Assembly: GCA_016873995.1 (NCBI GenBank)
Contig: VGVR01000002.1
Coordinates: 62,001 to 126,000 of the forward strand
Reading direction: 5' to 3'
Source of the DNA: Gemmatimonadota bacterium
GTDB lineage: Bacteria > Gemmatimonadota > Gemmatimonadetes > Longimicrobiales > Gaopeijiaceae
Length of the DNA: 64,000 nt
Shown here: positions 1 to 64,000 of the stretch, in pieces
Layout of the letters: every line of letters begins with the position of its first letter
Numbering within the stretch: the first letter of the stretch is position 1
Position numbers and translations under genes: made by a program
The notes under the pieces: model-generated
What the model was told of the DNA's origin: nothing
The model's database searches: none
What the model saw: the letters and a program-made list of their open reading frames with translations, nothing else

Positions 1-1036
1 CGTAGCAGCCTGCCAGCTTGCCGAACACCGCGACCCCGATGACGACGAGTGGGAGGGCGACGCCCGACAGCGACCAGAGATCGAAGCGAATGCCCACGAA
101 CGCGAAGAAGATCGGGGAGAGCGACGACACCACGAACACCTCGATGACCTCGAGCGAGTGCGAATGCACGCGCGGGAGCTGCCGGATGAGGAGCCCCGCG
201 ACGAACGCACCGAACACGGCGTGCACACCGATCGCCTCGGTGGCGGCAGCGGCGAGGAACGTGAAGCCGAGTAGCAGCGAGATATCGGCGCCGGTGAGGT
301 CGACCCGCTCGTTCACGTACTGCAGGGCCCGCCGGAGTAGCGGATAAGCCACCCAGCGCATGCCGGCGAGGAACGCGCCCAGCCAGAGCAGCGTGATGCC
401 CAGCTGGGCGGGCGAGAAGGTGCCGCCGGCGGCGAGGCCCGCGATCACCGACAGGATGAGCCAGCCGATGGTGTCGTCGACCACGGCGGCCGACAGGATC
501 ACGAGCCCGGTGCTGTGCGAGATGAGGTCCAGGTCGAGCAGGATCTTCGCGATCACCGGCATGGCCGAGATAGCCATCGCGGTCGCGAGGAAGAGCGCGA
601 AGACGGGGCGGTTCGCGGGATCGGTCAGGAACGGATCGGGGAGGAGCCACCCCAGGGCGAGGCCTGTGGCGAAGGGAATCACCATTCCGAACAAGGACGC
701 CATGAACGCGGCGCGCCCCAGGTTCCGCATGGCGCGGATGTCCGTCTCGATCCCGGTGAGCAGGAGCAGGAGGACCATGCCGAGCCACGAGATGATCTCG
801 AGCAGGTGGCGCTGGGACTCGACTGTCGGGAATGCGGCCTCGAAGACCCCCGGGGCGAAGTGGCCGAGGATCGTCGGCCCGAGAATCACGCCGGCGAGCA
901 GCTCGCCGATGACCGCGGGCTGCCCCACTCGCCGCATGACCTCGGCGAGTGCGCGCGCCAGGAGGAGCATCCCCGCCAGCTGGAGCAGGAGCTCCAGGAT
1001 GGCCTGGGCGGGGATCGGGCTGATGGCCTCTTGCAT
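1..1036 (-). CDS. Kef-type CPA2 cation/proton antiporter, partial
   Basis: A membrane antiporter of the CPA2 (Kef/NapA) type, expected to exchange Na+ or K+ for protons across the inner membrane. I translated it from the reverse complement; it has no stop before base 1, so its C-terminal part lies outside the window and 345 residues are visible. The sequence is a series of hydrophobic helices with family motifs: GELLAGVILGPTILG (about 44-58), LTGIETD (about 93-99), TAMAISAMPVIAKIL (about 152-166) and AVVDDTIGW (about 184-192), the last matching the acidic ion-binding helix. I chose ATG at 1036; an in-frame GTG at 1069 is an alternative, and neither has a strong Shine-Dalgarno. It is divergent from murA. 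Whether a C-terminal TrkA-N domain follows cannot be seen. The ion cannot be told from sequence. Confidence 0.88.
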   Translation of the reverse strand, partial: MQEAISPIPAQAILELLLQLAGMLLLARALAEVMRRVGQPAVIGELLAGVILGPTILGHFAPGVFEAAFPTVESQRHLLEIISWLGMVLLLLLTGIETDIRAMRNLGRAAFMASLFGMVIPFATGLALGWLLPDPFLTDPANRPVFALFLATAMAISAMPVIAKILLDLDLISHSTGLVILSAAVVDDTIGWLILSVIAGLAAGGTFSPAQLGITLLWLGAFLAGMRWVAYPLLRRALQYVNERVDLTGADISLLLGFTFLAAAATEAIGVHAVFGAFVAGLLIRQLPRVHSHSLEVIEVFVVSSLSPIFFAFVGIRFDLWSLSGVALPLVVIGVAVFGKLAGCY

Positions 1037-1128
1037 ACCGCCGTGGTTCTGGGGGGCGCGGGGGGGCACCCAAGTTCTTCCCACTGCTCCCCTGCGGCAA
1101 CGGGCGGCACGGGTCCTGCAAGAGTCCG

Positions 1129-1158
1129 TTGCAGCTATGCGCGCCAGCGCGGTAATTT
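1129..1158 (+). promoter_or_regulatory. Candidate sigma-70 promoter of murA
   Basis: TTGCAG at 1129-1134 and TAATTT at 1153-1158 are separated by 18 bases, with the murA start about 78 bases further on. It lies in the 199-base gap between the antiporter and murA, where a + strand promoter must exist because the upstream gene points the other way. The match is moderate and GC-rich DNA makes such boxes stand out, so this is a candidate only. Confidence 0.4.
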
Positions 1159-1235
1159 CGGCGCCCGCGACCGGACCCGGCGGGCGGTCCACCCTCGACC
1201 GGTCCGTTCCTATCACCTCCGGCCTCGCGGAGAGA

Positions 1236-2525
1236 ATGGCGACCTTCGTGGTGGAAGGCGGGCAGCGGCTCCATGGCCGCATCCGGCCCGCCGGCAACAA
1301 GAACGCTGCTCTCCCGTGCCTGGCTGCGACCGTGCTCGCCTCGGAGCCGGTGACGCTCCACAATGTGCCGCGCATCCGGGACGTCGAGACGTTCGTGGAT
1401 ATCCTCGCTTCGCTGGGTGCGGAGGTTCACTGGGGAGGGCCGAACGAGGTCACGGTGGATGCGCGCGAGGTCCGCCGCGGCACCATCGACGCGGAGCTGG
1501 CCGGGCGCATCCGCGCCTCGGTGCTGCTCGCTGGCCCGCTCCTCGCTCGTTTCGGGCACGTGAAGCTCCCACCGCCCGGCGGGGACGTGATCGGCCGCCG
1601 CCGCATGGACACGCACTTTCTGGCCTTCGAGCGGCTGGGGGCCCGCGTTGCCTTGAGCAGCGGCTTCGGCATCGACGCTGACGGACTCAGGGGTGCGGAC
1701 ATCTTTCTCGACGAGCCTTCCGTCACCGGAACCGAGAATGCCGTCATGGCGACGGTGCGGGCTCGGGGCCGGACCCTGCTGCGCAACGCCGCGGCCGAGC
1801 CGCACGTGCAGGACCTCTGCCGCCTGTTGAATGCGATGGGCGCGCGCATCTCCGGGATCGGCACGCACGTGCTCTCGATCGAGGGCGTCGACGAGCTCGG
1901 GGGTACCACCTTTCGCGTGGGCGCAGACCACATCGAGGCCGGCTCCTTCATCGGGCTCGCGGCGGTGACCCGGAGCGACCTGACCATCGAAGGAGCGCCC
2001 CTCGAGCACCTGGACGCTACGCTGCTCGGCTTCGAGCGCCTCGGCATCGAGTGCGAGGTACGCGGCGCAGACCTCTTCGTGCGCGGCTCGGCCGAGCATC
2101 ACATTCGCCAGGATGCTTTCGGCCAGGTCCCCAAGGTGGACGACGGGCCGTGGCCGGCGTTTCCGGCCGACCTGACCTCGATCGCGCTCGTGGCCGCGAC
2201 GCAGTGCCACGGCACCGTGCTCATCCACGAGAAGATGTTCGAGTCGCGCATGTACTTCACGGACAAGCTCGCGGCCATGGGCGCGACCATCGTGCTGTGC
2301 GACCCGCACCGCGCGGTCGTGGTGGGCCCGCGCGCCCTCCAGGGTGGCACGGTGGAGAGCCCGGACATCCGCGCGGGCATGGCGCTCCTCATCGCGGCTC
2401 TCGGCGCCGAAGGCACCAGCCGCATCCACAACATCCGGCAGATCGAACGCGGCTACGAGGCGATCGATGCGCGGTTGACGGCGCTCGGCGCGAAGATCCG
2501 TAGGGACGAGCGCACGGACTGGTAG
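1236..2525 (+). CDS. murA: UDP-N-acetylglucosamine 1-carboxyvinyltransferase, Cys to Asp type
   Basis: MurA transfers enolpyruvate from PEP to UDP-GlcNAc, the first committed step of peptidoglycan synthesis in the cytoplasm. The 429 residues match the family length. The N terminus carries the substrate-binding K22-N23 (GNKNA), and the usual catalytic loop Gly-Gly-Cys is Gly-Gly-Asp here (D117 in GGDVIGRRR), followed by the conserved Arg. Asp at this place is known in naturally fosfomycin-resistant MurA enzymes of mycobacteria and chlamydiae. Start ATG at 1236 is chosen because homology begins there (ATFVVEGGQRLHGRI); the frame stays open far upstream but that part is only the mirror of the antiporter gene. 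GGAGAG lies just before the start, at very short spacing. It is followed after 29 bases by a small coiled-coil gene. Confidence 0.95.
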   Translation: MATFVVEGGQRLHGRIRPAGNKNAALPCLAATVLASEPVTLHNVPRIRDVETFVDILASLGAEVHWGGPNEVTVDAREVRRGTIDAELAGRIRASVLLAGPLLARFGHVKLPPPGGDVIGRRRMDTHFLAFERLGARVALSSGFGIDADGLRGADIFLDEPSVTGTENAVMATVRARGRTLLRNAAAEPHVQDLCRLLNAMGARISGIGTHVLSIEGVDELGGTTFRVGADHIEAGSFIGLAAVTRSDLTIEGAPLEHLDATLLGFERLGIECEVRGADLFVRGSAEHHIRQDAFGQVPKVDDGPWPAFPADLTSIALVAATQCHGTVLIHEKMFESRMYFTDKLAAMGATIVLCDPHRAVVVGPRALQGGTVESPDIRAGMALLIAALGAEGTSRIHNIRQIERGYEAIDARLTALGAKIRRDERTDW

Positions 2526-2554
2526 TCCGTCACCCCCAGACAGGAGCGACAGCG

Positions 2555-2944
2555 ATGGCCGGAGAGGGCGGAAGCCAGGAGCGGCGCGGCGCGCGGCGGC
2601 GGATGAGCGACGGGATCAAGGAGGGGATCGGCGTGCTCTCGGCCTTCAAGGACGCCATCGAGGAAACGATCCAAGAGGCCCGTGACCGGGGCGACCTGTC
2701 CCCGGACGGGGCCAAGCGGGTCATGAAGGACGCGCTCGGCAAAGCCCAGCATGCGGCGTCCGGCGCCAAGGAGCGGCTGGACTTCGCCCATCAGCGGGAG
2801 GTCGATGCGCTGGCGGACACGGTCCAGACCCTCCGTGAGCGCGTCGCGGCGCTCGAGGAACGGGTGTTTGGCCCGTCCGGCGCGGCTTCCGAGGGGTCCA
2901 AGCCCTCGTCCGAGAACCCTGGCGGAGGGGCGACCTCACCTTGA
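2555..2944 (+). CDS. Small phasin-like coiled-coil protein
   Basis: A 129-residue soluble protein with no signal peptide. Its middle part, roughly residues 18-95, has the plan of the COG3937 'phasin' family: a helix, then a GDLSPDGAKRVMKDAL segment like the GELSEEEAKKLV segment of that family, and a C-terminal coiled coil (VQTLRERVAALEERV, about 90-104) often seen at the end of phasin-like proteins. The last 25 residues are a Gly/Ser/Pro-rich tail. AGGAG lies about 10 bases before the ATG. It probably shares the murA transcript (29-base gap). A polyhydroxyalkanoate role is not supported: no PHA synthase or granule gene is in the window, and COG3937 proteins are common in bacteria without PHA. 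The function is unknown; cell-envelope scaffolding is a guess from the murA neighbour. Confidence 0.7.
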   Translation: MAGEGGSQERRGARRRMSDGIKEGIGVLSAFKDAIEETIQEARDRGDLSPDGAKRVMKDALGKAQHAASGAKERLDFAHQREVDALADTVQTLRERVAALEERVFGPSGAASEGSKPSSENPGGGATSP

Positions 2945-2969
2945 GCCCCCCTTTGGGGCCCTCTATATT
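2941..2969 (+). promoter_or_regulatory. Promoter of the rimP-nusA-infB operon
   Basis: TTGAGC (2941-2946) and TATATT (2964-2969) stand exactly 17 bases apart, a good sigma-70 type pair. The -35 box overlaps the stop codon of the upstream gene. Predicted transcription would begin near 2976 and give a leader of about 130 bases before the rimP start, containing the hairpin and T-run at 3013-3042. The AT-rich patch is conspicuous in this GC-rich DNA. Confidence 0.65.
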
Positions 2970-3012
2970 GTCGCGTCGTTAAAAGGCCGTAACTGCGGCG
3001 GCGTTTTCTCGA

Positions 3013-3042
3013 AGTGGGGGAGTGGTTCGCCCCCGCTTTTTT
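3013..3042 (+). terminator. Intrinsic terminator or attenuator in the rimP leader
   Basis: An 8-base-pair stem (3013-3020 with 3030-3037, five G-C pairs at the loop end and one G-U pair) closes a 9-base loop and is followed by six T (3037-3042), the textbook form of a Rho-independent terminator. It lies between the promoter at 2941-2969 and the rimP start at 3108. It could end transcription from the murA side, but because it is downstream of the only clear promoter it more probably attenuates the rimP-nusA-infB operon. It is the only clear hairpin plus T-run I found in the window. Confidence 0.7.
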
Positions 3043-3107
3043 GTTCGGTGTCGGTTTGGGGTACCCGCTCAGCGGGGCACCCCTGGATTCGTTTGTGGAG
3101 TGGCTTT

Positions 3108-3599
3108 GTGCGCGTCGTTCCGGAGATCGAGCGGGAGTTGGAAGGTCGGGTCGCAGACCTCGGTTACGAGTTGGTCGAGGTCCACTGGGGGGGCAGCGGG
3201 CAGCGCCCCCAGCTGAAGCTGCGCATCGACCGGGCGGACTCCGGGCCGGGGCACGGGGTGACGGTGGACGAGTGTGCGAGCGTGAGTCGGGCCCTGGAAG
3301 CGTGGCTCGACGAGCACGAGGCGCTCTCGAAGCGGTATGTGCTGGAGGTGTCGTCCCCGGGGGTCGAGAGGCCACTGGTGAGGGGGCGGGACTTCGAGCG
3401 CTTCCGCGGCGAGCGCGTCGCGGTGGCGGGAAAGGAGATCCTGGCGGGGCTGTCGACCCGGTTGGAGGGGGAGCTGCTGGGGCTCGAAGGGGCGGGAACG
3501 GGGACGGAGGCGGTACGCCTGCGTCTCCGGGACGGAAGCGAGGTGAGCGTTCCGCGATCGGAGATCCGGAAGGCCAACCTCGTGTTCGAGTGGAAGTGA
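3108..3599 (+). CDS. rimP: Ribosome maturation factor RimP
   Basis: RimP is needed for maturation of the 30S ribosomal subunit. The 163 residues show the usual two-domain plan: an N-terminal alpha/beta domain (VPEIERELEGRVADLGYELV, with the LRIDR strand and the VTVDECASVSRAL helix) and a C-terminal SH3-like barrel from about residue 100 (VEVSSPGVERPLV linker, then RFRGERVAV). I chose the GTG at 3108, with GGAG about nine bases before it, because homology starts within a few residues; the frame is open further upstream but that runs through the promoter and hairpin. It is the first gene of the block rimP-nusA-ylxQ-infB, 41 bases before nusA. Confidence 0.93.
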   Translation: MRVVPEIERELEGRVADLGYELVEVHWGGSGQRPQLKLRIDRADSGPGHGVTVDECASVSRALEAWLDEHEALSKRYVLEVSSPGVERPLVRGRDFERFRGERVAVAGKEILAGLSTRLEGELLGLEGAGTGTEAVRLRLRDGSEVSVPRSEIRKANLVFEWK

Positions 3600-3640
3600 C
3601 CGTCGTTCAAGAAAGCGTGCGGTGCTTGAGGATATAGCCT

Positions 3641-5029
3641 ATGGCGAATGCGTCTCAGATCGTGGCGGCCTTCAGGGACGTCGCGGCGACCAAGAGCCTG
3701 TCCGACGAGGAGATGACCGACCTCGTGAAGGACGGGATCTTGGCGGGTCTCGTGCGTATCTACGGCGCGAACGTGCAGGCGGAGATCGCCATCGATGAAG
3801 ACACCGGCGAGTTCGACATCGTTGTGCTCCGCCGTGTCGTCGACGACGTCGAGGACCCCGCGGCCGAAGTGTCGCTCGAGGAAGCCCGCTGGGACGACGA
3901 GACCTACGAGGTCGGCGACGTGATGGAGATCCCGGTCGCGTTCGAGCAGTTCGGGCGCAACGCGGTGCAGGCAGTCAAGCAGCGCATCGTGCAGCGCGTG
4001 CGCGAGAACGAGCGCGACCGCATCAGAGACGAGTTCGCCCACCAGGTGGGCGAGCTGCTCTCCGGAGAAGTGCAGCAGATCGAGCGCGGCAAGATCGTCA
4101 TCATGCTCAACCGTGCGCGTGATGCCGAAGCGATCATTCCGTGGAAGGAGCAGAACCCGCGCGAGCGCTTCCGTCAGGGCGACCCCATCAGGGCCGTCCT
4201 GAAGAAGGTCGAGGAGAGCCCGAAGGGCCCGCGCCTCATCATGTCGCGCGCCGATCCACTCTTCGTGGCGGCGCTCTTCAAGCTCGAGGTGCCCGAGATC
4301 TACCAGGGCATCGTGCAGATCCGGGAGATCGCCCGCGAGGTCGGTGGACGCACCAAGATCGCCGTCTACAGCCGTGACGAGTCGATAGATCCGGTCGGTG
4401 CCTGCGTGGGGCTCAAGGGCTCGCGCGTGCAGGCGGTCGTATCCGAGTTGGGCGGCGAGCGCATCGACATCGTGCCGTGGCACCCCGACACCGAGGTGTT
4501 CGCGCGCCGCGCTCTCGCGCCCGCGCGTGTGTCGAAGGTCCTCTCGGACATGGAGCGGCAGGTCATCACCGCCATCGTGGACGAAGATCAGCTCTCGCTC
4601 GCGATCGGCAGGAACGGACAGAACGTGCGACTCGCCTCGCAGCTCATCGGCTGGCAGATCGACCTCTACGGGTCGCGCGAGTGGATGGAGAAGGGCTCCG
4701 ACACCTCGGTCTTCACTCAGTCGCCCGAGGACCAGTACGAGACAGCGGACTTCCCGCTGGCCGAGCTCAGCTTGCCACAGACGACGCTCTCGGCGCTGGC
4801 GGCCGCGGGGTACGAGACGTTCCTCCAGGTCATCGACCTCGAGCGGCGTGACTTCCTCGGCATTCCGGGGCTGGGCGAGGAGGACGCGGACCGGCTCCTC
4901 AAGTTGATCGACGAGCTGACCGTGGTGGAGGGTGATGCCGGCGGCGAAGAGGATGAGTCTCGGGGCAAGGGCAGCAGCCCGGCTGCCAGCGCTGCGCCCA
5001 AGGAAGGCGACTGTGAGTCCGGCGAATAA
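3641..5029 (+). CDS. nusA: Transcription termination/antitermination factor NusA
   Basis: NusA binds RNA polymerase and nascent RNA and controls pausing, termination and antitermination. In the 462 residues one can follow the N-terminal polymerase-binding domain (1-135), an S1 domain (about 140-205, SGEVQQIERGKIVIML), two KH domains (about 230-370, with SRVQAVVSELGGERIDIVPW and LAIGRNGQNVRLASQL), then a helix-hairpin-helix repeat near 385-430 (IPGLGEEDADRLL) and a short acidic, low-complexity tail. The place after rimP and before infB is the conserved one. NusA is a known regulator of its own operon in other bacteria, which fits the hairpin in the rimP leader. Its 3' end overlaps the next gene by 17 bases. 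The usual ylxR gene between nusA and ylxQ is absent. Confidence 0.97.
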   Translation: MANASQIVAAFRDVAATKSLSDEEMTDLVKDGILAGLVRIYGANVQAEIAIDEDTGEFDIVVLRRVVDDVEDPAAEVSLEEARWDDETYEVGDVMEIPVAFEQFGRNAVQAVKQRIVQRVRENERDRIRDEFAHQVGELLSGEVQQIERGKIVIMLNRARDAEAIIPWKEQNPRERFRQGDPIRAVLKKVEESPKGPRLIMSRADPLFVAALFKLEVPEIYQGIVQIREIAREVGGRTKIAVYSRDESIDPVGACVGLKGSRVQAVVSELGGERIDIVPWHPDTEVFARRALAPARVSKVLSDMERQVITAIVDEDQLSLAIGRNGQNVRLASQLIGWQIDLYGSREWMEKGSDTSVFTQSPEDQYETADFPLAELSLPQTTLSALAAAGYETFLQVIDLERRDFLGIPGLGEEDADRLLKLIDELTVVEGDAGGEEDESRGKGSSPAASAAPKEGDCESGE

Positions 5030-5357
5030 GGTCTACGGATTGCTGGGGCTCGCGCGTCGCGCAGGGGGTGTCGTTCCCGGGACGGAAGCCGTGCGTGAGG
5101 CCGTGCGTGACGGGCGGGCGCGGCTCGTGGTGCTAGCGACGGACGCTTCGCCGGCGCAGCTCGACAAGGTCGAGCGCACGCTGGCCGGCCGTCCCGCTCC
5201 GCGCGTGAGCTTCGGGGACCGAAGTGGCCTCGGCGCCGCGCTCGGCAAGCGGCCCGTGTCGGCGGTGGCCGTGACGCATCCTTCGTTCGCCCATCAAATC
5301 GTTGCCGAGCTGGAGCAGGGATCCGAAGTCGTCGCCTCGAGTGGAGTGGAGGGCTAG
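5013..5357 (+). CDS. ylxQ: L7Ae/L30e-family RNA-binding protein (YlxQ-like)
   Basis: A 114-residue protein of the L7Ae/L30e/S12e/Gadd45 RNA-binding family, placed where ylxQ stands in many bacteria. It has the family opening (VYGLLGLARRAGGVVPGTEA), the strand plus helix ARLVVLATDASPAQLDKV, and a late VSAVAVTHPSFAHQIV segment. I chose GTG at 5013, inside the end of nusA, because AAGGAAGG precedes it at good spacing and homology begins a few residues later; a longer frame from ATG 4932 lies wholly within nusA coding sequence and looks like a shadow. Its exact role is unknown; YlxQ proteins are thought to bind RNA connected with translation. Coupled translation with nusA is likely from the overlap. 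Confidence 0.85.
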   Translation: MSPANKVYGLLGLARRAGGVVPGTEAVREAVRDGRARLVVLATDASPAQLDKVERTLAGRPAPRVSFGDRSGLGAALGKRPVSAVAVTHPSFAHQIVAELEQGSEVVASSGVEG

Positions 5358-5364
5358 AGCTGGC

Positions 5365-8070
5365 ATGCAGGTCTACGATCTGGCAGACGACCTCAAGGTC
5401 ACACCGGACGCGCTGATCGCGCTGCTCCGGCAGATGGGTATTGCCGTCGCGGACGAGGACGCGGCAATCAGCGACGCGCAGGTGTCGAAGGTGCTCGCCA
5501 AGGTCGAGCGCGAGCGACGCGCGGGTCACAAAGACCCTGCCGAGGCCATCATGGCCGCGCTGGAGGAGGCGTCCCCGTCGGCGGGTAAGCGCCGTCGCCG
5601 CAAGAAGGAAGACGTGCCCGAGCCGGAGCCCGAGCCCGCGGCGCCCGAGCCGGACCCGGTCGTGCCGGAACCCGTCGCCGCCGCGCCGATGCCGACGCCG
5701 GAGCCGGAGGAGGCTCCCGCCCCTGCGGGTAAGAAGCGCGTGGCCGTGGAACCCCAGCCGGCCGCCGAGCAACCTCCCATGGGCAGGATTCCGCCTGCGC
5801 CGGCTACCGAAACACGTCCTGTGGCTCCGCGGGCCTCGGCCACTCCGCGCGCTTCCGCGTCTCCGCGCGCCACCGCGACTCCCCGCGCCGCCGCGCCCGA
5901 GGCTCCAGCAGCACGGGCGGAGCGCGCGCCGGAGCCGGCCGCACCAGCGCCGGAGGAGCGACTTCGGCCACCGCCGGATCCCGCACGGGCCGGTGCGCCG
6001 GACGGACCCGTCCGCACCATTCGCCGTCCCACGCCCGCCCCCGCAGCGAGTGCAGGGCCGGGCGGTCAGGTCCGCATCCAGGCCGATGGATATACGGCCG
6101 ACGGGCGCAAGAAGCGCCGCGAGAAGAAGAAGGGGAAGAAGCGCGACGACGTGGATCAGGACGAGGTGCAGTCCAACATCCAGCGCGTGATGTCGGAGCT
6201 GAAGGGCGGCGGCAAGAAGAAGCGCCGCAAGGGCGAGAAGCTCTCCGCTGAAGAGCAGGAGGCGCTCGAGGAGCAAGAGCGGCAAGAGGTGGAGCGCGAG
6301 CGCACCACGGTGCGCGTGAACGAGTTCCTCACCGTGGCGGAGCTCGCCGAGCTCATCCAAGTGCCTTCGACCGAGATCATCGGCTCGGCGTTCAAGAACC
6401 TGCACCTGCTCGTGACCATCAATCAGCGCCTCGACTTCGATCAGATCGAGATGCTGCTGGACGCCTTCGGCTTCACTGCGGTACGCGAAGAGGAGTACGG
6501 CGCCGAGCAGGAGATCGCCGCCGAAGAGGATGCACCCGAGACGCTCAAGCCGCGTCCGCCGGTCGTCACGGTCATGGGCCACGTCGACCACGGCAAGACG
6601 CTGCTCCTCGACCGCATTCGCAACACCAACGTCGTGGCGGGCGAGGCGGGCGGTATCACGCAGCACATCGGCGCGTATCACGTCGAGCTGCCGGACCACC
6701 GCAGCATCACCTTCCTGGACACACCGGGTCACGCGGCCTTCACGGCCATGCGCGCGCGCGGCGCCGAGGTGACGGACATCGTCATTCTGCTCGTCGCCGC
6801 GGACGACGCGGTCATGCCGCAGACGGTGGAGGCCATCAGCCACGCCAAGAACGCGGGCGTGCCGATTGTCGTTGCGATCAACAAGACCGACCTGCCGGCT
6901 GCGAACCCGATGAAGGTCAAGCAGCAGCTCATGCATCATCAGGTCAACGTCGAGGACTTCGGCGGCACGGTGCTCTCCTCCGAGGTGTCGGCGAAGACGG
7001 GCAAAGGCATCGAAGACCTGCTGGAGAAGGTGTTGCTGCAGGCCGAGATGCTCGAGCTCAAGGCGAATCCCGACCGCGAGGCCCACGGCACCGTCATCGA
7101 GGCCCAGCTCGACGTCGGTAAGGGGCCAGTCGTGTCGGTGCTCGTGCAACGCGGCACGCTCAAGGTGGGTGACTCGTTCCTCTGCGGCCTCTACGATGGC
7201 CGGGTGCGGGCGCTGCTCGACGAGCGCGGTCACTCGCTCCGCGAAGCGGGGCCCGCAACGCCCGTGCAGGTGCTCGGCTCGAGCGGCGTGCCGCAAGCGG
7301 GCGACACGTTCCAGGTCATGGATGCGGCGGCCGCCTCCGAAATCGCGATGAACCGCCAGCGCCTGGACCGCGAGAAGCAGATGCGCATCCGCGAGCGCGG
7401 GGTGAAGCTCGGCGACTTCGGTGCGCTGGTCGCGGCCGGCCAGGTCTCTCGCCTGCCGCTCGTCATCAAGGGCGACGTGGATGGGTCGGTGCAGGCGCTC
7501 GCCGACTCGCTGGAGCAGCTCGGCACCGACGAGGTGCAGGTCGATATCGTCCACCGCGCGGTGGGCGCGATCAACGAGTCGGACGTGCTGCTGGCGCAGA
7601 CCGCGGGTGCGGTCATCATCGGGTTCCGCGTGCGCCCGCAGACGGCGGCCCGGCACCTCGCCGAGAAGTCGAACGTCGACATCCGCGATTACGACGTCAT
7701 CTACGAAGCGGTCGACGACGTGACCGCAGCGCTCGAAGGTCTTCTCTCTCCCGAGAAGAAGGAGACCGTTCTCGGCTCGGCCGAGGTGCGCGAGACCTTC
7801 AAGGTCAGCAAGGTCGGCACGATCGCCGGGTGCTACGTCTCCGACGGCCGCATCGACCGCAAGGGCAGGGCGCGCCTCGTTCGCGACGGTATCGTCGTCT
7901 ACGACGGCGACATGGGTTCGCTCAAGCGCTTCAAGGACGACGTCAAGGAAGTGCGCGAGGGCTTCGAGTGCGGCATCGGCATCGCGAACTTCAACGACGT
8001 CAAGGTCGGCGACGTCATCGAGTGCTACATGGTCGAGGAAGTCGCGCGCACGCTCGCGGGCGCGACCTGA
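5365..8070 (+). CDS. infB: Translation initiation factor IF-2
   Basis: IF-2 is the GTPase that brings initiator fMet-tRNA to the 30S subunit and promotes 70S joining. The 901 residues show an IF2-N domain at the start ([19 protein letters not shown]), a long Pro/Ala/Glu-rich linker (about 75-230), a basic [11 protein letters not shown] patch, a second IF2-N domain (about 310-375), then the G domain with GHVDHGKT (about 405-412), DTPGH (about 452) and NKTD (about 506), and domains II-IV to the C terminus. Start ATG 5365 lies 7 bases after ylxQ. The linker biases codon use strongly to GCG/CCG, which gives long antisense open frames over it; these are shadows. Confidence 0.97.
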
Positions 8071-8093
8071 CGACCGCCGAGCTTCCCTCGTAG

Positions 8094-8375
8094 ATGGTCG
8101 TCGCGTCGCTCACCTGGGAGCTGTCGTTGCCCGGGTGCTCGTCGCTCAAGGAGAAGCGCTCCGTGATCCGGTCGCTGCGGGACCAATTGCGCGACAGGTT
8201 CAACGTGTCGGTCGCGGAGACCGATCTGAACGACGTGCACACGCGCGCCGAACTGACCATCGCACTGGTCGCCACGGACGGCGTCTTCGCCGAATCGGTC
8301 TTTCAGAAAGCCGACCAGCTCGTCGAGGCGCACGGCGGGGCGGTGATTGTCGGCGTACGCCGAGAGATATACTGA
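8094..8375 (+). CDS. ylxP: DUF503 family protein (YlxP-like)
   Basis: A 93-residue protein of the DUF503/YlxP family, found between infB and rbfA in many bacteria. The signature is clear: an opening strand (LTWELSLPGCSSLKEKRSVI), a DRFNVSVAETD segment, and an ELTIALVATDG strand. Its function is unsettled; the conserved place next to infB and rbfA points to translation or ribosome assembly. ATG 8094 is 23 bases after infB. Confidence 0.9.
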   Translation: MVVASLTWELSLPGCSSLKEKRSVIRSLRDQLRDRFNVSVAETDLNDVHTRAELTIALVATDGVFAESVFQKADQLVEAHGGAVIVGVRREIY

Positions 8376-8400
8376 TGCGCACTGGAGCGGAGGGTGCATC

Positions 8401-8823
8401 GTGAAGGGCAAGCGCGCGGCGCGACTGAACGAGCAGCTCAGGCGCGAGCTCTCCGAGCTGATCCGCACGGAGGTGCGCGATCCCCGCGTCGGCGTCGTCA
8501 CGCTCACGGGCGTGGAGATCGCGGCCGACCTGGGCTCGGCGCGGGTGTTCGTGCGGGGGGGAGACGAGAAGGAGCTCGCCGAGTCGCTCGAAGGGCTCGG
8601 CGCCGCCGCACCGTTCCTGCGCTCGGCGCTGGGCAGGGTCCTACACATCCGCAAGATCCCCGAGCTGCGCTTCCAGCAAGATCGCTCGTTGGAGCACGCG
8701 CGCCGCATCGAACGCATCCTGTCCGAGGTGATCGTGCCGGGGGTCGACGCCTCGGCCGGATTGCCCGTGGGCGACGGGCCGCCCAAGCCCCAACCGGGCC
8801 CCTCGGCCGCAGAGGAAGAGTGA
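8401..8823 (+). CDS. rbfA: Ribosome-binding factor A
   Basis: RbfA binds the 30S subunit near helix 1 of 16S rRNA and is needed for its late maturation. The 140 residues show the KH-like fold: helix RAARLNEQLRRELSELIRTE, then DPRVGVVTLTGVEIAADLGSA, and the closing PELRFQQDRSLEHARRIERIL. I chose GTG 8401, preceded by GGAGGG-like bases, because the earlier in-frame ATG at 8347 lies inside ylxP and adds residues unlike the family. The last 25 residues are a Pro/Gly-rich tail. Its stop overlaps the truB start. Confidence 0.93.
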   Translation: MKGKRAARLNEQLRRELSELIRTEVRDPRVGVVTLTGVEIAADLGSARVFVRGGDEKELAESLEGLGAAAPFLRSALGRVLHIRKIPELRFQQDRSLEHARRIERILSEVIVPGVDASAGLPVGDGPPKPQPGPSAAEEE

Positions 8824-9701
8824 CCGTGCGCGACCTGGTGCTTCCGGTCGACAAGCCGGAGGGGCCGACCTCGCATGACGTCGTGCGCGCCGCCAGGAAG
8901 GCGCTGGGCGAGCGGCGTATTGGCCACTCGGGCACGCTGGATCCGTTCGCGTCCGGGCTGCTGCTCCTCTGTGTCGGCAAAGCCACCCGCCTGGTCGAGT
9001 ACCTCGGCGCGCTCGACAAGGCCTACGAGGCGGTCGCGCTCCTCGGCCAGACGACCGACACGCTGGATCGGGAGGGGCAGGTGGTGGAGGAGCGCGGTGG
9101 GTGGGAGTCGCTCGACGAGCAGCGTGTCGAGCAGGCGCTCGCCCGCTTCCGGGGCGACATCGAGCAGGTGCCCCCGCAGTACTCCGCGAAGAAGGTCGGA
9201 GGCGTCCCGACGTACCGGAGCGCTCGGCGCGGCGAAGCCGTGGACCTCGCTCCGGTACGCGTGCGCGTCCACGCGCTCGAGCTCGTGAGCTGCGATCTTC
9301 CTCGAATCGGCCTGCGCGTGACCTGCTCGACGGGGACGTACGTGCGCTCGCTCGCCGCCGACGTCGGCGAGGCGCTCGGGGTGGGAGCGCACCTGGTGAG
9401 CCTGCGGCGCACGGCCATCGGTCCCTTCGCCGTCGAGCGCGCGCTGCCGTTAACGGCCCTCGGCGACGCCACGGCGGTGGCGGCCGCGTCGCTGAGCCCG
9501 CTGCAGGCACTCGAGCACCTGCCGACGCTCGACGTCGACTCGTCGGCCGCCGCGAAGCTCGTGCACGGAGGCAGCGTGCCCTTCGAGTGCGATGACCGGG
9601 CTCCGGCCGGGCCCATCGCCGTGTCGCACAACGGCCTCCTGCTCGCGATCGGCGAGTCGAGCGGCGGTATCCTGCACCCCCGCAAGGTGTTCGCCGAATG
9701 A
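8820..9701 (+). CDS. truB: tRNA pseudouridine(55) synthase TruB
   Basis: TruB makes pseudouridine 55 in the T-loop of tRNAs. The 293 residues hold the catalytic motif GHSGTLDPFASG with the nucleophile Asp at about residue 41, the LLLLCVGKATRLVEYL segment, the QVPPQYSAKKVGG loop and the CSTGTYVRSLAADVG motif. A GTG at 8820 overlaps the rbfA stop (GTGA), which suggests translational coupling; a second GTG at 8826 could be the real start and would drop two residues. The C-terminal part (about 225-293) is a short PUA-like end. ribF follows with another 4-base overlap. Confidence 0.95.
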   Translation: MTVRDLVLPVDKPEGPTSHDVVRAARKALGERRIGHSGTLDPFASGLLLLCVGKATRLVEYLGALDKAYEAVALLGQTTDTLDREGQVVEERGGWESLDEQRVEQALARFRGDIEQVPPQYSAKKVGGVPTYRSARRGEAVDLAPVRVRVHALELVSCDLPRIGLRVTCSTGTYVRSLAADVGEALGVGAHLVSLRRTAIGPFAVERALPLTALGDATAVAAASLSPLQALEHLPTLDVDSSAAAKLVHGGSVPFECDDRAPAGPIAVSHNGLLLAIGESSGGILHPRKVFAE

Positions 9702-10648
9702 CGGCGGCGGTGCGCTGGGCACAACCGCCGGGGATCCCGAGCGATCGTGGCACGGTGGCCACGGTCGGTACGTTCGACGGCGTTCACCTGGGTCACTGGA
9801 GGGTGCTCCAGGAGATCAGCCGGCGTGCGGAGGCCGCGGGCAGACGCAGCGTGCTCGTCACCTTCGATCCGCACCCGCTCCGCATCGTGCGTCCGGAGCA
9901 CTGCCCGCCGCTCCTCACCACCGCGGTCGAGAAGAAGGAGATCCTCGCCGAGAGCGGGCTCGAATGGGCGGTCTTCATCGAGTTCACGCGTGCGCTCTCG
10001 GAATACGAGCCGCGCCGCTTCGTCGAGGAGATTCTGCTCCGGCGACTCGGAGTGGAAGAGCTCGTCATCGGCTACGACCACGGCTTCGGGCGGGATCGGT
10101 CTGGCGACCCGGACACGCTGGTCGCGATCGGCGCGGAGCTGGGCTTCAAGGTCGACGTCGTGGCGCCGGTGAGCGCGGGGGGACAGCCCATCTCGTCGTC
10201 CCGCATTCGTGCCGCGGTGCAGAGGGCAGACCTGGCCGAAGCACGCGCGTGTCTCGGCCGCCCGTATGCGGTTCGCGGTGTGGTGGTGCGGGGGGATGGA
10301 CGGGGGAGGGACCTCGGCTTCCCGACAGCGAACCTGCGCGTCGGAGACGGCGACAAGCTCATCCCCCCCGAGGGCATCTACGCTGTGCGCGCCCAGCTCC
10401 GGAGCGGCACGTACGCGGGTGCGCTCCATCTGGGGCCGAGGCCGACGTTCAAGGGCTCCCCGCCCACGATCGAGCTGCATTTGATCGACTTCGACCGGGA
10501 CATCTACGGCGAGGAACTGCGGGTCGATTTCCTCCAGTATCTGAGAGAGATCCGGCCGTTCTCGACCGTGGCCGCTCTCGTCGATCAGATACGGGACGAC
10601 GTGGACGAGGCCAAGCGGGCCGTAGACGCCGCCGGGGGAATCCTCTAG
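9698..10648 (+). CDS. ribF: Bifunctional riboflavin kinase/FAD synthetase
   Basis: RibF phosphorylates riboflavin to FMN and adenylylates FMN to FAD. The 316 residues show the N-terminal nucleotidyltransferase domain ([16 protein letters not shown] near 23-38, TFDPHPL near 55-61, [10 protein letters not shown] near 166-175) and the C-terminal riboflavin kinase domain from about 185 ([13 protein letters not shown] near 201-213, then GIYAVRAQL). The ATG at 9698 overlaps the truB stop. The truB-ribF-rpsO order is the conserved one. Confidence 0.95.
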
Positions 10649-10712
10649 GTTCGTCGGCTGTAAATATCCGCTTCCCTTGCAGCGACTGACTCTCGCGGAG
10701 GCCCGACGCCTA

Positions 10713-10973
10713 ATGGCCGTCGACAAGGACAACGTCATCAAGAAGTACCAACTCCACGACAACGATCGTGGAAGCGCCCCTGTCCAGGTTGCGCTGCTCA
10801 CGGCCCGCATCAACGACCTTCGGGCCCACTTCGATACCCACGTGAAGGATCACCACGGACGCCGCGGCCTGCTCAAGCTGGTCGGTAAGCGCCGTCGCCT
10901 TCTCGAGTATCTGAGGCAGACCGATGTCGCTCGGTACCGTGAGTTGATCAATGACCTCGGACTCAGGCATTAG
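10713..10973 (+). CDS. rpsO: 30S ribosomal protein S15
   Basis: S15 binds the central domain of 16S rRNA and nucleates platform assembly. The 86 residues match the family in full: [18 protein letters not shown], the [20 protein letters not shown] helix pair and the [13 protein letters not shown] helix. ATG 10713 ([11 protein letters not shown]) is the family start; GGAGG lies about 11 bases before it. The earlier in-frame start adds residues not in the family. TAAATA at 10661-10666 could be a -10 box, but no good -35 box accompanies it. Confidence 0.96.
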
Positions 10974-10975
10974 CA

Positions 10976-10989
10976 GCCCCTCGCGGGGC
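10976..10989 (+). other. Hairpin just after rpsO
   Basis: GCCCC (10976-10980) pairs with GGGGC (10985-10989) around a TCGC loop, two bases after the rpsO stop. There is no T-run, so it is more likely a 3'-end stabilising or processing hairpin than an intrinsic terminator. In E. coli the rpsO-pnp junction is a known RNA-processing site. Confidence 0.4.
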
Positions 10990-11131
10990 CGACCGAGCGT
11001 GTTCGCGCGCATCGGACGGGAGACGGCCTACACCTTCTGCGCTGCCGCGCTATCGGGTCCACGCACACGCGTGCGCCTCGCGGCGGTCGCTCTCTCCTCC
11101 GAACACTCGACGCTTCGGTCGTCACATCCAT

Positions 11132-11152
11132 GGCCGGCCATCGGGGCCGGCC
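11132..11152 (+). promoter_or_regulatory. Perfect hairpin in the pnp leader
   Basis: GGCCGGCC occurs at 11132-11139 and again at 11145-11152; the unit is self-complementary, so the two copies form an 8-base-pair all-GC stem with a 5-base loop (ATCGG). It ends 20 bases before the pnp start. In E. coli, pnp mRNA is autoregulated through a leader hairpin cut by RNase III and then handled by PNPase. This hairpin is much shorter, so similar control is only a hypothesis. The remaining gap 10974-11172 shows no gene. Confidence 0.45.
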
Positions 11153-11172
11153 CACAACCGAAGTGAGTTGAC

Positions 11173-13311
<2,139 letters not shown>

Positions 13312-13324
13312 CACGGCCGGCACG

Positions 13325-14587
13325 ATGAGCGTCCGCGCGCCTCGTCCGGCCGAGGGCGCGGACGCCATGGTCTGGACGTCGCTCGAGAACGGCGTCCAGG
13401 TCCTCACGGAGCGCATGCCCGGCGTGCGCTCCGCGGCGGTCGGCGTGTGGGTGCGGCAGGGCTCCGCGCACGAGTCCCTCGAGGACACGGGCGCGAGCCA
13501 CCTGCTCGAGCACATGGTCTTCAAGGGGACCGAGCGGCGCACTGCAGCCGAGATCGCGATTGCGCTCGAAGGGCTCGGCGGCTCGCTCGACGCCTACACC
13601 AGCCGCGAGCACACGAGCTATCAGGCGCGCGTGCTCGACGAGCACGTGCCCGAAGCGCTGGACGTGCTGGCGGATCTGGTGCTCGCCCCTCGGCTCGAGC
13701 AGACCGACCTGGACCTGGAGCGCGAGGTGGTCCTCGAGGAGATCGCCCAGGTCGAGGACACACCAGACGATCTCGTCTTCGAGCTGCACAACGAGAGTTT
13801 GTGGGAGGGGCACCCGTACGGGCGCTCCATCCTGGGCACGAAGGACTCGGTGAGCGGCATGAACGCGCTCAGGCTGCGCGAGCTGCACGGCGCTCGCTAC
13901 GCGGCGAGCAACTTGGTCGTGGCGGCGGCGGGCAACATCGAGCGCGAAGACTTCTTGCACCGCGTCGAGGACCACTTCGGCTCGGCGCCCGTGGCGGGAA
14001 ACGGCGCCACGATCGTCAAGCCGACCGGCACGTCGTCGGGCCTACGTCGGCAGGTGCGCGAGACCGCGCAGACGCACATCGTCTTCGGCACCGATGTGCC
14101 CCCACACTCGCATCCGGACCGTCATGCGCTGGTGCTGCTCTCGTCCGCGCTCGGCGCAGGGATGAGCTCGCGGCTCTTCCAGAAGGTCCGCGAAGAGCTC
14201 GCGCTCTGCTACTCGGTTTACACCTATCAGGCTTTCTACAGCCTGTGCGGCATCTCGGGCGTCTACGTGGGCACGCGGCCGGCGACGGCCGAGAAGGCTG
14301 CCGGCGCGGTGCGCGACGAGCTGGCCCGCGTCGTGGACGAGGGCCTGCCCGCGGACGAGCTCGAGCAGACGAAGCGGCAGGTGAAGGGCCAGGTGATGCT
14401 TTCGCTCGAGTCGACCGGAGCCCGCTTGCATCGCCTTGCCGGTTTCGCGCTGCACCACGAGCCCCTCATGGGGCTCGACGGACTTCTCGCCAAAATCGAC
14501 GCGGTCACACGCGAGGACGTGGCCCGCGTGGCGCGGGAGTATTTCGACCCGCGGCGCCACCTCGAGCTGCGACTCGGACCCCAGTAG
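13325..14587 (+). CDS. M16 family zinc peptidase (processing-peptidase-like)
   Basis: A 420-residue zinc protease of family M16 (pitrilysin/mitochondrial processing peptidase type). The inverted zinc motif HxxEH is intact (HLLEH, about 59-63), with the downstream acidic ligand in EVVLEEI (about 134-140). The second half has the M16 C-terminal domain with SSRLFQKVREELALCYSVY. No signal peptide is seen, so it is probably cytoplasmic. The pnp-M16 pairing is common in bacteria (mlpA/ymxG-type genes), but the substrate is unknown. ATG 13325 is 13 bases after pnp; the open frame extends into pnp without a better start. Confidence 0.93.
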   Translation: MSVRAPRPAEGADAMVWTSLENGVQVLTERMPGVRSAAVGVWVRQGSAHESLEDTGASHLLEHMVFKGTERRTAAEIAIALEGLGGSLDAYTSREHTSYQARVLDEHVPEALDVLADLVLAPRLEQTDLDLEREVVLEEIAQVEDTPDDLVFELHNESLWEGHPYGRSILGTKDSVSGMNALRLRELHGARYAASNLVVAAAGNIEREDFLHRVEDHFGSAPVAGNGATIVKPTGTSSGLRRQVRETAQTHIVFGTDVPPHSHPDRHALVLLSSALGAGMSSRLFQKVREELALCYSVYTYQAFYSLCGISGVYVGTRPATAEKAAGAVRDELARVVDEGLPADELEQTKRQVKGQVMLSLESTGARLHRLAGFALHHEPLMGLDGLLAKIDAVTREDVARVAREYFDPRRHLELRLGPQ

Positions 14588-14605
14588 GAGACAAGGACGA
14601 CCCGC

Positions 14606-15736
14606 ATGGTCATCGGCATTCCGAAGGAGATCAAATCCGACGAGTACCGCGTCGCGGTGACGCCGGCCGGAACCGAGATGTTGGTGCGAGCCGGTCATCA
14701 GGTGATCATCGAGCAGGGCGCGGGACTCGGGAGCGGCTTCACCGACGACTACTACGAGAAAGCGGGCGCGAAGGTCATCGCACGCGCGGAGGACGTCTGG
14801 GCTTCCGCAGAGATGATCCTGAAGGTGAAGGAGCCGACGCCCCGCGAGTGGCCGCGCATGCGGAAGAGTCAGGTGATCTTCACCTACTTCCACTTCGCCG
14901 CCTCGGAGGAGCTCACGCGCGCGGTGATCGACTCGGGCGCCGTCGCGATCGCGTACGAGACCGTCGAGCTCGCCAACGGTCAGCTCCCCCTGCTCACCCC
15001 GATGAGCGAGATCGCCGGCCGCATGTCCGTGCAGGAGGGCGCCAAGTACTTGGAGCGCCCGCAGGGCGGCCTCGGCGTACTGCTCGGCGGGGTACCGGGC
15101 GTCCTTCCGGGTAAGGTGCTGATCTTGGGCGGTGGGGTGGTCGGCACGAATGCCGCCAAGGTCGCAGCCGGCCTGGGTGCTCGCGTCGGCATCATGGACA
15201 TCAATCTCGACCGCCTGCGCTACCTGGACGACGTGATGCCCGCGAACGTGCACACGATCTTCAGCACGCGCTACGCGATCAGGAAGCAGATCGAAGATGC
15301 GGACGTGATCATCGGCGCCGTGCTCATTCCTGGCGCCAAAGCGCCGAGCCTGATCACCGAGGAAGACCTGAAGCTGATGCGCCCTGGCACGGTGATCGTG
15401 GACGTCGCCGTCGACCAAGGGGGTTGCGTCGAGACGATCCGCCCGACGACGCACAAGGATCCCGTGTATACCGTCGACGGTGTCATCCACTACGGCGTAG
15501 CGAACATGCCGGGCGGTGTGCCGCGCTCGAGCACGCTCGCGCTCACGAACGCGACGCTTCCGTACGCGGTCGCGCTCGCCTCCAAAGGCTGGCGCCGCGC
15601 GTGCGCGACCGACCCGGCGCTCAAGGCCGGGCTGAACGTCGTGGGAGGTAAGGTCACGTATGCGGGCGTCGCAGAAGCGTTCGGACTCACGTGCACGAGC
15701 GCCGACGATGTGCTCCGCGGCCCGGCGGTCGTGTGA
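14606..15736 (+). CDS. ald: Alanine dehydrogenase
   Basis: Alanine dehydrogenase interconverts L-alanine and pyruvate plus ammonia with NAD. The 376 residues start with the family signature (IGIPKEIKSDEYRVAVTP), contain LKVKEPTPREW with the catalytic Lys, TYFHFAAS with the catalytic His, and the Rossmann motif GGGVVGTNAAKVAAGLGA near 174-191, followed by the Asp of MDIN that reads the NAD ribose. The end (PYAVALASKGWRRAC) is also typical. An AGGAGACAAGG stretch lies before the ATG. The last codon overlaps the dut start. Confidence 0.96.
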   Translation: MVIGIPKEIKSDEYRVAVTPAGTEMLVRAGHQVIIEQGAGLGSGFTDDYYEKAGAKVIARAEDVWASAEMILKVKEPTPREWPRMRKSQVIFTYFHFAASEELTRAVIDSGAVAIAYETVELANGQLPLLTPMSEIAGRMSVQEGAKYLERPQGGLGVLLGGVPGVLPGKVLILGGGVVGTNAAKVAAGLGARVGIMDINLDRLRYLDDVMPANVHTIFSTRYAIRKQIEDADVIIGAVLIPGAKAPSLITEEDLKLMRPGTVIVDVAVDQGGCVETIRPTTHKDPVYTVDGVIHYGVANMPGGVPRSSTLALTNATLPYAVALASKGWRRACATDPALKAGLNVVGGKVTYAGVAEAFGLTCTSADDVLRGPAVV

Positions 15737-16182
15737 CGTCGCTCACCGTGCGCTTCACGCGGCTCCCGTCGAACCCCGACTTGCCGTTGCCGGAGCGCGC
15801 CACGCCGCACGCGGCTGGCTACGACGTACGCTGCGCGGAGACCAGCGTGACTCTCGCGCCCGGTGAGATCCGCCTGGTCGGCACCGGGCTGCAGATGGAG
15901 ATCCCCGAGGGCGTGGAGTGCCAGGTGCGTCCGCGCTCCGGCCTCGCGCTCAAGCACGGCATCACGCTCCCGAACAGCCCGGGCACGATCGACCCTGACT
16001 ACCGCGGCGAGCTGCGCATCATCATGCAGAACCTGGGGCGCGAGCCGGTGACGCTCGGTCGGGGAGAGCGGATCGCGCAGCTGGTCTTCGCCCGCTTCGA
16101 GGCCCCCGCGATCTTGCTCGCCGAGACGCTCTCGGAGACCGGTCGGGGGACGGGTGGGTTCGGCAGCACCGGGGTGTCCTGA
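15733..16182 (+). CDS. dut: dUTP diphosphatase
   Basis: dUTPase hydrolyses dUTP to dUMP and PPi, keeping uracil out of DNA and supplying dUMP for dTMP synthesis. The 149 residues carry all five trimeric dUTPase motifs: HAAGYDVRCAE, VRPRSGLALKHGI, GTIDPDYRGELRIIMQN, RGERIAQLVFARFE and the C-terminal RGTGGFGSTG arm that closes over the active site. The GTG start at 15733 overlaps the ald stop (GTGA), so translation is probably coupled. It is the last gene before the mre block; the next 94 bases hold no gene. Confidence 0.95.
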   Translation: MTSLTVRFTRLPSNPDLPLPERATPHAAGYDVRCAETSVTLAPGEIRLVGTGLQMEIPEGVECQVRPRSGLALKHGITLPNSPGTIDPDYRGELRIIMQNLGREPVTLGRGERIAQLVFARFEAPAILLAETLSETGRGTGGFGSTGVS

Positions 16183-16276
16183 CGCTCCGCCGCCCGCGCT
16201 CGAAGCTGGCATCGCCCTTGGCGTAAACGTATGTTCATCGCTCCCGTCGCCCGTCATCGCCCCACCACCTAGAACC

Positions 16277-17323
16277 TTGCTGGACGAACTGAGCGGTTGG
16301 CTCAACTCGGGGCGACTCGTCCCGGTGAACGACATCGCCGTGGACCTGGGCACCGCAAACACCCTGGTCTACGTGAAGGGCGAGGGCATCGTGCTCAACG
16401 AGCCTTCCGTCGTCGCCGTGGAGAAGGGGAGCCGGCGCATCATGGCGATCGGCCTCGAGGCCAAGCGCATGCTCGGCCGCACGCCCGAGGGCATCGAAGC
16501 GATCCGCCCGCTCAAGGACGGCGTCATCGCCGACGTGGACGTCACCGAGATGATGCTTCGCCACTTCCTCAAGCAGGTGACGGCGAAGCGCATCTTCCGT
16601 ATCAAGCCGCGTGTGGTCGTCGGCGTGCCGTCGGGCATCACCGAGCTGGAGCGGCGGGCGGTGCGCTCGAGCGCGATGTCGGCCGGTGCCAAGAACGTCT
16701 ACATGGTGGACGAGCCCATGGCCGCCGCGATCGGCGTGGGGCTCCCCGTGGAGACGCCGACGGGCAACATGGTGATCGACATCGGCGGCGGCACGACCGA
16801 GATCGCGGTCATCGCGCTCTCGGGCATCGTCTCGAACACCTCGATCCGAGTCGGCGGCGACGAGCTCGACTCGGCGATCGTCACGTTCCTGCGCAAGAAC
16901 TACAACCTCCTGATCGGCGAGCCCACCGCCGAGGCGATCAAGGTGCAGATCGGCTCCGCGTTCGACTTCGGGGAGGAGCGGGAGATGGAGGTGAAGGGGC
17001 GCGACCTCGTGTCCGGCATCCCCAAGACGGTCCTTGTCCACTCGCAGGAAGTGCGCGAGTGCATCCAGGAACCGATCCAAGCGGTCGTGGAGGCGGTACG
17101 CCGAGCGCTCGAGATCACGCCGCCCGAGCTCTCGTCCGACATCGTCGACCGCGGCATCGTCATGACCGGCGGGGGTGCGCTCATCCGCGGCCTCGACCGG
17201 CTCCTGCAGCACGAGACCAACCTTCCGATCCACGTCGACGAGGAGCCGCTCACGTGTGTCGTGAGGGGTGCGGGGCGCATCCTCGACGACATGGTGAAGT
17301 ACCGGACGGTCCTCGTCCAATAG
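16277..17323 (+). CDS. mreB: Rod-shape determining actin MreB
   Basis: MreB is the bacterial actin that forms membrane-bound filaments and positions the elongasome. The 348 residues contain the actin-fold phosphate loops (AVDLGTANTLVYVKG, MVIDIGGGTTEIAVI), the FLRKNYNLLIGE segment and the late GIVMTGGGALIRGL adenosine motif. The start is unusual: TTG at 16277 (LLDELSGWL) is the only start that keeps an N terminus; the alternative GTG 16324 begins close to the fold. The 94-base gap upstream has no clear promoter boxes. It begins the block mreB-mreC-mreD-mrdA-rodA, with a 15-base gap to mreC. Confidence 0.95.
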   Translation: MLDELSGWLNSGRLVPVNDIAVDLGTANTLVYVKGEGIVLNEPSVVAVEKGSRRIMAIGLEAKRMLGRTPEGIEAIRPLKDGVIADVDVTEMMLRHFLKQVTAKRIFRIKPRVVVGVPSGITELERRAVRSSAMSAGAKNVYMVDEPMAAAIGVGLPVETPTGNMVIDIGGGTTEIAVIALSGIVSNTSIRVGGDELDSAIVTFLRKNYNLLIGEPTAEAIKVQIGSAFDFGEEREMEVKGRDLVSGIPKTVLVHSQEVRECIQEPIQAVVEAVRRALEITPPELSSDIVDRGIVMTGGGALIRGLDRLLQHETNLPIHVDEEPLTCVVRGAGRILDDMVKYRTVLVQ

Positions 17324-17338
17324 GGGAGGAGCTCCGCC

Positions 17339-18217
17339 GTGCCTTACGGGCCTGAGCCTCAGACCTCGGGGGCACGTCGTCAGGGCACGCTGGCGGCGGT
17401 GGTGATGATGGCCGCTCTTGCGGTCCCCTACGGCCCCCAAGGTTTCCAACAGCAGGTCGCGCTCATGCTGCAAGGGAGCGCACTGGCCCCGTTCATCGCC
17501 ATGCAGGCGCGCCTCGCCGAGGGAAGGGCGCGTGCCGAGCAGATCGACTTCCTGCAGGCCGAGCTGGACTCGCTTATCGCCGAGACGGCCACGCAGGCGG
17601 CGCTGGCGGACGAGAACCGCGAGCTGCGTGAGATCCTCGGCCTGGGGGATCGCGCCGGCCCGCGCTTCTTGGCGGCTACCGTGCTGCGGCCGGGAACGCC
17701 TGGCTCGGAGAGCATGTTCTTGGTCGACGTGGGCGCGGAGCAGGGCATTGCCGAGGGGGCGCCCGTGGTGAGCGCGCGTGGTCTGGTGGGGAGGATCCTG
17801 GAAGTGCGACCGCGCAGTGCGGTCGGCATGGACTGGACGCACCCGGACTTTCGCGCGAGCGGCATGCTCGCCGACGGGACCGCCTTCGGTCTCGTGGAGA
17901 ACATGCGCGGCGAGTTTCGAGAGGAAGATCGTCTCATGCTCAACGGCACCGCGTACCACGAGACGGCGCCGCGCGGCGGTCTGGTGGTGACGAGCGGGCT
18001 GGGCGGCGTGTTTCCGCGGGGCATTCCCGTGGGGCGTATCGACGCTACGGCTGAAGTCCAAGGCAGCTGGCGAAAGAGCTATTGGCTGCAGCCGCTGGTG
18101 GACCCGGGAGCGGTCACCCACGTCCTGGTAGAAACCTCCGCGGGCGGTTCCGACGTCACGGATATGTGGATGGGGGATGCAGCGGTGGCCGTGGCCGATT
18201 CGGCGGCGGCGCGCTGA
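17339..18217 (+). CDS. mreC: Rod-shape determining protein MreC
   Basis: MreC is a bitopic inner-membrane protein whose periplasmic part links MreB to PBP2 and RodA. The 292 residues show an N-terminal membrane helix (about 17-32), a coiled coil (about 57-95, RAEQIDFLQAELDSLIAE) and the beta-barrel MreC domain (FLAATVLRPG, VDVGAEQGIAEGAPVVSARGL, GGLVVTSGLGGVFPRGIPVG). The GTG start at 17339 follows a strong GGGGAGGAG. The last 30 residues are extra and low in complexity. Confidence 0.93.
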   Translation: MPYGPEPQTSGARRQGTLAAVVMMAALAVPYGPQGFQQQVALMLQGSALAPFIAMQARLAEGRARAEQIDFLQAELDSLIAETATQAALADENRELREILGLGDRAGPRFLAATVLRPGTPGSESMFLVDVGAEQGIAEGAPVVSARGLVGRILEVRPRSAVGMDWTHPDFRASGMLADGTAFGLVENMRGEFREEDRLMLNGTAYHETAPRGGLVVTSGLGGVFPRGIPVGRIDATAEVQGSWRKSYWLQPLVDPGAVTHVLVETSAGGSDVTDMWMGDAAVAVADSAAAR

Positions 18218-18220
18218 CGG

Positions 18221-18700
18221 ATGGCACGCTCGCTCGGCACCTGGGTGCTTGTCGTGGGGCTGGTGATCGCGCACTTTGTGTTGCACGTGGGGTTCGGCTT
18301 CGGCCGTGGGGCGCCCGACCTGCTGACGATCGGACTCCTCCTGGCCGCGAGAGAAGTCGGCCTCGGTGCGGCCGCGGTGGTCGGTCTACTGTTCGGGCTG
18401 CTCGAGGATGCGTTGAGCGTGCTGGCATTCGGCGCGAACGCCGTGACGATGACCGCGATCGGCATCGCTGGAGCGTTCACGAGACACTTGTTCGTGGGAG
18501 ACTCCCGCGTGTTCGTGGTCTCCTACTTCGTAGTGGGGAAGTGGATGCGCGATCTGCTCCACTGGTTGATGGTTGGCGAGGGGCTCCGGCAGCCTTTCGC
18601 GAGTGAGGTGCTCGGGCTGGGCACCTTGGCTTCTGCGTATGCCGCGCTCATCGGCATTGCGCTCCTGACCCTCATGGGCCGCGCAGGAGAGCGGCTGTGA
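18221..18700 (+). CDS. mreD: Rod-shape determining protein MreD
   Basis: A 159-residue integral membrane protein with about five helices, as expected for MreD of the elongasome. Seen: PDLLTIGLLLAAREVG and AAVVGLLFGLLEDALSV, the family's 'GLL.D' segment, followed by further hydrophobic helices. MreD is poorly conserved, so the name rests mainly on length, topology and its place between mreC and mrdA. Its stop overlaps the mrdA start (GTGA). Confidence 0.88.
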   Translation: MARSLGTWVLVVGLVIAHFVLHVGFGFGRGAPDLLTIGLLLAAREVGLGAAAVVGLLFGLLEDALSVLAFGANAVTMTAIGIAGAFTRHLFVGDSRVFVVSYFVVGKWMRDLLHWLMVGEGLRQPFASEVLGLGTLASAYAALIGIALLTLMGRAGERL

Positions 18701-20565
18701 GCCTCTACCTCCCGCACGAGCGCCAACGCCGTGCGCTCGGGGTGTACCTCGTGCTGGCCGTTTTCATGGTCACGCTCGCGATCGCGTTCTTCCGCATTCA
18801 AGTGCTCCGATCGAGCACGTGGGAGCTGCGCGCCGAGTCGAACCGCATCCGTCAGCTGCCGGTGCCAACGCCGCGGGGAATCATCTACGACCGCGAGGGG
18901 CGCATCCTCGCGGACAACGTGCCGGGCTACGCCATCACGGTGCTCCCCGGCCCGATCGACTCGGTGCGCGCCACGCTGAATCGCATGTCGGAGTACGTGC
19001 AGCTCCCGGCGAGTGAGGTCGACCGGGTGCTCTCGACCATGCAGCGCTTCGGGCGTGAGGTCGTGGTGGATGCCGACGCGGACTTCGCGGTCGTGTCCGC
19101 CATTCAGGAGCGACGCGCCGAGTTCCCGGGCGTCTACGTGGAGATGCGCCCACGCCGACGCTACGCGCTCGGTGGCGCGGCCGCGCACGTGCTCGGGTAC
19201 GTGGGCGAGGTGACCGCCGAGGAGCTCGAGTCGGAGGAGTTCCTGGGGGAGCGGTACACGCGCGGCATGATCGTGGGTAAGACCGGCATCGAGAAGCAGT
19301 ACGAGTCGATGCTGCAGGGACGGCAGGGCCTCAAGTACGTCGAGTTCGACGCGCGCGGACGCATCGTCGGGGACTTCACGGGCGTGAGTACGGATGAGGG
19401 CGAGGCAGGGAGCGAGCTTCACCTCAACATCGATCTCGAGCTGCAGCAGTGGATCGACCACATCTTCCCTGACACGATGGCCGGCGCGGTGGTTGCGCTC
19501 GATCCGGCCGACGGCGGCGTGCTCGCACTCTACTCCGCGCCCACGTTCGACCCGAACGCGTTCGTGGGCGGCATCGATCCCACGCTGTGGGCTGGGCTCG
19601 CCACGGACGAAAGAAAACCGCTCTTCGACCGGTCCGTGCTCGGCCTCTATCCTCCGGCCTCGACCTGGAAGCTCGCCGCGGCGGGTATCGCACTCGACCT
19701 CGGCGTCGTGGTGCCCGACGAGCACATGCAGGTACCCTGCACAGGCGGCTGGTACTGGGGGAACCGTTACTGGCGGTGCTGGGACGCCGGCGGGCACGGC
19801 TACCAGACGCTGGCGGAGGCGATCGGCAACTCCTGCGACGTCTACTTCTACCAGCTCGGCCTGCGCGTGGGGCTCGACCAGATGCTGCGGCGTGCGACCG
19901 ATATCGGCTTCAGCCGCCGCTGTGGGGTCGATCTGCCGCAGGAGAGCCAGGGAATCTTCCCCGAGGACCGCACCTGGTGGGAGCGGAACTTCGGCTACAG
20001 AGCGACCGAGGGCGAGGTTCTGAACCTGGCCATTGGGCAGGGACCCAACTCGCAGACGCCGCTCAAGATCGCGCAGTTCTACCTCGCGCTCGCACGCGAC
20101 AACGTGTCCGCGCCGGCGCCCATGGTCGTGCGGGGCGAACCCATCGCGGAGGGTTGGGGCCTGAACCTCGCTCCGGAGCACATCGAGGCGATGCGCGAGG
20201 GGCTTCGCATGGTGACCGCACCGGGTGGCACGGCGCACTTCGGGACAGCGCTCGAGCACTGGGAGGTGATCGGCAAGACGGGCACCGGCCAGAACGCGCA
20301 GAGCGCTCAGGACCACGCTTGGTTCGCCGGCATGGCGGGCCCGCCGGGTGCTCCTCCCGAAATCGTGGTGGCCGTGATCGTCGAATTCGGTGACGCAGGC
20401 TCGACCGTCGCCTCGCCCATCGCTTCCAAGACGGCCGACTACTACCTGAGGCGGAAGCACGGCATTCCCGTCGACACCATTCAGACCTACGGGGAGCACC
20501 TGCGCGTGGGTCGGCCTGCCCCCTGGTACCGGCGCCGCTTCCCCCCGCGCGGGGAGGGCACGTGA
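18697..20565 (+). CDS. mrdA: Penicillin-binding protein 2, elongasome transpeptidase
   Basis: PBP2 cross-links peptidoglycan during elongation with RodA as the glycosyltransferase. The 622 residues have one N-terminal membrane helix (about 10-32), the non-catalytic pedestal domain (PTPRGIIYDREGRILADN near 52-69) and the transpeptidase domain. Catalytic motifs are present: STWK with Ser about 322, SCD (the second motif, the SxD form typical of PBP2 rather than SxN) and KTGTG at about 527. GTG 18697 overlaps the mreD stop, and the stop overlaps the rodA start, so the three are likely translated together. Confidence 0.95.
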   Translation: MSLYLPHERQRRALGVYLVLAVFMVTLAIAFFRIQVLRSSTWELRAESNRIRQLPVPTPRGIIYDREGRILADNVPGYAITVLPGPIDSVRATLNRMSEYVQLPASEVDRVLSTMQRFGREVVVDADADFAVVSAIQERRAEFPGVYVEMRPRRRYALGGAAAHVLGYVGEVTAEELESEEFLGERYTRGMIVGKTGIEKQYESMLQGRQGLKYVEFDARGRIVGDFTGVSTDEGEAGSELHLNIDLELQQWIDHIFPDTMAGAVVALDPADGGVLALYSAPTFDPNAFVGGIDPTLWAGLATDERKPLFDRSVLGLYPPASTWKLAAAGIALDLGVVVPDEHMQVPCTGGWYWGNRYWRCWDAGGHGYQTLAEAIGNSCDVYFYQLGLRVGLDQMLRRATDIGFSRRCGVDLPQESQGIFPEDRTWWERNFGYRATEGEVLNLAIGQGPNSQTPLKIAQFYLALARDNVSAPAPMVVRGEPIAEGWGLNLAPEHIEAMREGLRMVTAPGGTAHFGTALEHWEVIGKTGTGQNAQSAQDHAWFAGMAGPPGAPPEIVVAVIVEFGDAGSTVASPIASKTADYYLRRKHGIPVDTIQTYGEHLRVGRPAPWYRRRFPPRGEGT

Positions 20566-21797
20566 TCCGCCTGCTCCGCCTCTGGACGGTCGACGCGCGG
20601 CTGGTGGGCGCCATCGCGGGCCTCACGCTCTTCGGCATCGCCATGATCTACTCGGCGGGCGAGGTGCACATCCCGAACCCGGTTACCGACGAGGCGTGGC
20701 TCAGGCAGCTCCTCTGGTTCGCGATCGCGCTCGTGGCGTTCACGGCGCTCGCGCGGGTGCCGCCGCGCTGGATCGAGTGGGTGGCGGTGCCTGCATACGT
20801 GGTCAGCATCGTGCTGCTCGCGATCACGCTGGTCATCGGCACGGGGTCGGGCACGGCGGCCGGCGTCCGCAGCTGGATCGCGGTGGGCGGCCTGAGCTTC
20901 CAGCCCGCCGAGGTCGCGAAGCTGGCGACCGTCCTGGTGGTCGCGCGGCTCCTCTCTCAGAGAGGCACGAAGCTGAACACGCTGCGCGACCTGATGGCGC
21001 CCGCCGCACTCGTGGGCTTGCCGCTCGGGCTCGTCGTGCTCCAGCCCGACATCGGGACGGCCATGGCGTTCGTGGGCATCTTGTTCGCCATGTTGTTCTG
21101 GGCCGGCACACCGGTCGCGCTGCTGGTGCTAGTGGCGAGCCCCGTCGTGTCGCTCTTCATCTCGTACGACACCCGCCTCTGGTCCTGGTACATCCTGGCG
21201 GTCATAGGCTTCCTCTACTTCTACCGATATCGCCTCTTCCTCTTCGAGTCGGTCACCGTCGTGCTCGCCAACTTCGCGGCAGCGACGATCTCTCGGCCGC
21301 TCTGGAACTCGCTCGCGACATATCAGCAGAACCGCATCCTGGTGTACCTCGACCCCGAGGTCGATCCGCGCGGCGCAGGGTATCAGGTCATCCAGTCGAA
21401 GGTGTCAGTCGGGAGCGGAGGGCTCCTCGGGCAGGGGTTTACGCTCGGCCCGCAGAAGCGCTACGACTTCCTGCCGGCGCAGCACACGGACTTTATCTTC
21501 AGCGTGGTGGGCGAGGAGCTGGGGTTCGTCGGCACGGTGTTCGCCATCGCAGCGTTCACGTACGTCCTCATGCGCCTGGTGCAGCTCGCCGAGCGCTCGC
21601 CCGATCCCTTTGCCGGCTTGGTGCTGCTGGGTATCTTCGGCGCCTGGCTCGTCCACATCTTCGTGAACATCGGTATGACGGTGGGCCTGGTGCCGATCAC
21701 GGGGATCCCGCTGCCGTTCGTGAGCTACGGAGGGACGTTCGTTCTCATGTCGTGGGTGGCGACGGCGATCGCGGTGCGAGTGGCGCATGAGCGCTGA
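20562..21797 (+). CDS. rodA: SEDS peptidoglycan polymerase RodA
   Basis: RodA is the SEDS-family glycosyltransferase that polymerises lipid II for rod elongation together with PBP2. The 411 residues form about ten membrane helices and show the family motifs WIAVGGLSFQPAEVAKLA, LQPDIGTAMAFVGI and the closing PITGIPLPFVSYGGT. Its GTG start overlaps the mrdA stop. It could also be annotated mrdB. It ends 28 bases before the accD start chosen here. Confidence 0.95.
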   Translation: MIRLLRLWTVDARLVGAIAGLTLFGIAMIYSAGEVHIPNPVTDEAWLRQLLWFAIALVAFTALARVPPRWIEWVAVPAYVVSIVLLAITLVIGTGSGTAAGVRSWIAVGGLSFQPAEVAKLATVLVVARLLSQRGTKLNTLRDLMAPAALVGLPLGLVVLQPDIGTAMAFVGILFAMLFWAGTPVALLVLVASPVVSLFISYDTRLWSWYILAVIGFLYFYRYRLFLFESVTVVLANFAAATISRPLWNSLATYQQNRILVYLDPEVDPRGAGYQVIQSKVSVGSGGLLGQGFTLGPQKRYDFLPAQHTDFIFSVVGEELGFVGTVFAIAAFTYVLMRLVQLAERSPDPFAGLVLLGIFGAWLVHIFVNIGMTVGLVPITGIPLPFVSYGGTFVLMSWVATAIAVRVAHER

Positions 21798-21825
21798 CGA
21801 GCTGCCGCAAGCCAAGAGGAGCTCG

Positions 21826-22674
21826 ATGGCCTGGTTCCGGAAGGACAAGAAGCCGCTCACGGCACAGGACCGTCGCGACGTCCCCACGGACGTGTTCGAC
21901 AAGTGTCCAGGTTGCGGCGAGATCATGTACCGCGAGCGGTTGGCGCAGAACCTCAACGCCTGCCCCGCCTGCGGCCATCACATGCGGATCTCGGCCGAGG
22001 CGTACCTGAGCATCCTGCTCGACCGCGGAACGTTCGAGGAGATGGACGAAGATCTGCGCGCCGCGGACCCGCTCGAGTTCCGTGACTCGAAGGCCTACCC
22101 GGACCGCATCGCGGCCGCCGAAGCGAAGGGCAAGGCCGAGGCGGTGATCACCGGCACGGGTCGGCTCGATGACATCGACGTCGCCGTCGCAGTCATGGAC
22201 TTCGACTTCATCGGTGGCTCCATGGGCTCGGTGGTGGGCGAGAAGATCTCCCGCGCCGCGAAGCGCGCGCTCGACGACGAGACGCCGCTCATCATCGTCA
22301 GCGCTTCGGGCGGTGCGCGCATGCAGGAGGGCATCTTCTCCCTGATGCAGATGGCGAAGACGTCCGCCGTGCTCGCCAGGCTGCACGAGAAGGGGCTCCC
22401 CTTCGTGTCGATCATCACCAACCCGACGACGGGCGGCGTGACCGCTTCGTTCGCCATGCTCGGGGACGTGAACTTCGCCGAGCCCGGCGCGCTCATCGGC
22501 TTCGCGGGCCCGCGCGTGATAGAAGAGACGATCAAGCAGGAGCTCCCCGACGGGTTCCAACGCGCCGAGTTCCTGCGCGACCACGGCATGGTCGACCGCG
22601 TCGTGGACCGGCGCGAGCTCAAGGAGATGGTGGCGCTCGTCCTCCGCCACACCTTCGCCGGGTGGACGCGGTAG
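21826..22674 (+). CDS. accD: Acetyl-CoA carboxylase carboxyltransferase subunit beta
   Basis: AccD forms the carboxyltransferase with AccA and makes malonyl-CoA for fatty-acid synthesis. The 282 residues start with the typical MAWF and have the N-terminal four-Cys zinc ribbon (C27, C30, C46, C49), then the crotonase-fold core with SASGGARMQEGIFSLMQMAK and TNPTTGGVTASFAMLGD. ATG 21826 is chosen over the earlier ATG 21787, which overlaps rodA, because GAGGAG lies five bases before it and the family begins there. Its 3' end overlaps folC by 13 bases, as in the accD-folC pair of many bacteria. accA is not in the window. Confidence 0.95.
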   Translation: MAWFRKDKKPLTAQDRRDVPTDVFDKCPGCGEIMYRERLAQNLNACPACGHHMRISAEAYLSILLDRGTFEEMDEDLRAADPLEFRDSKAYPDRIAAAEAKGKAEAVITGTGRLDDIDVAVAVMDFDFIGGSMGSVVGEKISRAAKRALDDETPLIIVSASGGARMQEGIFSLMQMAKTSAVLARLHEKGLPFVSIITNPTTGGVTASFAMLGDVNFAEPGALIGFAGPRVIEETIKQELPDGFQRAEFLRDHGMVDRVVDRRELKEMVALVLRHTFAGWTR

Positions 22675-24020
22675 CCCCGAAGCTCGCCGCAGGACCCGAC
22701 CGGCTCGATCCCCTGACTGAGGATCCGCTCCTCAGGGCCCTCTTCCCGGCGCTCGCCACCGGGGTGGAGTGGGGGCTCGAGCGGACCGAGCGCGCACTCG
22801 CCGCACTCGACGACCCGCACCGCGCGTTCCGTGCAGTGCACATCGGCGGCACCAACGGGAAGGGCTCCGTCACCGCGACGCTCGCCTCGGTCTTCCAGCG
22901 GGGCGCGTGGCGGGTGGGCTGCTACACGTCGCCGCACCTCTGCTCGTTCCGCGAGCGCATCCTCGTGGATGGCCGAGCGATCGACGAGGCGAGGCTGGTC
23001 TCGTACGCCGACGAGACGCGCGAGACGATCTCGCGCTTCGGGCTCACGTTTTTCGAGGCGGCGACGGTGCTCGCATTCCACACGTTCGCGCGCGAGCGCG
23101 TCGAGGTGGCGGCCGTGGAGGTGGGGCTGGGTGGGAGGCTCGACGCCACCAACGTGCTCGCGCCCGAGGTGAGCGCCGTGACGAACATCGCGATGGATCA
23201 CATGGACTACCTCGGCAGCACGCTAGCGGAGATCGCGGGCGAGAAGGCGGGAATCATCAAGGCGCGCGTCCCGTTCGTCACCGGAGAGGGGGACCCCGCG
23301 CTGCTGGCCGTGTTCGAGAACGTGGCTGCACGCGTGGGGGCGCCCATGCACGTGCTCTCGCCCGAGTGCGTGCGCGACGTCGTCACGACGCGAGCAGCGA
23401 CGTCGTTCCGTCTGAAGACGCGGGCCTGGGGTGACCTCGACGTGGCCACGCCCCTCGCGGGCGCACACCAGGCCTTGAACGCGGCGGTGGCGGTCGAAGT
23501 GCTCGAGCACGTGCCGGAGGACTTGCGCCCGACCCGCACCGAGCTGCTCGAGGGGGTTCGAGCCGTGCGGCATCACGGCCGCAACGAGATGCGCCTGATC
23601 GACGGGCGCACGTGGCTCTTCGACGTGGCGCACAACCCGGCGGGCATCGCCTCGCTCGCCGACACGCTCGACAGAGTGGCTCTCCCTCGACCCCGCATCG
23701 CGCTGATCGGAGTGCTCGCGGACAAGGACTGGAGGACGATGCTGCCGCCGCTGCTCGAGCGTGTGGATGGGGCTGTGCTCACGGTCCCGCCCTCCGCGCC
23801 TGCGGACCGGCGCTGGGATCCGGATGCCGCGGCGGCAGCTCTGGTAGGGGAGGCGCTGCCGGGCGGTCGGACCGGACCTCACATGCGCGCCATCCCGGAC
23901 TTCTCCGAAGCGCTCGCGGGCGCCCGCGCACGCGCTGGGGGAGGCTCCGTCGTCGTGACCGGATCCGTGCACACGGTGGGCAACGCCATGCGGCTGCTGG
24001 GGGTCGACCCGCTCGCTTGA
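22662..24020 (+). CDS. folC: Folylpolyglutamate/dihydrofolate synthase
   Basis: FolC adds glutamate to dihydropteroate and/or to tetrahydrofolate, making and retaining folates in the cell. The 452 residues follow the Mur-ligase-like fold: the ATP loop VHIGGTNGKGSVTATL (about 59-74), TSPHL, the EVGLGGRLDATN motif, TNIAMDHMDYLGST with the family's HxxxLG, and the C-terminal domain with FDVAHNPAG and the late VVTGSVHTVG. Whether it has one or both activities cannot be read from sequence. Start GTG 22662 lies in the end of accD. Confidence 0.94.
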   Translation: MDAVAPKLAAGPDRLDPLTEDPLLRALFPALATGVEWGLERTERALAALDDPHRAFRAVHIGGTNGKGSVTATLASVFQRGAWRVGCYTSPHLCSFRERILVDGRAIDEARLVSYADETRETISRFGLTFFEAATVLAFHTFARERVEVAAVEVGLGGRLDATNVLAPEVSAVTNIAMDHMDYLGSTLAEIAGEKAGIIKARVPFVTGEGDPALLAVFENVAARVGAPMHVLSPECVRDVVTTRAATSFRLKTRAWGDLDVATPLAGAHQALNAAVAVEVLEHVPEDLRPTRTELLEGVRAVRHHGRNEMRLIDGRTWLFDVAHNPAGIASLADTLDRVALPRPRIALIGVLADKDWRTMLPPLLERVDGAVLTVPPSAPADRRWDPDAAAAALVGEALPGGRTGPHMRAIPDFSEALAGARARAGGGSVVVTGSVHTVGNAMRLLGVDPLA

Positions 24021-24041
24021 ACGGCTAGATTCCGCGCCACC

Positions 24042-25328
24042 ATGGCAACCTCGGCATTCCAGAGGCTCCCGGGGTTCCGCGACTTCCCCCCCGAAGAGCT
24101 CGCGCTCCGCTCGCACATCCAGGAAGCATGGCGCCGGGTCTCCCGGCGCTACGGCTTTCAGGAGTACGACGGCCCGCCCCTGGAGCCCCTCGAGCTCTAC
24201 GTGGAGAAGAGTGGCGCCGAGATCGTCGGCCAGCTCTACAACTTCACCGACAAGGGTGAACGCGAGGTCGCGCTCAGGCCCGAGATGACGCCTTCGTTGG
24301 CGCGCATTCTCGGTGACCGGAGCCGCGGGATGAGCAAGCCTATCCGCTGGTTCAGCACCCCGCAGCTCTTCCGCTACGAACGGCAGCAGCGGGGTAGGCT
24401 GCGCGAGCACTTCCAGTGGAACGTGGATATCGTCGGCGAAGAGGATGTCGCCGCCGACGCCGAGGTGCTCGCGGTGGCCATCGACGGCCTGCGCGAACTG
24501 GGGCTCGGGCCCGACGACTTCCGTGCCCGGGTGTCCGACCGGCGGCTGCTTCGCGAGGTGCTGCTCGCGGTGGGTGTCGAGGAAGAGAGACTCCCGACTG
24601 CGTTCGGCATCATCGACAAGCTCGAGAGGATGCCGCGGGACAAGGCGCGCGCCACGCTGCTCAAGGATGCCAAGCTGGGCTCGGCGGAAACGGACGGCCT
24701 GCTCGAGTTGCTCGATTCGGCGGGCCTCGACGCGGTACGCGCGCGCTTCGGCGACCGCGGGGCCGTGGCCGCGGAGCTCGCGCGCCTGGCGCAGTACCTA
24801 GGCGCACTCGAAGCCATGGGGTTGGGGGCGTTCGTCCAGTTCGATCTGCGCATCGTGCGCGGTCTCGCCTACTACACGGGGATCGTCTTCGAGCTCTTCG
24901 ACCGCAAGGGCGCGCTGCGCGCGATCTGCGGCGGCGGCCGCTACGACCGCCTGCTCGAGCTGGTGGGTGGTGAGCCGCTCCCGGCCGTGGGGTTCGGCAT
25001 GGGCGACGTGGTTCTGGGCGAGCTGCTCGCCGAGCGCGGGCTCCTGCCGGCGTACGAGCGCGCGCTCGACTATTTCGTGGTGGCGGTCTCGCCCGAGCAG
25101 CGCGCGCAGGCTCTCCGCATCGCGCACACCTTGCGCGACCGTGGGAGCAGCGTCGCGTACGCCTTGAAGGCCGAGTTGGGGGTGACGAAGCAGCTCAAGG
25201 CGGCCGACCGTGAAGGCGCCAAAGAGGTGCTGATCGTGGGGCCCGACGAGCTCGCGCGTGGGTGCGTGGTCGCGAAGAACATGGAGTCCGGCGGCGAGCG
25301 CGAGATCGCCCTGTCGGAATTGACCTGA
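24042..25328 (+). CDS. hisS: Histidyl-tRNA synthetase
   Basis: HisRS charges tRNA-His. The 428 residues show the class II motifs: LPGFRDFPPEE at the start, VALRPEMTPSLAR with the motif 2 region up to WFSTPQLFRYERQQRGRLRE, and the HisRS-specific RGLAYYTG, in which the usual Asp of RGLDYY is Ala, a variant I believe occurs in other bacterial HisRS. Motif 3 is near PAVGFGMGDV. The C-terminal anticodon-binding domain is present (residues about 340-428), which argues against the shorter regulatory paralogue HisZ. proS follows after 32 bases. Confidence 0.92.
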   Translation: MATSAFQRLPGFRDFPPEELALRSHIQEAWRRVSRRYGFQEYDGPPLEPLELYVEKSGAEIVGQLYNFTDKGEREVALRPEMTPSLARILGDRSRGMSKPIRWFSTPQLFRYERQQRGRLREHFQWNVDIVGEEDVAADAEVLAVAIDGLRELGLGPDDFRARVSDRRLLREVLLAVGVEEERLPTAFGIIDKLERMPRDKARATLLKDAKLGSAETDGLLELLDSAGLDAVRARFGDRGAVAAELARLAQYLGALEAMGLGAFVQFDLRIVRGLAYYTGIVFELFDRKGALRAICGGGRYDRLLELVGGEPLPAVGFGMGDVVLGELLAERGLLPAYERALDYFVVAVSPEQRAQALRIAHTLRDRGSSVAYALKAELGVTKQLKAADREGAKEVLIVGPDELARGCVVAKNMESGGEREIALSELT

Positions 25329-25360
25329 ACCAGACTGAAGCGAAGGCGAGCTGAGAGCGC

Positions 25361-26821
25361 ATGGCTGAAGAGAAGAAGTTGACGACGAGGGCCGAGGACT
25401 TCGCCGAGTGGTACAACGAGGTCGTCCAGCGCGCAGAGCTGGCCGACTACGCACCCGTGCGCGGCAGCATGGTCATCCGGCCGTGGGGATACGGCATCTG
25501 GGAGAACATGCAGCGAGCCTTGGATGCCATGCTCAAGGACACGGGCCACGAGAACGCGTATTTCCCGCTCCTCATCCCGATGAGCTTCATCGAGAAGGAG
25601 AAGAAGCACGTGGAGGGGTTCGCGCCCGAGCTCGCGGTAGTCACGCAGGCGGGGGGCAAGCCGCTCGAGGAGCCGTACGCCATTCGGCCGACGTCCGAGA
25701 CGATCATCTACGCGATGTACGCCAAGTGGGTGCAGAGCTATCGCGACTTGCCCATCCTGCTGAACCAGTGGGCGAACGTCATGCGCTGGGAGCTGCGCAC
25801 GAAGCTCTTCCTGCGCACGACGGAGTTCCTCTGGCAAGAGGGTCACACGGCGCATGCTACCGCCGCGGAGGCGGAGGCCGAGGCGGTCATGATCCTGGGC
25901 GTCTACCGGAAGTTCGTGGAGGAGTGGATCGCGATGCCGCCCCTCACCGGCGTGAAGTCCGACAACGAGAAGTTCGCGGGCGCGGTGCGGAGCCACAGCA
26001 TCGAGGCGCTCATGCAGGACAACAAGGCGCTGCAAGCCGGCACGTCGCACTTCCTCGGCCAGAACTTCGCCAAGCAGTTCGAGCTCAAGTTCCAGTCGGA
26101 GGGTGGGCAGGAGGAGTACGCCTGGAACACCTCGTGGGGCGTCTCGACCCGGCTCGTCGGCGGTATGGTCATGACGCACGGGGACGACGCGGGCCTCGTG
26201 GTGCCGCCGAAGATCGCGCCGGTGCAGGTGGTGATCGTGCCAATTCTCGGCGGCGACGACGAGGCCGCCGTGCGTGCCAAGTGCGACGAGGTCGCAGCGC
26301 GCCTCAAGGCCGCGGGCGTGCGGGTGAAGCTCGACGCGCGGGACAACGTGACCGCAGGCGCGAAGTACTACGAGTGGGAGCGGAAGGGCGTCCCGTTCCG
26401 CGTGGAGATCGGGCCGAAGGACCTCGCCAAGGGCTCCGTCGCGCTCGTCCGGCGCCTCACGCCGGAGGGCGAGAAGCGCAAGGCGTTCGTGCCGGAAGCC
26501 GAGGCGATCGCCACGCTGCCGACCAGGCTCGACGCGTTCCAGAAGGAGCTGCTCGAGGCGGCGCGGAAGCGCCGGGAAGCGAGCTCGGTGCGCGGCGTGC
26601 AGTCGATCGACGAGCTGGCCAAGGCACTCGACGAGGGAGCGGGCTTCGTGTTCACCGGGTGGAGCGGCGACCCGGCCGTCGAGGCCGAGGTCAAGGAGCG
26701 CACGAAGGCAACGCTCCGTGCGATCGTCGACGAGGAGTTCCGCTCGCCGGCGGCGCCCTCGAAGTGCGTCTCGGGGAAGGGCGCTTCGATTGCGGAGGTG
26801 GCGTGGGCAAGGGCGTACTGA
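25361..26821 (+). CDS. proS: Prolyl-tRNA synthetase, archaeal/eukaryotic type
   Basis: ProRS charges tRNA-Pro. At 486 residues it has the compact plan without the editing insertion of the E. coli enzyme: [20 protein letters not shown] at the start, [50 protein letters not shown] (motif 2), a motif 3 near [10 protein letters not shown], the anticodon-binding domain from about 285, and an extra C-terminal domain ending in [16 protein letters not shown]. This is the archaeal/eukaryote-like type, found in some bacterial phyla. Only one cysteine (KCVSGKG) is in the last segment, so a full zinc site is not visible. Confidence 0.94.
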
Positions 26822-26834
26822 CGGCGGCGGCGCG

Positions 26835-28385
26835 ATGAGCCACGAGCACGATCGGGTCATGATCCTCGACTTCGGATCGCAGTTCACCAAGCTGATCGCG
26901 CGCCGCATCCGCGAGGAGCGCGTCTACTGCGAGATCCACCCTCCCACGCGCTCGCTCGCGTGGATCCGCGAGTGGAACCCCAAGGCGGTGATCCTCTCGG
27001 GCGGCCCGTCTTCGGTCTACGACCCGGATGTGCCCACCACCGACCCCGCGCTGTTCAGGGCCGGCTATCCGATCCTCGGCATCTGCTACGGGCTGCATCT
27101 CATCGCGCACCTCGACGGCGGCAAGGTCCACCACGGGCGCCGCGAATACGGGCGGGCCGAGCTTTCCATCGAGAAGCCGGAAGGCGTATTCGCGGGGTTC
27201 GTCAAAGGCGAGAAGACCACCGTGTGGTGCTCGCACGGCGACCACGTCGACGAGCCGCCACCCGGATACGAGCGGCTCGCCTCCACCGACACGCTGCCCG
27301 TGGCGGCGTTCCGGGCGAAGGACCGTCCCATTTGGGCGGTGCAGTTCCACCCGGAGGTCGCGCACACCCTGCGCGGCGACGAGATCCTCTCGAACTTCCT
27401 CTTCGAGGTGGCCAAGGTGCGCCCCACCTGGACGGCTGGCGCGTTCATCGAGGACACCGTCGAGCGCATCCGCGAGCAGGTGGGCGACAAGACCGCCATC
27501 TGCGGGCTGTCGGGTGGCGTCGACTCGTCGGTCGCGGCCGTGCTCGTGCACCGTGCCATCGGCGACCGGCTCACCTGCATCTTCGTCGACCACGGGCTCC
27601 TGCGCAGGCACGAGCGCGAGCAGGTCGAGCGGCTGTTCCGTACCCACTACGACCTGAAGCTCGTGGTCGAGGACGCGTCCGAGGCTTTCCTGGCGGACCT
27701 GCACGGCGTCGTCGACCCCGAGGCCAAGCGGAAGGCGATCGGCGCGCGCTTCATCGACGTGTTCGAGCGGGCGGCCAAGCGCGAGGGGACGCGCGCTTCG
27801 TTCCTGGTGCAGGGGACCCTCTATCCCGACGTGATCGAGTCGGTGTCCGCCGGCGGCCCCTCGGTGACCATCAAGACGCACCACAACGTGGGTGGTCTGC
27901 CGGAGCGGCTACCTTTCGCGCTCATCGAGCCGCTCCGCGAGCTCTTCAAGGACGAGGTGCGTCAGGTCGGCCGCGAGCTCGGGCTGCCTGAGGACTTCGT
28001 GGGCCGTCACCCCTTCCCAGGCCCGGGTCTCGCCATCCGCATCTTGGGCGAAGTCACGGAGGAGCGGCTCGCGGTGCTGCGCGACGCCGACGCCATCTAC
28101 CTCGAGGAGATCCGCGCCGCAGGCCTCTACGACGAGATCTGGCAGGCGTTCGCCGTGTTGCTCCCGGTGCGTTCGGTTGGCGTGATGGGCGACGCGCGCA
28201 CGTACGAGAACGTGCTCGCGTTGCGCGCGGTCACTTCGCGCGATGGCATGACGGCGGACTGGTACCCCTTCCCGCACGACGTGCTCGGGAAGATCTCCAC
28301 CCGCATCATCAACGAGGTGAAGGGCGTGAACCGCGTCACGTACGACGTGAGCTCGAAGCCGCCCGCCACCATCGAGTGGGAGTAG
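26835..28385 (+). CDS. guaA: GMP synthase (glutamine-hydrolysing)
   Basis: GuaA makes GMP from XMP, ATP and glutamine. The 516 residues show the N-terminal class I amidotransferase ([11 protein letters not shown] with nucleophile Cys about 84, and QFHPEVAHT with the catalytic His and Glu) and the C-terminal ATP pyrophosphatase (PP-loop [13 protein letters not shown]) plus dimerisation domain ending in the family's [11 protein letters not shown] 26835 is 13 bases after proS; the upstream in-frame extension lies in proS. The gap 28386-28528 holds a long hairpin but no gene. Confidence 0.97.
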
Positions 28386-28426
28386 AGCGGCGCGCCGACC
28401 GCCGCTTCGATCGCCTTTTGGCCGGG

Positions 28427-28455
28427 GCGCTCGAGCAGGGGCCTGCTCGACGCGC
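28427..28455 (+). terminator. Long GC hairpin after guaA
   Basis: The arms GCGCTCGAGCAG (28427-28438) and CTGCTCGA plus CGCGC (28443-28455) pair almost fully around a four-base loop, with one bulged C. It sits about 40 bases after the guaA stop and before the next gene, as a terminator would, but no T-run follows, so it may be Rho-dependent or only stabilise the 3' end. Confidence 0.4.
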
Positions 28456-28528
28456 ACCCCTCCTGTACGAATGGGCGGCCGGGTAGTAGGGTAAGGCTTC
28501 AGCATACCGTCTGCAGGAGCGCTTCGTC

Positions 28529-30121
28529 ATGAATGCGAATCGCCACGCATCGCACGGTGGTAGCGTAGCCGCCGCGCTCGTCTCCGTTGGCCTGGCCGGG
28601 ATCGCCGTCCCGCTCGCCGCCCAAGACCACGCCCACGATGCAGAACGGCTGGGGACGGTGCACTTCGACAACTCGTGCACCCCGTCGGTCGCGGGCGATT
28701 TCGACCGGGCTGTCGCTCTGCTGCACTCGTTCGAGTTCAGGGCGGCGATCGAGGGCTTCGAGAAGGTCCTGGAGACGGATCCCGGCTGTTCGATGGCGTA
28801 CTGGGGCCTCGCGCTCAGCCGTTGGACCAATCCCATGGTGGTGAACATCCGGCCACCGGCGGTGCTGGCGTCCGGGCTCCAAGCGGTCGAGTCGGGCGCG
28901 CGGGTAGCGGAGCGCGCCACGCAGCGCGAACGCGACTACCTCGCGGCCGTCGGGCAGCTCTACCGGGACTACGAGCGCAACGATCAGACCACGCGCGTGC
29001 TCTCTTACGCGACGGCGATGGAAGGCCTGTCACAGCGGTACCCGGCCGACGACGAGGCCAAGATCTTCTACGCCATCGCATTGACGGCGTCGGCCTCGCC
29101 GACGGACAAGACGTATGCGCGTCAGCTGAGCGCCGGGGCGATTCTCGAGGCGTTACTCCCGGCGCACCCCGATCATCCGGGTCTCGCCCACTACATCATC
29201 CATACCTACGACGTGCCCGCGCTGGCGGAGCATGCCCGAAGCGCCGCGCTGCGATACGCCGAGATCGCCCCGTCGGCGGCGCACGCGCTCCACATGCCCT
29301 CCCATACGTTCACGCGGGTGGGCATGTGGCGGGAGTCCGTGGCGACCAATTTGCGCTCGATGGAGGCGGCGGAGGCCGGCGGGGCTTTCGGAGAGGCTCT
29401 GCACGCGGCCGACTACGCGGTGTACGCATATCTACAGACACGAAATGAGAGCGCCGTCCGCACGATTCTGTCGCGCCTCCCCGAGCTCGCGAGACGGTTC
29501 GATCCCACGGCAGTGACCGGCGCGGCCCCCGGATCGGCAGGCGTCTTCGCTCTGGCCGCGATCCCCGCGCGCTACGCACTCGAGCGGGGGGCCTGGAGTG
29601 AGGCTACCGCGCTCGCTCCGAGCCCGAGCGACTTCCTCTACCCGGAGGCGCTGACGTACTGCGCACAGGCGATCGGGGGCGCGAGGGGGGCCGACCAGGA
29701 GGTGGCTCGCGTGGCCATCGACTCGCTCGGCGCGCTCGGCGCCCGACTGACGGCCAAGTCGGAGGCTTATTGGGCCGAGCAGGTCACGATTCAACGCATC
29801 GGGGCACAGGCGTGGTTGGATCTGGCCGAGGGCAGGAGCGAGCAGGCCCTCGCCGGTATGCGCGAAGCAGCGGCACGCGAAGACGCCACCGAGAAGGCAG
29901 CCGTGACGCCCGGCCCGCTCGCGCCCGCGCGCGAGCTGCTGGGTGAGATGCTGCTGGCGCTGGCTCGGCCTGTCGAAGCACTGGCCGAATTCCGAACCGC
30001 CATGACGCGGGAGCCGCAGCGCTATCGTTCTTTGGACGGCGCCCGCCAGGCGGCGCTCGCTGTGGGCGACCGCGCCGCGGCCGCCGCATATGAGCGGCAG
30101 CTCGCCGCGTTGACGGGCTAG
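28529..30121 (+). CDS. Secreted TPR-repeat protein
   Basis: A 530-residue protein with a probable signal peptide (hydrophobic stretch about 13-31, cleavage near LAAQ) and several TPR helices: FRAAIEGFEKVLETDPGCSMAYWGLALS near 71-98, and another set near 440-520. The segment ALHMPSHTFTRVGMWRESV is a signature of a widespread family of exported TPR proteins with unknown function, found next to oxidoreductases or alone. Here it stands alone between guaA and the divergent ridA, which ends 4 bases after it on the other strand. I do not know the partner. Confidence 0.85.
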   Translation: MNANRHASHGGSVAAALVSVGLAGIAVPLAAQDHAHDAERLGTVHFDNSCTPSVAGDFDRAVALLHSFEFRAAIEGFEKVLETDPGCSMAYWGLALSRWTNPMVVNIRPPAVLASGLQAVESGARVAERATQRERDYLAAVGQLYRDYERNDQTTRVLSYATAMEGLSQRYPADDEAKIFYAIALTASASPTDKTYARQLSAGAILEALLPAHPDHPGLAHYIIHTYDVPALAEHARSAALRYAEIAPSAAHALHMPSHTFTRVGMWRESVATNLRSMEAAEAGGAFGEALHAADYAVYAYLQTRNESAVRTILSRLPELARRFDPTAVTGAAPGSAGVFALAAIPARYALERGAWSEATALAPSPSDFLYPEALTYCAQAIGGARGADQEVARVAIDSLGALGARLTAKSEAYWAEQVTIQRIGAQAWLDLAEGRSEQALAGMREAAAREDATEKAAVTPGPLAPARELLGEMLLALARPVEALAEFRTAMTREPQRYRSLDGARQAALAVGDRAAAAAYERQLAALTG

Positions 30122-30125
30122 CCGC

Positions 30126-30521
30126 TCAGTCCTCTTCCCCCACCACCGCGTCCGCCTCGATCTCGACCATCATCTGGGGATCGATCAGGCGCGACACCTC
30201 GACCATGGTGGTCGCGGGCGGATGCTCGCGGAAGATGTCGCCGTGCGCGCGGCCGTAGTCCTGCCACTTCGTGATGTCGGTGACGAACATGCGTGTGCGG
30301 GTCACGTGCTCGACGCCGGCACCGAGGCCGGCGAGCGCGCCCCGGATGATCTCGAAGCAGCGCAGCGTCTGCTTGTAGGGATCCCCCGGTGCGTGCACGG
30401 TGCCGTCGGGGTTCATGGGTGCGGTACCGGTCACGAAGATGCGATTGCCCGCGCGCAGGGCGCGGCAGTAGCCGATCTTGCTCTCCCAGGGTGCTCCGCT
30501 GAAGTGCCTTTGGAACGCCAC
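30126..30521 (-). CDS. RidA/YjgF family protein lacking the catalytic Arg
   Basis: A 131-residue protein of the RidA (YjgF/YER057c) superfamily, a small trimeric fold whose best-known members deaminate reactive enamine/imine intermediates. The fold is clear: FVTGTAPMNPDGTV, TLRCFEIIRGALAGLGAG, TRTRMFVTDI and the closing PPATTMVEVSRLIDPQMMVE. The Arg that binds the substrate carboxylate (Arg105 of E. coli RidA, PARSCVEV) is Thr here (T104), so it probably is not a classical imine deaminase; this subgroup is common but less understood. I chose GTG 30521 with GGAGAG just upstream; the longer frame from 30626 would overlap the facing promoter region and adds a Cys/Arg-rich stretch unlike the family. 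Confidence 0.82.
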   Translation of the reverse strand: MAFQRHFSGAPWESKIGYCRALRAGNRIFVTGTAPMNPDGTVHAPGDPYKQTLRCFEIIRGALAGLGAGVEHVTRTRMFVTDITKWQDYGRAHGDIFREHPPATTMVEVSRLIDPQMMVEIEADAVVGEED

Positions 30522-30626
30522 TTGCTCTCCGGTGTGTGAGGGGTTTCTCTGCAGCCGTAGATGGCCACGTCGATGCGCCGAGCACGCTCGGCCGCACACC
30601 CTACACGAATCATCTGGAGGAGCCAA
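30522..30626. promoter_or_regulatory. Divergent intergenic region
   Basis: The 105 bases between the ridA-type gene (leftward) and the small exported protein (rightward) must hold both promoters. I find no convincing -35/-10 pair. It contains a hairpin, GCCGAG (30577-30582) with CTCGGC (30587-30592) around CACG, which could be an operator or a 5' leader stem, and the strong GGAGGAG Shine-Dalgarno of the rightward gene near 30616-30622. Confidence 0.3.
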
Positions 30627-31232
30627 GTGAGGCGCTCGCTGACTACCACAGCCCTATTCGCGTTGATCGCCGTTCCCGTTTCGGGTCAGGTCGCCTGGGA
30701 CAGCCCCGCTCTGGTCAGCCCGTCCGTTCCCTCCGGGTTCTCGCTCTTCCTGCTGGATCCGGCGGGCGGGGACCTCGGCGCCATGGGGACGCTGCGCCAC
30801 TCCGCTGGTCCGGTGGGGATGGGGTACCGCGCGGCCTTCTCAGAGGAGTCGGGACCGGGGGGCGACCTGGCGGTATCCGGAGGGATCGACATCTCCGGCA
30901 TGCTCGGGCGCGGGATCGAGGGCTCCGAGGTCGACGCGATGTGGTGGGCCGGGGGCGGCCTCTCGGTGGGCTCCGACTGGATCGTCTCGGCGCCGGTCGG
31001 GATCATCCTCGGCTGGAGCGGCTCGGGCGACAGCGTGGTCTTCAGTCCCTACGGCGGCGCTCACCTGGTGCTCGACATCTCCGGAAACGACGGTGACGCG
31101 CTGGACCTGAACGGCGCGGTCGATCTGGGTCTCGACCTCGTGCTCTCTTCGGGGTGGATGATCCGTGTCGGAGCGAGCATCGGTGATCGTGAGTCGATCG
31201 CGGCGGGCATCAAGATCCCCGGCGGGAGCTGA
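30627..31232 (+). CDS. Small exported beta-rich protein
   Basis: A 201-residue protein with a clear signal peptide (SLTTTALFALIAVPVSGQ, cleavage near SGQ-VA) and a body made of alternating Gly-rich short strands ending in hydrophobic/aromatic residues, as in small outer-membrane beta-barrels (VGMGYRAAFSEESG, LVLSSGWMIRVGASIGDRES, IAAGIKIPGGS). I could not place it in a named family. GTG 30627 is chosen because a perfect GGAGGAG precedes it and the signal peptide begins there; the longer frame from 30561 would put 22 residues ahead of the signal. It is convergent with the lipoprotein gene that ends 23 bases later. Confidence 0.72.
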   Translation: MRRSLTTTALFALIAVPVSGQVAWDSPALVSPSVPSGFSLFLLDPAGGDLGAMGTLRHSAGPVGMGYRAAFSEESGPGGDLAVSGGIDISGMLGRGIEGSEVDAMWWAGGGLSVGSDWIVSAPVGIILGWSGSGDSVVFSPYGGAHLVLDISGNDGDALDLNGAVDLGLDLVLSSGWMIRVGASIGDRESIAAGIKIPGGS

Positions 31233-31254
31233 CGCAGGTCGGAGGCGAGTCGAT

Positions 31255-31596
31255 CTACCGCATCGGCGGGGTCGGCGGCGCGGCTTCTCGCTGCTCGACC
31301 CGGCTCGCCACCTCCGTCCAGAGCTCGTTCATGTAGTCGAGGTCGCGGCCGTGCGCGTCCGCGAAGCGGAGAAGGCCTGCTTCGTCCACGCCGTGGCTGG
31401 CCAGGATTTGCTCCCGCCGCTCCGCGGGGATGCGGAACTCGGGTGTCTCGATCGTGGCTCGGCGTAGATCTACATACGTCGCGATGAACGTCTCACGGTC
31501 GATCACGTCCGCGGGGACTTCCTCGTCCGCGCCGCCGCCGCACGCAGCGGCGAGCAGCAAGAGTACGGCGGTGGGCATCCGTCGGATCATGTGCAC
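31255..31596 (-). CDS. Small lipoprotein of unknown function
   Basis: A 113-residue protein with a lipoprotein signal: hydrophobic AVLLLLAAAC with the lipobox Leu-Ala-Ala-Ala-Cys, then GGGADEE. The mature part is highly charged and helical (DRETFIATYVDLRRATI, IPAERREQILASHGVDEAGLLRFADAHG). This Cys-anchored helical plan is common among uncharacterised lipoproteins of Gemmatimonadota-like genomes, but I recognise no family. The first codon may be GTG 31596 or ATG 31590; both give the same mature lipoprotein. It is divergent from the M48 protease gene. Confidence 0.72.
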   Translation of the reverse strand: MHMIRRMPTAVLLLLAAACGGGADEEVPADVIDRETFIATYVDLRRATIETPEFRIPAERREQILASHGVDEAGLLRFADAHGRDLDYMNELWTEVASRVEQREAAPPTPPMR

Positions 31597-31683
31597 GTGG
31601 TATCCCGCTGGCTCCCGGGGGATCCTTGAAAGTCGAGTCGGGAGAGCTACCGTTCACGCAGCACCCGCTTCCGGAGGGATCCG

Positions 31684-33117
31684 ATGAAAGCACGCACGAA
31701 AGTCCTCGCGGCCCTGCTCGTCGTCGCCGGCGCCTGCGCGGTGAACCCGGCGACCGGAAGGCGCGAGCTCTCGCTGGTGAGCGAGGGCCAGGAGATCGCG
31801 ATGGGACGGGAGGCCGATCCGTAGATCGCCTCGCAGTTCGGCTTGGTCGAGGATGCGGAGCTCGCCGCGTACGTCACGAGCCTCGGCAATCGACTGGCGG
31901 CGAGCTCGGAGCGCCCAGGCCTGCCATGGTCGTTCAAGGTCGTCGATGACCCGATTGTGAACGCGTTCGCGCTTCCTGGCGGTTTCATCTACGTGTCGCG
32001 CGGCATCCTCGCCAACTTCGAGAGCGAGGCGGAGCTCGCCGGCGTGCTCGGCCACGAGATCGGCCACGTCACCGCGCGCCACTCGGCCAGCCAGATGAGC
32101 CGGCAGCAGCTCCAGCAGATCGGGCTGGGGGTCGGGATGATCTTCTCCGAGACCGTGCGCGACTACGGCCAGCTCGCCATGGCGGGGCTGCAGCTCATGA
32201 ACCTGCGCTACTCGCGTGGTGACGAGAGCGAGTCCGATGCGCTCGGTCTCCGCTACATCGGCCGTGCGCAATACGATCCGGAGGCGATGATCGGCGTCTT
32301 CGAGATGCTGGCATCGGTGAGCGGGAGCGGAGTCGGCCGCGTGCCCGAGTGGCAGCTCACGCACCCCTACCCGGAGAACCGTGAAGCCGCGATGCGGCAG
32401 ATGATCGCGGAGCAGGGGCTCGCCCCCGGGGGACGCGTCGCGCGCAACGAATACCTCGATCAGATCGACGGGCTCGTATACGGGGCCAACCCGCGCGAGG
32501 GCTACTTCAAGGGCACCCGATTCGTGCACCCCGAACTCGCGCTTGACCTCACGTTCCCGGCTGGCTGGACCACGATCAACCAGCGCACCCTGGTCGCGGC
32601 GGTCGCGCCGCAGGAAGCCGCGGTCCTCATGATGGAGATCGTCACGGATGCGAGCACACCGGAGGCGGAGCTGCGGGAGTTCCTCGCGCAGCAGGGGATC
32701 ACGGGCGGACAGGTGCGACAGGACGGGTCGGGTCAGATCGCGCGCGCGCGCGCGATCTTCGACGCCACCACCGAGAGCGGCGTGATCTCCGGTGAGGTTG
32801 CCTACATCCGCTATGGGACCAACTTGTACCGGATGCTCGGCTACGCCTCGCAGGCGAGCTGGCGCTCGTTCGCCAGCCTGGTCGCGGCGGCCATCACGAC
32901 GTTCCAGCCGCTGACCGACCGCGCCATCCTGGCCGTGCAGCCGTGGACGATCGACATCGTCACGCTTCCGGGTGCGACCTCATTGCAGACGTACGTGAGT
33001 CGAAACCCCTCGCCCATCCCAATCGAGGAGCTGGCGCGGATCAACAGGGTGACGCCGAGTGAAGTGCTGTCGGCGGGCACGCGCATCAAGCGGGTGGTGG
33101 GCACAGCGCTGCCGTAG
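31684..33117 (+). pseudogene. M48 metalloprotease lipoprotein with in-frame amber stop
   Basis: An M48-type zinc protease (BepA/Oma1-like), normally a lipoprotein acting in the periplasm on outer-membrane assembly. Reading from ATG 31684 (strong GGAGGGA before it) gives a lipobox (VVAGAC), then CAVNPATGRRELSLVSEG and GREADP, then TAG at 31822-31824 exactly where I expect the Gln of the family's GREADPQI motif; the same frame continues IASQFGLVEDAEL and stays open for another 431 codons. The rest is complete: zinc motif HEIGH (about 124-128), third ligand in the ESESD segment (about 181-187) and a C-terminal LysM-like segment. One base (CAG to TAG) explains it. TAG is an ordinary stop in neighbouring genes, so reassignment is unlikely. 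A TTG at 31843 could give a form without the lipoprotein signal. Confidence 0.85.
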
Positions 33118-33208
33118 GGGGGCGTCCGCCGCCGTCGCCGCCGACCCCGCGCGGCCCGTCGTGCCTGGCCCGAATCTTGACTCTTCCCCAGGCGAGAAGG
33201 TGCCCGAG

Positions 33209-33223
33209 CTGTCACTGTGACAG
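33209..33223. promoter_or_regulatory. Perfect 15-base palindrome upstream of clpB
   Basis: CTGTCACTGTGACAG is a perfect inverted repeat (7 bases each side of a central T), 54 bases before the clpB start, the place for an operator. It is not CIRCE (TTAGCACTC) nor the HAIR element of HspR. No other perfect palindrome of this length caught my eye in the window's intergenic gaps. The regulator is not known; the rest of the gap (33118-33277) shows no gene. Confidence 0.5.
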
Positions 33224-33277
33224 GTAGGCGGACGCGGTTCAAAACCCCGAGCCGGGCGAGAGGCCCGAGACACGCCG

Positions 33278-35920
<2,643 letters not shown>

Positions 35921-35941
35921 GCTTTTGGCCAGATTCGACCC

Positions 35942-36439
35942 ATGCTGACCTCCCGTCGCCTCGGCTTCCTGTTGATGGCCGCGGTCGTGTCGGCGTGCAC
36001 CGCGCAGGCGGGGCCGAACGAGGTGGCGCCCGTCGCTGCTCAGCTCTCGGTGGAGCGCTTCCTGCGGGCGTCCAACGAGCGCGACGTGACCACCATGGGT
36101 CGCCTGTTCGGCACCTCGAGCGGTCCGCTCGGGGACACGGGAAGCACGTTCGGCTGCTTCTTCAAGAAGATCGGATCCTGGTTCGGTGGCAGCGCGTGCG
36201 AGCGGCGCGTGGACGTCGAGATCCGCATGGACGCGATCGCTTCGATCGTGCAGGTCCAGAACTACACGATCACTGGCGAGCAGCAAGTGGCCGGCCGGAA
36301 CAGCCCGACCCGGCGCGTGCTCGTGGATCTCGACATGGGCACGAGGTCCGTGAGGGCGGCTCCCTTCATCGTGGTGCAGACGGGGGAAGGGCGATGGTTG
36401 GTCGAGGAGATTCCCCTCGAGACGATCATGGGCCGGTAG
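35942..36439 (+). CDS. Lipoprotein of unknown function
   Basis: A 165-residue lipoprotein: hydrophobic signal GFLLMAAVVSAC with lipobox Val-Val-Ser-Ala-Cys. The mature part begins with a helix (APVAAQLSVERFLRASNERD) like the opening of NTF2/SnoaL-like or DUF4440 folds and then has a loop with two cysteines (FGCFFKK and SACERR) that may form a disulfide, followed by beta strands (YTITGEQQVAG, RRVLVDLDMG, APFIVVQTGEGRWLVEEI). The plan resembles NTF2-like lipoproteins, but I cannot name a family. It follows clpB by 21 bases and its end overlaps the mce gene on the other strand by 14 bases. Confidence 0.75.
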   Translation: MLTSRRLGFLLMAAVVSACTAQAGPNEVAPVAAQLSVERFLRASNERDVTTMGRLFGTSSGPLGDTGSTFGCFFKKIGSWFGGSACERRVDVEIRMDAIASIVQVQNYTITGEQQVAGRNSPTRRVLVDLDMGTRSVRAAPFIVVQTGEGRWLVEEIPLETIMGR

Positions 36440-36821
36440 GTCGCTCGACGAGCTCGATGAGGACCCCTCCAGTGCTGGAGGGATGCAGGAACGCGATGCT
36501 GTGCCCGTTGGCTCCGGTGCGCGGGGTGCGGTCGATGAGCTTCATACCCGCGGCCTCCAGTCGGGCCAGCTCGGCATCGAGATCGTGGGTACGGTACGCG
36601 ATGTGGTGGAGTCCCTGACCTTCCCGCTCCAGGAAGCGGGCCAGGGTCGTATCGGGACGGAGGGGCTCGATCAGCTCGACGGCGTCGACGAAGGCAACGC
36701 GGACGCCCTGGGCCTCGAGGGTTTCGGGTACGGTGCAGGTGCCACCGGAGACGAGCTCGAACGTGTGACGGCTCTCTGCGATGGAATGAACGGCGACGCC
36801 GATGTGGTCGATGGGATTCAT
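36426..36821 (-). CDS. mce: Methylmalonyl-CoA epimerase
   Basis: Mce interconverts the (R) and (S) forms of methylmalonyl-CoA in propionyl-CoA breakdown, between propionyl-CoA carboxylase and the B12-dependent mutase. The 131 residues are a vicinal-oxygen-chelate protein with paired beta-alpha-beta-beta-beta modules; metal ligands are visible as His in DHIGVAVHS, His in LHHIAYRTHD and Glu in GVLIELVE. The motif GVRVAFVDAVELIEPL is typical. Mutase and carboxylase genes are not in the window. It overlaps the lipoprotein gene tail-to-tail by 14 bases and is divergent from trxA with only 38 bases between starts. Confidence 0.9.
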   Translation of the reverse strand: MNPIDHIGVAVHSIAESRHTFELVSGGTCTVPETLEAQGVRVAFVDAVELIEPLRPDTTLARFLEREGQGLHHIAYRTHDLDAELARLEAAGMKLIDRTPRTGANGHSIAFLHPSSTGGVLIELVERPTGP

Positions 36822-36859
36822 GACCGCATGCTACGCATACGAGGATTAGGAGAACAGAG

Positions 36860-37195
36860 ATGGCTACGAGTGACACGGTTGTGGACGTGACCGACGCGAC
36901 CTTCGCGGACGAGGTCGAGAAGGCTGCTGGCCTGCACATGGTCGACTTCTGGGCAGTGTGGTGCGGTCCCTGCCGCTTGGTGGCTCCGGTTGTCGGGGAG
37001 CTCGCGGAGCAGTACCGCGACAAGGGACTGCACGTCGCCAAGGTCGACGTGGACTCGAACCCGCGTACGACTACGCGCTTTCGCGTGATGTCGATCCCGA
37101 GCATCCTCTTCTTCAAGGGCGGCGCTCTCGTGGATACGGTCGTCGGTGCCGTTCCCAAGACCGTCCTGGAAGAGAAGATCAAGAAGCACCTGTAG
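36860..37195 (+). CDS. trxA: Thioredoxin
   Basis: Thioredoxin is the general cytoplasmic disulfide reductant. The 111 residues contain the active site WCGPC (W34-C38), DFWAVWCGPCRLVAP before it, the buried strand VAKVDVDSNPRTTTRF, the cis-Pro loop VMSIPSILFF and the GAVPKTVLEEKI helix. AGGAG precedes the ATG. Its promoter must lie in the 38-base gap or inside mce. rsmI follows 21 bases later, so it is probably the first gene of the run that continues to 47642. Confidence 0.96.
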   Translation: MATSDTVVDVTDATFADEVEKAAGLHMVDFWAVWCGPCRLVAPVVGELAEQYRDKGLHVAKVDVDSNPRTTTRFRVMSIPSILFFKGGALVDTVVGAVPKTVLEEKIKKHL

Positions 37196-37216
37196 CCCGC
37201 GAGCCCCGACGCGCGC

Positions 37217-38074
37217 GTGGCAACGCTCTTCCTGGTCAGTACCCCGATCGGGAACCTCGAGGACCTGTCGCCACGCGCAGCGGAGACGCTGCGCTCGGTG
37301 AGCCGCGTGCTCGCCGAAGACACCCGGCGGACGCGCATCCTGACGGAGCGGGTGGGCTCGCGCGCGAAGCTCGTGTCGCTACACACGCACAACGAGCGCG
37401 AGCGCAGCGCGCAGATCCTCTCCTGGCTCGCGGGAGGTGAAGACCTCGCGCTCGTCTCCGACGCGGGCACGCCGCTCCTGTCCGACCCGGGCGCCCGCGT
37501 GGTCGACGCGGTGATGGAGGCCGGACACCGCGTGGTGCCGATCCCCGGGCCGAGTGCGATTCTCGCTGCGCTCGTGGCTTCTGGGCTGCCGAGCGAGCGC
37601 TTCACGTTCTTGGGCTTCCCCGAGCGAAAAGGGCCCGAGCGCCGCGCGCTGCTCGACCGCGTGGCGCGCTCGACCGAGACCGTCGTGCTCTTCGAGTCGC
37701 CGCAACGGGTGGTGAGCCTGCTGGAGGCGCTCGCCGAGGCGTGTGGCGCGGACCGGCCATGCGCGGTGGCCCGCGAGCTCACCAAGGTGCACGAAGAGGT
37801 GAACCGAGGAACCCTCATGGCGATCGCAGCCTACTACCGTGAGCATCCGCCTCGGGGCGAAGTCACGGTGGTCGTGGCCCCCGCCACCGAAGCAGAAGCA
37901 GGGGAGGACGTGGAGGAGAACGCGCGTCGCCTGGCCGCGCGCCTGCTCGGGGAGGGCCTGAAGCCATCCGCGGCCGCGAAGGAGCTCGCGGTCCGGCTCG
38001 ACCTGGCGCGCAACGACGCGTACCGTGTGGTTCAGGAGGTCACCCGTATTGTCGAAGACGTAGAGACCGAATGA
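37217..38074 (+). CDS. rsmI: 16S rRNA (cytidine1402-2'-O)-methyltransferase
   Basis: RsmI 2'-O-methylates C1402 of 16S rRNA near the P site using SAM. The 285 residues show the tetrapyrrole-methylase fold: LFLVSTPIGNLEDLSPRA, CEDTRRT-like AEDTRRTRIL, SDAGTPLLSDPGARVV, PGPSAILAALVASG and FESPQRVV; the C-terminal helical domain with KPSAAAKELAVRLDLARNDAY is also typical. GTG 37217 is the first start matching the family. Its stop overlaps the start of the DUF4159-like gene (ATGA). Confidence 0.95.
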   Translation: MATLFLVSTPIGNLEDLSPRAAETLRSVSRVLAEDTRRTRILTERVGSRAKLVSLHTHNERERSAQILSWLAGGEDLALVSDAGTPLLSDPGARVVDAVMEAGHRVVPIPGPSAILAALVASGLPSERFTFLGFPERKGPERRALLDRVARSTETVVLFESPQRVVSLLEALAEACGADRPCAVARELTKVHEEVNRGTLMAIAAYYREHPPRGEVTVVVAPATEAEAGEDVEENARRLAARLLGEGLKPSAAAKELAVRLDLARNDAYRVVQEVTRIVEDVETE

Positions 38075-38718
38075 TCCCCGTCCTCTTCGCGGCCCTGCTC
38101 GCCGTTCCGATCGGCGACACGCTCGGCATTGCCCGTCTGCGCTACGACGGTGGTGGGGACTGGTACGCCAACGCGTCCTCCCTCCCGAACCTGCTGACGG
38201 CGATTCGCACGCGAACCGGGATTCCGGTGGCCGCTCGGGAGGCCACCGTTACGGCCCTCGACCCGTCGCTTCCCGATCACCCCTATCTATATATGACGGG
38301 GCACGGGAACGTCGCGTTCACCGCGGCGGAGCGCGCCGCGCTGCGGGCCTACCTGGTCGGGGGTGGGTTCCTCCACGCCGACGACAACTACGGGCTCGAC
38401 GAGTCGTTCCGCCGTGAGATGAAGGAGATCTTCCCGGACGCGGAGCTCACCGAGGTTCCACCGGATCACCCGATCTACCACGTGCTGTACGACTTCCCCG
38501 AGGGGATCCCCAAGATTCACGAGCACGATGGCAAGGCCCCGCAGGGGTTCGGTATCTTCTTAGGTGGGCGCCTGGTGGTCTTCTACTCCTACGAGACGGA
38601 TCTGGGCGATGGCTGGGAGGACGAGGGTGTCCACGACGATCCGCCGGAGGTCCGCGAGCAGGCGCTGCGCATGGGCGTGAATCTCTTCCTGTACGCGCTG
38701 GGCCAGGACGCTTCGTGA
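38071..38718 (+). CDS. DUF4159-like secreted protein
   Basis: A 215-residue protein with a short signal-like N terminus (IPVLFAALLAVPIGD) and the DUF4159 pattern: IARLRYDGGGDWYANASSLP at the start, YLYMTGHGNVAFTAAE, AALRAYLVGGGFLHADDNYG, then FRREMKEIFPD, DHPIYHVLYDF, and a late GRLVVFYSYETDLGDGWED. I believe the family is related to class I glutamine amidotransferases, with an Asp-Asp turn where those have a nucleophile Cys. In other genomes DUF4159 genes stand near MoxR-DUF58-BatA operons; none of those genes are in the window. Its start overlaps rsmI and its stop overlaps the next gene, both by 4 bases. Confidence 0.85.
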   Translation: MIPVLFAALLAVPIGDTLGIARLRYDGGGDWYANASSLPNLLTAIRTRTGIPVAAREATVTALDPSLPDHPYLYMTGHGNVAFTAAERAALRAYLVGGGFLHADDNYGLDESFRREMKEIFPDAELTEVPPDHPIYHVLYDFPEGIPKIHEHDGKAPQGFGIFLGGRLVVFYSYETDLGDGWEDEGVHDDPPEVREQALRMGVNLFLYALGQDAS

Positions 38719-41700
38719 GCCCAGTCAGTCGCCAGCTCTCCGAGCGAGTCGAGTCGGTGCGCGCGCACCTGCGCCGCCGCGTTGCGCTCGCCGTCGGCGC
38801 TTGGGTGGCGGGCGGGGTCGTGCTCGTGCTCGCGGTCGCTTGGTTCGCCGTGGGGACGGACGGATGGCGCCCGGGGAGCAATGTGCCGGCGCTCCTCGAC
38901 GCGCTCATCGTCGCTTGGATCATCGCCGGGCTGGTCGCGTTCAGGGTCGGCACCGGGCGTTGGTTCGGCGAGGTGACGCTCTCGCGCGCCATCGAGCGCG
39001 CCGCTGGACTTCAGCCCGGCGTCGTGCGGGGCTCGCTCGAGCTGACGCGCAGCGTGCGGCCGGGCGTCTCCACTGCGCTCGTCGATCGGGCCATGGCCAA
39101 GACCGTCGCCGGGCTCGACGGCCGCGGGGAGGAGGAGCTGTCGGGAGAGCTGGGGCGCACGGTCGCGCTCTGGAGTCGACGTGGCTTGATCGCATCCACC
39201 GTTGCCGCGGCGGGGCTCGTGGCGCTCGGTGTCGCTTCGCCGAGCCGCACGGCGGACGCATGGGCGGGGTTCTCGTCTCCGGTCAGCACCATGTTGAACC
39301 CCACCCTGGCACCGCTGGTGGTGGCCCCGGGGACAATCGAGGTCATGCGAGGCAGCGACGTGCGCATCGACATCGAGGCCGTGGGTAGGCTGCAGGTCGA
39401 CTTGCACTTCCAGATCGCCGGTGACGTCGCGCGCTCGGTGGGACTCGAGGTGGCGGACGGCCTCACGAGCTACGCGTTCGAGGACGTCTCGGCGAGCATC
39501 GACTATCGCGTGCGTGCCCCGGACGGCGCCGAGTCGGCGGCGTTCCGCATCGTCCCCATCGATCCGCTCTTCGTGAGCGACCTGGTCGTGAACGTCGAGT
39601 ATCCCGGGTACACGGGCATCCCGCCGGACGAGTACCGCGGTGACCCGCCGCCTCTCCGCCTCCCTGCAGGAACGCGGCTGACGTTCGAGGGGCTCGCGTC
39701 CCGTCCGCTCTCGGCGGCCACGCTCGTCGACTCGCTCGGTGCGGCGGCGCTGACGCTCGACGTCGACGGCACCGCGTTCTCCGGCGCTTGGATGCCGCAG
39801 CGCGGGGGAGTCTTCCCCTGGATCTTCCTGGACGAGGCGCGCACGCCTGCCGAGGTGCAACCCGACCCGCTCGAGATCCTGGTGGTGCCCGATTCGATTC
39901 CCGAGGTCGCGATCCTCCTGCCGGCAGGACACACGGTCCTGCCGCTGTCCCTGCAGCAGCCGTTGGTGATCGACGCACGCGACGACTACGGGCTGGCCCG
40001 GTTCGAGCTGGTCGCCTACCGGGTGACGGTGTTCGGGGAGCGCCAAGAGCCGGTGGTGCAGGGCCTCACCCTCGGCGGCACCCGCGGCGCGCTGGCTCGC
40101 CCCGCGCTCGACCTCACGACGTGGGGGCTGCTCCCGGGGGACACGGTCAGGTACTTCGCGCGCGTGATCGATACGCATCCCAGTGGTCAGGTCGGCGTGT
40201 CCGCCGAGTACGCGCTCCGCATGCCCATGGTGAACGAGCTACGGCGCGAGGCCGAGGAGACGCTGGAGAACGTCGCCGACCGCCTCGACGCGCTGCGCGC
40301 CGAGGCCGAACGGCAGGCGGTCGAGAATGCGAATCAGGCACTCGAGAACCAGGCGCAGGCCGCCAACGCACCCGAGCCCCGCAACGGAAACGCCAACGAA
40401 CCGGCGTTCCAGCAGCGCGAGCAGATGCAGCGCGCCGCGGATCAACAGCAGGGGCTGATGTCGCAAGTCGACTCGCTGTCGGCCGACCTCGCCGAGCTGC
40501 AGAAGATGCTCGAGGACCTCGGCCAGGCGGACCCAGAGCTCGCGGCTCAGCTCGAGGAGCTGCAGGAGCTGCTGCAGCAGCTGTCGAGCCAGCAGGAGTT
40601 GGAGCGCGACCTGGAGGCGTCCCCGCAGCGCGGTGACACGCCCGCTCCCGAGATGCCCCGCGACCCGGAGCTGCTCCGACAGCAGCTCGAGGAGGCGGTC
40701 GAGCAGTTCCGCAGGGCGGCGGTGGAGCAGGACTTCCGAGCCACCACCGACGAGGCCGAGGAGCTGGCACGTCAGCAGCGCGCGCTCGCCGAGGCCATGC
40801 GCGAGGCCGACAACCAGGAGCTGCGGGCCGAGCAGCAGTCACAGCTCGGCGACCGCGCACAGCAGTTGGACGCCGACATGCAGGCGCTGGCCGAGCGCCT
40901 CAATCAGCTCGACGAGCCGCAGGCGGCGGCCGACGTCGAGCAGGCGCGTCAGAGCGCAGCCGACTCGCGTCAGCAGATGCAGCGAGCCGAGCAGCAGGCG
41001 CAGCAGGGCAACGACCAGCAGGCCGCCCAGCAGGCGCAGCAGGCCGCCGATCAAATGCAGCAGGCCGCCGATCAGATGCAGCAGGCGCAGGGCGACATGC
41101 AGCAGCAAACGCAGGCGGACGCGCAGGCGGCGCTGCAGCAGGGCGCCGACGACGCCCTCTCGCTCGCGCGCAGCCAGGCGGGTCTGATGCAGCGCATGCA
41201 GGGCGCGAGCCCGGAGCAACTCAGCCAGATGAGAGGCGAGCAAGCTGCGATCCAGCGGGGCCTCCAGAACCTGGCCGAGAACCTACAAGCGGGCACGCAG
41301 CAGGCCGGCTCGGACCCGGCGCTGTCGGCTCAGGTGGGCCGCGCGATGGAGGCGACCCAGCAGGCCCTGCAGGCGCTCGACACCCGCAACAGCTCGGCGA
41401 GCCAAGCGTCGCAGCAGGCGCAGCAGGCCCTCAACAGCATGAACCAGCTCGCCATGATGGCGATGGCGAGTGCCGAGCAGGCAGGGTCGGTAGGGGCTGG
41501 CCAGAGCGGGCAGGACATCGCCGAGCAAGTCGGTCAGCTCGCGCAGCGCCAAGGCGACCTGGTGGCCCAGGGCGGCGAGATGGCACCGATGCGCCTCGGC
41601 GAGCAGGCCATGCGCCAGCAGCTCGAGCGCCTCGCCGAGCAGCAAGGTCAGGTGGCGCGAGACATCGAGACCGCCTCTCGCGAGCCGGGGGCCGACGACG

Positions 41701-42032
41701 CGCTCGGGGACCTGGAAGAGCTCGCCCGCGAAGCCGACGAGCTCGCCCAGCAGCTCGCACAGGGGCGCATGACCCCCGAGGTTCTGCAGCGCCAGGAGCG
41801 ACTCTTCCACCGCCTGCTCGACGCCGGTCGCTCGCTCGAGCAGGAGGAGTCGTCCGAGGAGCGCGAATCCACGCGAGCCGGTGAATTCGAGAGAGGCGAC
41901 GTCGCCCCCCTCACGGACTTGCAGCTCGGGCTGCTGCAGTTCGAGCTCCCCGACGGCGAGCACATGCGCGCACTGACTCCTGCAGTCCGGCAGTTGGTGC
42001 TCGAGTACTTCGAGCGCCTGAACCGTCGATGA
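38715..42032 (+). CDS. Large DUF4175-like membrane protein with Gln/Ala coiled coil
   Basis: A 1105-residue protein with three hydrophobic helices in its first 180 residues (about 20-42, 58-78, 155-172), a beta-rich part (about 190-510) with LNVEYPGYTGIP-like strands (VVNVEYPGYTGIPPDEYRG is seen), and a C-terminal half (about 515-1060) of Gln/Ala/Glu-rich helices such as AADQMQQAADQMQQAQ. This matches DUF4175/TIGR02302-type proteins: two or three N-terminal helices and a Gln-rich low-complexity outside region. The coiled coil probably faces the periplasm. The ending, LQLGLLQFELPDGEHMRALTP then VLEYFERLNRR, is globular again. Its function is unknown. GTG start overlaps the DUF4159 gene, and its stop overlaps the TPR gene. 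Confidence 0.82.
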   Translation: MSPVSRQLSERVESVRAHLRRRVALAVGAWVAGGVVLVLAVAWFAVGTDGWRPGSNVPALLDALIVAWIIAGLVAFRVGTGRWFGEVTLSRAIERAAGLQPGVVRGSLELTRSVRPGVSTALVDRAMAKTVAGLDGRGEEELSGELGRTVALWSRRGLIASTVAAAGLVALGVASPSRTADAWAGFSSPVSTMLNPTLAPLVVAPGTIEVMRGSDVRIDIEAVGRLQVDLHFQIAGDVARSVGLEVADGLTSYAFEDVSASIDYRVRAPDGAESAAFRIVPIDPLFVSDLVVNVEYPGYTGIPPDEYRGDPPPLRLPAGTRLTFEGLASRPLSAATLVDSLGAAALTLDVDGTAFSGAWMPQRGGVFPWIFLDEARTPAEVQPDPLEILVVPDSIPEVAILLPAGHTVLPLSLQQPLVIDARDDYGLARFELVAYRVTVFGERQEPVVQGLTLGGTRGALARPALDLTTWGLLPGDTVRYFARVIDTHPSGQVGVSAEYALRMPMVNELRREAEETLENVADRLDALRAEAERQAVENANQALENQAQAANAPEPRNGNANEPAFQQREQMQRAADQQQGLMSQVDSLSADLAELQKMLEDLGQADPELAAQLEELQELLQQLSSQQELERDLEASPQRGDTPAPEMPRDPELLRQQLEEAVEQFRRAAVEQDFRATTDEAEELARQQRALAEAMREADNQELRAEQQSQLGDRAQQLDADMQALAERLNQLDEPQAAADVEQARQSAADSRQQMQRAEQQAQQGNDQQAAQQAQQAADQMQQAADQMQQAQGDMQQQTQADAQAALQQGADDALSLARSQAGLMQRMQGASPEQLSQMRGEQAAIQRGLQNLAENLQAGTQQAGSDPALSAQVGRAMEATQQALQALDTRNSSASQASQQAQQALNSMNQLAMMAMASAEQAGSVGAGQSGQDIAEQVGQLAQRQGDLVAQGGEMAPMRLGEQAMRQQLERLAEQQGQVARDIETASREPGADDALGDLEELAREADELAQQLAQGRMTPEVLQRQERLFHRLLDAGRSLEQEESSEERESTRAGEFERGDVAPLTDLQLGLLQFELPDGEHMRALTPAVRQLVLEYFERLNRR
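41043..41084 (+). repeat. Two 21-base tandem repeats in the DUF4175-like gene
   Basis: The unit GCCGCCGATCARATGCAGCAG occurs at 41043-41063 and 41064-41084, differing at one base, and encodes AADQMQQ twice. It lies in a longer CAG/GCG-rich stretch (about 40960-41150) that is likely to vary in length among strains by slippage. Confidence 0.75.
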
Positions 42033-43768
42033 ACCGAGGGGTCTGGTTGGTCCTGGGTGCGCTCGCCCTGGTGGGGTCCCACGCGAGTGCACAGGTGGGG
42101 CGGGGCGGTGACCCCGAGAGCCGCCTCCAGCTGGAAGCGGCGACGCTCGAGTCGCGGGGAGACCTCGAGGGTGCGGAGGCCGCCTACCGGAGGCTCTTGG
42201 AGCTCGACCCGCGCTCGTCCGGGACGGTGTTCGCCCTGGAGCGAGTGCTGCGGGCGAGCGGTCAGCTCGCGGAGCTGCGTCCGGTCGTGGTCGCCTTTCT
42301 GGCACGGTCTGCGAACGCGCAGGTGCAGGCGCTGAGCCTCGGGCTGCTGGTCGAGTCCGACTCCGCGGACGCCATGGTCACCGAAGCCGAGCGCTGGCTC
42401 GAGCGGGACCCGAGCGAGGGCGCCTACCGTGCGGTAGCGAGCCTGTATCATCGCGCATTCGGGCCACGGCGCTCGCTCGAGTTGCTCCGGCGCGGGCGCA
42501 CGGCGATCGGCGCAGAGGACGCCCTGGCGCTCGAGATCGGTGACCTACTCGCCGAGGCGGACGACGCCGAGGGTGCCGTCGAAGAGTGGGCGGCGGCGGT
42601 CGGGGATGGTGCGCGGATGGAGGAAGTCGTCGAGCGGGTGCGCGGCCTCGATGACCCCGACGCCGAACGTCGCCTGGTGGAGGCGCTGGCCGACTCCGAT
42701 GTGTCCGAGCGGCGTGACGGCGCGCTGACCGCGAGCCTCGCCTTCGGGCTGGAGGATGAGTCGATCGAGCTGGCCGGGCGGCGCGCGGACGACCTCGAGG
42801 GGCGGACGCGCCAGGCGTACCTGGAGGACGTGGCCCGTCGGGCGCGCGAGGTGAGGCTCGCGAGCGTCGCCGCGTGGGCCTTCCAGGAGCTCGGCGGCGG
42901 CGCGGCCAACCCCGAGGAGCGCCGGCAGCTCGACCGCCGCATCGTGGAGGTGTCGCTGGAAGCTGGCGATACGGCGCTCGCGCTCGAGGCGCAGCGGCGC
43001 GTCGCCGGGTCATACGGGCAGGGTACCGACGACCGCCGACGCGCGCAGGCCGAGGTGATTCGCCTCGAGGCGTCCGCCACCCCCGACCGCGCTCCAGCCT
43101 CCTGGCGGTCGTTCCTCGCGGCCTATCCGGACGCGCCCGAGCTGGATGAGGTCGCGGCTTCGGTGGCGGTCAGCCTCCTGGCCCGGGGAAACGATGAAGG
43201 GGCCGCGTCGGTCCTCGAGGGCATCGAAGGCCCGCGCAGCACGTTGGAGCGCGGCTTTCTCCTGCTGGCTCGAGGAGATACCGAGACCGGTCGGCAGGCG
43301 CTGCTCACCGCGGTCAGCGGCCTGCCCGCAGTCGAGGCGACCGAAGTCATTCAGCTGAGCGCTCTGCTCGGGCGCATGTCCCAGCCCGGTGTCGAGGCCC
43401 TCGTGAGCGCCGAGGTCGAGGCCCACCGCGGTAGACCCGTCGAGGCCGCCCGTGGGCTCGCCGAAGCCACGGTCGACCTCCGTGAGGGTGACCGCGCCCC
43501 GCTGCTCGCCGAGTCCGCCCGCCTCGCTGAGCGCGGAGGTGACGCGGAGCTGGCCGCCGACCTCCGCCAGCGGCTGATCGCGGGCTTTCCGGACGCCCCG
43601 GAGGTGGCCGAGGCCTCGCTCGCGCTCGCTCGCCACCTCGGCCGACCGGGTGGGGACGAGACGACGGCCATTCGGCTGCTCGAGGAGCTCATCATCGCCC
43701 GCCCCAACTCGGCGGTGGTACCCGAGGCCCGGCTGGAGCTCGAACGCCTGAGGAGCCGCGGCTCGTGA
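42029..43768 (+). CDS. Secreted TPR-rich protein
   Basis: A 579-residue, almost wholly helical protein with a signal peptide (VWLVLGALALVGSHASAQ) followed by repeated helical pairs typical of TPR or TPR-like proteins: LESRGDLEGAEAAYRRLLEL near 42-61 and many later ALE/EAL helices, ending with another TPR-like pair (GDETTAIRLLEELIIARPNS). It starts and ends by 4-base overlaps with its neighbours, so it is made with the DUF4175-like protein and may bind it in the periplasm. No enzymatic motif is visible. Confidence 0.82.
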   Translation: MNRGVWLVLGALALVGSHASAQVGRGGDPESRLQLEAATLESRGDLEGAEAAYRRLLELDPRSSGTVFALERVLRASGQLAELRPVVVAFLARSANAQVQALSLGLLVESDSADAMVTEAERWLERDPSEGAYRAVASLYHRAFGPRRSLELLRRGRTAIGAEDALALEIGDLLAEADDAEGAVEEWAAAVGDGARMEEVVERVRGLDDPDAERRLVEALADSDVSERRDGALTASLAFGLEDESIELAGRRADDLEGRTRQAYLEDVARRAREVRLASVAAWAFQELGGGAANPEERRQLDRRIVEVSLEAGDTALALEAQRRVAGSYGQGTDDRRRAQAEVIRLEASATPDRAPASWRSFLAAYPDAPELDEVAASVAVSLLARGNDEGAASVLEGIEGPRSTLERGFLLLARGDTETGRQALLTAVSGLPAVEATEVIQLSALLGRMSQPGVEALVSAEVEAHRGRPVEAARGLAEATVDLREGDRAPLLAESARLAERGGDAELAADLRQRLIAGFPDAPEVAEASLALARHLGRPGGDETTAIRLLEELIIARPNSAVVPEARLELERLRSRGS

Positions 43769-45024
43769 GGTTCGTCCGGGCGGCCGTTCTGGCCATTAGC
43801 CTGCTGGCGACTGCGCGGACCGCGTCCGCGCAGTGGATCCTGGTACCCATGGACCGCGTGCAGGCGAACCACCTGCGCGCGTACGGCGTGACCTACTGGG
43901 TCCTGCAACAATCCCAGAAGGCCGAATGGCTGCTCAACTACCGAGGAGGGTCGTTCCTGCTCCCCGACACGCCGGGCGTGCGCCGGGAGGCGGCGCTCCG
44001 GGGCGTCAGCATCGAGCCGATGGACGCGTCCGCCGAGGCCCGCATGCGCGCGACCGTCGCGGCCTCGAACATGGAGGCGGTTCCGCTCGAGCGGGCCCCC
44101 CGGGTCGCGGTCTACACGCCGCCGAACTCGGAGATCTGGGACGACGCGGTGACGATGGCGCTCGAGTACGCCGGCATTCCGTACGAGACCGTGTGGGACA
44201 CGGAAGTGCTCGGCGGAGGCCTCTCCGACTACGAGTGGATGCACCTCCACCACGAGGACTTCACCGGCCAGTACTCGAAGTTCTTCCTCACGTACGGCGG
44301 GGCCGACTGGCTCCAGGACGAGGTGGACCGCAACCAGGAGATGGCCCGCTCGGTGGGCGCGCCCAACGTGCCCGAGATGAAGAAGCGGGTGGCTACCGCG
44401 ATCAGGGCCTACATCGAGGGCGGGGGCTTCCTCTTCGCGATGTGCTCGGGCACGGAGACTCTCGAGCTCGCGCTGGCAGGGGCGCGCGTGGACATCGCTG
44501 CGGCCTACGCCGACGGCAATCCGGCCGACCCGGACGCTTCGTCGAAGATGGACTGGGGGCGAACCATGGCGTTCACCGGTGCCCAGGTGCAGGTGTCGCC
44601 GACCGTGAACGCATTCTCGGACATAGACTCTCATCAGGTGAACACGCCGTGGCGCAAGGAGCTGGGGGCGTACACGCTCTTCGACTTCTCCGCCAAGTTC
44701 GATCCGGTCCCGTCGATGCTCACGCAGAACCACGTCTCCGTCCTCCCCGACTTCTACGGGCTGACGACCGCGTTCGCCGACAACCTCCTCAAGCCGGCCA
44801 CGGTCGTGCTGGCACACGAGGGGACGTGGGCGAAGTACATCCACGGGAACTTGGGTGAAGGCACCTGGACCTACTTCGGCGGGCACGACCCCGAGGACCC
44901 GGAGCATCAGATCGGCGACCCGCCGACCGACCTGGCGGCGCATCCCAACTCGCCGGGGTATCGTCTGATCCTGAACAACGTGCTCTTCCCGGCCGCGAAG
45001 AAGCAGACGCTCAAGACGGATTGA
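43765..45024 (+). CDS. Secreted GATase-like protein of unknown function
   Basis: A 419-residue protein with a signal peptide (LAISLLATARTASAQ). It starts with a signature known in Bacteroidota/Gemmatimonadota relatives: MDRVQANHLRAYGVTYWVL and KAEWLLNYRGGSF. A Rossmann-like half follows (VAVYTPPNSEIWDDAVTMAL), then AYIEGGGFLFAMCSGTETLE, which looks like the nucleophile elbow of class I amidotransferases or DJ-1/ThuA-type folds with Cys in place. I believe relatives are often labelled asparagine synthetase B, but no Asn synthase domain is seen. Its late GTWTYFGGHDPEDPEHQ has His/Asp that could bind metal. The function is unknown; it overlaps both neighbours by 4 bases. Confidence 0.78.
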   Translation: MRFVRAAVLAISLLATARTASAQWILVPMDRVQANHLRAYGVTYWVLQQSQKAEWLLNYRGGSFLLPDTPGVRREAALRGVSIEPMDASAEARMRATVAASNMEAVPLERAPRVAVYTPPNSEIWDDAVTMALEYAGIPYETVWDTEVLGGGLSDYEWMHLHHEDFTGQYSKFFLTYGGADWLQDEVDRNQEMARSVGAPNVPEMKKRVATAIRAYIEGGGFLFAMCSGTETLELALAGARVDIAAAYADGNPADPDASSKMDWGRTMAFTGAQVQVSPTVNAFSDIDSHQVNTPWRKELGAYTLFDFSAKFDPVPSMLTQNHVSVLPDFYGLTTAFADNLLKPATVVLAHEGTWAKYIHGNLGEGTWTYFGGHDPEDPEHQIGDPPTDLAAHPNSPGYRLILNNVLFPAAKKQTLKTD

Positions 45025-47642
45025 CGATCCCCGAGGGCTTTCCGCTCCGGGTCCCGACGGGCCCACTCGCCGGCGCGCTGTTCGGATTGGACGGGCTCGA
45101 AGGTGACGAGCCGGCCGCGCGCCCATCCTCCGCGCGCGATCCGTCGCTGCCGGAGCTGACGCTCGCCCGCGAGGCTGCGGCCAAGATTCGCGACGAGATC
45201 GCGCGGGCGGGAGGTCGGGAGGTGTGCTTCCTGGCCGCGGTCGACGAGGCCCGCGTCGTGCGGAATGCCCGTGCGGTCGCGCGCGGCTCGTTCGCCGCCG
45301 TCCTGGTGGCGGCCAAGGACGCCCCCGCCGGCGGCGTGATGCTCCACAACCACCCGGATGGGGTGCTGGAGCCGTCCGAGGCCGACATGTCCGTCGCGGC
45401 CCGGCTCTACGAGCAGGGCCTCGGAACGGCGATCGTCGACAACGCGGCCGAGCGCCTCTACGTGGTGGTGGAGCCGCCCGTGCCCCGGCAGCTCGTCGAC
45501 CTCGATGCTGACGAGCTCGAATCCGTGCTCGCGCCCGGGGGCGCTCTCTCGGGCCGCTTCGAGGGATTCGAGGATCGACCCGGTCAGCGCGAGATGCTGC
45601 GCGAGGTCGTCGCACGCTTCAACGAGGGCGGCATCGCCATCGTCGAGGCGGGCACCGGCACCGGGAAGTCGCTCGCGTACCTCGTGCCCGCGGCGCGCTG
45701 GGCGCAGGAGAACGGCGGACGGACCGTCATCTCCACCAACACGATCAACCTCCAGGAGCAGCTGGCGGGCAAGGACCTTCCCCTGGTGCGCAGCCTGCTC
45801 GGTGACGTGAAGTGGACGTTGGTGAAGGGGAGGGGGAACTACGTCTCGATAAGGCGCGCGCTCCTCGCCGCGGAAGGGCAGACGAGCCTCTTCGAGGAGG
45901 ATCGCTCCGGAGAGATCCGCGGGCTGCTCGAGTGGATCGAGAGCACGGAGGACGGCTCGCTCTCGGACCTGTCGAGCCCACCTTCGGAGGACGTATGGGA
46001 GGAGGTGCGGAGCGACACCGACATGTGTTTGCGCGCGAAGTGTCCCCACTTCCAGGCGTGCTTCTACCAGCAGTCGCGCCGGCGGGCGGCAGCCTCGGAG
46101 CTGCTGATCGTGAACCACCATCTGCTGTTCACCGACCTCGCGGTTCGCCGTGCGACGCAGAACTACACCGACGCGGCGGTGCTTCCGGCCTACGATCGCG
46201 TCATCCTGGACGAAGCGCACAACGTCGAGGACGCGGCCACGTCGCACCTCGGCGTCGAGGTGACGCGCCGCAGCCTCTACCGCGCCCTCTCGCGACTCGA
46301 TCGCAAAGGGCGGGGGATCCTGACCGCGGTGCACGAGGGGGTCGCAGGGACGCCCCTCGCGCAGGAGCTTCGCGAGCGCACGGAGAATCGGGTCCGCCCG
46401 GCGCTCTCGCGAGCGCTCGCCACCGTGGAGGCGCTGGTCGAGGAGCTCGAGCCCCTGGCCGTTCCGGGGACCGGTGCGGCTCGCCTCGGCCCCGCCGGCA
46501 TCGGCGAGCCCGCGGAGCGAGCGGAAGTGCACGAGGACCTGGCGCGTGCCCTCGGGGCTCTGGGCGAGCTGGAGCGCGAGGTAGGGGAGCTGCGCTCACG
46601 ACTCGAGTTGTCGGAGGAGCTCTCCGAGCGGCTGGTCGGCCGTATCCTCGACCTGCGCGCCATCGAGCGCCGGCTCGCCGCCTCGGCACAAGGGCTTCGC
46701 TTGGTGCTGGCGCCCGGGGAAGACAGCGCGGCGTACGTCCGCTGGATGGAAGCCAAGGGACAGGGACGCCAGGCGAACCTCTCCTTGGCGGCTGCCCCCA
46801 TCGAGCTGGGCGCGGTCCTGCGCGAGTCGCTCTTCGGCCAGGTCGAAGCCGCGGTGCTGACCTCGGCCACGCTCGCCACGCGGAAGCGCTTCGACTTCCT
46901 GCGCGGGCGGCTCGGACTCGAGGCGGATCGCTCCGAGCAGGTCGATGAGCCACTCGAAGTCACCGAGCGTATCGTGTTGTATCCGTTCGACTTCACGACG
47001 CAGTCCTTACTCGGAGTCCCGACCGACCTTCCGCCTGCGGAGGGGAGGGAGGTCGAGTTCCACGACGCCACGGCTGCGGTCGTGCGCGACTTCGCGGAGA
47101 TCACCGGGGGCGGGATCTTCGCGCTCTTCACCTCCCACACGGCCCTGCGTCGGGTGGCCGAGCTCCTGAGACGCGAAGGGCCCGGGCTCCCCTGGCCCCT
47201 CTACGTCCAGGGCGATGGGGACCGCTCCAGGCTCCTGGAAGGGTTCGTGGGGGCGGGGCACGGGATCTTGCTGGGGACGTCGTCCTTCTGGGAGGGCGTG
47301 GACGTGCCCGGTGACCCACTGCGCGGGCTCGTGATCCAGAAGCTCCCCTTCCGCGTCCCGACCGAGCCGATCACGGCGGCCCGCATGGAAGCCCTGGAAG
47401 CGAGGGGCGCAGACCCCTTCCAGCACTTCATGCTTCCGCATGCAGCGCTTCGGCTGAAGCAGGGGTTCGGGCGGCTCATCCGCACGCGCACCGACCGGGG
47501 CGCGGTGCTCGTGCTCGACGACCGCCTCGTCACCAAGCGGTATGCCTGGTATCTGCGCGAGTCCCTCCCGGAGGCACCCGTGGTGAAGGGCCCGTGGGAC
47601 GAGGTGCGCCGGCGTCTGGAGGACTTCTACGCGAATGGGTAG
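45021..47642 (+). CDS. RadC-like JAMM domain fused to DinG/XPD-family helicase
   Basis: An 873-residue fusion. Residues about 45-150 are a RadC-like JAMM domain: REVCFLAAVD with a Glu, then HNHPDGVLEPSEAD (H109, H111, S119, D122), the zinc-binding motif as in RadC. Residues about 180-873 are a DinG/XPD-type superfamily 2 helicase: GTGTGKS (about 211-217), DEAH (397-400), LTSATL and QGFGRLIRTRTDRG. Three Fe-S cysteines are seen (C336, C341, C347 in CLRAKCPHFQAC), but the fourth, expected in KGRGNYVS, is Ser (S276). The start TTG 45021 overlaps the previous stop (TTGA). DinG helicases unwind DNA or act as nucleases in repair; how the JAMM domain helps is unknown. It ends the overlapping run. 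Confidence 0.88.
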   Translation: MTIPEGFPLRVPTGPLAGALFGLDGLEGDEPAARPSSARDPSLPELTLAREAAAKIRDEIARAGGREVCFLAAVDEARVVRNARAVARGSFAAVLVAAKDAPAGGVMLHNHPDGVLEPSEADMSVAARLYEQGLGTAIVDNAAERLYVVVEPPVPRQLVDLDADELESVLAPGGALSGRFEGFEDRPGQREMLREVVARFNEGGIAIVEAGTGTGKSLAYLVPAARWAQENGGRTVISTNTINLQEQLAGKDLPLVRSLLGDVKWTLVKGRGNYVSIRRALLAAEGQTSLFEEDRSGEIRGLLEWIESTEDGSLSDLSSPPSEDVWEEVRSDTDMCLRAKCPHFQACFYQQSRRRAAASELLIVNHHLLFTDLAVRRATQNYTDAAVLPAYDRVILDEAHNVEDAATSHLGVEVTRRSLYRALSRLDRKGRGILTAVHEGVAGTPLAQELRERTENRVRPALSRALATVEALVEELEPLAVPGTGAARLGPAGIGEPAERAEVHEDLARALGALGELEREVGELRSRLELSEELSERLVGRILDLRAIERRLAASAQGLRLVLAPGEDSAAYVRWMEAKGQGRQANLSLAAAPIELGAVLRESLFGQVEAAVLTSATLATRKRFDFLRGRLGLEADRSEQVDEPLEVTERIVLYPFDFTTQSLLGVPTDLPPAEGREVEFHDATAAVVRDFAEITGGGIFALFTSHTALRRVAELLRREGPGLPWPLYVQGDGDRSRLLEGFVGAGHGILLGTSSFWEGVDVPGDPLRGLVIQKLPFRVPTEPITAARMEALEARGADPFQHFMLPHAALRLKQGFGRLIRTRTDRGAVLVLDDRLVTKRYAWYLRESLPEAPVVKGPWDEVRRRLEDFYANG

Positions 47643-47699
47643 CGGGATAGATTGCTGCGCCACTCAACTTGCGCCTCTCAACGGCGGGACACGGACACC

Positions 47700-47909
47700 A
47701 TGAAGCGGATTCTCGGCATGGGTGTGGGCGTGGTCTACATCGTCCTCGCGTTCGCCGCGTTCACGCGCGCGAGCTCGGGCTGGGAAGAGGGTCACGGCGA
47801 CATCGGGTTCTGGTTCACGGTGGTGGGGGGGTTCCTCTCCATCGCGGCGCTCGCGGCCTTCATCGGGACCTGGATCCACACCAAGGAGTCGAGCGACGAG
47901 GCGCACTAG
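47700..47909 (+). CDS. Small two-helix membrane protein
   Basis: A 69-residue protein made mostly of two membrane helices (about 5-22, GMGVGVVYIVLAFAAF, and about 34-58, GFWFTVVGGFLSIAALAAFIG) with a short loop and a charged C-terminal tail. ATG 47700 is chosen over the longer frame from 47652 because the first helix starts right after it. It lies 57 bases after the fusion helicase; function unknown. The frame is well open and codon use fits the neighbours. Confidence 0.6.
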   Translation: MKRILGMGVGVVYIVLAFAAFTRASSGWEEGHGDIGFWFTVVGGFLSIAALAAFIGTWIHTKESSDEAH

Positions 47910-47946
47910 CGGTTGCACCTAGCCGCGCCGGTCGCCGGACACGCCG

Positions 47947-48564
47947 ATGTCTCGACCCACGAAGATCGTCTGCATCGGCCTGAACTACGCTAAGCACGCG
48001 GCCGAGTTCGGGAACCCGATCCCCAAGGAGCCGCTGGTCTTCCTCAAGCCTCCGTCGTCGCTCGTCGCGACCGGTGAGGCGATCGTCATGCCTGCATGGG
48101 CCGGGCAAATCGACTACGAAGGTGAGATCGGGGTGCGCATCGGCAAGCGCGCCAAGCACGTACCGAAGGAGCGCGCCTGGGAGTTCGTCGACGGGCTGTG
48201 CGCCATCAACGACGTGACGGCCCGGGCGCTACAGAAGGGTGACGGGCAGTGGAGCCGTGCCAAGGGGTTCGACACGTTCTGCCCCGTGGGGCCCGTGACC
48301 CCACTCGCCAAGGTCGACCGGAACGCGCTCTCGGTCACCACACGCGTGAACGGCCAGGTGCGTCAGCAGAGCGGCGCCGACGACATGGTGTTCGACATTC
48401 CCGCGCTCATCGCGCACGTCACGCGCTTCATGACCCTCGAGCCCGGTGACCTGATCGCGACCGGGACGCCCTCGGGCGTTGGAGCGCTACAGCCTGGCGA
48501 CGTGGTCGAAGTCGAGGTCGGCGGGGTGGGCTCCGTCTCGAACCCCGTGGTCGCCGAGAGCTAG
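47947..48564 (+). CDS. FAH-family hydrolase/isomerase
   Basis: A 205-residue protein of the fumarylacetoacetate hydrolase family, which includes 2-hydroxyhepta-2,4-diene-1,7-dioate isomerases, acylpyruvases and oxaloacetate decarboxylases. Seen: CIGLNYAKHAAEFG at the start, the metal-binding Glu-Glu-Asp set (DYEGEIGVRIG and later Asp of GLCAINDVTAR), FDTFCPVGP and the closing ATGTPSGVGALQPGD. The short single-domain form resembles FAHD1/YcgM-type acylpyruvase, but the substrate is not fixed by sequence. The gene is followed by an aminotransferase gene after 8 bases. Confidence 0.9.
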   Translation: MSRPTKIVCIGLNYAKHAAEFGNPIPKEPLVFLKPPSSLVATGEAIVMPAWAGQIDYEGEIGVRIGKRAKHVPKERAWEFVDGLCAINDVTARALQKGDGQWSRAKGFDTFCPVGPVTPLAKVDRNALSVTTRVNGQVRQQSGADDMVFDIPALIAHVTRFMTLEPGDLIATGTPSGVGALQPGDVVEVEVGGVGSVSNPVVAES

Positions 48565-48572
48565 TCGGCTCC

Positions 48573-49733
48573 ATGCGCCGCACCAGCGAGCGGTTCGGGG
48601 CGCTCCCCGCCTACCCGCTCGCCGGCATGCGGGAGATCCGGCGCCGAATCGAATCCCAAGGCGTCGACGTCATCGACCTCGGCACGGGGGATGCGCTGCT
48701 CGATCCGCCCCCCGCCGTCATCGCGCGCCTGCGTGAGGTCGCCGGGGAGCAGGCTTACTCGCGCTACGGCTTCCAGGCGGGGCTTCCCGAGCTGCGCGAG
48801 GCCATCGCAGCGTGGATGCACCGCCGCTTCGGGGTGGTCGTGGACCCGGCGACGGAGGTGCTCCCGCTCATCGGCTCCAAGGAGGGGCTCGCGCACCTCC
48901 CGTTCGCGTTCGTCGGTGCCGGCGACGTGGGCGTGATCCCCGATCCCGGCTATCAGGCGTACTTCGGTGGCGTGACGTTCGCCGGGGGAGAGCCACACGT
49001 CGTGCGCCTCACGCGCGCGAACGACTTTCTGATTCCGCTGGACGAGATCCCGGCGGACGTCGCGCGCCGCACGCGCATCCTCTATCTCAACTACCCGAAC
49101 AATCCGACGACGGCGACCGCCCCGGACGCTTACTACCACGAGGCGATCGCGTTCTGTGCGCGCCACGGCGCGATCCTCGCCCACGACCACGCGTACTCCG
49201 AGCTCGCGTTCGACGGCTACCGGCCGCGCAGCGTGCTCGAGCTCGAGGGCGCCCGCGACGTGGCGATCGAGTTCCACTCGTTCTCCAAGACGTACAACAT
49301 GACCGGGTGGCGGCTCGGCTGGGCAGTCGGCAACGCCGAGATCGTGGGGGCTCTGTCGCGCGTGAAGTCCTTCGTCGACACGGGTGGGTATCTCGGCATC
49401 CAAGCCGCCGGGGTGGCCGCGCTGGCCTCCTGGGAGACCTGGGTGCCAGGGAACGTCGCGACCTTCCAGCGCCGTAGGGACGCCGCGGTGCGCGGGTTCC
49501 GCCGGGCCGGCTTCGAGGTGGAGTCGCCCAAGGCGACCATGTACCTCTGGATTCCCGTTCCGGGCGGGGAGCCGTCGGAGGCGTTCGCCCGGCGGGCCTT
49601 GGAGAAGTGCGGCGTGATCGTTCTACCAGGAGCCTCGCTCGGGAAGGGGGGGGAGGGGTACTTTCGCGTGGCCCTGACGGTCGGGGAGGACCGACTCGAG
49701 GCGGCCGCGGGCCGTTTGGGAGGGCTCGCGTGA
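48573..49733 (+). CDS. Class I/II aminotransferase, probably LL-diaminopimelate aminotransferase
   Basis: A 386-residue fold-type I PLP enzyme. The Lys that binds PLP is K239 in SFSKTYNMTGWR, a motif shared with LL-diaminopimelate aminotransferase (DapL) and related MalY/aspartate aminotransferase-like enzymes; other signposts are DLGTGDALLDPPPAVI, YGFQAGLPELREAIA, LYLNYPNNPTTA and the final Arg in YFRVALT. DapL makes LL-diaminopimelate in one step from tetrahydrodipicolinate for lysine and cell-wall synthesis. Neighbouring dap genes are not in the window, so the substrate is an inference; other class I aminotransferases are possible. Confidence 0.82.
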   Translation: MRRTSERFGALPAYPLAGMREIRRRIESQGVDVIDLGTGDALLDPPPAVIARLREVAGEQAYSRYGFQAGLPELREAIAAWMHRRFGVVVDPATEVLPLIGSKEGLAHLPFAFVGAGDVGVIPDPGYQAYFGGVTFAGGEPHVVRLTRANDFLIPLDEIPADVARRTRILYLNYPNNPTTATAPDAYYHEAIAFCARHGAILAHDHAYSELAFDGYRPRSVLELEGARDVAIEFHSFSKTYNMTGWRLGWAVGNAEIVGALSRVKSFVDTGGYLGIQAAGVAALASWETWVPGNVATFQRRRDAAVRGFRRAGFEVESPKATMYLWIPVPGGEPSEAFARRALEKCGVIVLPGASLGKGGEGYFRVALTVGEDRLEAAAGRLGGLA

Positions 49734-49792
49734 GCGCCGCCGGGCCGAGCCTCTCCCAGGAACCGACATCCGCAGGTGGTTTAGGAGCAGAG

Positions 49793-50629
49793 ATGGCCAC
49801 CCCCACGCCCTCCGCGCCGCAGGCGCAGCCCTCCCCGTTCCATCGGGGGAGCCTCGGCAACCGGCGGGTCACGTGGGGTTCGTTCGGGGTCTCGGTCGGG
49901 ATCCACGTCGCGATCCTGCTGGGTGCGGTGTTCGGACTCTCGCTGCCATCGCCCTCCAACAGCCCGGCGGTGCGCGCGGTCACACCGGCCGACGACGCCC
50001 CCGAGATCGTCTGGATCATCGGGGGCTCGCCGCCGCCCCAGGCTACCGCCCGCCCCGATGAGCCGGCTGCCCTGACGACCGGGCCCGTACCTCAAGTCAT
50101 CGTGGTGCGCCCGAACATCGGAGACACGGGCCCTGAGATCACGCTGCCGGATCTGACCGGACCCGGGCGGCCTGGCGAGACCCCAGCCCAGAGGCTGCAG
50201 CCTGCGCTCAGGGACGAGCGGATCTGGGCGCCGCTTCCCCCGGAGTTCCACACGCTGACCCCCGCGCAACGGGAGGAGCTCCTGATCGCGGGACGCCTAG
50301 GCGCCTGGAACGACTCGGTCGCCGCTGCTGCCGCTGCCGAGGCCGCGTGGCGAGACTGGACCTTCACGGACGGGGATGGGGATCGGTGGGGCGTCGCGGA
50401 CGGCCAGCTCTTCCTCGGGGACGTCGTCATCCCCTTCCCGGTGACCTTCTCGGGGTCTGCGGACGACCGCGCATACATGCGGGAGTTCGCGGAGCTGCAG
50501 CGGCAGGGGGCCAACGCCCTGGTGCAGCAGAACGTGCGTGAGCGCATAGACGCGATCCGGGCGCGCCGGGACCGGGAGCGCGCCGAGGCACAGGCCCGGG
50601 CGGACAGCGGCCGCATCGCCCCTCGGTAG
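49793..50629 (+). CDS. Single-helix, proline-rich membrane protein (TonB-like N terminus)
   Basis: A 278-residue protein with a short basic cytoplasmic tail, one membrane helix (about 38-52, SVGIHVAILLGAVFGL, close to the TonB-type N-terminal anchor) and a long periplasmic part rich in Pro/Ala with several acidic segments, ending in a coiled-coil tail of about 35 residues (RERIDAIRARRDRERAEAQ). No TonB C-terminal domain is seen. ATG 49793 is preferred because AGGAG stands five bases ahead; a GTG at 49730 overlapping the previous stop would add 21 residues. Unknown function. Confidence 0.7.
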   Translation: MATPTPSAPQAQPSPFHRGSLGNRRVTWGSFGVSVGIHVAILLGAVFGLSLPSPSNSPAVRAVTPADDAPEIVWIIGGSPPPQATARPDEPAALTTGPVPQVIVVRPNIGDTGPEITLPDLTGPGRPGETPAQRLQPALRDERIWAPLPPEFHTLTPAQREELLIAGRLGAWNDSVAAAAAAEAAWRDWTFTDGDGDRWGVADGQLFLGDVVIPFPVTFSGSADDRAYMREFAELQRQGANALVQQNVRERIDAIRARRDRERAEAQARADSGRIAPR

Positions 50630-50645
50630 CCCGGCGCCATTGCTC

Positions 50646-50675
50646 TGGTGGCGACCGCGGCGGGCGCTGTATAGT
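50646..50675 (+). promoter_or_regulatory. Candidate promoter of the HD-GYP gene
   Basis: TATAGT at 50670-50675 is a near-perfect -10 box in a GC-rich gap, 37 bases before the GTG start of the HD-GYP gene. The matching -35 region (about 50647-50652) is poor, so the promoter may be weak or activator-dependent. Confidence 0.3.
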
Positions 50676-50712
50676 CCGTAAGACCCTCTATCGCGGCCGC
50701 ATCGCGCCGTTC

Positions 50713-52083
50713 GTGGACCGAGGCATGGATTCAGGCAGGGCATTCTACGCCGGTCTCTTGGAGGCCCTGACCAACGTCATGGGCTCCGCGAAAGGGTACT
50801 TACGGGATCACGGCCCCATGGTGGCGATGCTCTCGTCGCACCTGGGTCGCGAGATGGGGCTCTCCAGGGCCGAGTGCTCGGGGCTCTTCTTCGGCGCGAT
50901 CCTCTCCGACATGGGCATGGTCGGGCTGGCGGAGGACGCTTGGGAGAACCCGACGCCGCAGCTCGCTCCCGATGTGCGCCAGCGCGTCGAGCTGCACCCG
51001 CAGCGGTCGGAGGAGCGCGTACAGGGCGTGCCCCACCTGCAGGATCTCGCACCACTTCTGCGACACCACCATGAGTGGTGGGACGGGGGCGGATACCCCG
51101 ACGGCCTCCGCGCCCGCGAGATTCCTCTGGGCGCGCGCATCCTGCGCCTCGCCGACACAGTGGCAGCGCTCGGTCAGCAACGGCCACACCGCGGCCCGCT
51201 CGGCCCGCAGGAGGTCAGCGAAGTCGTGCAGCGGGGCCTGGGCAAAGAGTTCGCGCCCGACGTCGGTGAGTGCTTCCTGGCGCTGCAGCGCGCGGGGAGC
51301 ATCCCCCGGTTCGACTGGGAGAGCTACCGGCACACGGTGCTGCGCGCCGCGGAGAGCCTGCTCCCCGAAGAAGTCTCGCCGCTTTCGACCAGCCAGCTGC
51401 TCACCATCATCGCCAACCTGATCGACGCCAAAGACCCCTACACGGCGGGCCACTCCCGCCGGGTCGCCGTGCTCGCGGTTGCGGTGGCCGAGCAGCTCGA
51501 CTTGGACGCCCACACGCGCTCCGTGCTGTGGGCGGGGGGCTACCTGCACGACCTCGGCAAGTTGGCCGTGCCGCTGCGGGTGTTGGCGAAGTCCGGCCGC
51601 TTGACCGACGAGGAGTTCGCGTTCATCCGCGCGCATCCGTCCGACGGGGCGGAGATCCTCGAGGGGATCCCGACGCTCCAGCACCTCACCACGGGGGTGC
51701 GGTACCACCACGAGCGCTGGGACGGGAGCGGATATCCCGAGGGACTCTCCGGGGACCGCATTCCCCTGGTCGCACAGATCATGGCCGTCTGCGACGCGTA
51801 CGACGCCATGACTTCGACGCGCGCGTACCGGCACTCGCGCGATCCGCAAGTCGCGCGCGACGAGGTGTCCAACCAGCGGGGGCGGCACTTCGGCCCGGAG
51901 GCGGCGGAGGCGTTCCTGCAGGTGCCCGAGAAGATCTTCGACACCTTGCAGGCGCAGCACCAGGAGGCGGAGGCCGCGCGGGACGTGCCGCCGCGCGTGC
52001 AGACGCTCCGGAACATCGATCCCAGCGTTCTGGGACCCGCGCCGCAGGGCGCTACCCAGGCCCAGCCGGTCGAAGCCCGCTAG
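50713..52083 (+). CDS. Tandem HD-GYP protein, first domain degenerate
   Basis: A 456-residue protein with two HD-GYP-type domains in a row. HD-GYP enzymes hydrolyse cyclic di-GMP. The second domain (about 230-415) is intact: HDLGK (279-283), HPSDGAEIL, VRYHHERWDGSGYPEGL and CDAYDAM. The first (about 20-190) keeps HHHEWWDGGGYPDGL and the ILRLAD segment but its HD is Ser-Asp (S65-D66 in ILSDMG), so it should not be catalytic and may sense or bind nucleotide. No membrane helix or receiver domain is seen. The start is uncertain: GTG 50713 or ATG 50725, neither with a good Shine-Dalgarno. The last 45 residues are low in complexity. It is followed by valS after 108 bases. Confidence 0.88.
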   Translation: MDRGMDSGRAFYAGLLEALTNVMGSAKGYLRDHGPMVAMLSSHLGREMGLSRAECSGLFFGAILSDMGMVGLAEDAWENPTPQLAPDVRQRVELHPQRSEERVQGVPHLQDLAPLLRHHHEWWDGGGYPDGLRAREIPLGARILRLADTVAALGQQRPHRGPLGPQEVSEVVQRGLGKEFAPDVGECFLALQRAGSIPRFDWESYRHTVLRAAESLLPEEVSPLSTSQLLTIIANLIDAKDPYTAGHSRRVAVLAVAVAEQLDLDAHTRSVLWAGGYLHDLGKLAVPLRVLAKSGRLTDEEFAFIRAHPSDGAEILEGIPTLQHLTTGVRYHHERWDGSGYPEGLSGDRIPLVAQIMAVCDAYDAMTSTRAYRHSRDPQVARDEVSNQRGRHFGPEAAEAFLQVPEKIFDTLQAQHQEAEAARDVPPRVQTLRNIDPSVLGPAPQGATQAQPVEAR

Positions 52084-52137
52084 CCGCGAGTCGGCGGGTC
52101 TACGGTTCCGAAGCCCCGGGGCCCTCGCCATCTTACG

Positions 52138-52155
52138 GCCGAGCCGCCCCTCGGC
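52138..52155 (+). other. Hairpin in the valS leader
   Basis: GCCGAG (52138-52143) pairs with CTCGGC (52150-52155) around a six-base loop, 36 bases before the valS start. It may be a 3'-end hairpin of the HD-GYP gene or part of a valS leader; I see no T-box. The same six-base stem (GCCGAG/CTCGGC) is in the 30577-30592 hairpin, which may be chance in this GC-rich DNA. Confidence 0.3.
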
Positions 52156-52191
52156 GGACGAGCGCAGACATCAGGTGACTTCGGAGCCCAT

Positions 52192-54960
52192 GTGACGCAG
52201 GAGCTTGGACCTCGTCTCGATCCGCGAGCGATCGAGCCCGCGAGGTACCGCGCCTGGATGGAGGGCGGCTATTTCCACGTGCCTGCTGCGGCCGTGCTCG
52301 AGGAGGGGCGCGTTCCGTACGTCATCGTGATTCCGCCGCCGAATGTGACCGCGGCGCTGCACATGGGGCACGGGCTGAACGACACCGTCCAGGACGTGCT
52401 CATCCGGTGGCGGCGCATGCAGGGTCGCGCTGCGCTCTGGGTGCCGGGGACCGACCACGCGGGCATCGCCACGCAGAACGTGGTCGAGCGTCGCCTCGCG
52501 GCCGAGGGGCTCACGCGCGACCAGCTGGGGCGCGAAGAGTTCCTGAAGCGGATGTGGGACTTCGTCACCACCACGGGCGGCACCATCCTGGACCAGCTCA
52601 AGGCGATCGGTGCTTCGTGCGACTGGCAACGGACCCGCTTCACGCTGGACGAGGATCTGCAGCGCGCGGTGCGCGAGGTGTTCGTCTCACTCTACGAGAA
52701 GGGTCTGATCTACCGGGGCAAGTACATCATCAACTGGTGCCCGCGCTGCCTCACGGCACTCTCGAACGAGGAGGCGGAAGGAGAGGAGACCGCGGGTACA
52801 CTCTGGCACTTGCGGTATCCGCTCGTGGCCGAAGCGTCGGCAGCCGCAGAGCGCGCCGCGAAGGCCGAGGGTTCGAGGGTGGGACGCCTCCCCGACGGGC
52901 GCTGGTACCTCACCGTCTCGACGACGCGTCCCGAGACCATGCTGGGGGACACGGGCGTCGCGGTGCATCCCGAGGATCCGCGGTACCGGGGACTCGTCGG
53001 CGCGCAGGTTGAACTGCCCCTGACCGGGCGCGCTATTCCGGTCGTCGCAGACGCCGCGGTCGACCCCGAGTTTGGCTCCGGCTTCGTGAAGGTCACGCCG
53101 GCGCACGACCCGAACGACTTCGAGATCGCGTCGCGCACGGGGCTGGTGCCGCTCGAGGTCATGACGGCCGACGCGCGCATGAACGACGCCGTGCCCGCGC
53201 CGTTCCGAGGGCTCGACCGCTTCGAGGCGCGCAAGCGAGTCATCGCCGCGCTGAAGGAGCAGGGGCTCTTCGAGGGGGAGCAGCCGCACACGCACGCCGT
53301 GCCGCACTGCTACCGGTGTCACACGGTCGTGGAGCCGCGGCTCTCGCTGCAGTGGTTCGTGAAGATGAAGCCGCTCGCGGAGCCGGCCCTGCGGGCGTCG
53401 CGCGACGGCACGGTCACGTTCACGCCGAAGCACTGGCAGCGCGTGTACGAGCACTGGATGGAGAACATCCGCGACTGGTGCATCTCGCGGCAGCTCTGGT
53501 GGGGGCACCGCATTCCGGTTTGGTACTGCGCGTGCGGCGAGGTCATCGTCCCGCGCGAGGACCCGGCGAAGTGCCCGAAGTGCGGCAGCGCCGAGCTCAT
53601 CCAGGACCCCGACGTGCTCGACACCTGGTTCAGCTCGCAGCTCTGGCCGTTCTCCGTGTTCGGCTGGCCCCGCGAGACGGACGACCTGAGAGCGTTCTAC
53701 CCTGGGCACACCATGGTCACCGCACCCGAGATCCTGTTCTTCTGGGTCGCGCGCATGATCGTGATGGGGTACGAGTTCCAGGGCGCCGCACCCTTCACCG
53801 AAGTCTTCCTGCACGGAACCGTGCGGGACATGAAGGGGCGCAAGATGTCCAAGTCGCTGGGCAACGGCATCGACCCGCTCGAGGTCGTGAGCGCGTACGG
53901 CGCGGACGCCATGCGCTATACCATCGTGAGCCAATGTGCGGTGGGCACCGACATCGCGCTGGACCACGAGAACGTGGAAGCCGCGTTCGCCAACGGGCGG
54001 AACTTCGCCAACAAGATCTGGAACGCAGGCCGCTTCGCGCTCATGAGCCTCGGCGACGCGCCCGTGCGCCCACTCGACGACGTGGCCGCCGACCTCGAGC
54101 TCGAGGACCGCTGGATCCTGTCGCGCCTCCAGCGCGCGACCGCCGCCGCCACGGACAACCTCGGGCGCTTCCGCCTGCACGAATATGCCGAGGGCACGTA
54201 CCACTTCTTCTGGGGCGACGTGTGCGACTGGTACCTCGAGCTGATCAAGTCGCGACTCGGCGCTGGTGCCGACGCGGCGAGCCGCGAGGCCGCCCGCTCC
54301 ACTCTGGTCACCGTGCTCGACCAGGCGATGCGGCTCCTGCATCCCGTGATTCCGTTCGTGACCGCGGAGCTGTGGGCGCGGCTCCCGGTGCCGACGGGCG
54401 AGACGCGCGCGGACGACCTCATCGTCGCGCGCTGGCCCGAGGCCGAGGCGCGCTGGGAGTCCGACGAGGCCGAACGGGACATGGCCGGCTTCCAGGAGCT
54501 CATCGTCGAGGTGCGACGCCTGCGGAAGGAGTACGGCGTGCCGGAGGGAGGGCGCGTCGCCGTGCACGTGTGGCGCAGCGGAACCGCGGACGGTGACGGC
54601 TTCCCAGCGCTCGTCCGCGAGCAAGGCCCGGCGCTCGAGCAGCTCGCGCGCGTGAACCGCATCGAGACCAGCGCGGGTCACGGCGTGGGAGCCCACGCAG
54701 TGCTCAAGAGCGGCGTCGAGGTGTTCGTGCCGCTCGAGGGCGTGATCGATCTGGACCGTGAGCGCGCGCGGCTGCGCGAGGAGATCGCCAAGCTCCAGGG
54801 GATGCACGCGGGCACCACCAAGAAGCTCGCCAACGAATCGTTCGTCGCGCGGGCGCCTGCAGACGTGGTGCAGAAGGAGCGTGACCGACTGACGCAGCTC
54901 GAGGAGCAGCGCTCCAAGCTGCAGGTGAAGCTCACCGCTCTGGAGGGTGTGGGCGCCTGA
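52192..54960 (+). CDS. valS: Valyl-tRNA synthetase
   Basis: ValRS charges tRNA-Val and edits threonine. The 922 residues show the class I HIGH-type motif (PPPNVTAALHMGHGL), the editing domain (about 190-360, with TRPETMLGDTGVAVHPED), the zinc-like CACGEVIVPREDPAKCPKCG segment, the KMSKS motif (GRKMSKSLGNGIDPLEV), the anticodon-binding domain and a C-terminal coiled coil (about 850-920). The GTG start is preceded by CGGAG. A gene for a lipoprotein begins just after the stop. Confidence 0.97.
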   Translation: MTQELGPRLDPRAIEPARYRAWMEGGYFHVPAAAVLEEGRVPYVIVIPPPNVTAALHMGHGLNDTVQDVLIRWRRMQGRAALWVPGTDHAGIATQNVVERRLAAEGLTRDQLGREEFLKRMWDFVTTTGGTILDQLKAIGASCDWQRTRFTLDEDLQRAVREVFVSLYEKGLIYRGKYIINWCPRCLTALSNEEAEGEETAGTLWHLRYPLVAEASAAAERAAKAEGSRVGRLPDGRWYLTVSTTRPETMLGDTGVAVHPEDPRYRGLVGAQVELPLTGRAIPVVADAAVDPEFGSGFVKVTPAHDPNDFEIASRTGLVPLEVMTADARMNDAVPAPFRGLDRFEARKRVIAALKEQGLFEGEQPHTHAVPHCYRCHTVVEPRLSLQWFVKMKPLAEPALRASRDGTVTFTPKHWQRVYEHWMENIRDWCISRQLWWGHRIPVWYCACGEVIVPREDPAKCPKCGSAELIQDPDVLDTWFSSQLWPFSVFGWPRETDDLRAFYPGHTMVTAPEILFFWVARMIVMGYEFQGAAPFTEVFLHGTVRDMKGRKMSKSLGNGIDPLEVVSAYGADAMRYTIVSQCAVGTDIALDHENVEAAFANGRNFANKIWNAGRFALMSLGDAPVRPLDDVAADLELEDRWILSRLQRATAAATDNLGRFRLHEYAEGTYHFFWGDVCDWYLELIKSRLGAGADAASREAARSTLVTVLDQAMRLLHPVIPFVTAELWARLPVPTGETRADDLIVARWPEAEARWESDEAERDMAGFQELIVEVRRLRKEYGVPEGGRVAVHVWRSGTADGDGFPALVREQGPALEQLARVNRIETSAGHGVGAHAVLKSGVEVFVPLEGVIDLDRERARLREEIAKLQGMHAGTTKKLANESFVARAPADVVQKERDRLTQLEEQRSKLQVKLTALEGVGA

Positions 54961-54992
54961 GCGCTCGTCCTGGAGTCGCGACGGCGGGTCCG

Positions 54993-56513
54993 GTGCTCGC
55001 GGCGCTCGCGCTCGCGTGGACCTCGGCGTGCGCCAACCAGGGAGCGCCCCCCGGCGGGCCCGTCGATCGGCGCCCGCCGGTCTTGGTGAGGACCGAGCCC
55101 GACACCTTCGCCACGCTCACGGACATGAACGCGAACGTGCGCTTCTTCTTCGATGAGCGCATCAGCGAAAACGTGTCGGCCGGCCAGCTCGACGACGCGG
55201 TGACCGTATCGCCACGCACCGGCCGCGTGCGTGTGCGGCACGGCAGGACGAGCCTCAGCGTCGAGGTCGAGGGAGGCTTCCGCTCCGGGATCGTGTATCG
55301 CGTGACGCTGCTCCCCATGGTGCGCGACATGTTCGGCAACGAGCTGCGCGATCCGTTCGAGCTGGTGTTCTCGACCGGCGGGGAGGCGCCACCGACGGCG
55401 CTCGCTGGCCAGGTATGGAGCCGGACCAACGGCGGCGCGACGCGCGGCGCGCTCGTGCAGGCCGTCAGCGCCGACTCGCTGGTCTATCTGGCGCGCTCCG
55501 ACCAAGCGGGGATCTACACCTTCCGCTATCTGCCCGAGGGCGAGTACACGATCACCGCCTTCGAGGACGTCGACCGGGACGGCACACTCGACGCGCGCGA
55601 GCCGCAGGGGTTCGCATCGTCCGCGCTCGCGTCGGGCGATACGCTGCTGGTCGACGTCGCCACGCTGCCGTACGACACCACGGCGGCCGTCGCGATGGGC
55701 GCCACCGCGCTGGACTCGGTGACCATCGCGCTCGAGTTCGACGACTACCTCGACGTCGACGTTCCGGCTGCGGGGGTAGTCGTGGCGCTCGAGCGTGACA
55801 GCGCGAGCGCGCCGCGCGTGGTCCGGCTCTTCCACGAGCGCGAGTACGCCGCCTATGTGGATCAGGTGGCGGACTCGCTCGCTCGCCTCGACTCGATCGA
55901 CGCAGCGGCCGCGGCGGCCCTCGCACCGGTTGCGCCGCCTGCGCCCGACTCGACCGGCGCGGTCGACCAGGCGGCTCAGCCGCGCGCTGCGCCGCCCGCT
56001 CCCGTCTCAGGGGCGGGGGGCGTCGCCGGGGGCGTCGATGCGGCACCTCGAAGCGGCACGTCGCCCAGACCTCCGAGCCGCCCCGTCCCGCCGCGCCTCC
56101 AGGGTGGGCCCTCCACGACTCCGAACGTGACCAGGCCGCTGCCTACACGCCGACTCGTGGGGATGCTCGACGCGCTGCTCGAGGCCGAGGCCGACTACCG
56201 GGTGCAGGCGAGCGGCGTCGTGAACATCAACGGCGTCGCCGGCGGTGGTGGGGAGGTCGAGCTGGTGTTGAGGCTGCGGGAAGCCGCTCCGGCACCGGCC
56301 GGGCCGGGTGGGGCGCCCGGCGGGGATGCCGGTGGGGCGCCGAACGCTGCTGCAGGCGGGGCGCCGAACGGTGCAATCGGTGGGGCGCCGAACGCTGCTG
56401 CAGGCGGGGCGCCGAACGGTGCAGCCGGTGGGGCGCCGGGCGCCGCCGCAGGCGGGGGTCCGACTGGGGGAGCCGGTGGCCTGACTCCCGACACGCTCGG
56501 GATTGGGCGATGA
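54993..56513 (+). CDS. Ig-like (Big_5) lipoprotein with Gly-Ala-Pro repeat tail
   Basis: About 506 residues, exported as a lipoprotein: AALALAWTSAC gives a lipobox-like Cys. A bacterial Ig-like/SbsA-type domain follows (VRFFFDERISENVSAGQLDDA and SLSVEVEGGFRSGIVYRVTL, about 40-130), then a second part with a carboxypeptidase-regulatory-like fold (YTFRYLPEGEYTITAFEDVD) and a Pro/Ala/Gly-rich tail with seven octapeptide repeats (GGAPNAAA type, about 439-494). This plan is frequent among secreted proteins of Bacteroidota and relatives. The start is uncertain: GTG 54993 gives a very short signal with no positive residues; CTG 54957, with GGAGG upstream, would add an Arg-containing 12 residues. It overlaps the selA start by 4 bases. 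Confidence 0.75.
   Translation: MLAALALAWTSACANQGAPPGGPVDRRPPVLVRTEPDTFATLTDMNANVRFFFDERISENVSAGQLDDAVTVSPRTGRVRVRHGRTSLSVEVEGGFRSGIVYRVTLLPMVRDMFGNELRDPFELVFSTGGEAPPTALAGQVWSRTNGGATRGALVQAVSADSLVYLARSDQAGIYTFRYLPEGEYTITAFEDVDRDGTLDAREPQGFASSALASGDTLLVDVATLPYDTTAAVAMGATALDSVTIALEFDDYLDVDVPAAGVVVALERDSASAPRVVRLFHEREYAAYVDQVADSLARLDSIDAAAAAALAPVAPPAPDSTGAVDQAAQPRAAPPAPVSGAGGVAGGVDAAPRSGTSPRPPSRPVPPRLQGGPSTTPNVTRPLPTRRLVGMLDALLEAEADYRVQASGVVNINGVAGGGGEVELVLRLREAAPAPAGPGGAPGGDAGGAPNAAAGGAPNGAIGGAPNAAAGGAPNGAAGGAPGAAAGGGPTGGAGGLTPDTLGIGR
56307..56474 (+). repeat. Seven 24-base tandem repeats
   Basis: Units of 24 bases start at 56307, 56331, 56355, 56379, 56403, 56427 and 56451 and encode octapeptides: GGAPGGDA, GGAPNAAA, GGAPNGAI, GGAPNAAA, GGAPNGAA, GGAPGAAA, GGGPTGGA. 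Units 2-3 and 4-5 form a nearly identical 48-base duplicate (56331-56378 and 56379-56426), so the array grew at least once by a two-unit duplication. The array is in frame and at the C terminus of the lipoprotein. Confidence 0.9.
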
Positions 56514-57904
56514 GCGATCCGCGCCGCACCATCCCGTCGGTCGACAGTCTGCTCGCATCCCCCGACTTCGCGCCCCTCCTCGCGCGTTATCCGCGCGGCC
56601 GGGTGCTGGAGGCGGCCCGAGGCGCGGTCGCGGAGGTGCGGGAGGCGGTGGGGCGGGGGGAAGCGGCCGTCGACCTGACCACCGCGGCGCATTACGCGCT
56701 GGCTGCCGGGCGAGCGCTGGAGGCCGGCGAGGTGCCTTCGTTGCGGAGCGTGATCAACGCGACCGGGGTCGTGCTCCACACCAACCTGGGCCGCGCACCG
56801 CTCGCAACGGCCGCCGTAGACGCGATGATCGCCGCCGCCCGTGACTACACGAACCTCGAGTACGATCTGGACGCTGGTGAGCGTGGCTCGCGCTACGTCC
56901 ACTGTGCCTCGCTCCTGTGCGAGCTGACGGGTGCGGAGGCCGCGCTGGTCGTGAACAACGCTGCCGGAGCGCTCGTGCTCGCTTTGAACGCCCTCGCCCG
57001 CGGCGCCGGCGTCGTCGTGTCGCGCGGAGAGCTGGTCGAGATCGGTGGCGGATTCCGCATCCCGGAGATCCTCGAGCGCTCGGGTGCACGCCTCGTCGAG
57101 GTCGGTGCCACGAACCGCACGCGGCTGCGCGACTACGAGGCGGCGCTGAAGGACGCGTCGGTACGTGCCATTCTCAAGGTGCACCGCTCGAACTTCCGCA
57201 TCACCGGCTTCACGGAAGAGGCATCCCTGGAGGACCTGGCGGGGCTGGCCCTCGAGAGAGGCGTGCCGCTCCTCCATGACCTGGGCTCGGGGCTGATGAT
57301 CGACGCTGCGGACCTCGGTCTGACGGGTGAGCCCAGGCCGCACGACGCGCTCGCGGCCGGAGCTGACCTGGTCACGTTCTCGGGCGACAAGCTGCTGGGG
57401 GGCCCCCAAGCAGGTATCCTGCTCGGGCGCGCCGCGCTGATTGCCGAGCTGCGCGCGAACCCGCTCTGCCGCGCTCTGCGCGTCGACAAGGTCGGGCTCG
57501 CGGGGCTCGAGGCGACGCTTCGGCTCTACCGAGACCCGGCACGCGCGCGCGAGGAGATCCCGACGCTCCGCATGCTGGGCGCGCCGCTCGCCGAGCTGAG
57601 TGTGCGTGCGGGTCGTCTTGGCACGGCGCTGACGGCAGCGGGCGTCCCATGCAGCGTGGTCGACGCGGCTGGTGCCGTCGGCGGCGGCACGTTTCCGGAG
57701 GTGGAGCTGCCGTCGAAGGCGGTCGAGGTGCGGGGCGTGGGGGCCGATGCGCTGGCCCGCGCGCTGCGGGACGGACGTCCGCCGGTCGTCGGCCGCATCG
57801 TGGAGGATCGGCTCTGGCTCGACGTGCGCACGGTCCTGCCCGGGCAAGAGGACGACTTGGTGCGCCGGGTCCAGGAGGCGCTGCGCCAGGTCTCGTCCGA
57901 CTGA
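56510..57904 (+). CDS. selA: L-seryl-tRNA(Sec) selenium transferase
   Basis: SelA converts Ser-tRNA(Sec) into Sec-tRNA(Sec) with selenophosphate, a step in bacterial selenocysteine synthesis. The 464 residues show the family opening (RRTIPSVDSLLASPDF), SVINATGVVLHTNLGRAPL, LVVNNAAGALVLALNALA and the PLP Lys about 294 in FSGDKLLGGPQAG. The end also matches (RTVLPGQEDDLVRRVQEAL). selB, selC and selD are not in the window; selA is followed directly by gmhB (TGATG overlap), an odd partner. Its presence predicts selenoproteins somewhere in the genome, but I saw no in-frame TGA in this window's genes. Confidence 0.94.
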   Translation: MSDPRRTIPSVDSLLASPDFAPLLARYPRGRVLEAARGAVAEVREAVGRGEAAVDLTTAAHYALAAGRALEAGEVPSLRSVINATGVVLHTNLGRAPLATAAVDAMIAAARDYTNLEYDLDAGERGSRYVHCASLLCELTGAEAALVVNNAAGALVLALNALARGAGVVVSRGELVEIGGGFRIPEILERSGARLVEVGATNRTRLRDYEAALKDASVRAILKVHRSNFRITGFTEEASLEDLAGLALERGVPLLHDLGSGLMIDAADLGLTGEPRPHDALAAGADLVTFSGDKLLGGPQAGILLGRAALIAELRANPLCRALRVDKVGLAGLEATLRLYRDPARAREEIPTLRMLGAPLAELSVRAGRLGTALTAAGVPCSVVDAAGAVGGGTFPEVELPSKAVEVRGVGADALARALRDGRPPVVGRIVEDRLWLDVRTVLPGQEDDLVRRVQEALRQVSSD

Positions 57905-58455
57905 TGCCGCTCCGGCCGGCCGTGTTCGTCGACCGCGACGGCACGATCATCGTCGAGAGGTCGTACCTGGCGGACCCCGCCGGCGTGGCCCTGGTGCCCG
58001 GGGTGCCTGACGCCCTCCGCGGGCTGCGCGGCGCCGGGTTCGCCGTCGTGATCGTGACGAACCAGTCGGGGATCGCGCGGGGGCTCTACACCGAGGCCGA
58101 CTACGAGGCCGTGACGGAGCGGCTCAGGCAGGTGCTCGCCGCAGACGGCGTCACCGTCGATGGCGTCGAGCACTGCGCGCATCACCCCGACGTCACCGGA
58201 CCCTGCGAGTGCCGGAAGCCGGGGACGGGGATGCACCGGCGGGCCGCGGCGGCCTTGGGGATCGACCTGGCTCGCTCCTACTGCGTCGGAGACAAGCTCG
58301 CCGACGTGCTCCCCGCCGCCGAGCTGGGAGGGCGGGGCATCCTGGTGCGAACGGGGTACGGAAGGGAGCACGAGAGCAGGGTGCCCGAGGGGGTGCGGGT
58401 GGTGGACGATTTCCGTGCGGCCGCGGATCTCATCCTCGGGGACCGGCTCCGTTGA
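57904..58455 (+). CDS. gmhB: D-glycero-D-manno-heptose-1,7-bisphosphate 7-phosphatase
   Basis: GmhB removes the 7-phosphate in ADP-heptose synthesis for LPS inner core. The 183 residues are a HAD-type phosphatase: FVDRDGTIIVE with the catalytic Asp pair, VTNQSGIARGLY, the zinc-binding CAHHPDVTGPCECRKP (Cys, His, Cys, Cys) and GDKLADVLPAAELG. GmhB-like enzymes can also act on histidinol-phosphate-type or glycero-manno substrates; the zinc loop supports GmhB. Its ATG shares bases with the selA stop. It implies a heptose-containing LPS, in line with a Gram-negative envelope. Confidence 0.9.
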   Translation: MPLRPAVFVDRDGTIIVERSYLADPAGVALVPGVPDALRGLRGAGFAVVIVTNQSGIARGLYTEADYEAVTERLRQVLAADGVTVDGVEHCAHHPDVTGPCECRKPGTGMHRRAAAALGIDLARSYCVGDKLADVLPAAELGGRGILVRTGYGREHESRVPEGVRVVDDFRAAADLILGDRLR

Positions 58456-58486
58456 AGGGCTTTTCTGCCTCCATTACCTTGGAACC

Positions 58487-58813
58487 ATGGTCACATTGAC
58501 GAGAACGGCGACCGCAAAGGTCCAGGACTTCATCGCGGAGCACGGCGCCAACCAGGACGTCGGGCTGCGGGTGGCGGTCCTCCCCGGTGGGTGCTCGGGC
58601 TTCCAGTACGGGCTCAACATCGAGGACGCGCCGGAAGCCGACGACGAAGTGCTCACCCTCGAAGGCGTGCGGGTGTTCGTGGACCCGTTCAGCGCCCAGT
58701 ACCTGAACGGCGTCGAAATCGACTACGTCAGCAGCATGATGGGTCAGGGCTTCACCTTCCGGAACCCGAACGCCACGGGCGGATGCGGGTGCGGGAGCTC
58801 GTTCACCGTTTGA
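58487..58813 (+). CDS. A-type iron-sulfur carrier protein (ErpA/IscA family)
   Basis: A 108-residue A-type Fe-S protein that carries or inserts clusters into client proteins. The three conserved cysteines are present: GGCSGFQYG (about residue 36) and the C-terminal GGCGCGSSF. The VTLTRTATAKVQDFI start and the GVRVFVDPFSAQYLNGVEIDY strand are family traits. Whether it is the ErpA, IscA or SufA equivalent cannot be told; no suf or isc genes are in the window. ATG 58487 is the only sensible start. Confidence 0.92.
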   Translation: MVTLTRTATAKVQDFIAEHGANQDVGLRVAVLPGGCSGFQYGLNIEDAPEADDEVLTLEGVRVFVDPFSAQYLNGVEIDYVSSMMGQGFTFRNPNATGGCGCGSSFTV

Positions 58814-58818
58814 CGGCC

Positions 58819-58841
58819 CCTTCAGTCTCGAGCACTGAAGG
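58819..58841 (+). terminator. Perfect 8-base-pair hairpin after the A-type Fe-S gene
   Basis: CCTTCAGT (58819-58826) and ACTGAAGG (58834-58841) pair perfectly around a seven-base loop, six bases after the stop codon and 12 bases before the next start. No T-run follows, so it may be a weak or Rho-dependent terminator or a processing signal. Confidence 0.45.
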
Positions 58842-58853
58842 CTAGCCAGCACG

Positions 58854-59507
58854 GTGATCGTCCGGACCTTCACGGGTGGGGGGTTCGGACAGAACGCCTA
58901 CCTCACGGTCTGCGAGCCCACGAGGGCCGCAGCGGTCGTCGATCCCGGTGCGGACGCACCGCGCATGGTCGACGCGATCCTCGCCGAGAAGCTCGACTTG
59001 AGCGCGATCTTTCTCACGCACGCGCACATCGATCACGTCGAGGGTGTCGCCGACGTGCGGGCGCATTTCCCGGACGTGCCCATCTGGATCCATCCGGATG
59101 CGATGCTGATGTACCGGCGCGCGCCTCAGCAGGCCGCGATGTTCGGGGTTCGCGTGGCCGCACAGCCCGAGCCCACGCACGAGCTCGCCCACGGCCAGCG
59201 CCTCGACGTCGGGGGCTGCACGCTCGACGTACGCTCGGCGCCGGGGCACGCTCCCGGCCACGTCATCCTGGTGGCGACCGACAGGAGCTTCGCGCTGGTG
59301 GGTGACGTCGTCTTCCACGGCTCGATCGGCAGGACGGACCTCCCCGGCGGCGACTTCACCACGCTCATGAAGTCCATCCGCGATCAGGTGCTCACGCTCC
59401 CCGACACCACGGTGCTCTACTCGGGGCACGGCCCGCCCACCACGGTCGGCGAGGAGCGCGCGACGAACCCGTACCTGATGGGGCACACGGGGAGTCAGTT
59501 CGCGTGA
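58854..59507 (+). CDS. Metallo-beta-lactamase-fold hydrolase (glyoxalase II-like)
   Basis: A 217-residue MBL-fold hydrolase close to the hydroxyacylglutathione hydrolase (GloB)-like group: THAHIDHVEGV carries the metal motif HxHxDH, followed by APGHAPGHVILV, GDVVFHGSIGRTDLPGGDF and the late SGHGPPTTVGEERATNP. The group hydrolyses thioesters such as S-lactoylglutathione, but many members lack that substrate, and the organism may use other thiols. No signal peptide is seen. Start GTG 58854; its stop overlaps purN (GTGA). Confidence 0.9.
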   Translation: MIVRTFTGGGFGQNAYLTVCEPTRAAAVVDPGADAPRMVDAILAEKLDLSAIFLTHAHIDHVEGVADVRAHFPDVPIWIHPDAMLMYRRAPQQAAMFGVRVAAQPEPTHELAHGQRLDVGGCTLDVRSAPGHAPGHVILVATDRSFALVGDVVFHGSIGRTDLPGGDFTTLMKSIRDQVLTLPDTTVLYSGHGPPTTVGEERATNPYLMGHTGSQFA

Positions 59508-60151
59508 AGGTGCGGGCGGCGGTCTTCGCCTCGGGGGGCGGCTCGAACTTCCAGGCGCTCCTGGACCACCAGACGCCCGACGGCACGTGGAGCATCGTGC
59601 TCCTCGTGAGCGATCGCGAGCATGCTGGCGCCATCGAGCGGGCGGCGGCCGCGAACGTGCCGAGCGCGGTCATCGCCACCTCCGGTCGTGATGCGAGCGC
59701 CGTGGCGCAGGAGATGCTCGAGCTGCTCGCGCGGCACCGCGTCGCGCTCATCTTGCTAGCTGGCTACGTGAAGCTGATACCACGCGAGGTGGTGGCGCGC
59801 TATCGCGGTAGGATGCTGAACGTCCATCCTGCACTCCTTCCCGCGTTCGGCGGCAAGGGGATGTACGGCAAGCGCGTGCACACTGCGGTGATCGAGTCGG
59901 GTGCGCGGGAGAGCGGAGCCACGGTCCACTTCGTGGATGAGGAGTACGACCGGGGGCCGATCGTCGCCCAGCGGCGCGTGCCGGTCCTGGCGGGCGACAC
60001 GGCGGAGGAGCTCGCGGCGCGTGTGCTCGCGGTCGAGCACGAGCTCTATCCGCTTGCGGTCGATCACGTGTGCCAAGCGCTCGCCGCGGGGCTCGAGCCG
60101 ACACCCATGACGCAATCACTGAGGAACACCATCGAGGAGTCCACGAGATGA
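59504..60151 (+). CDS. purN: Phosphoribosylglycinamide formyltransferase 1
   Basis: PurN transfers a formyl group from 10-formyl-THF to GAR in purine synthesis. The 215 residues show the family motifs: AVFASGGGSNFQALL at the start, LAGYVKLIP, NVHPALLPAFGGKGMYG with the catalytic Asn and His, and the Asp in VHFVDEEYDRGPIV. The GTG start overlaps the previous stop and the stop overlaps purH, so three genes may be translated as one unit. It is placed before purH, a common arrangement. Confidence 0.95.
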   Translation: MKVRAAVFASGGGSNFQALLDHQTPDGTWSIVLLVSDREHAGAIERAAAANVPSAVIATSGRDASAVAQEMLELLARHRVALILLAGYVKLIPREVVARYRGRMLNVHPALLPAFGGKGMYGKRVHTAVIESGARESGATVHFVDEEYDRGPIVAQRRVPVLAGDTAEELAARVLAVEHELYPLAVDHVCQALAAGLEPTPMTQSLRNTIEESTR

Positions 60152-61725
60152 AGCGGGCGTTGCTCAGCGTGTCGGACAAGACGGGGATCGTCCCGTTCGC
60201 TCGTGGCTTGGCGACGAGAGGGTGGGAGATCCTCTCCACGGGCGGCACCGCGAAGACGCTGCGCAACGGCGGACTCGACGTGACGAACGTCTCCGACGTG
60301 ACCGGGCACCCCGAGATGATGGAAGGGCGGGTGAAGACGCTCCACCCGGCCATCCACGCGGGCCTGCTGGCGCGCCGCGCGCGGGCCGACGACATGGCCG
60401 CGCTCGAGCAGGCGGGCTACTTCCCGATCGATCTGGTGGCCGTGAACCTCTATCCGTTCCGCGAAACCATCGCGGAGCAAGGCGTGACCGTCGACGAGGC
60501 GATGGAGCAGGTGGACATCGGCGGGCCGACGATGCTGCGCGCGGCCGCCAAGAGCCACCGCGACGTGTACGTCATCGTGGACCCGACAGACTACGACAGG
60601 GTCCTCGCCGCGCTCGACGCACCCAGCCGTGCCGACTTCAAGCGCACGTTGGCGGCCAAGGCGTTCCGGCACGTGAGTGGGTACGACGCCGCGGTGGCGG
60701 AGTACCTTGGCGCCGACGGGCCGTGGGAGGCGTTTCCCGAGCGTCTGCTCGCGTCGTTGCGTCGCGTGCAGACGCTGCGTTACGGCGAGAACCCCGACCA
60801 AGAAGGGGCGTTCTACGCGTACGACCGAACCGCCGGGCTCGCCGCACTCGAGCAGCACCACGGCAAACCGCTCTCCTACAACAACCTGCTCGACCTGGAC
60901 GGAGCGCTTCTCTGCCTGGCGCCCTTCGCGCGCACGAAGCGCGCGGCGGTGTGCATCATCAAGCACACCACGCCGTGTGGGCTCGCGGTGGCGGATACAA
61001 CGGCCGAGGCGTACGAAAAGGCACTCGCGACGGACCCGACCAGCGCGTTCGGTTCGGTGATCGCGCTCAACCGGGAAGTGGATCCCAGGACTGCCGAGCT
61101 GATGTCCCAGCTCTTCGTCGAGTGCATCGTGGCGCCTGGGTACGCGCCGGACGCTCTGGCCAAGCTCACCGCGAAGAAGAACGTGCGGCTCCTCACGTAT
61201 CCTTCGAAGAACGTGGCCGGGTTCCTCGAGGCGTACGGGAAAGACCCCGAGCCGCGGCTGCTCCGCTCCGTGTACGGCGGCGTGCTCGTGCAGACGCCGG
61301 CACCGCTGCCGCGCTACGACCAGGCCCGGGACGAATGGAGAGTCGTGAGCGAGCGCCAGCCGACCGAAGCCGAGTGGGACGACCTGCGCTTCGCCTGGGC
61401 CGCGGTGTTCGGGGTGAAGTCGAACGCGATCCTGCTCGCGCGCGACGGCGCGGTGCTCGGCATCGGGGCGGGGCAGATGAGCCGCGTCGACTCCTCCAAG
61501 ATCGCCGGGATGAAGGCGCTCGAGGCCGGGCACTCTCTCGCAGGGTGCGCGCTCGCATCGGATGCGTTCTTCCCGTTCCGCGACGGGGTGGACGCGGCGG
61601 CCGCGGCCGGGGTGCGCGCGATCGTGCAGCCGGGTGGCTCCGTGCGCGACGAGGAAGTGATCGCGGCCGCGAACGAGCACGGCATCGCCATGGTGTTCAC
61701 GGGGCGGCGGTTGTTCCGGCACTAG
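60148..61725 (+). CDS. purH: Bifunctional AICAR formyltransferase/IMP cyclohydrolase
   Basis: PurH carries out the last two steps of IMP synthesis. The 525 residues show the N-terminal IMP cyclohydrolase (MGS-like) domain (LLSVSDKTGIVPFARGL, ILSTGGTAKTL, GRVKTLHPAIHAGLL, DIGGPTMLRAAAKSH) and the C-terminal AICAR formyltransferase with the catalytic Lys-His pair (CIIKHTTPCGLA) and PSKNVAGF-type loops. ATG 60148 overlaps purN's stop and is the family start. The following 171-base gap has no gene. Confidence 0.97.
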   Translation: MKRALLSVSDKTGIVPFARGLATRGWEILSTGGTAKTLRNGGLDVTNVSDVTGHPEMMEGRVKTLHPAIHAGLLARRARADDMAALEQAGYFPIDLVAVNLYPFRETIAEQGVTVDEAMEQVDIGGPTMLRAAAKSHRDVYVIVDPTDYDRVLAALDAPSRADFKRTLAAKAFRHVSGYDAAVAEYLGADGPWEAFPERLLASLRRVQTLRYGENPDQEGAFYAYDRTAGLAALEQHHGKPLSYNNLLDLDGALLCLAPFARTKRAAVCIIKHTTPCGLAVADTTAEAYEKALATDPTSAFGSVIALNREVDPRTAELMSQLFVECIVAPGYAPDALAKLTAKKNVRLLTYPSKNVAGFLEAYGKDPEPRLLRSVYGGVLVQTPAPLPRYDQARDEWRVVSERQPTEAEWDDLRFAWAAVFGVKSNAILLARDGAVLGIGAGQMSRVDSSKIAGMKALEAGHSLAGCALASDAFFPFRDGVDAAAAAGVRAIVQPGGSVRDEEVIAAANEHGIAMVFTGRRLFRH

Positions 61726-61896
61726 GACATGTGCGGCCGCGGCGATGAGGGGGGTAGGCGTGTTGGCCTGGCCTGCGGCTGTGCCCCGCTCCCCTGGCGG
61801 GACCCGTACGAATGCGCGACGGTAGCGCCCTACACACGGCGGGGCTTCCGCGGGAACGCGGGTGCCCCCTGCACGGCGTCTCCCAGGAGTAACTCG

Positions 61897-64000
61897 ATGC
61901 GCGGCAGAGTTTGGGCGGTCCTCGCGTTCCTCGCCCCGGCCTTCACGACCGGGGCCGCGGCGCAGCTCGCCAGCTACGACCTCGAGGGCGTCGAGGTCGG
62001 GCGCTTCGACTACGGCAAGATGTGGCCGTTCGAGTACGCACCCATGGAGTACTTCAGAGAGACGTACGGCTTCGAGGCAGACTCCGCCTGGTTTGCGCGC
62101 GCTCGACTCTCTGCGCTGCGCATTCCCGGGTGCTCGGCGGCGTTCGTGTCGTCGAGCGGGCTGGTCGTGACCAACCATCACTGCGTTCGCGACGCCGTGT
62201 CGCAGGTGGCGCAAGGCGGCGAGCGCCTGCTCGATGACGGTTTCTTCGCACCGACGGTAGCGGCCGAGCGGCGAATCCCCGACTTCTACGCGGACCAGCT
62301 CATCGATGTCCGAGACGTGTCCGAGCGGATGTTCGGCGCGCTCGCCGGTGCGACTTCGGACGCCGCGCGCGCCGAGGCTCGCGAGCGGGCAGAGGCCGCA
62401 ATCATCGCGGAGGCGCGGGCAGAGCACGCGGCCGCAGCCGACTCGCTGTTCGTACAGGTCGTCGATCTCTACGGGGGAGGCCGCTACTCCGTCTACGTCT
62501 TCAGGCGCTTCACCGATGTACGTCTGGTGTTCGCCGTCGAGCTCGAGATGGGCTTCTTCGGCGGCGATCCGGACAACTTCACGTATCCGCGCTATGCGCT
62601 CGACTTCGCCTTCCTGCGCATCTACGACGACGGTGCCCCGTACCGCGCGGAGCACTTCTTCGGCTGGGGCTCCGAAGGGGTCGAGGAAGGCGACGCGGTC
62701 TTCGTCATCGGAAATCCCGGGCAGACGAACCGCCTCGCCACGATGGATCAGATCCGCCTCCAGGCGGAGGTCACCGTGCCGGCGCAGGTCGGCTGGCTCG
62801 CCAGCACCCATCGCGCGCTCGGCGATTTCTATGCGCTGGACCCCGCGCAGGCCGATGCGATGGGGGTGAGAGACATGATGTTCAGCCTCTCGAACTCGCT
62901 GAAAGCGTACCGCGGCCGTGCAGCGGCGCTGCAGAACCCACTCGTGGTGGCGCGAAAGGCGGCAGGGGAGCGTGCGTTCAGGGCCGAGATCTCGGCCCGG
63001 CCCGGGCTCGCAGCAGCGGGTGGCGTGCTAGAGGAGATCGCCGGGATCCAGGCGGAAAAGCGCGCGCTGGCGCCGGGGTACGCCGCGTTTCTGTCGATCA
63101 ACAATCCGTCCTTTTCAGCGGCAGTCATTCGGCGCGCGATCACTGCGTATCAACTCGTGGCCTCACGGCAGGGCGGGGCGCCGGAGAACGCGCTCGGTGC
63201 CATACGCGCGCGGTTGCTCCAGGTCGGCGACTTTCCGGCCCCGCTCGAGCGGAGCCTGTTGGAGAATCGACTGGCGGACTTCGTGCGCTATTTGCCGCAG
63301 GATCACCCGGCTGTGCGCTTCGTGAGGGAGCAGGGGGGCCCCGACGCCGCGGCGCGTGCGCTGCTCGCGTCGCCGCTCGGACGCGCCGAGTCGACGGCTG
63401 GTGCGGTGGAGTCCTTGTCCGCGCAGGATCCAGTCGTCCGCCTCGGCGCAGCGATTTTGCCCAGCTATGCGGAGTTCGCCGACGAGTGGAACGCTCTGAC
63501 GGCCCGGGAGGGTGAGCTCACGATCGAGCTGGGGCGCGCCCGCTTCGACATCTATGGAGAGAGCATTCCGCCCGACGGCACGTTCTCGCCGCGAATCACG
63601 GACGGCGTCGTGGGGGGATATCCGTACAACGGCACGGTCGCGCCGGCGTACACGACGTTCTTCGGCATCTACGACCGCGCGGTGGGGCACGCCGGCAGCG
63701 TCGACTGGAGCCTGCCCCCGCGCTGGGAGACTCCGCCGAACGGGCTCGACCTCTCGACGCCCCTCAACTTCGTCTCGACCGCGGACAGCTACGGGGGCAA
63801 CTCCGGTTCGCCAGCCGTGACGCGCGACCTCGAACTCGTCGGCCTCAACTTCGACCGCAACGTCAACGGGCTGACGCGGGACTACATCTATCTGCCCGAG
63901 CAGGGGCGCAACGTGATGGTCGACGTGAGGGCGATCGAAGCCGCGCTCGTTCACGCGTACGGTGCGCAGCGGATCATCACGGAGCTCGAGCGCGGCGGGC
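61897..64000 (+). CDS. S46 family dipeptidyl-peptidase, DPP11-like, partial
   Basis: A secreted serine peptidase of family S46 (DPP7/DPP11), which removes N-terminal dipeptides from peptides in the periplasm. The 701 visible codons have a signal peptide (VWAVLAFLAPAFTTGAAAQ) and all three catalytic residues: His in TNHHC (about 94-95), Asp in DPDNFTYPRY (about 226) and Ser in GGNSGSP (S636). The residue 18 after the Ser is Arg (R654, in NFDRN), the place that makes DPP11 specific for Asp/Glu at P1, where DPP7-type enzymes have Gly. AGGAG lies before ATG 61897; an earlier in-frame ATG (61729) is less likely. The end is cut by the window, probably by some 10-40 residues. Confidence 0.93.
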   Translation, partial: MRGRVWAVLAFLAPAFTTGAAAQLASYDLEGVEVGRFDYGKMWPFEYAPMEYFRETYGFEADSAWFARARLSALRIPGCSAAFVSSSGLVVTNHHCVRDAVSQVAQGGERLLDDGFFAPTVAAERRIPDFYADQLIDVRDVSERMFGALAGATSDAARAEARERAEAAIIAEARAEHAAAADSLFVQVVDLYGGGRYSVYVFRRFTDVRLVFAVELEMGFFGGDPDNFTYPRYALDFAFLRIYDDGAPYRAEHFFGWGSEGVEEGDAVFVIGNPGQTNRLATMDQIRLQAEVTVPAQVGWLASTHRALGDFYALDPAQADAMGVRDMMFSLSNSLKAYRGRAAALQNPLVVARKAAGERAFRAEISARPGLAAAGGVLEEIAGIQAEKRALAPGYAAFLSINNPSFSAAVIRRAITAYQLVASRQGGAPENALGAIRARLLQVGDFPAPLERSLLENRLADFVRYLPQDHPAVRFVREQGGPDAAARALLASPLGRAESTAGAVESLSAQDPVVRLGAAILPSYAEFADEWNALTAREGELTIELGRARFDIYGESIPPDGTFSPRITDGVVGGYPYNGTVAPAYTTFFGIYDRAVGHAGSVDWSLPPRWETPPNGLDLSTPLNFVSTADSYGGNSGSPAVTRDLELVGLNFDRNVNGLTRDYIYLPEQGRNVMVDVRAIEAALVHAYGAQRIITELERGG

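Follow-up and report, generated by a model that had tools for sequence, protein, structure and literature searches.

A lone amber codon in an M48 metalloprotease gene of a Gemmatimonadota draft genome: probably a recent, unremarkable null allele or an error in the draft assembly

A 64,000-nucleotide stretch of the draft genome of a Gemmatimonadota bacterium (“the window”; the genome is referred to as G000) contains an M48 metalloprotease gene that appears intact except for a single amber codon, and the question is whether this codon is decoded in some special way, marks a loss of the gene, or exists in the draft sequence alone. The frame opens at ATG 31684, reads MKARTKVLAALLVVAGACAVNPATGRRELSLVSEGQEIAMGREADP up to the TAG at 31822-31824, and ends at a second TAG (33115-33117). 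The original prediction of an ATG frame with a good Shine-Dalgarno sequence and an internal TAG is borne out by the sequence, as is its description of the remainder as undamaged, with the HEIGH motif in place (codons 124-128, 32053-32067). The features of the locus are as follows.

31673..31678, + strand: Shine-Dalgarno sequence GGAGGG ahead of ATG 31684 (from the sequence)
31684..31824, + strand: 5' piece of the M48 gene, 46 codons closed by TAG, with the N-terminal signal region and the start of the family's N-terminal part (N-terminus compared with congeners)
31822..31824, + strand: lone in-frame TAG, codon 47, the single one in the gene (homologues have no stop at this column)
31825..33117, + strand: open remainder of 430 codons and the TAG terminator, with the complete catalytic domain and the C-terminal part
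31843..31845, + strand: TTG, codon 54, the earliest in-frame start-like codon past the TAG
31864..32403, + strand: Peptidase_M48 domain, residues 61-240 (Pfam PF01435, 130 bits)
33278..35920, + strand: ClpB, conserved downstream neighbor (90% and 83% identical in two congeners, same order)

The protein belongs to family M48 (PF01435) based on a score of 130.1 bits against a gathering cut-off of 20.3 and the presence of HExxH. It shares the M48 catalytic domain and this motif with the beta-barrel assembly-enhancing protease BepA/YfgC, and the likeness spans residues 22-239 (NCBIfam, 130 bits; PDB 6sar and 6ait). Unlike BepA, however, it falls far under the equivalog cut-off (NF052400; 130.3 bits against 570), and its C-terminal half (240 residues) has no Pfam match. 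The top PDB sequence match is 3c37, an M48 family peptidase of known structure (residues 27-242, E = 2.6e-30), the 253-residue chain of which lacks the C-terminal half. The N-terminus contains ALLVVAGAC, in which Cys 18 is kept in two congeners and Ala occupies position -3, where a lipobox usually has Leu, Val, or Ile. The product is an ordinary M48 metalloprotease and is probably exported.

Homologues were collected from related genomes (a match in 67 of 78) together with 34 named loci, and none of the approximately 60 fetched homologous loci covering the site has a stop at the column of codon 47. This absence from relatives is what is expected of a recent nonsense pseudogene. Counted by row, the residues at this column are Gln (24), Glu (14), Asp (9), Ala (6), Ser (4), Gly (3), and Pro (1), with a few records entering the count twice; the site is therefore variable, with no fixed Gln. 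The expectation of Gln at 31822 is thus correct only in part. A comparison of the codon in the nearest relatives, suggested in the original prediction, returned sense codons: the closest, Baikal-deep-G153 (G003, locus L035; M48 78% identical), has Gly (GGG), and the next (G001, locus L036; 67% identical) has Gln (CAG). Relatives whose genes begin after this codon would point to a misplaced start, and none were found among these two congeners; both genes begin upstream of the stop column with the same N-terminus (MNTRPKLL..., MSLRTVCS...), and a later start codon was rejected on these grounds. A second lone amber suspected in this gene of the more distant relative G061 was rejected: as codon 474 of the aligned stretch, it is the normal terminator.

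The gene order RidA, ORF223, small ORF, M48, ClpB, ORF165, epimerase-like gene, and thioredoxin is kept in G001 and G003, the latter having an insertion between M48 and ClpB. The absence of M48 from a further congener, G002, is uninformative because its contig stops 676 bases upstream of clpB, and a close clpB was not found in congener G004. A second intact copy of the gene in the G000 assembly was rejected because the next match is 38% identical; it is the closest of three further M48-domain genes in the genome, all of them intact.

That TAG is reassigned or efficiently suppressed across the whole genome would fit the occurrence of lone TAG codons in more than one gene, but it is unsupported because release factor RF1 (prfA) is present and intact (472 bits against a cut-off of 423), TAG is a frequent terminator (308 of 856 sampled genes, or 36%, alongside 500 TGA and 48 TAA), and none of the 47 tRNA genes in this approximately 95% complete genome has a CUA anticodon (anticodons by ARAGORN). 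Genes are interrupted by TAA and TGA as well, and we regard this explanation as having a negligible chance of being correct. The earlier argument against a reassigned code, drawn from neighboring TAG terminators, is hence strengthened, while the search for a suppressor tRNA left amber suppression without support. Nothing indicates recoding of the M48 TAG.

Two observations on tRNAs were made along the way. ARAGORN called a tRNA-Gly (acc) at 39986-40076 of the window, within a 1105-codon ORF, which is probably a false positive because it is absent among the Rfam tRNA matches. Near polA, both G000 (L132:207-290; G000:C18:2106-2188) and G003 (L244:1509-1592) have a Leu-like tRNA with a long variable arm; the two are 84% identical, and their anticodons, GCG in G000 and GTC in G003, fit neither Leu nor Ser.

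The background of such stops in the same genome was estimated by scanning stretches totaling 1.37 Mb for stops that have strong coding potential in the same frame on either side and are not closely followed by an ATG (sensitivity 0.50, from simulated stops in sampled genes). The scan listed 55 sites, mostly gene boundaries, and manual reading of the list left approximately 19 lone stops within genes (13 TAG, including that of M48, 3 TAA, and 3 TGA), with two probable selenocysteine TGAs kept apart. The search for more genes with a single internal TAG, which the original prediction had proposed, was therefore positive. Twelve of the lone stops were accepted on their coding potential and the appearance of the protein, and in the remaining seven genes homology spans the stop.

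31822..31824 of the window, + strand: M48 gene, lone TAG, homology across the stop
G000:C2:165676: PF13826 monooxygenase, lone stop, homology across the stop
G000:C3:1121: PIN-domain gene, lone TGA, homology across the stop
G000:C4:14203: glyoxalase-like gene, lone stop, homology across the stop
G000:C4:17076: acyl-CoA-oxidase-like gene (by eye), lone stop, homology across the stop
G000:C4:109780: ECF sigma factor, lone stop, homology across the stop
G000:C11:917: GGDEF gene, lone stop, homology across the stop

Corrected for sensitivity, the lone-stop load amounts to approximately 4% of sampled genes. Random single-base changes of the genome's codon usage are expected to yield 63-65% TAG, and the observed 13 of 19 is no excess over 64% (P = 0.44). 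The special status implied for the M48 stop is unsupported, since all three kinds of stop together interrupt several per cent of sampled genes, in a mix that matches random substitutions. Lone stops are numerous in this draft genome, and the one in M48 is nothing exceptional among them. Elsewhere in the assembly, three lone TAGs lie within approximately 700 bases (G000:C5:68618-69337), one in a plastocyanin-like gene and two in an adjoining sensor-like gene, and this stretch is perhaps decayed.

The same reading of other genomes bears on whether the stops are real. In the sister draft G003, 0.40 Mb yielded about four lone stops, at positions that differ from those in G000; for example, its ORF165 carries a TAG where G000 has a sense codon. 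In contrast, three genomes of the family consisting of one contig each (G026, G008, and G029; 0.8 Mb) showed no lone stops on manual reading apart from two selenocysteine-like TGAs in G029, whereas the pooled draft rate predicts 10.4 (P(0) = 3e-5; P(0) = 0.017 with the homology-backed rate alone). The load is thus approximately 13 per Mb in the two drafts of the genus, compared with none in 0.8 Mb of single-contig sequence, a comparison in which draft status is confounded with genus. These figures give weight to a consensus or assembly error, in which position 31822 starts a sense codon in living cells and the TAG is confined to the draft sequence. The stop mix of random substitutions is in line with such an error, as is the predominance of lone nonsense (4) over frameshifts (1) among orthologues in G000 by manual reading; low-coverage assembly creates internal stops, and the load found here is also what errors would give (PMC11017572). 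On the other hand, errors alone would require approximately 1.3e-3 substitutions per base, a high rate for contigs some 200 kb long (180-218 kb in this draft), and at least one interrupted gene, the HNH-like gene near G000:C1:169816 with a stop plus a frameshift, looks truly decayed. We lean toward real recent alleles over errors because of this high error-only rate for contigs this long, and consider an error at 31822 a substantial but lesser possibility.

The divergence of the M48 gene was compared with that of its neighbors, counting changes unique to G000 and changes unique to G003 with G001 as the outgroup. Amino-acid changes in the own and sister lineages number 35 and 27 in M48 against 98 and 73 in six neighbors (Fisher P = 1.0), and M48 is therefore evolving no faster than its surroundings. 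Moreover, the M48 copy is unaltered at all 81 columns that at least 93% of homologues conserve. Because there is neither extra amino-acid change nor damage to conserved columns, the TAG is either very young or not real. For the seven genes together, the ratio of amino-acid to synonymous changes is 133/173 in the own lineage and 100/192 in the sister (P = 0.02), which hints weakly at selection being less strong overall or at scattered errors.

Taken as a whole, the evidence makes the M48 stop most probably a recent null allele of an ordinary kind or an error in the draft assembly. Recent loss, assembly error, and strain mixture, all raised in the original prediction, are each possible and together form by far the best reading; amber suppression, raised with them, has no support. 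Somewhat better than even, in our estimate, is the case for a very recent, real single-base nonsense change, that is, an ordinary null allele. We infer that the allele is present in the sampled population, perhaps still segregating, and not just in the assembly; error takes most of the rest of the probability and readthrough the small remainder. Bacteria commonly carry real in-frame stops that are short-lived (PMC7918605), and the recent nonsense pseudogenes and in-frame stops described previously share with this case a single stop in a gene that is selected and otherwise intact (PMC7918605; PMC11017572). Such stops are short-lived or assembly artefacts, and the M48 case adds nothing distinctive to them.

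For a real null allele, translation would end after 46 codons, ahead of the M48 catalytic domain, and with no well-placed restart downstream of the TAG the gene as written would be null. A restart at TTG 31843 was rejected because no Shine-Dalgarno sequence lies within the preceding 20 bases, and a product begun there would be without the signal. The expected outcome would be loss of this protease, which the three other intact M48-domain genes could soften by compensation. Alternatively, the nonsense may be tolerated, with low-level readthrough or a downstream restart still supplying some protease. The variable site would accept many inserted residues, selection on M48 is no more relaxed than on its neighbors, and many bacterial in-frame stops have been argued not to be pseudogenes (PMC7918605). 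Yet RF1 is intact, no suppressor tRNA was found, the sole near restart is the TTG described above, and the sister genome lacks the stop, so that nothing suggests its maintenance; tolerated nonsense is improbable here. Still less probable is a broader version, in which several per cent of the genes of the genus carry real, tolerated, partly read-through stops, with an unusually high level of segregating lone nonsense alleles. If true, lone nonsense alleles would persist in the genus without immediate gene loss.

In-frame TGA codons of a different kind were also encountered. In G000, two AhpC/TSA-family peroxiredoxins have a TGA at the active-site Cys (L138:1805, G000:C4:1805, and L166:9865, G000:C5:49865; contexts ..RTPG*TVQ.. 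and ..RGHW*PYC..), and both are probable selenocysteine codons. The genome has tRNA-Sec (G000:C45:5445-5537, 66.7 bits) and SelB (G000:C24:39100, 305 bits), and folding gave no significant hairpin just 3' of either TGA. The two TGAs in G029, in a formate-dehydrogenase-like gene (CSRA*HAPTV; L264:8673, G029:C1:108673) and an AhpD-like gene (CFY*TQAH; L266:1764, G029:C1:141764), are by eye probable selenocysteine sites as well. Having caught the two peroxiredoxin TGAs, the scan is able to detect recoding where it is present. The M48 gene serves mostly as a caution: before recoding is inferred from one conspicuous amber codon in an otherwise intact gene, the background of such codons has to be counted across the genome.
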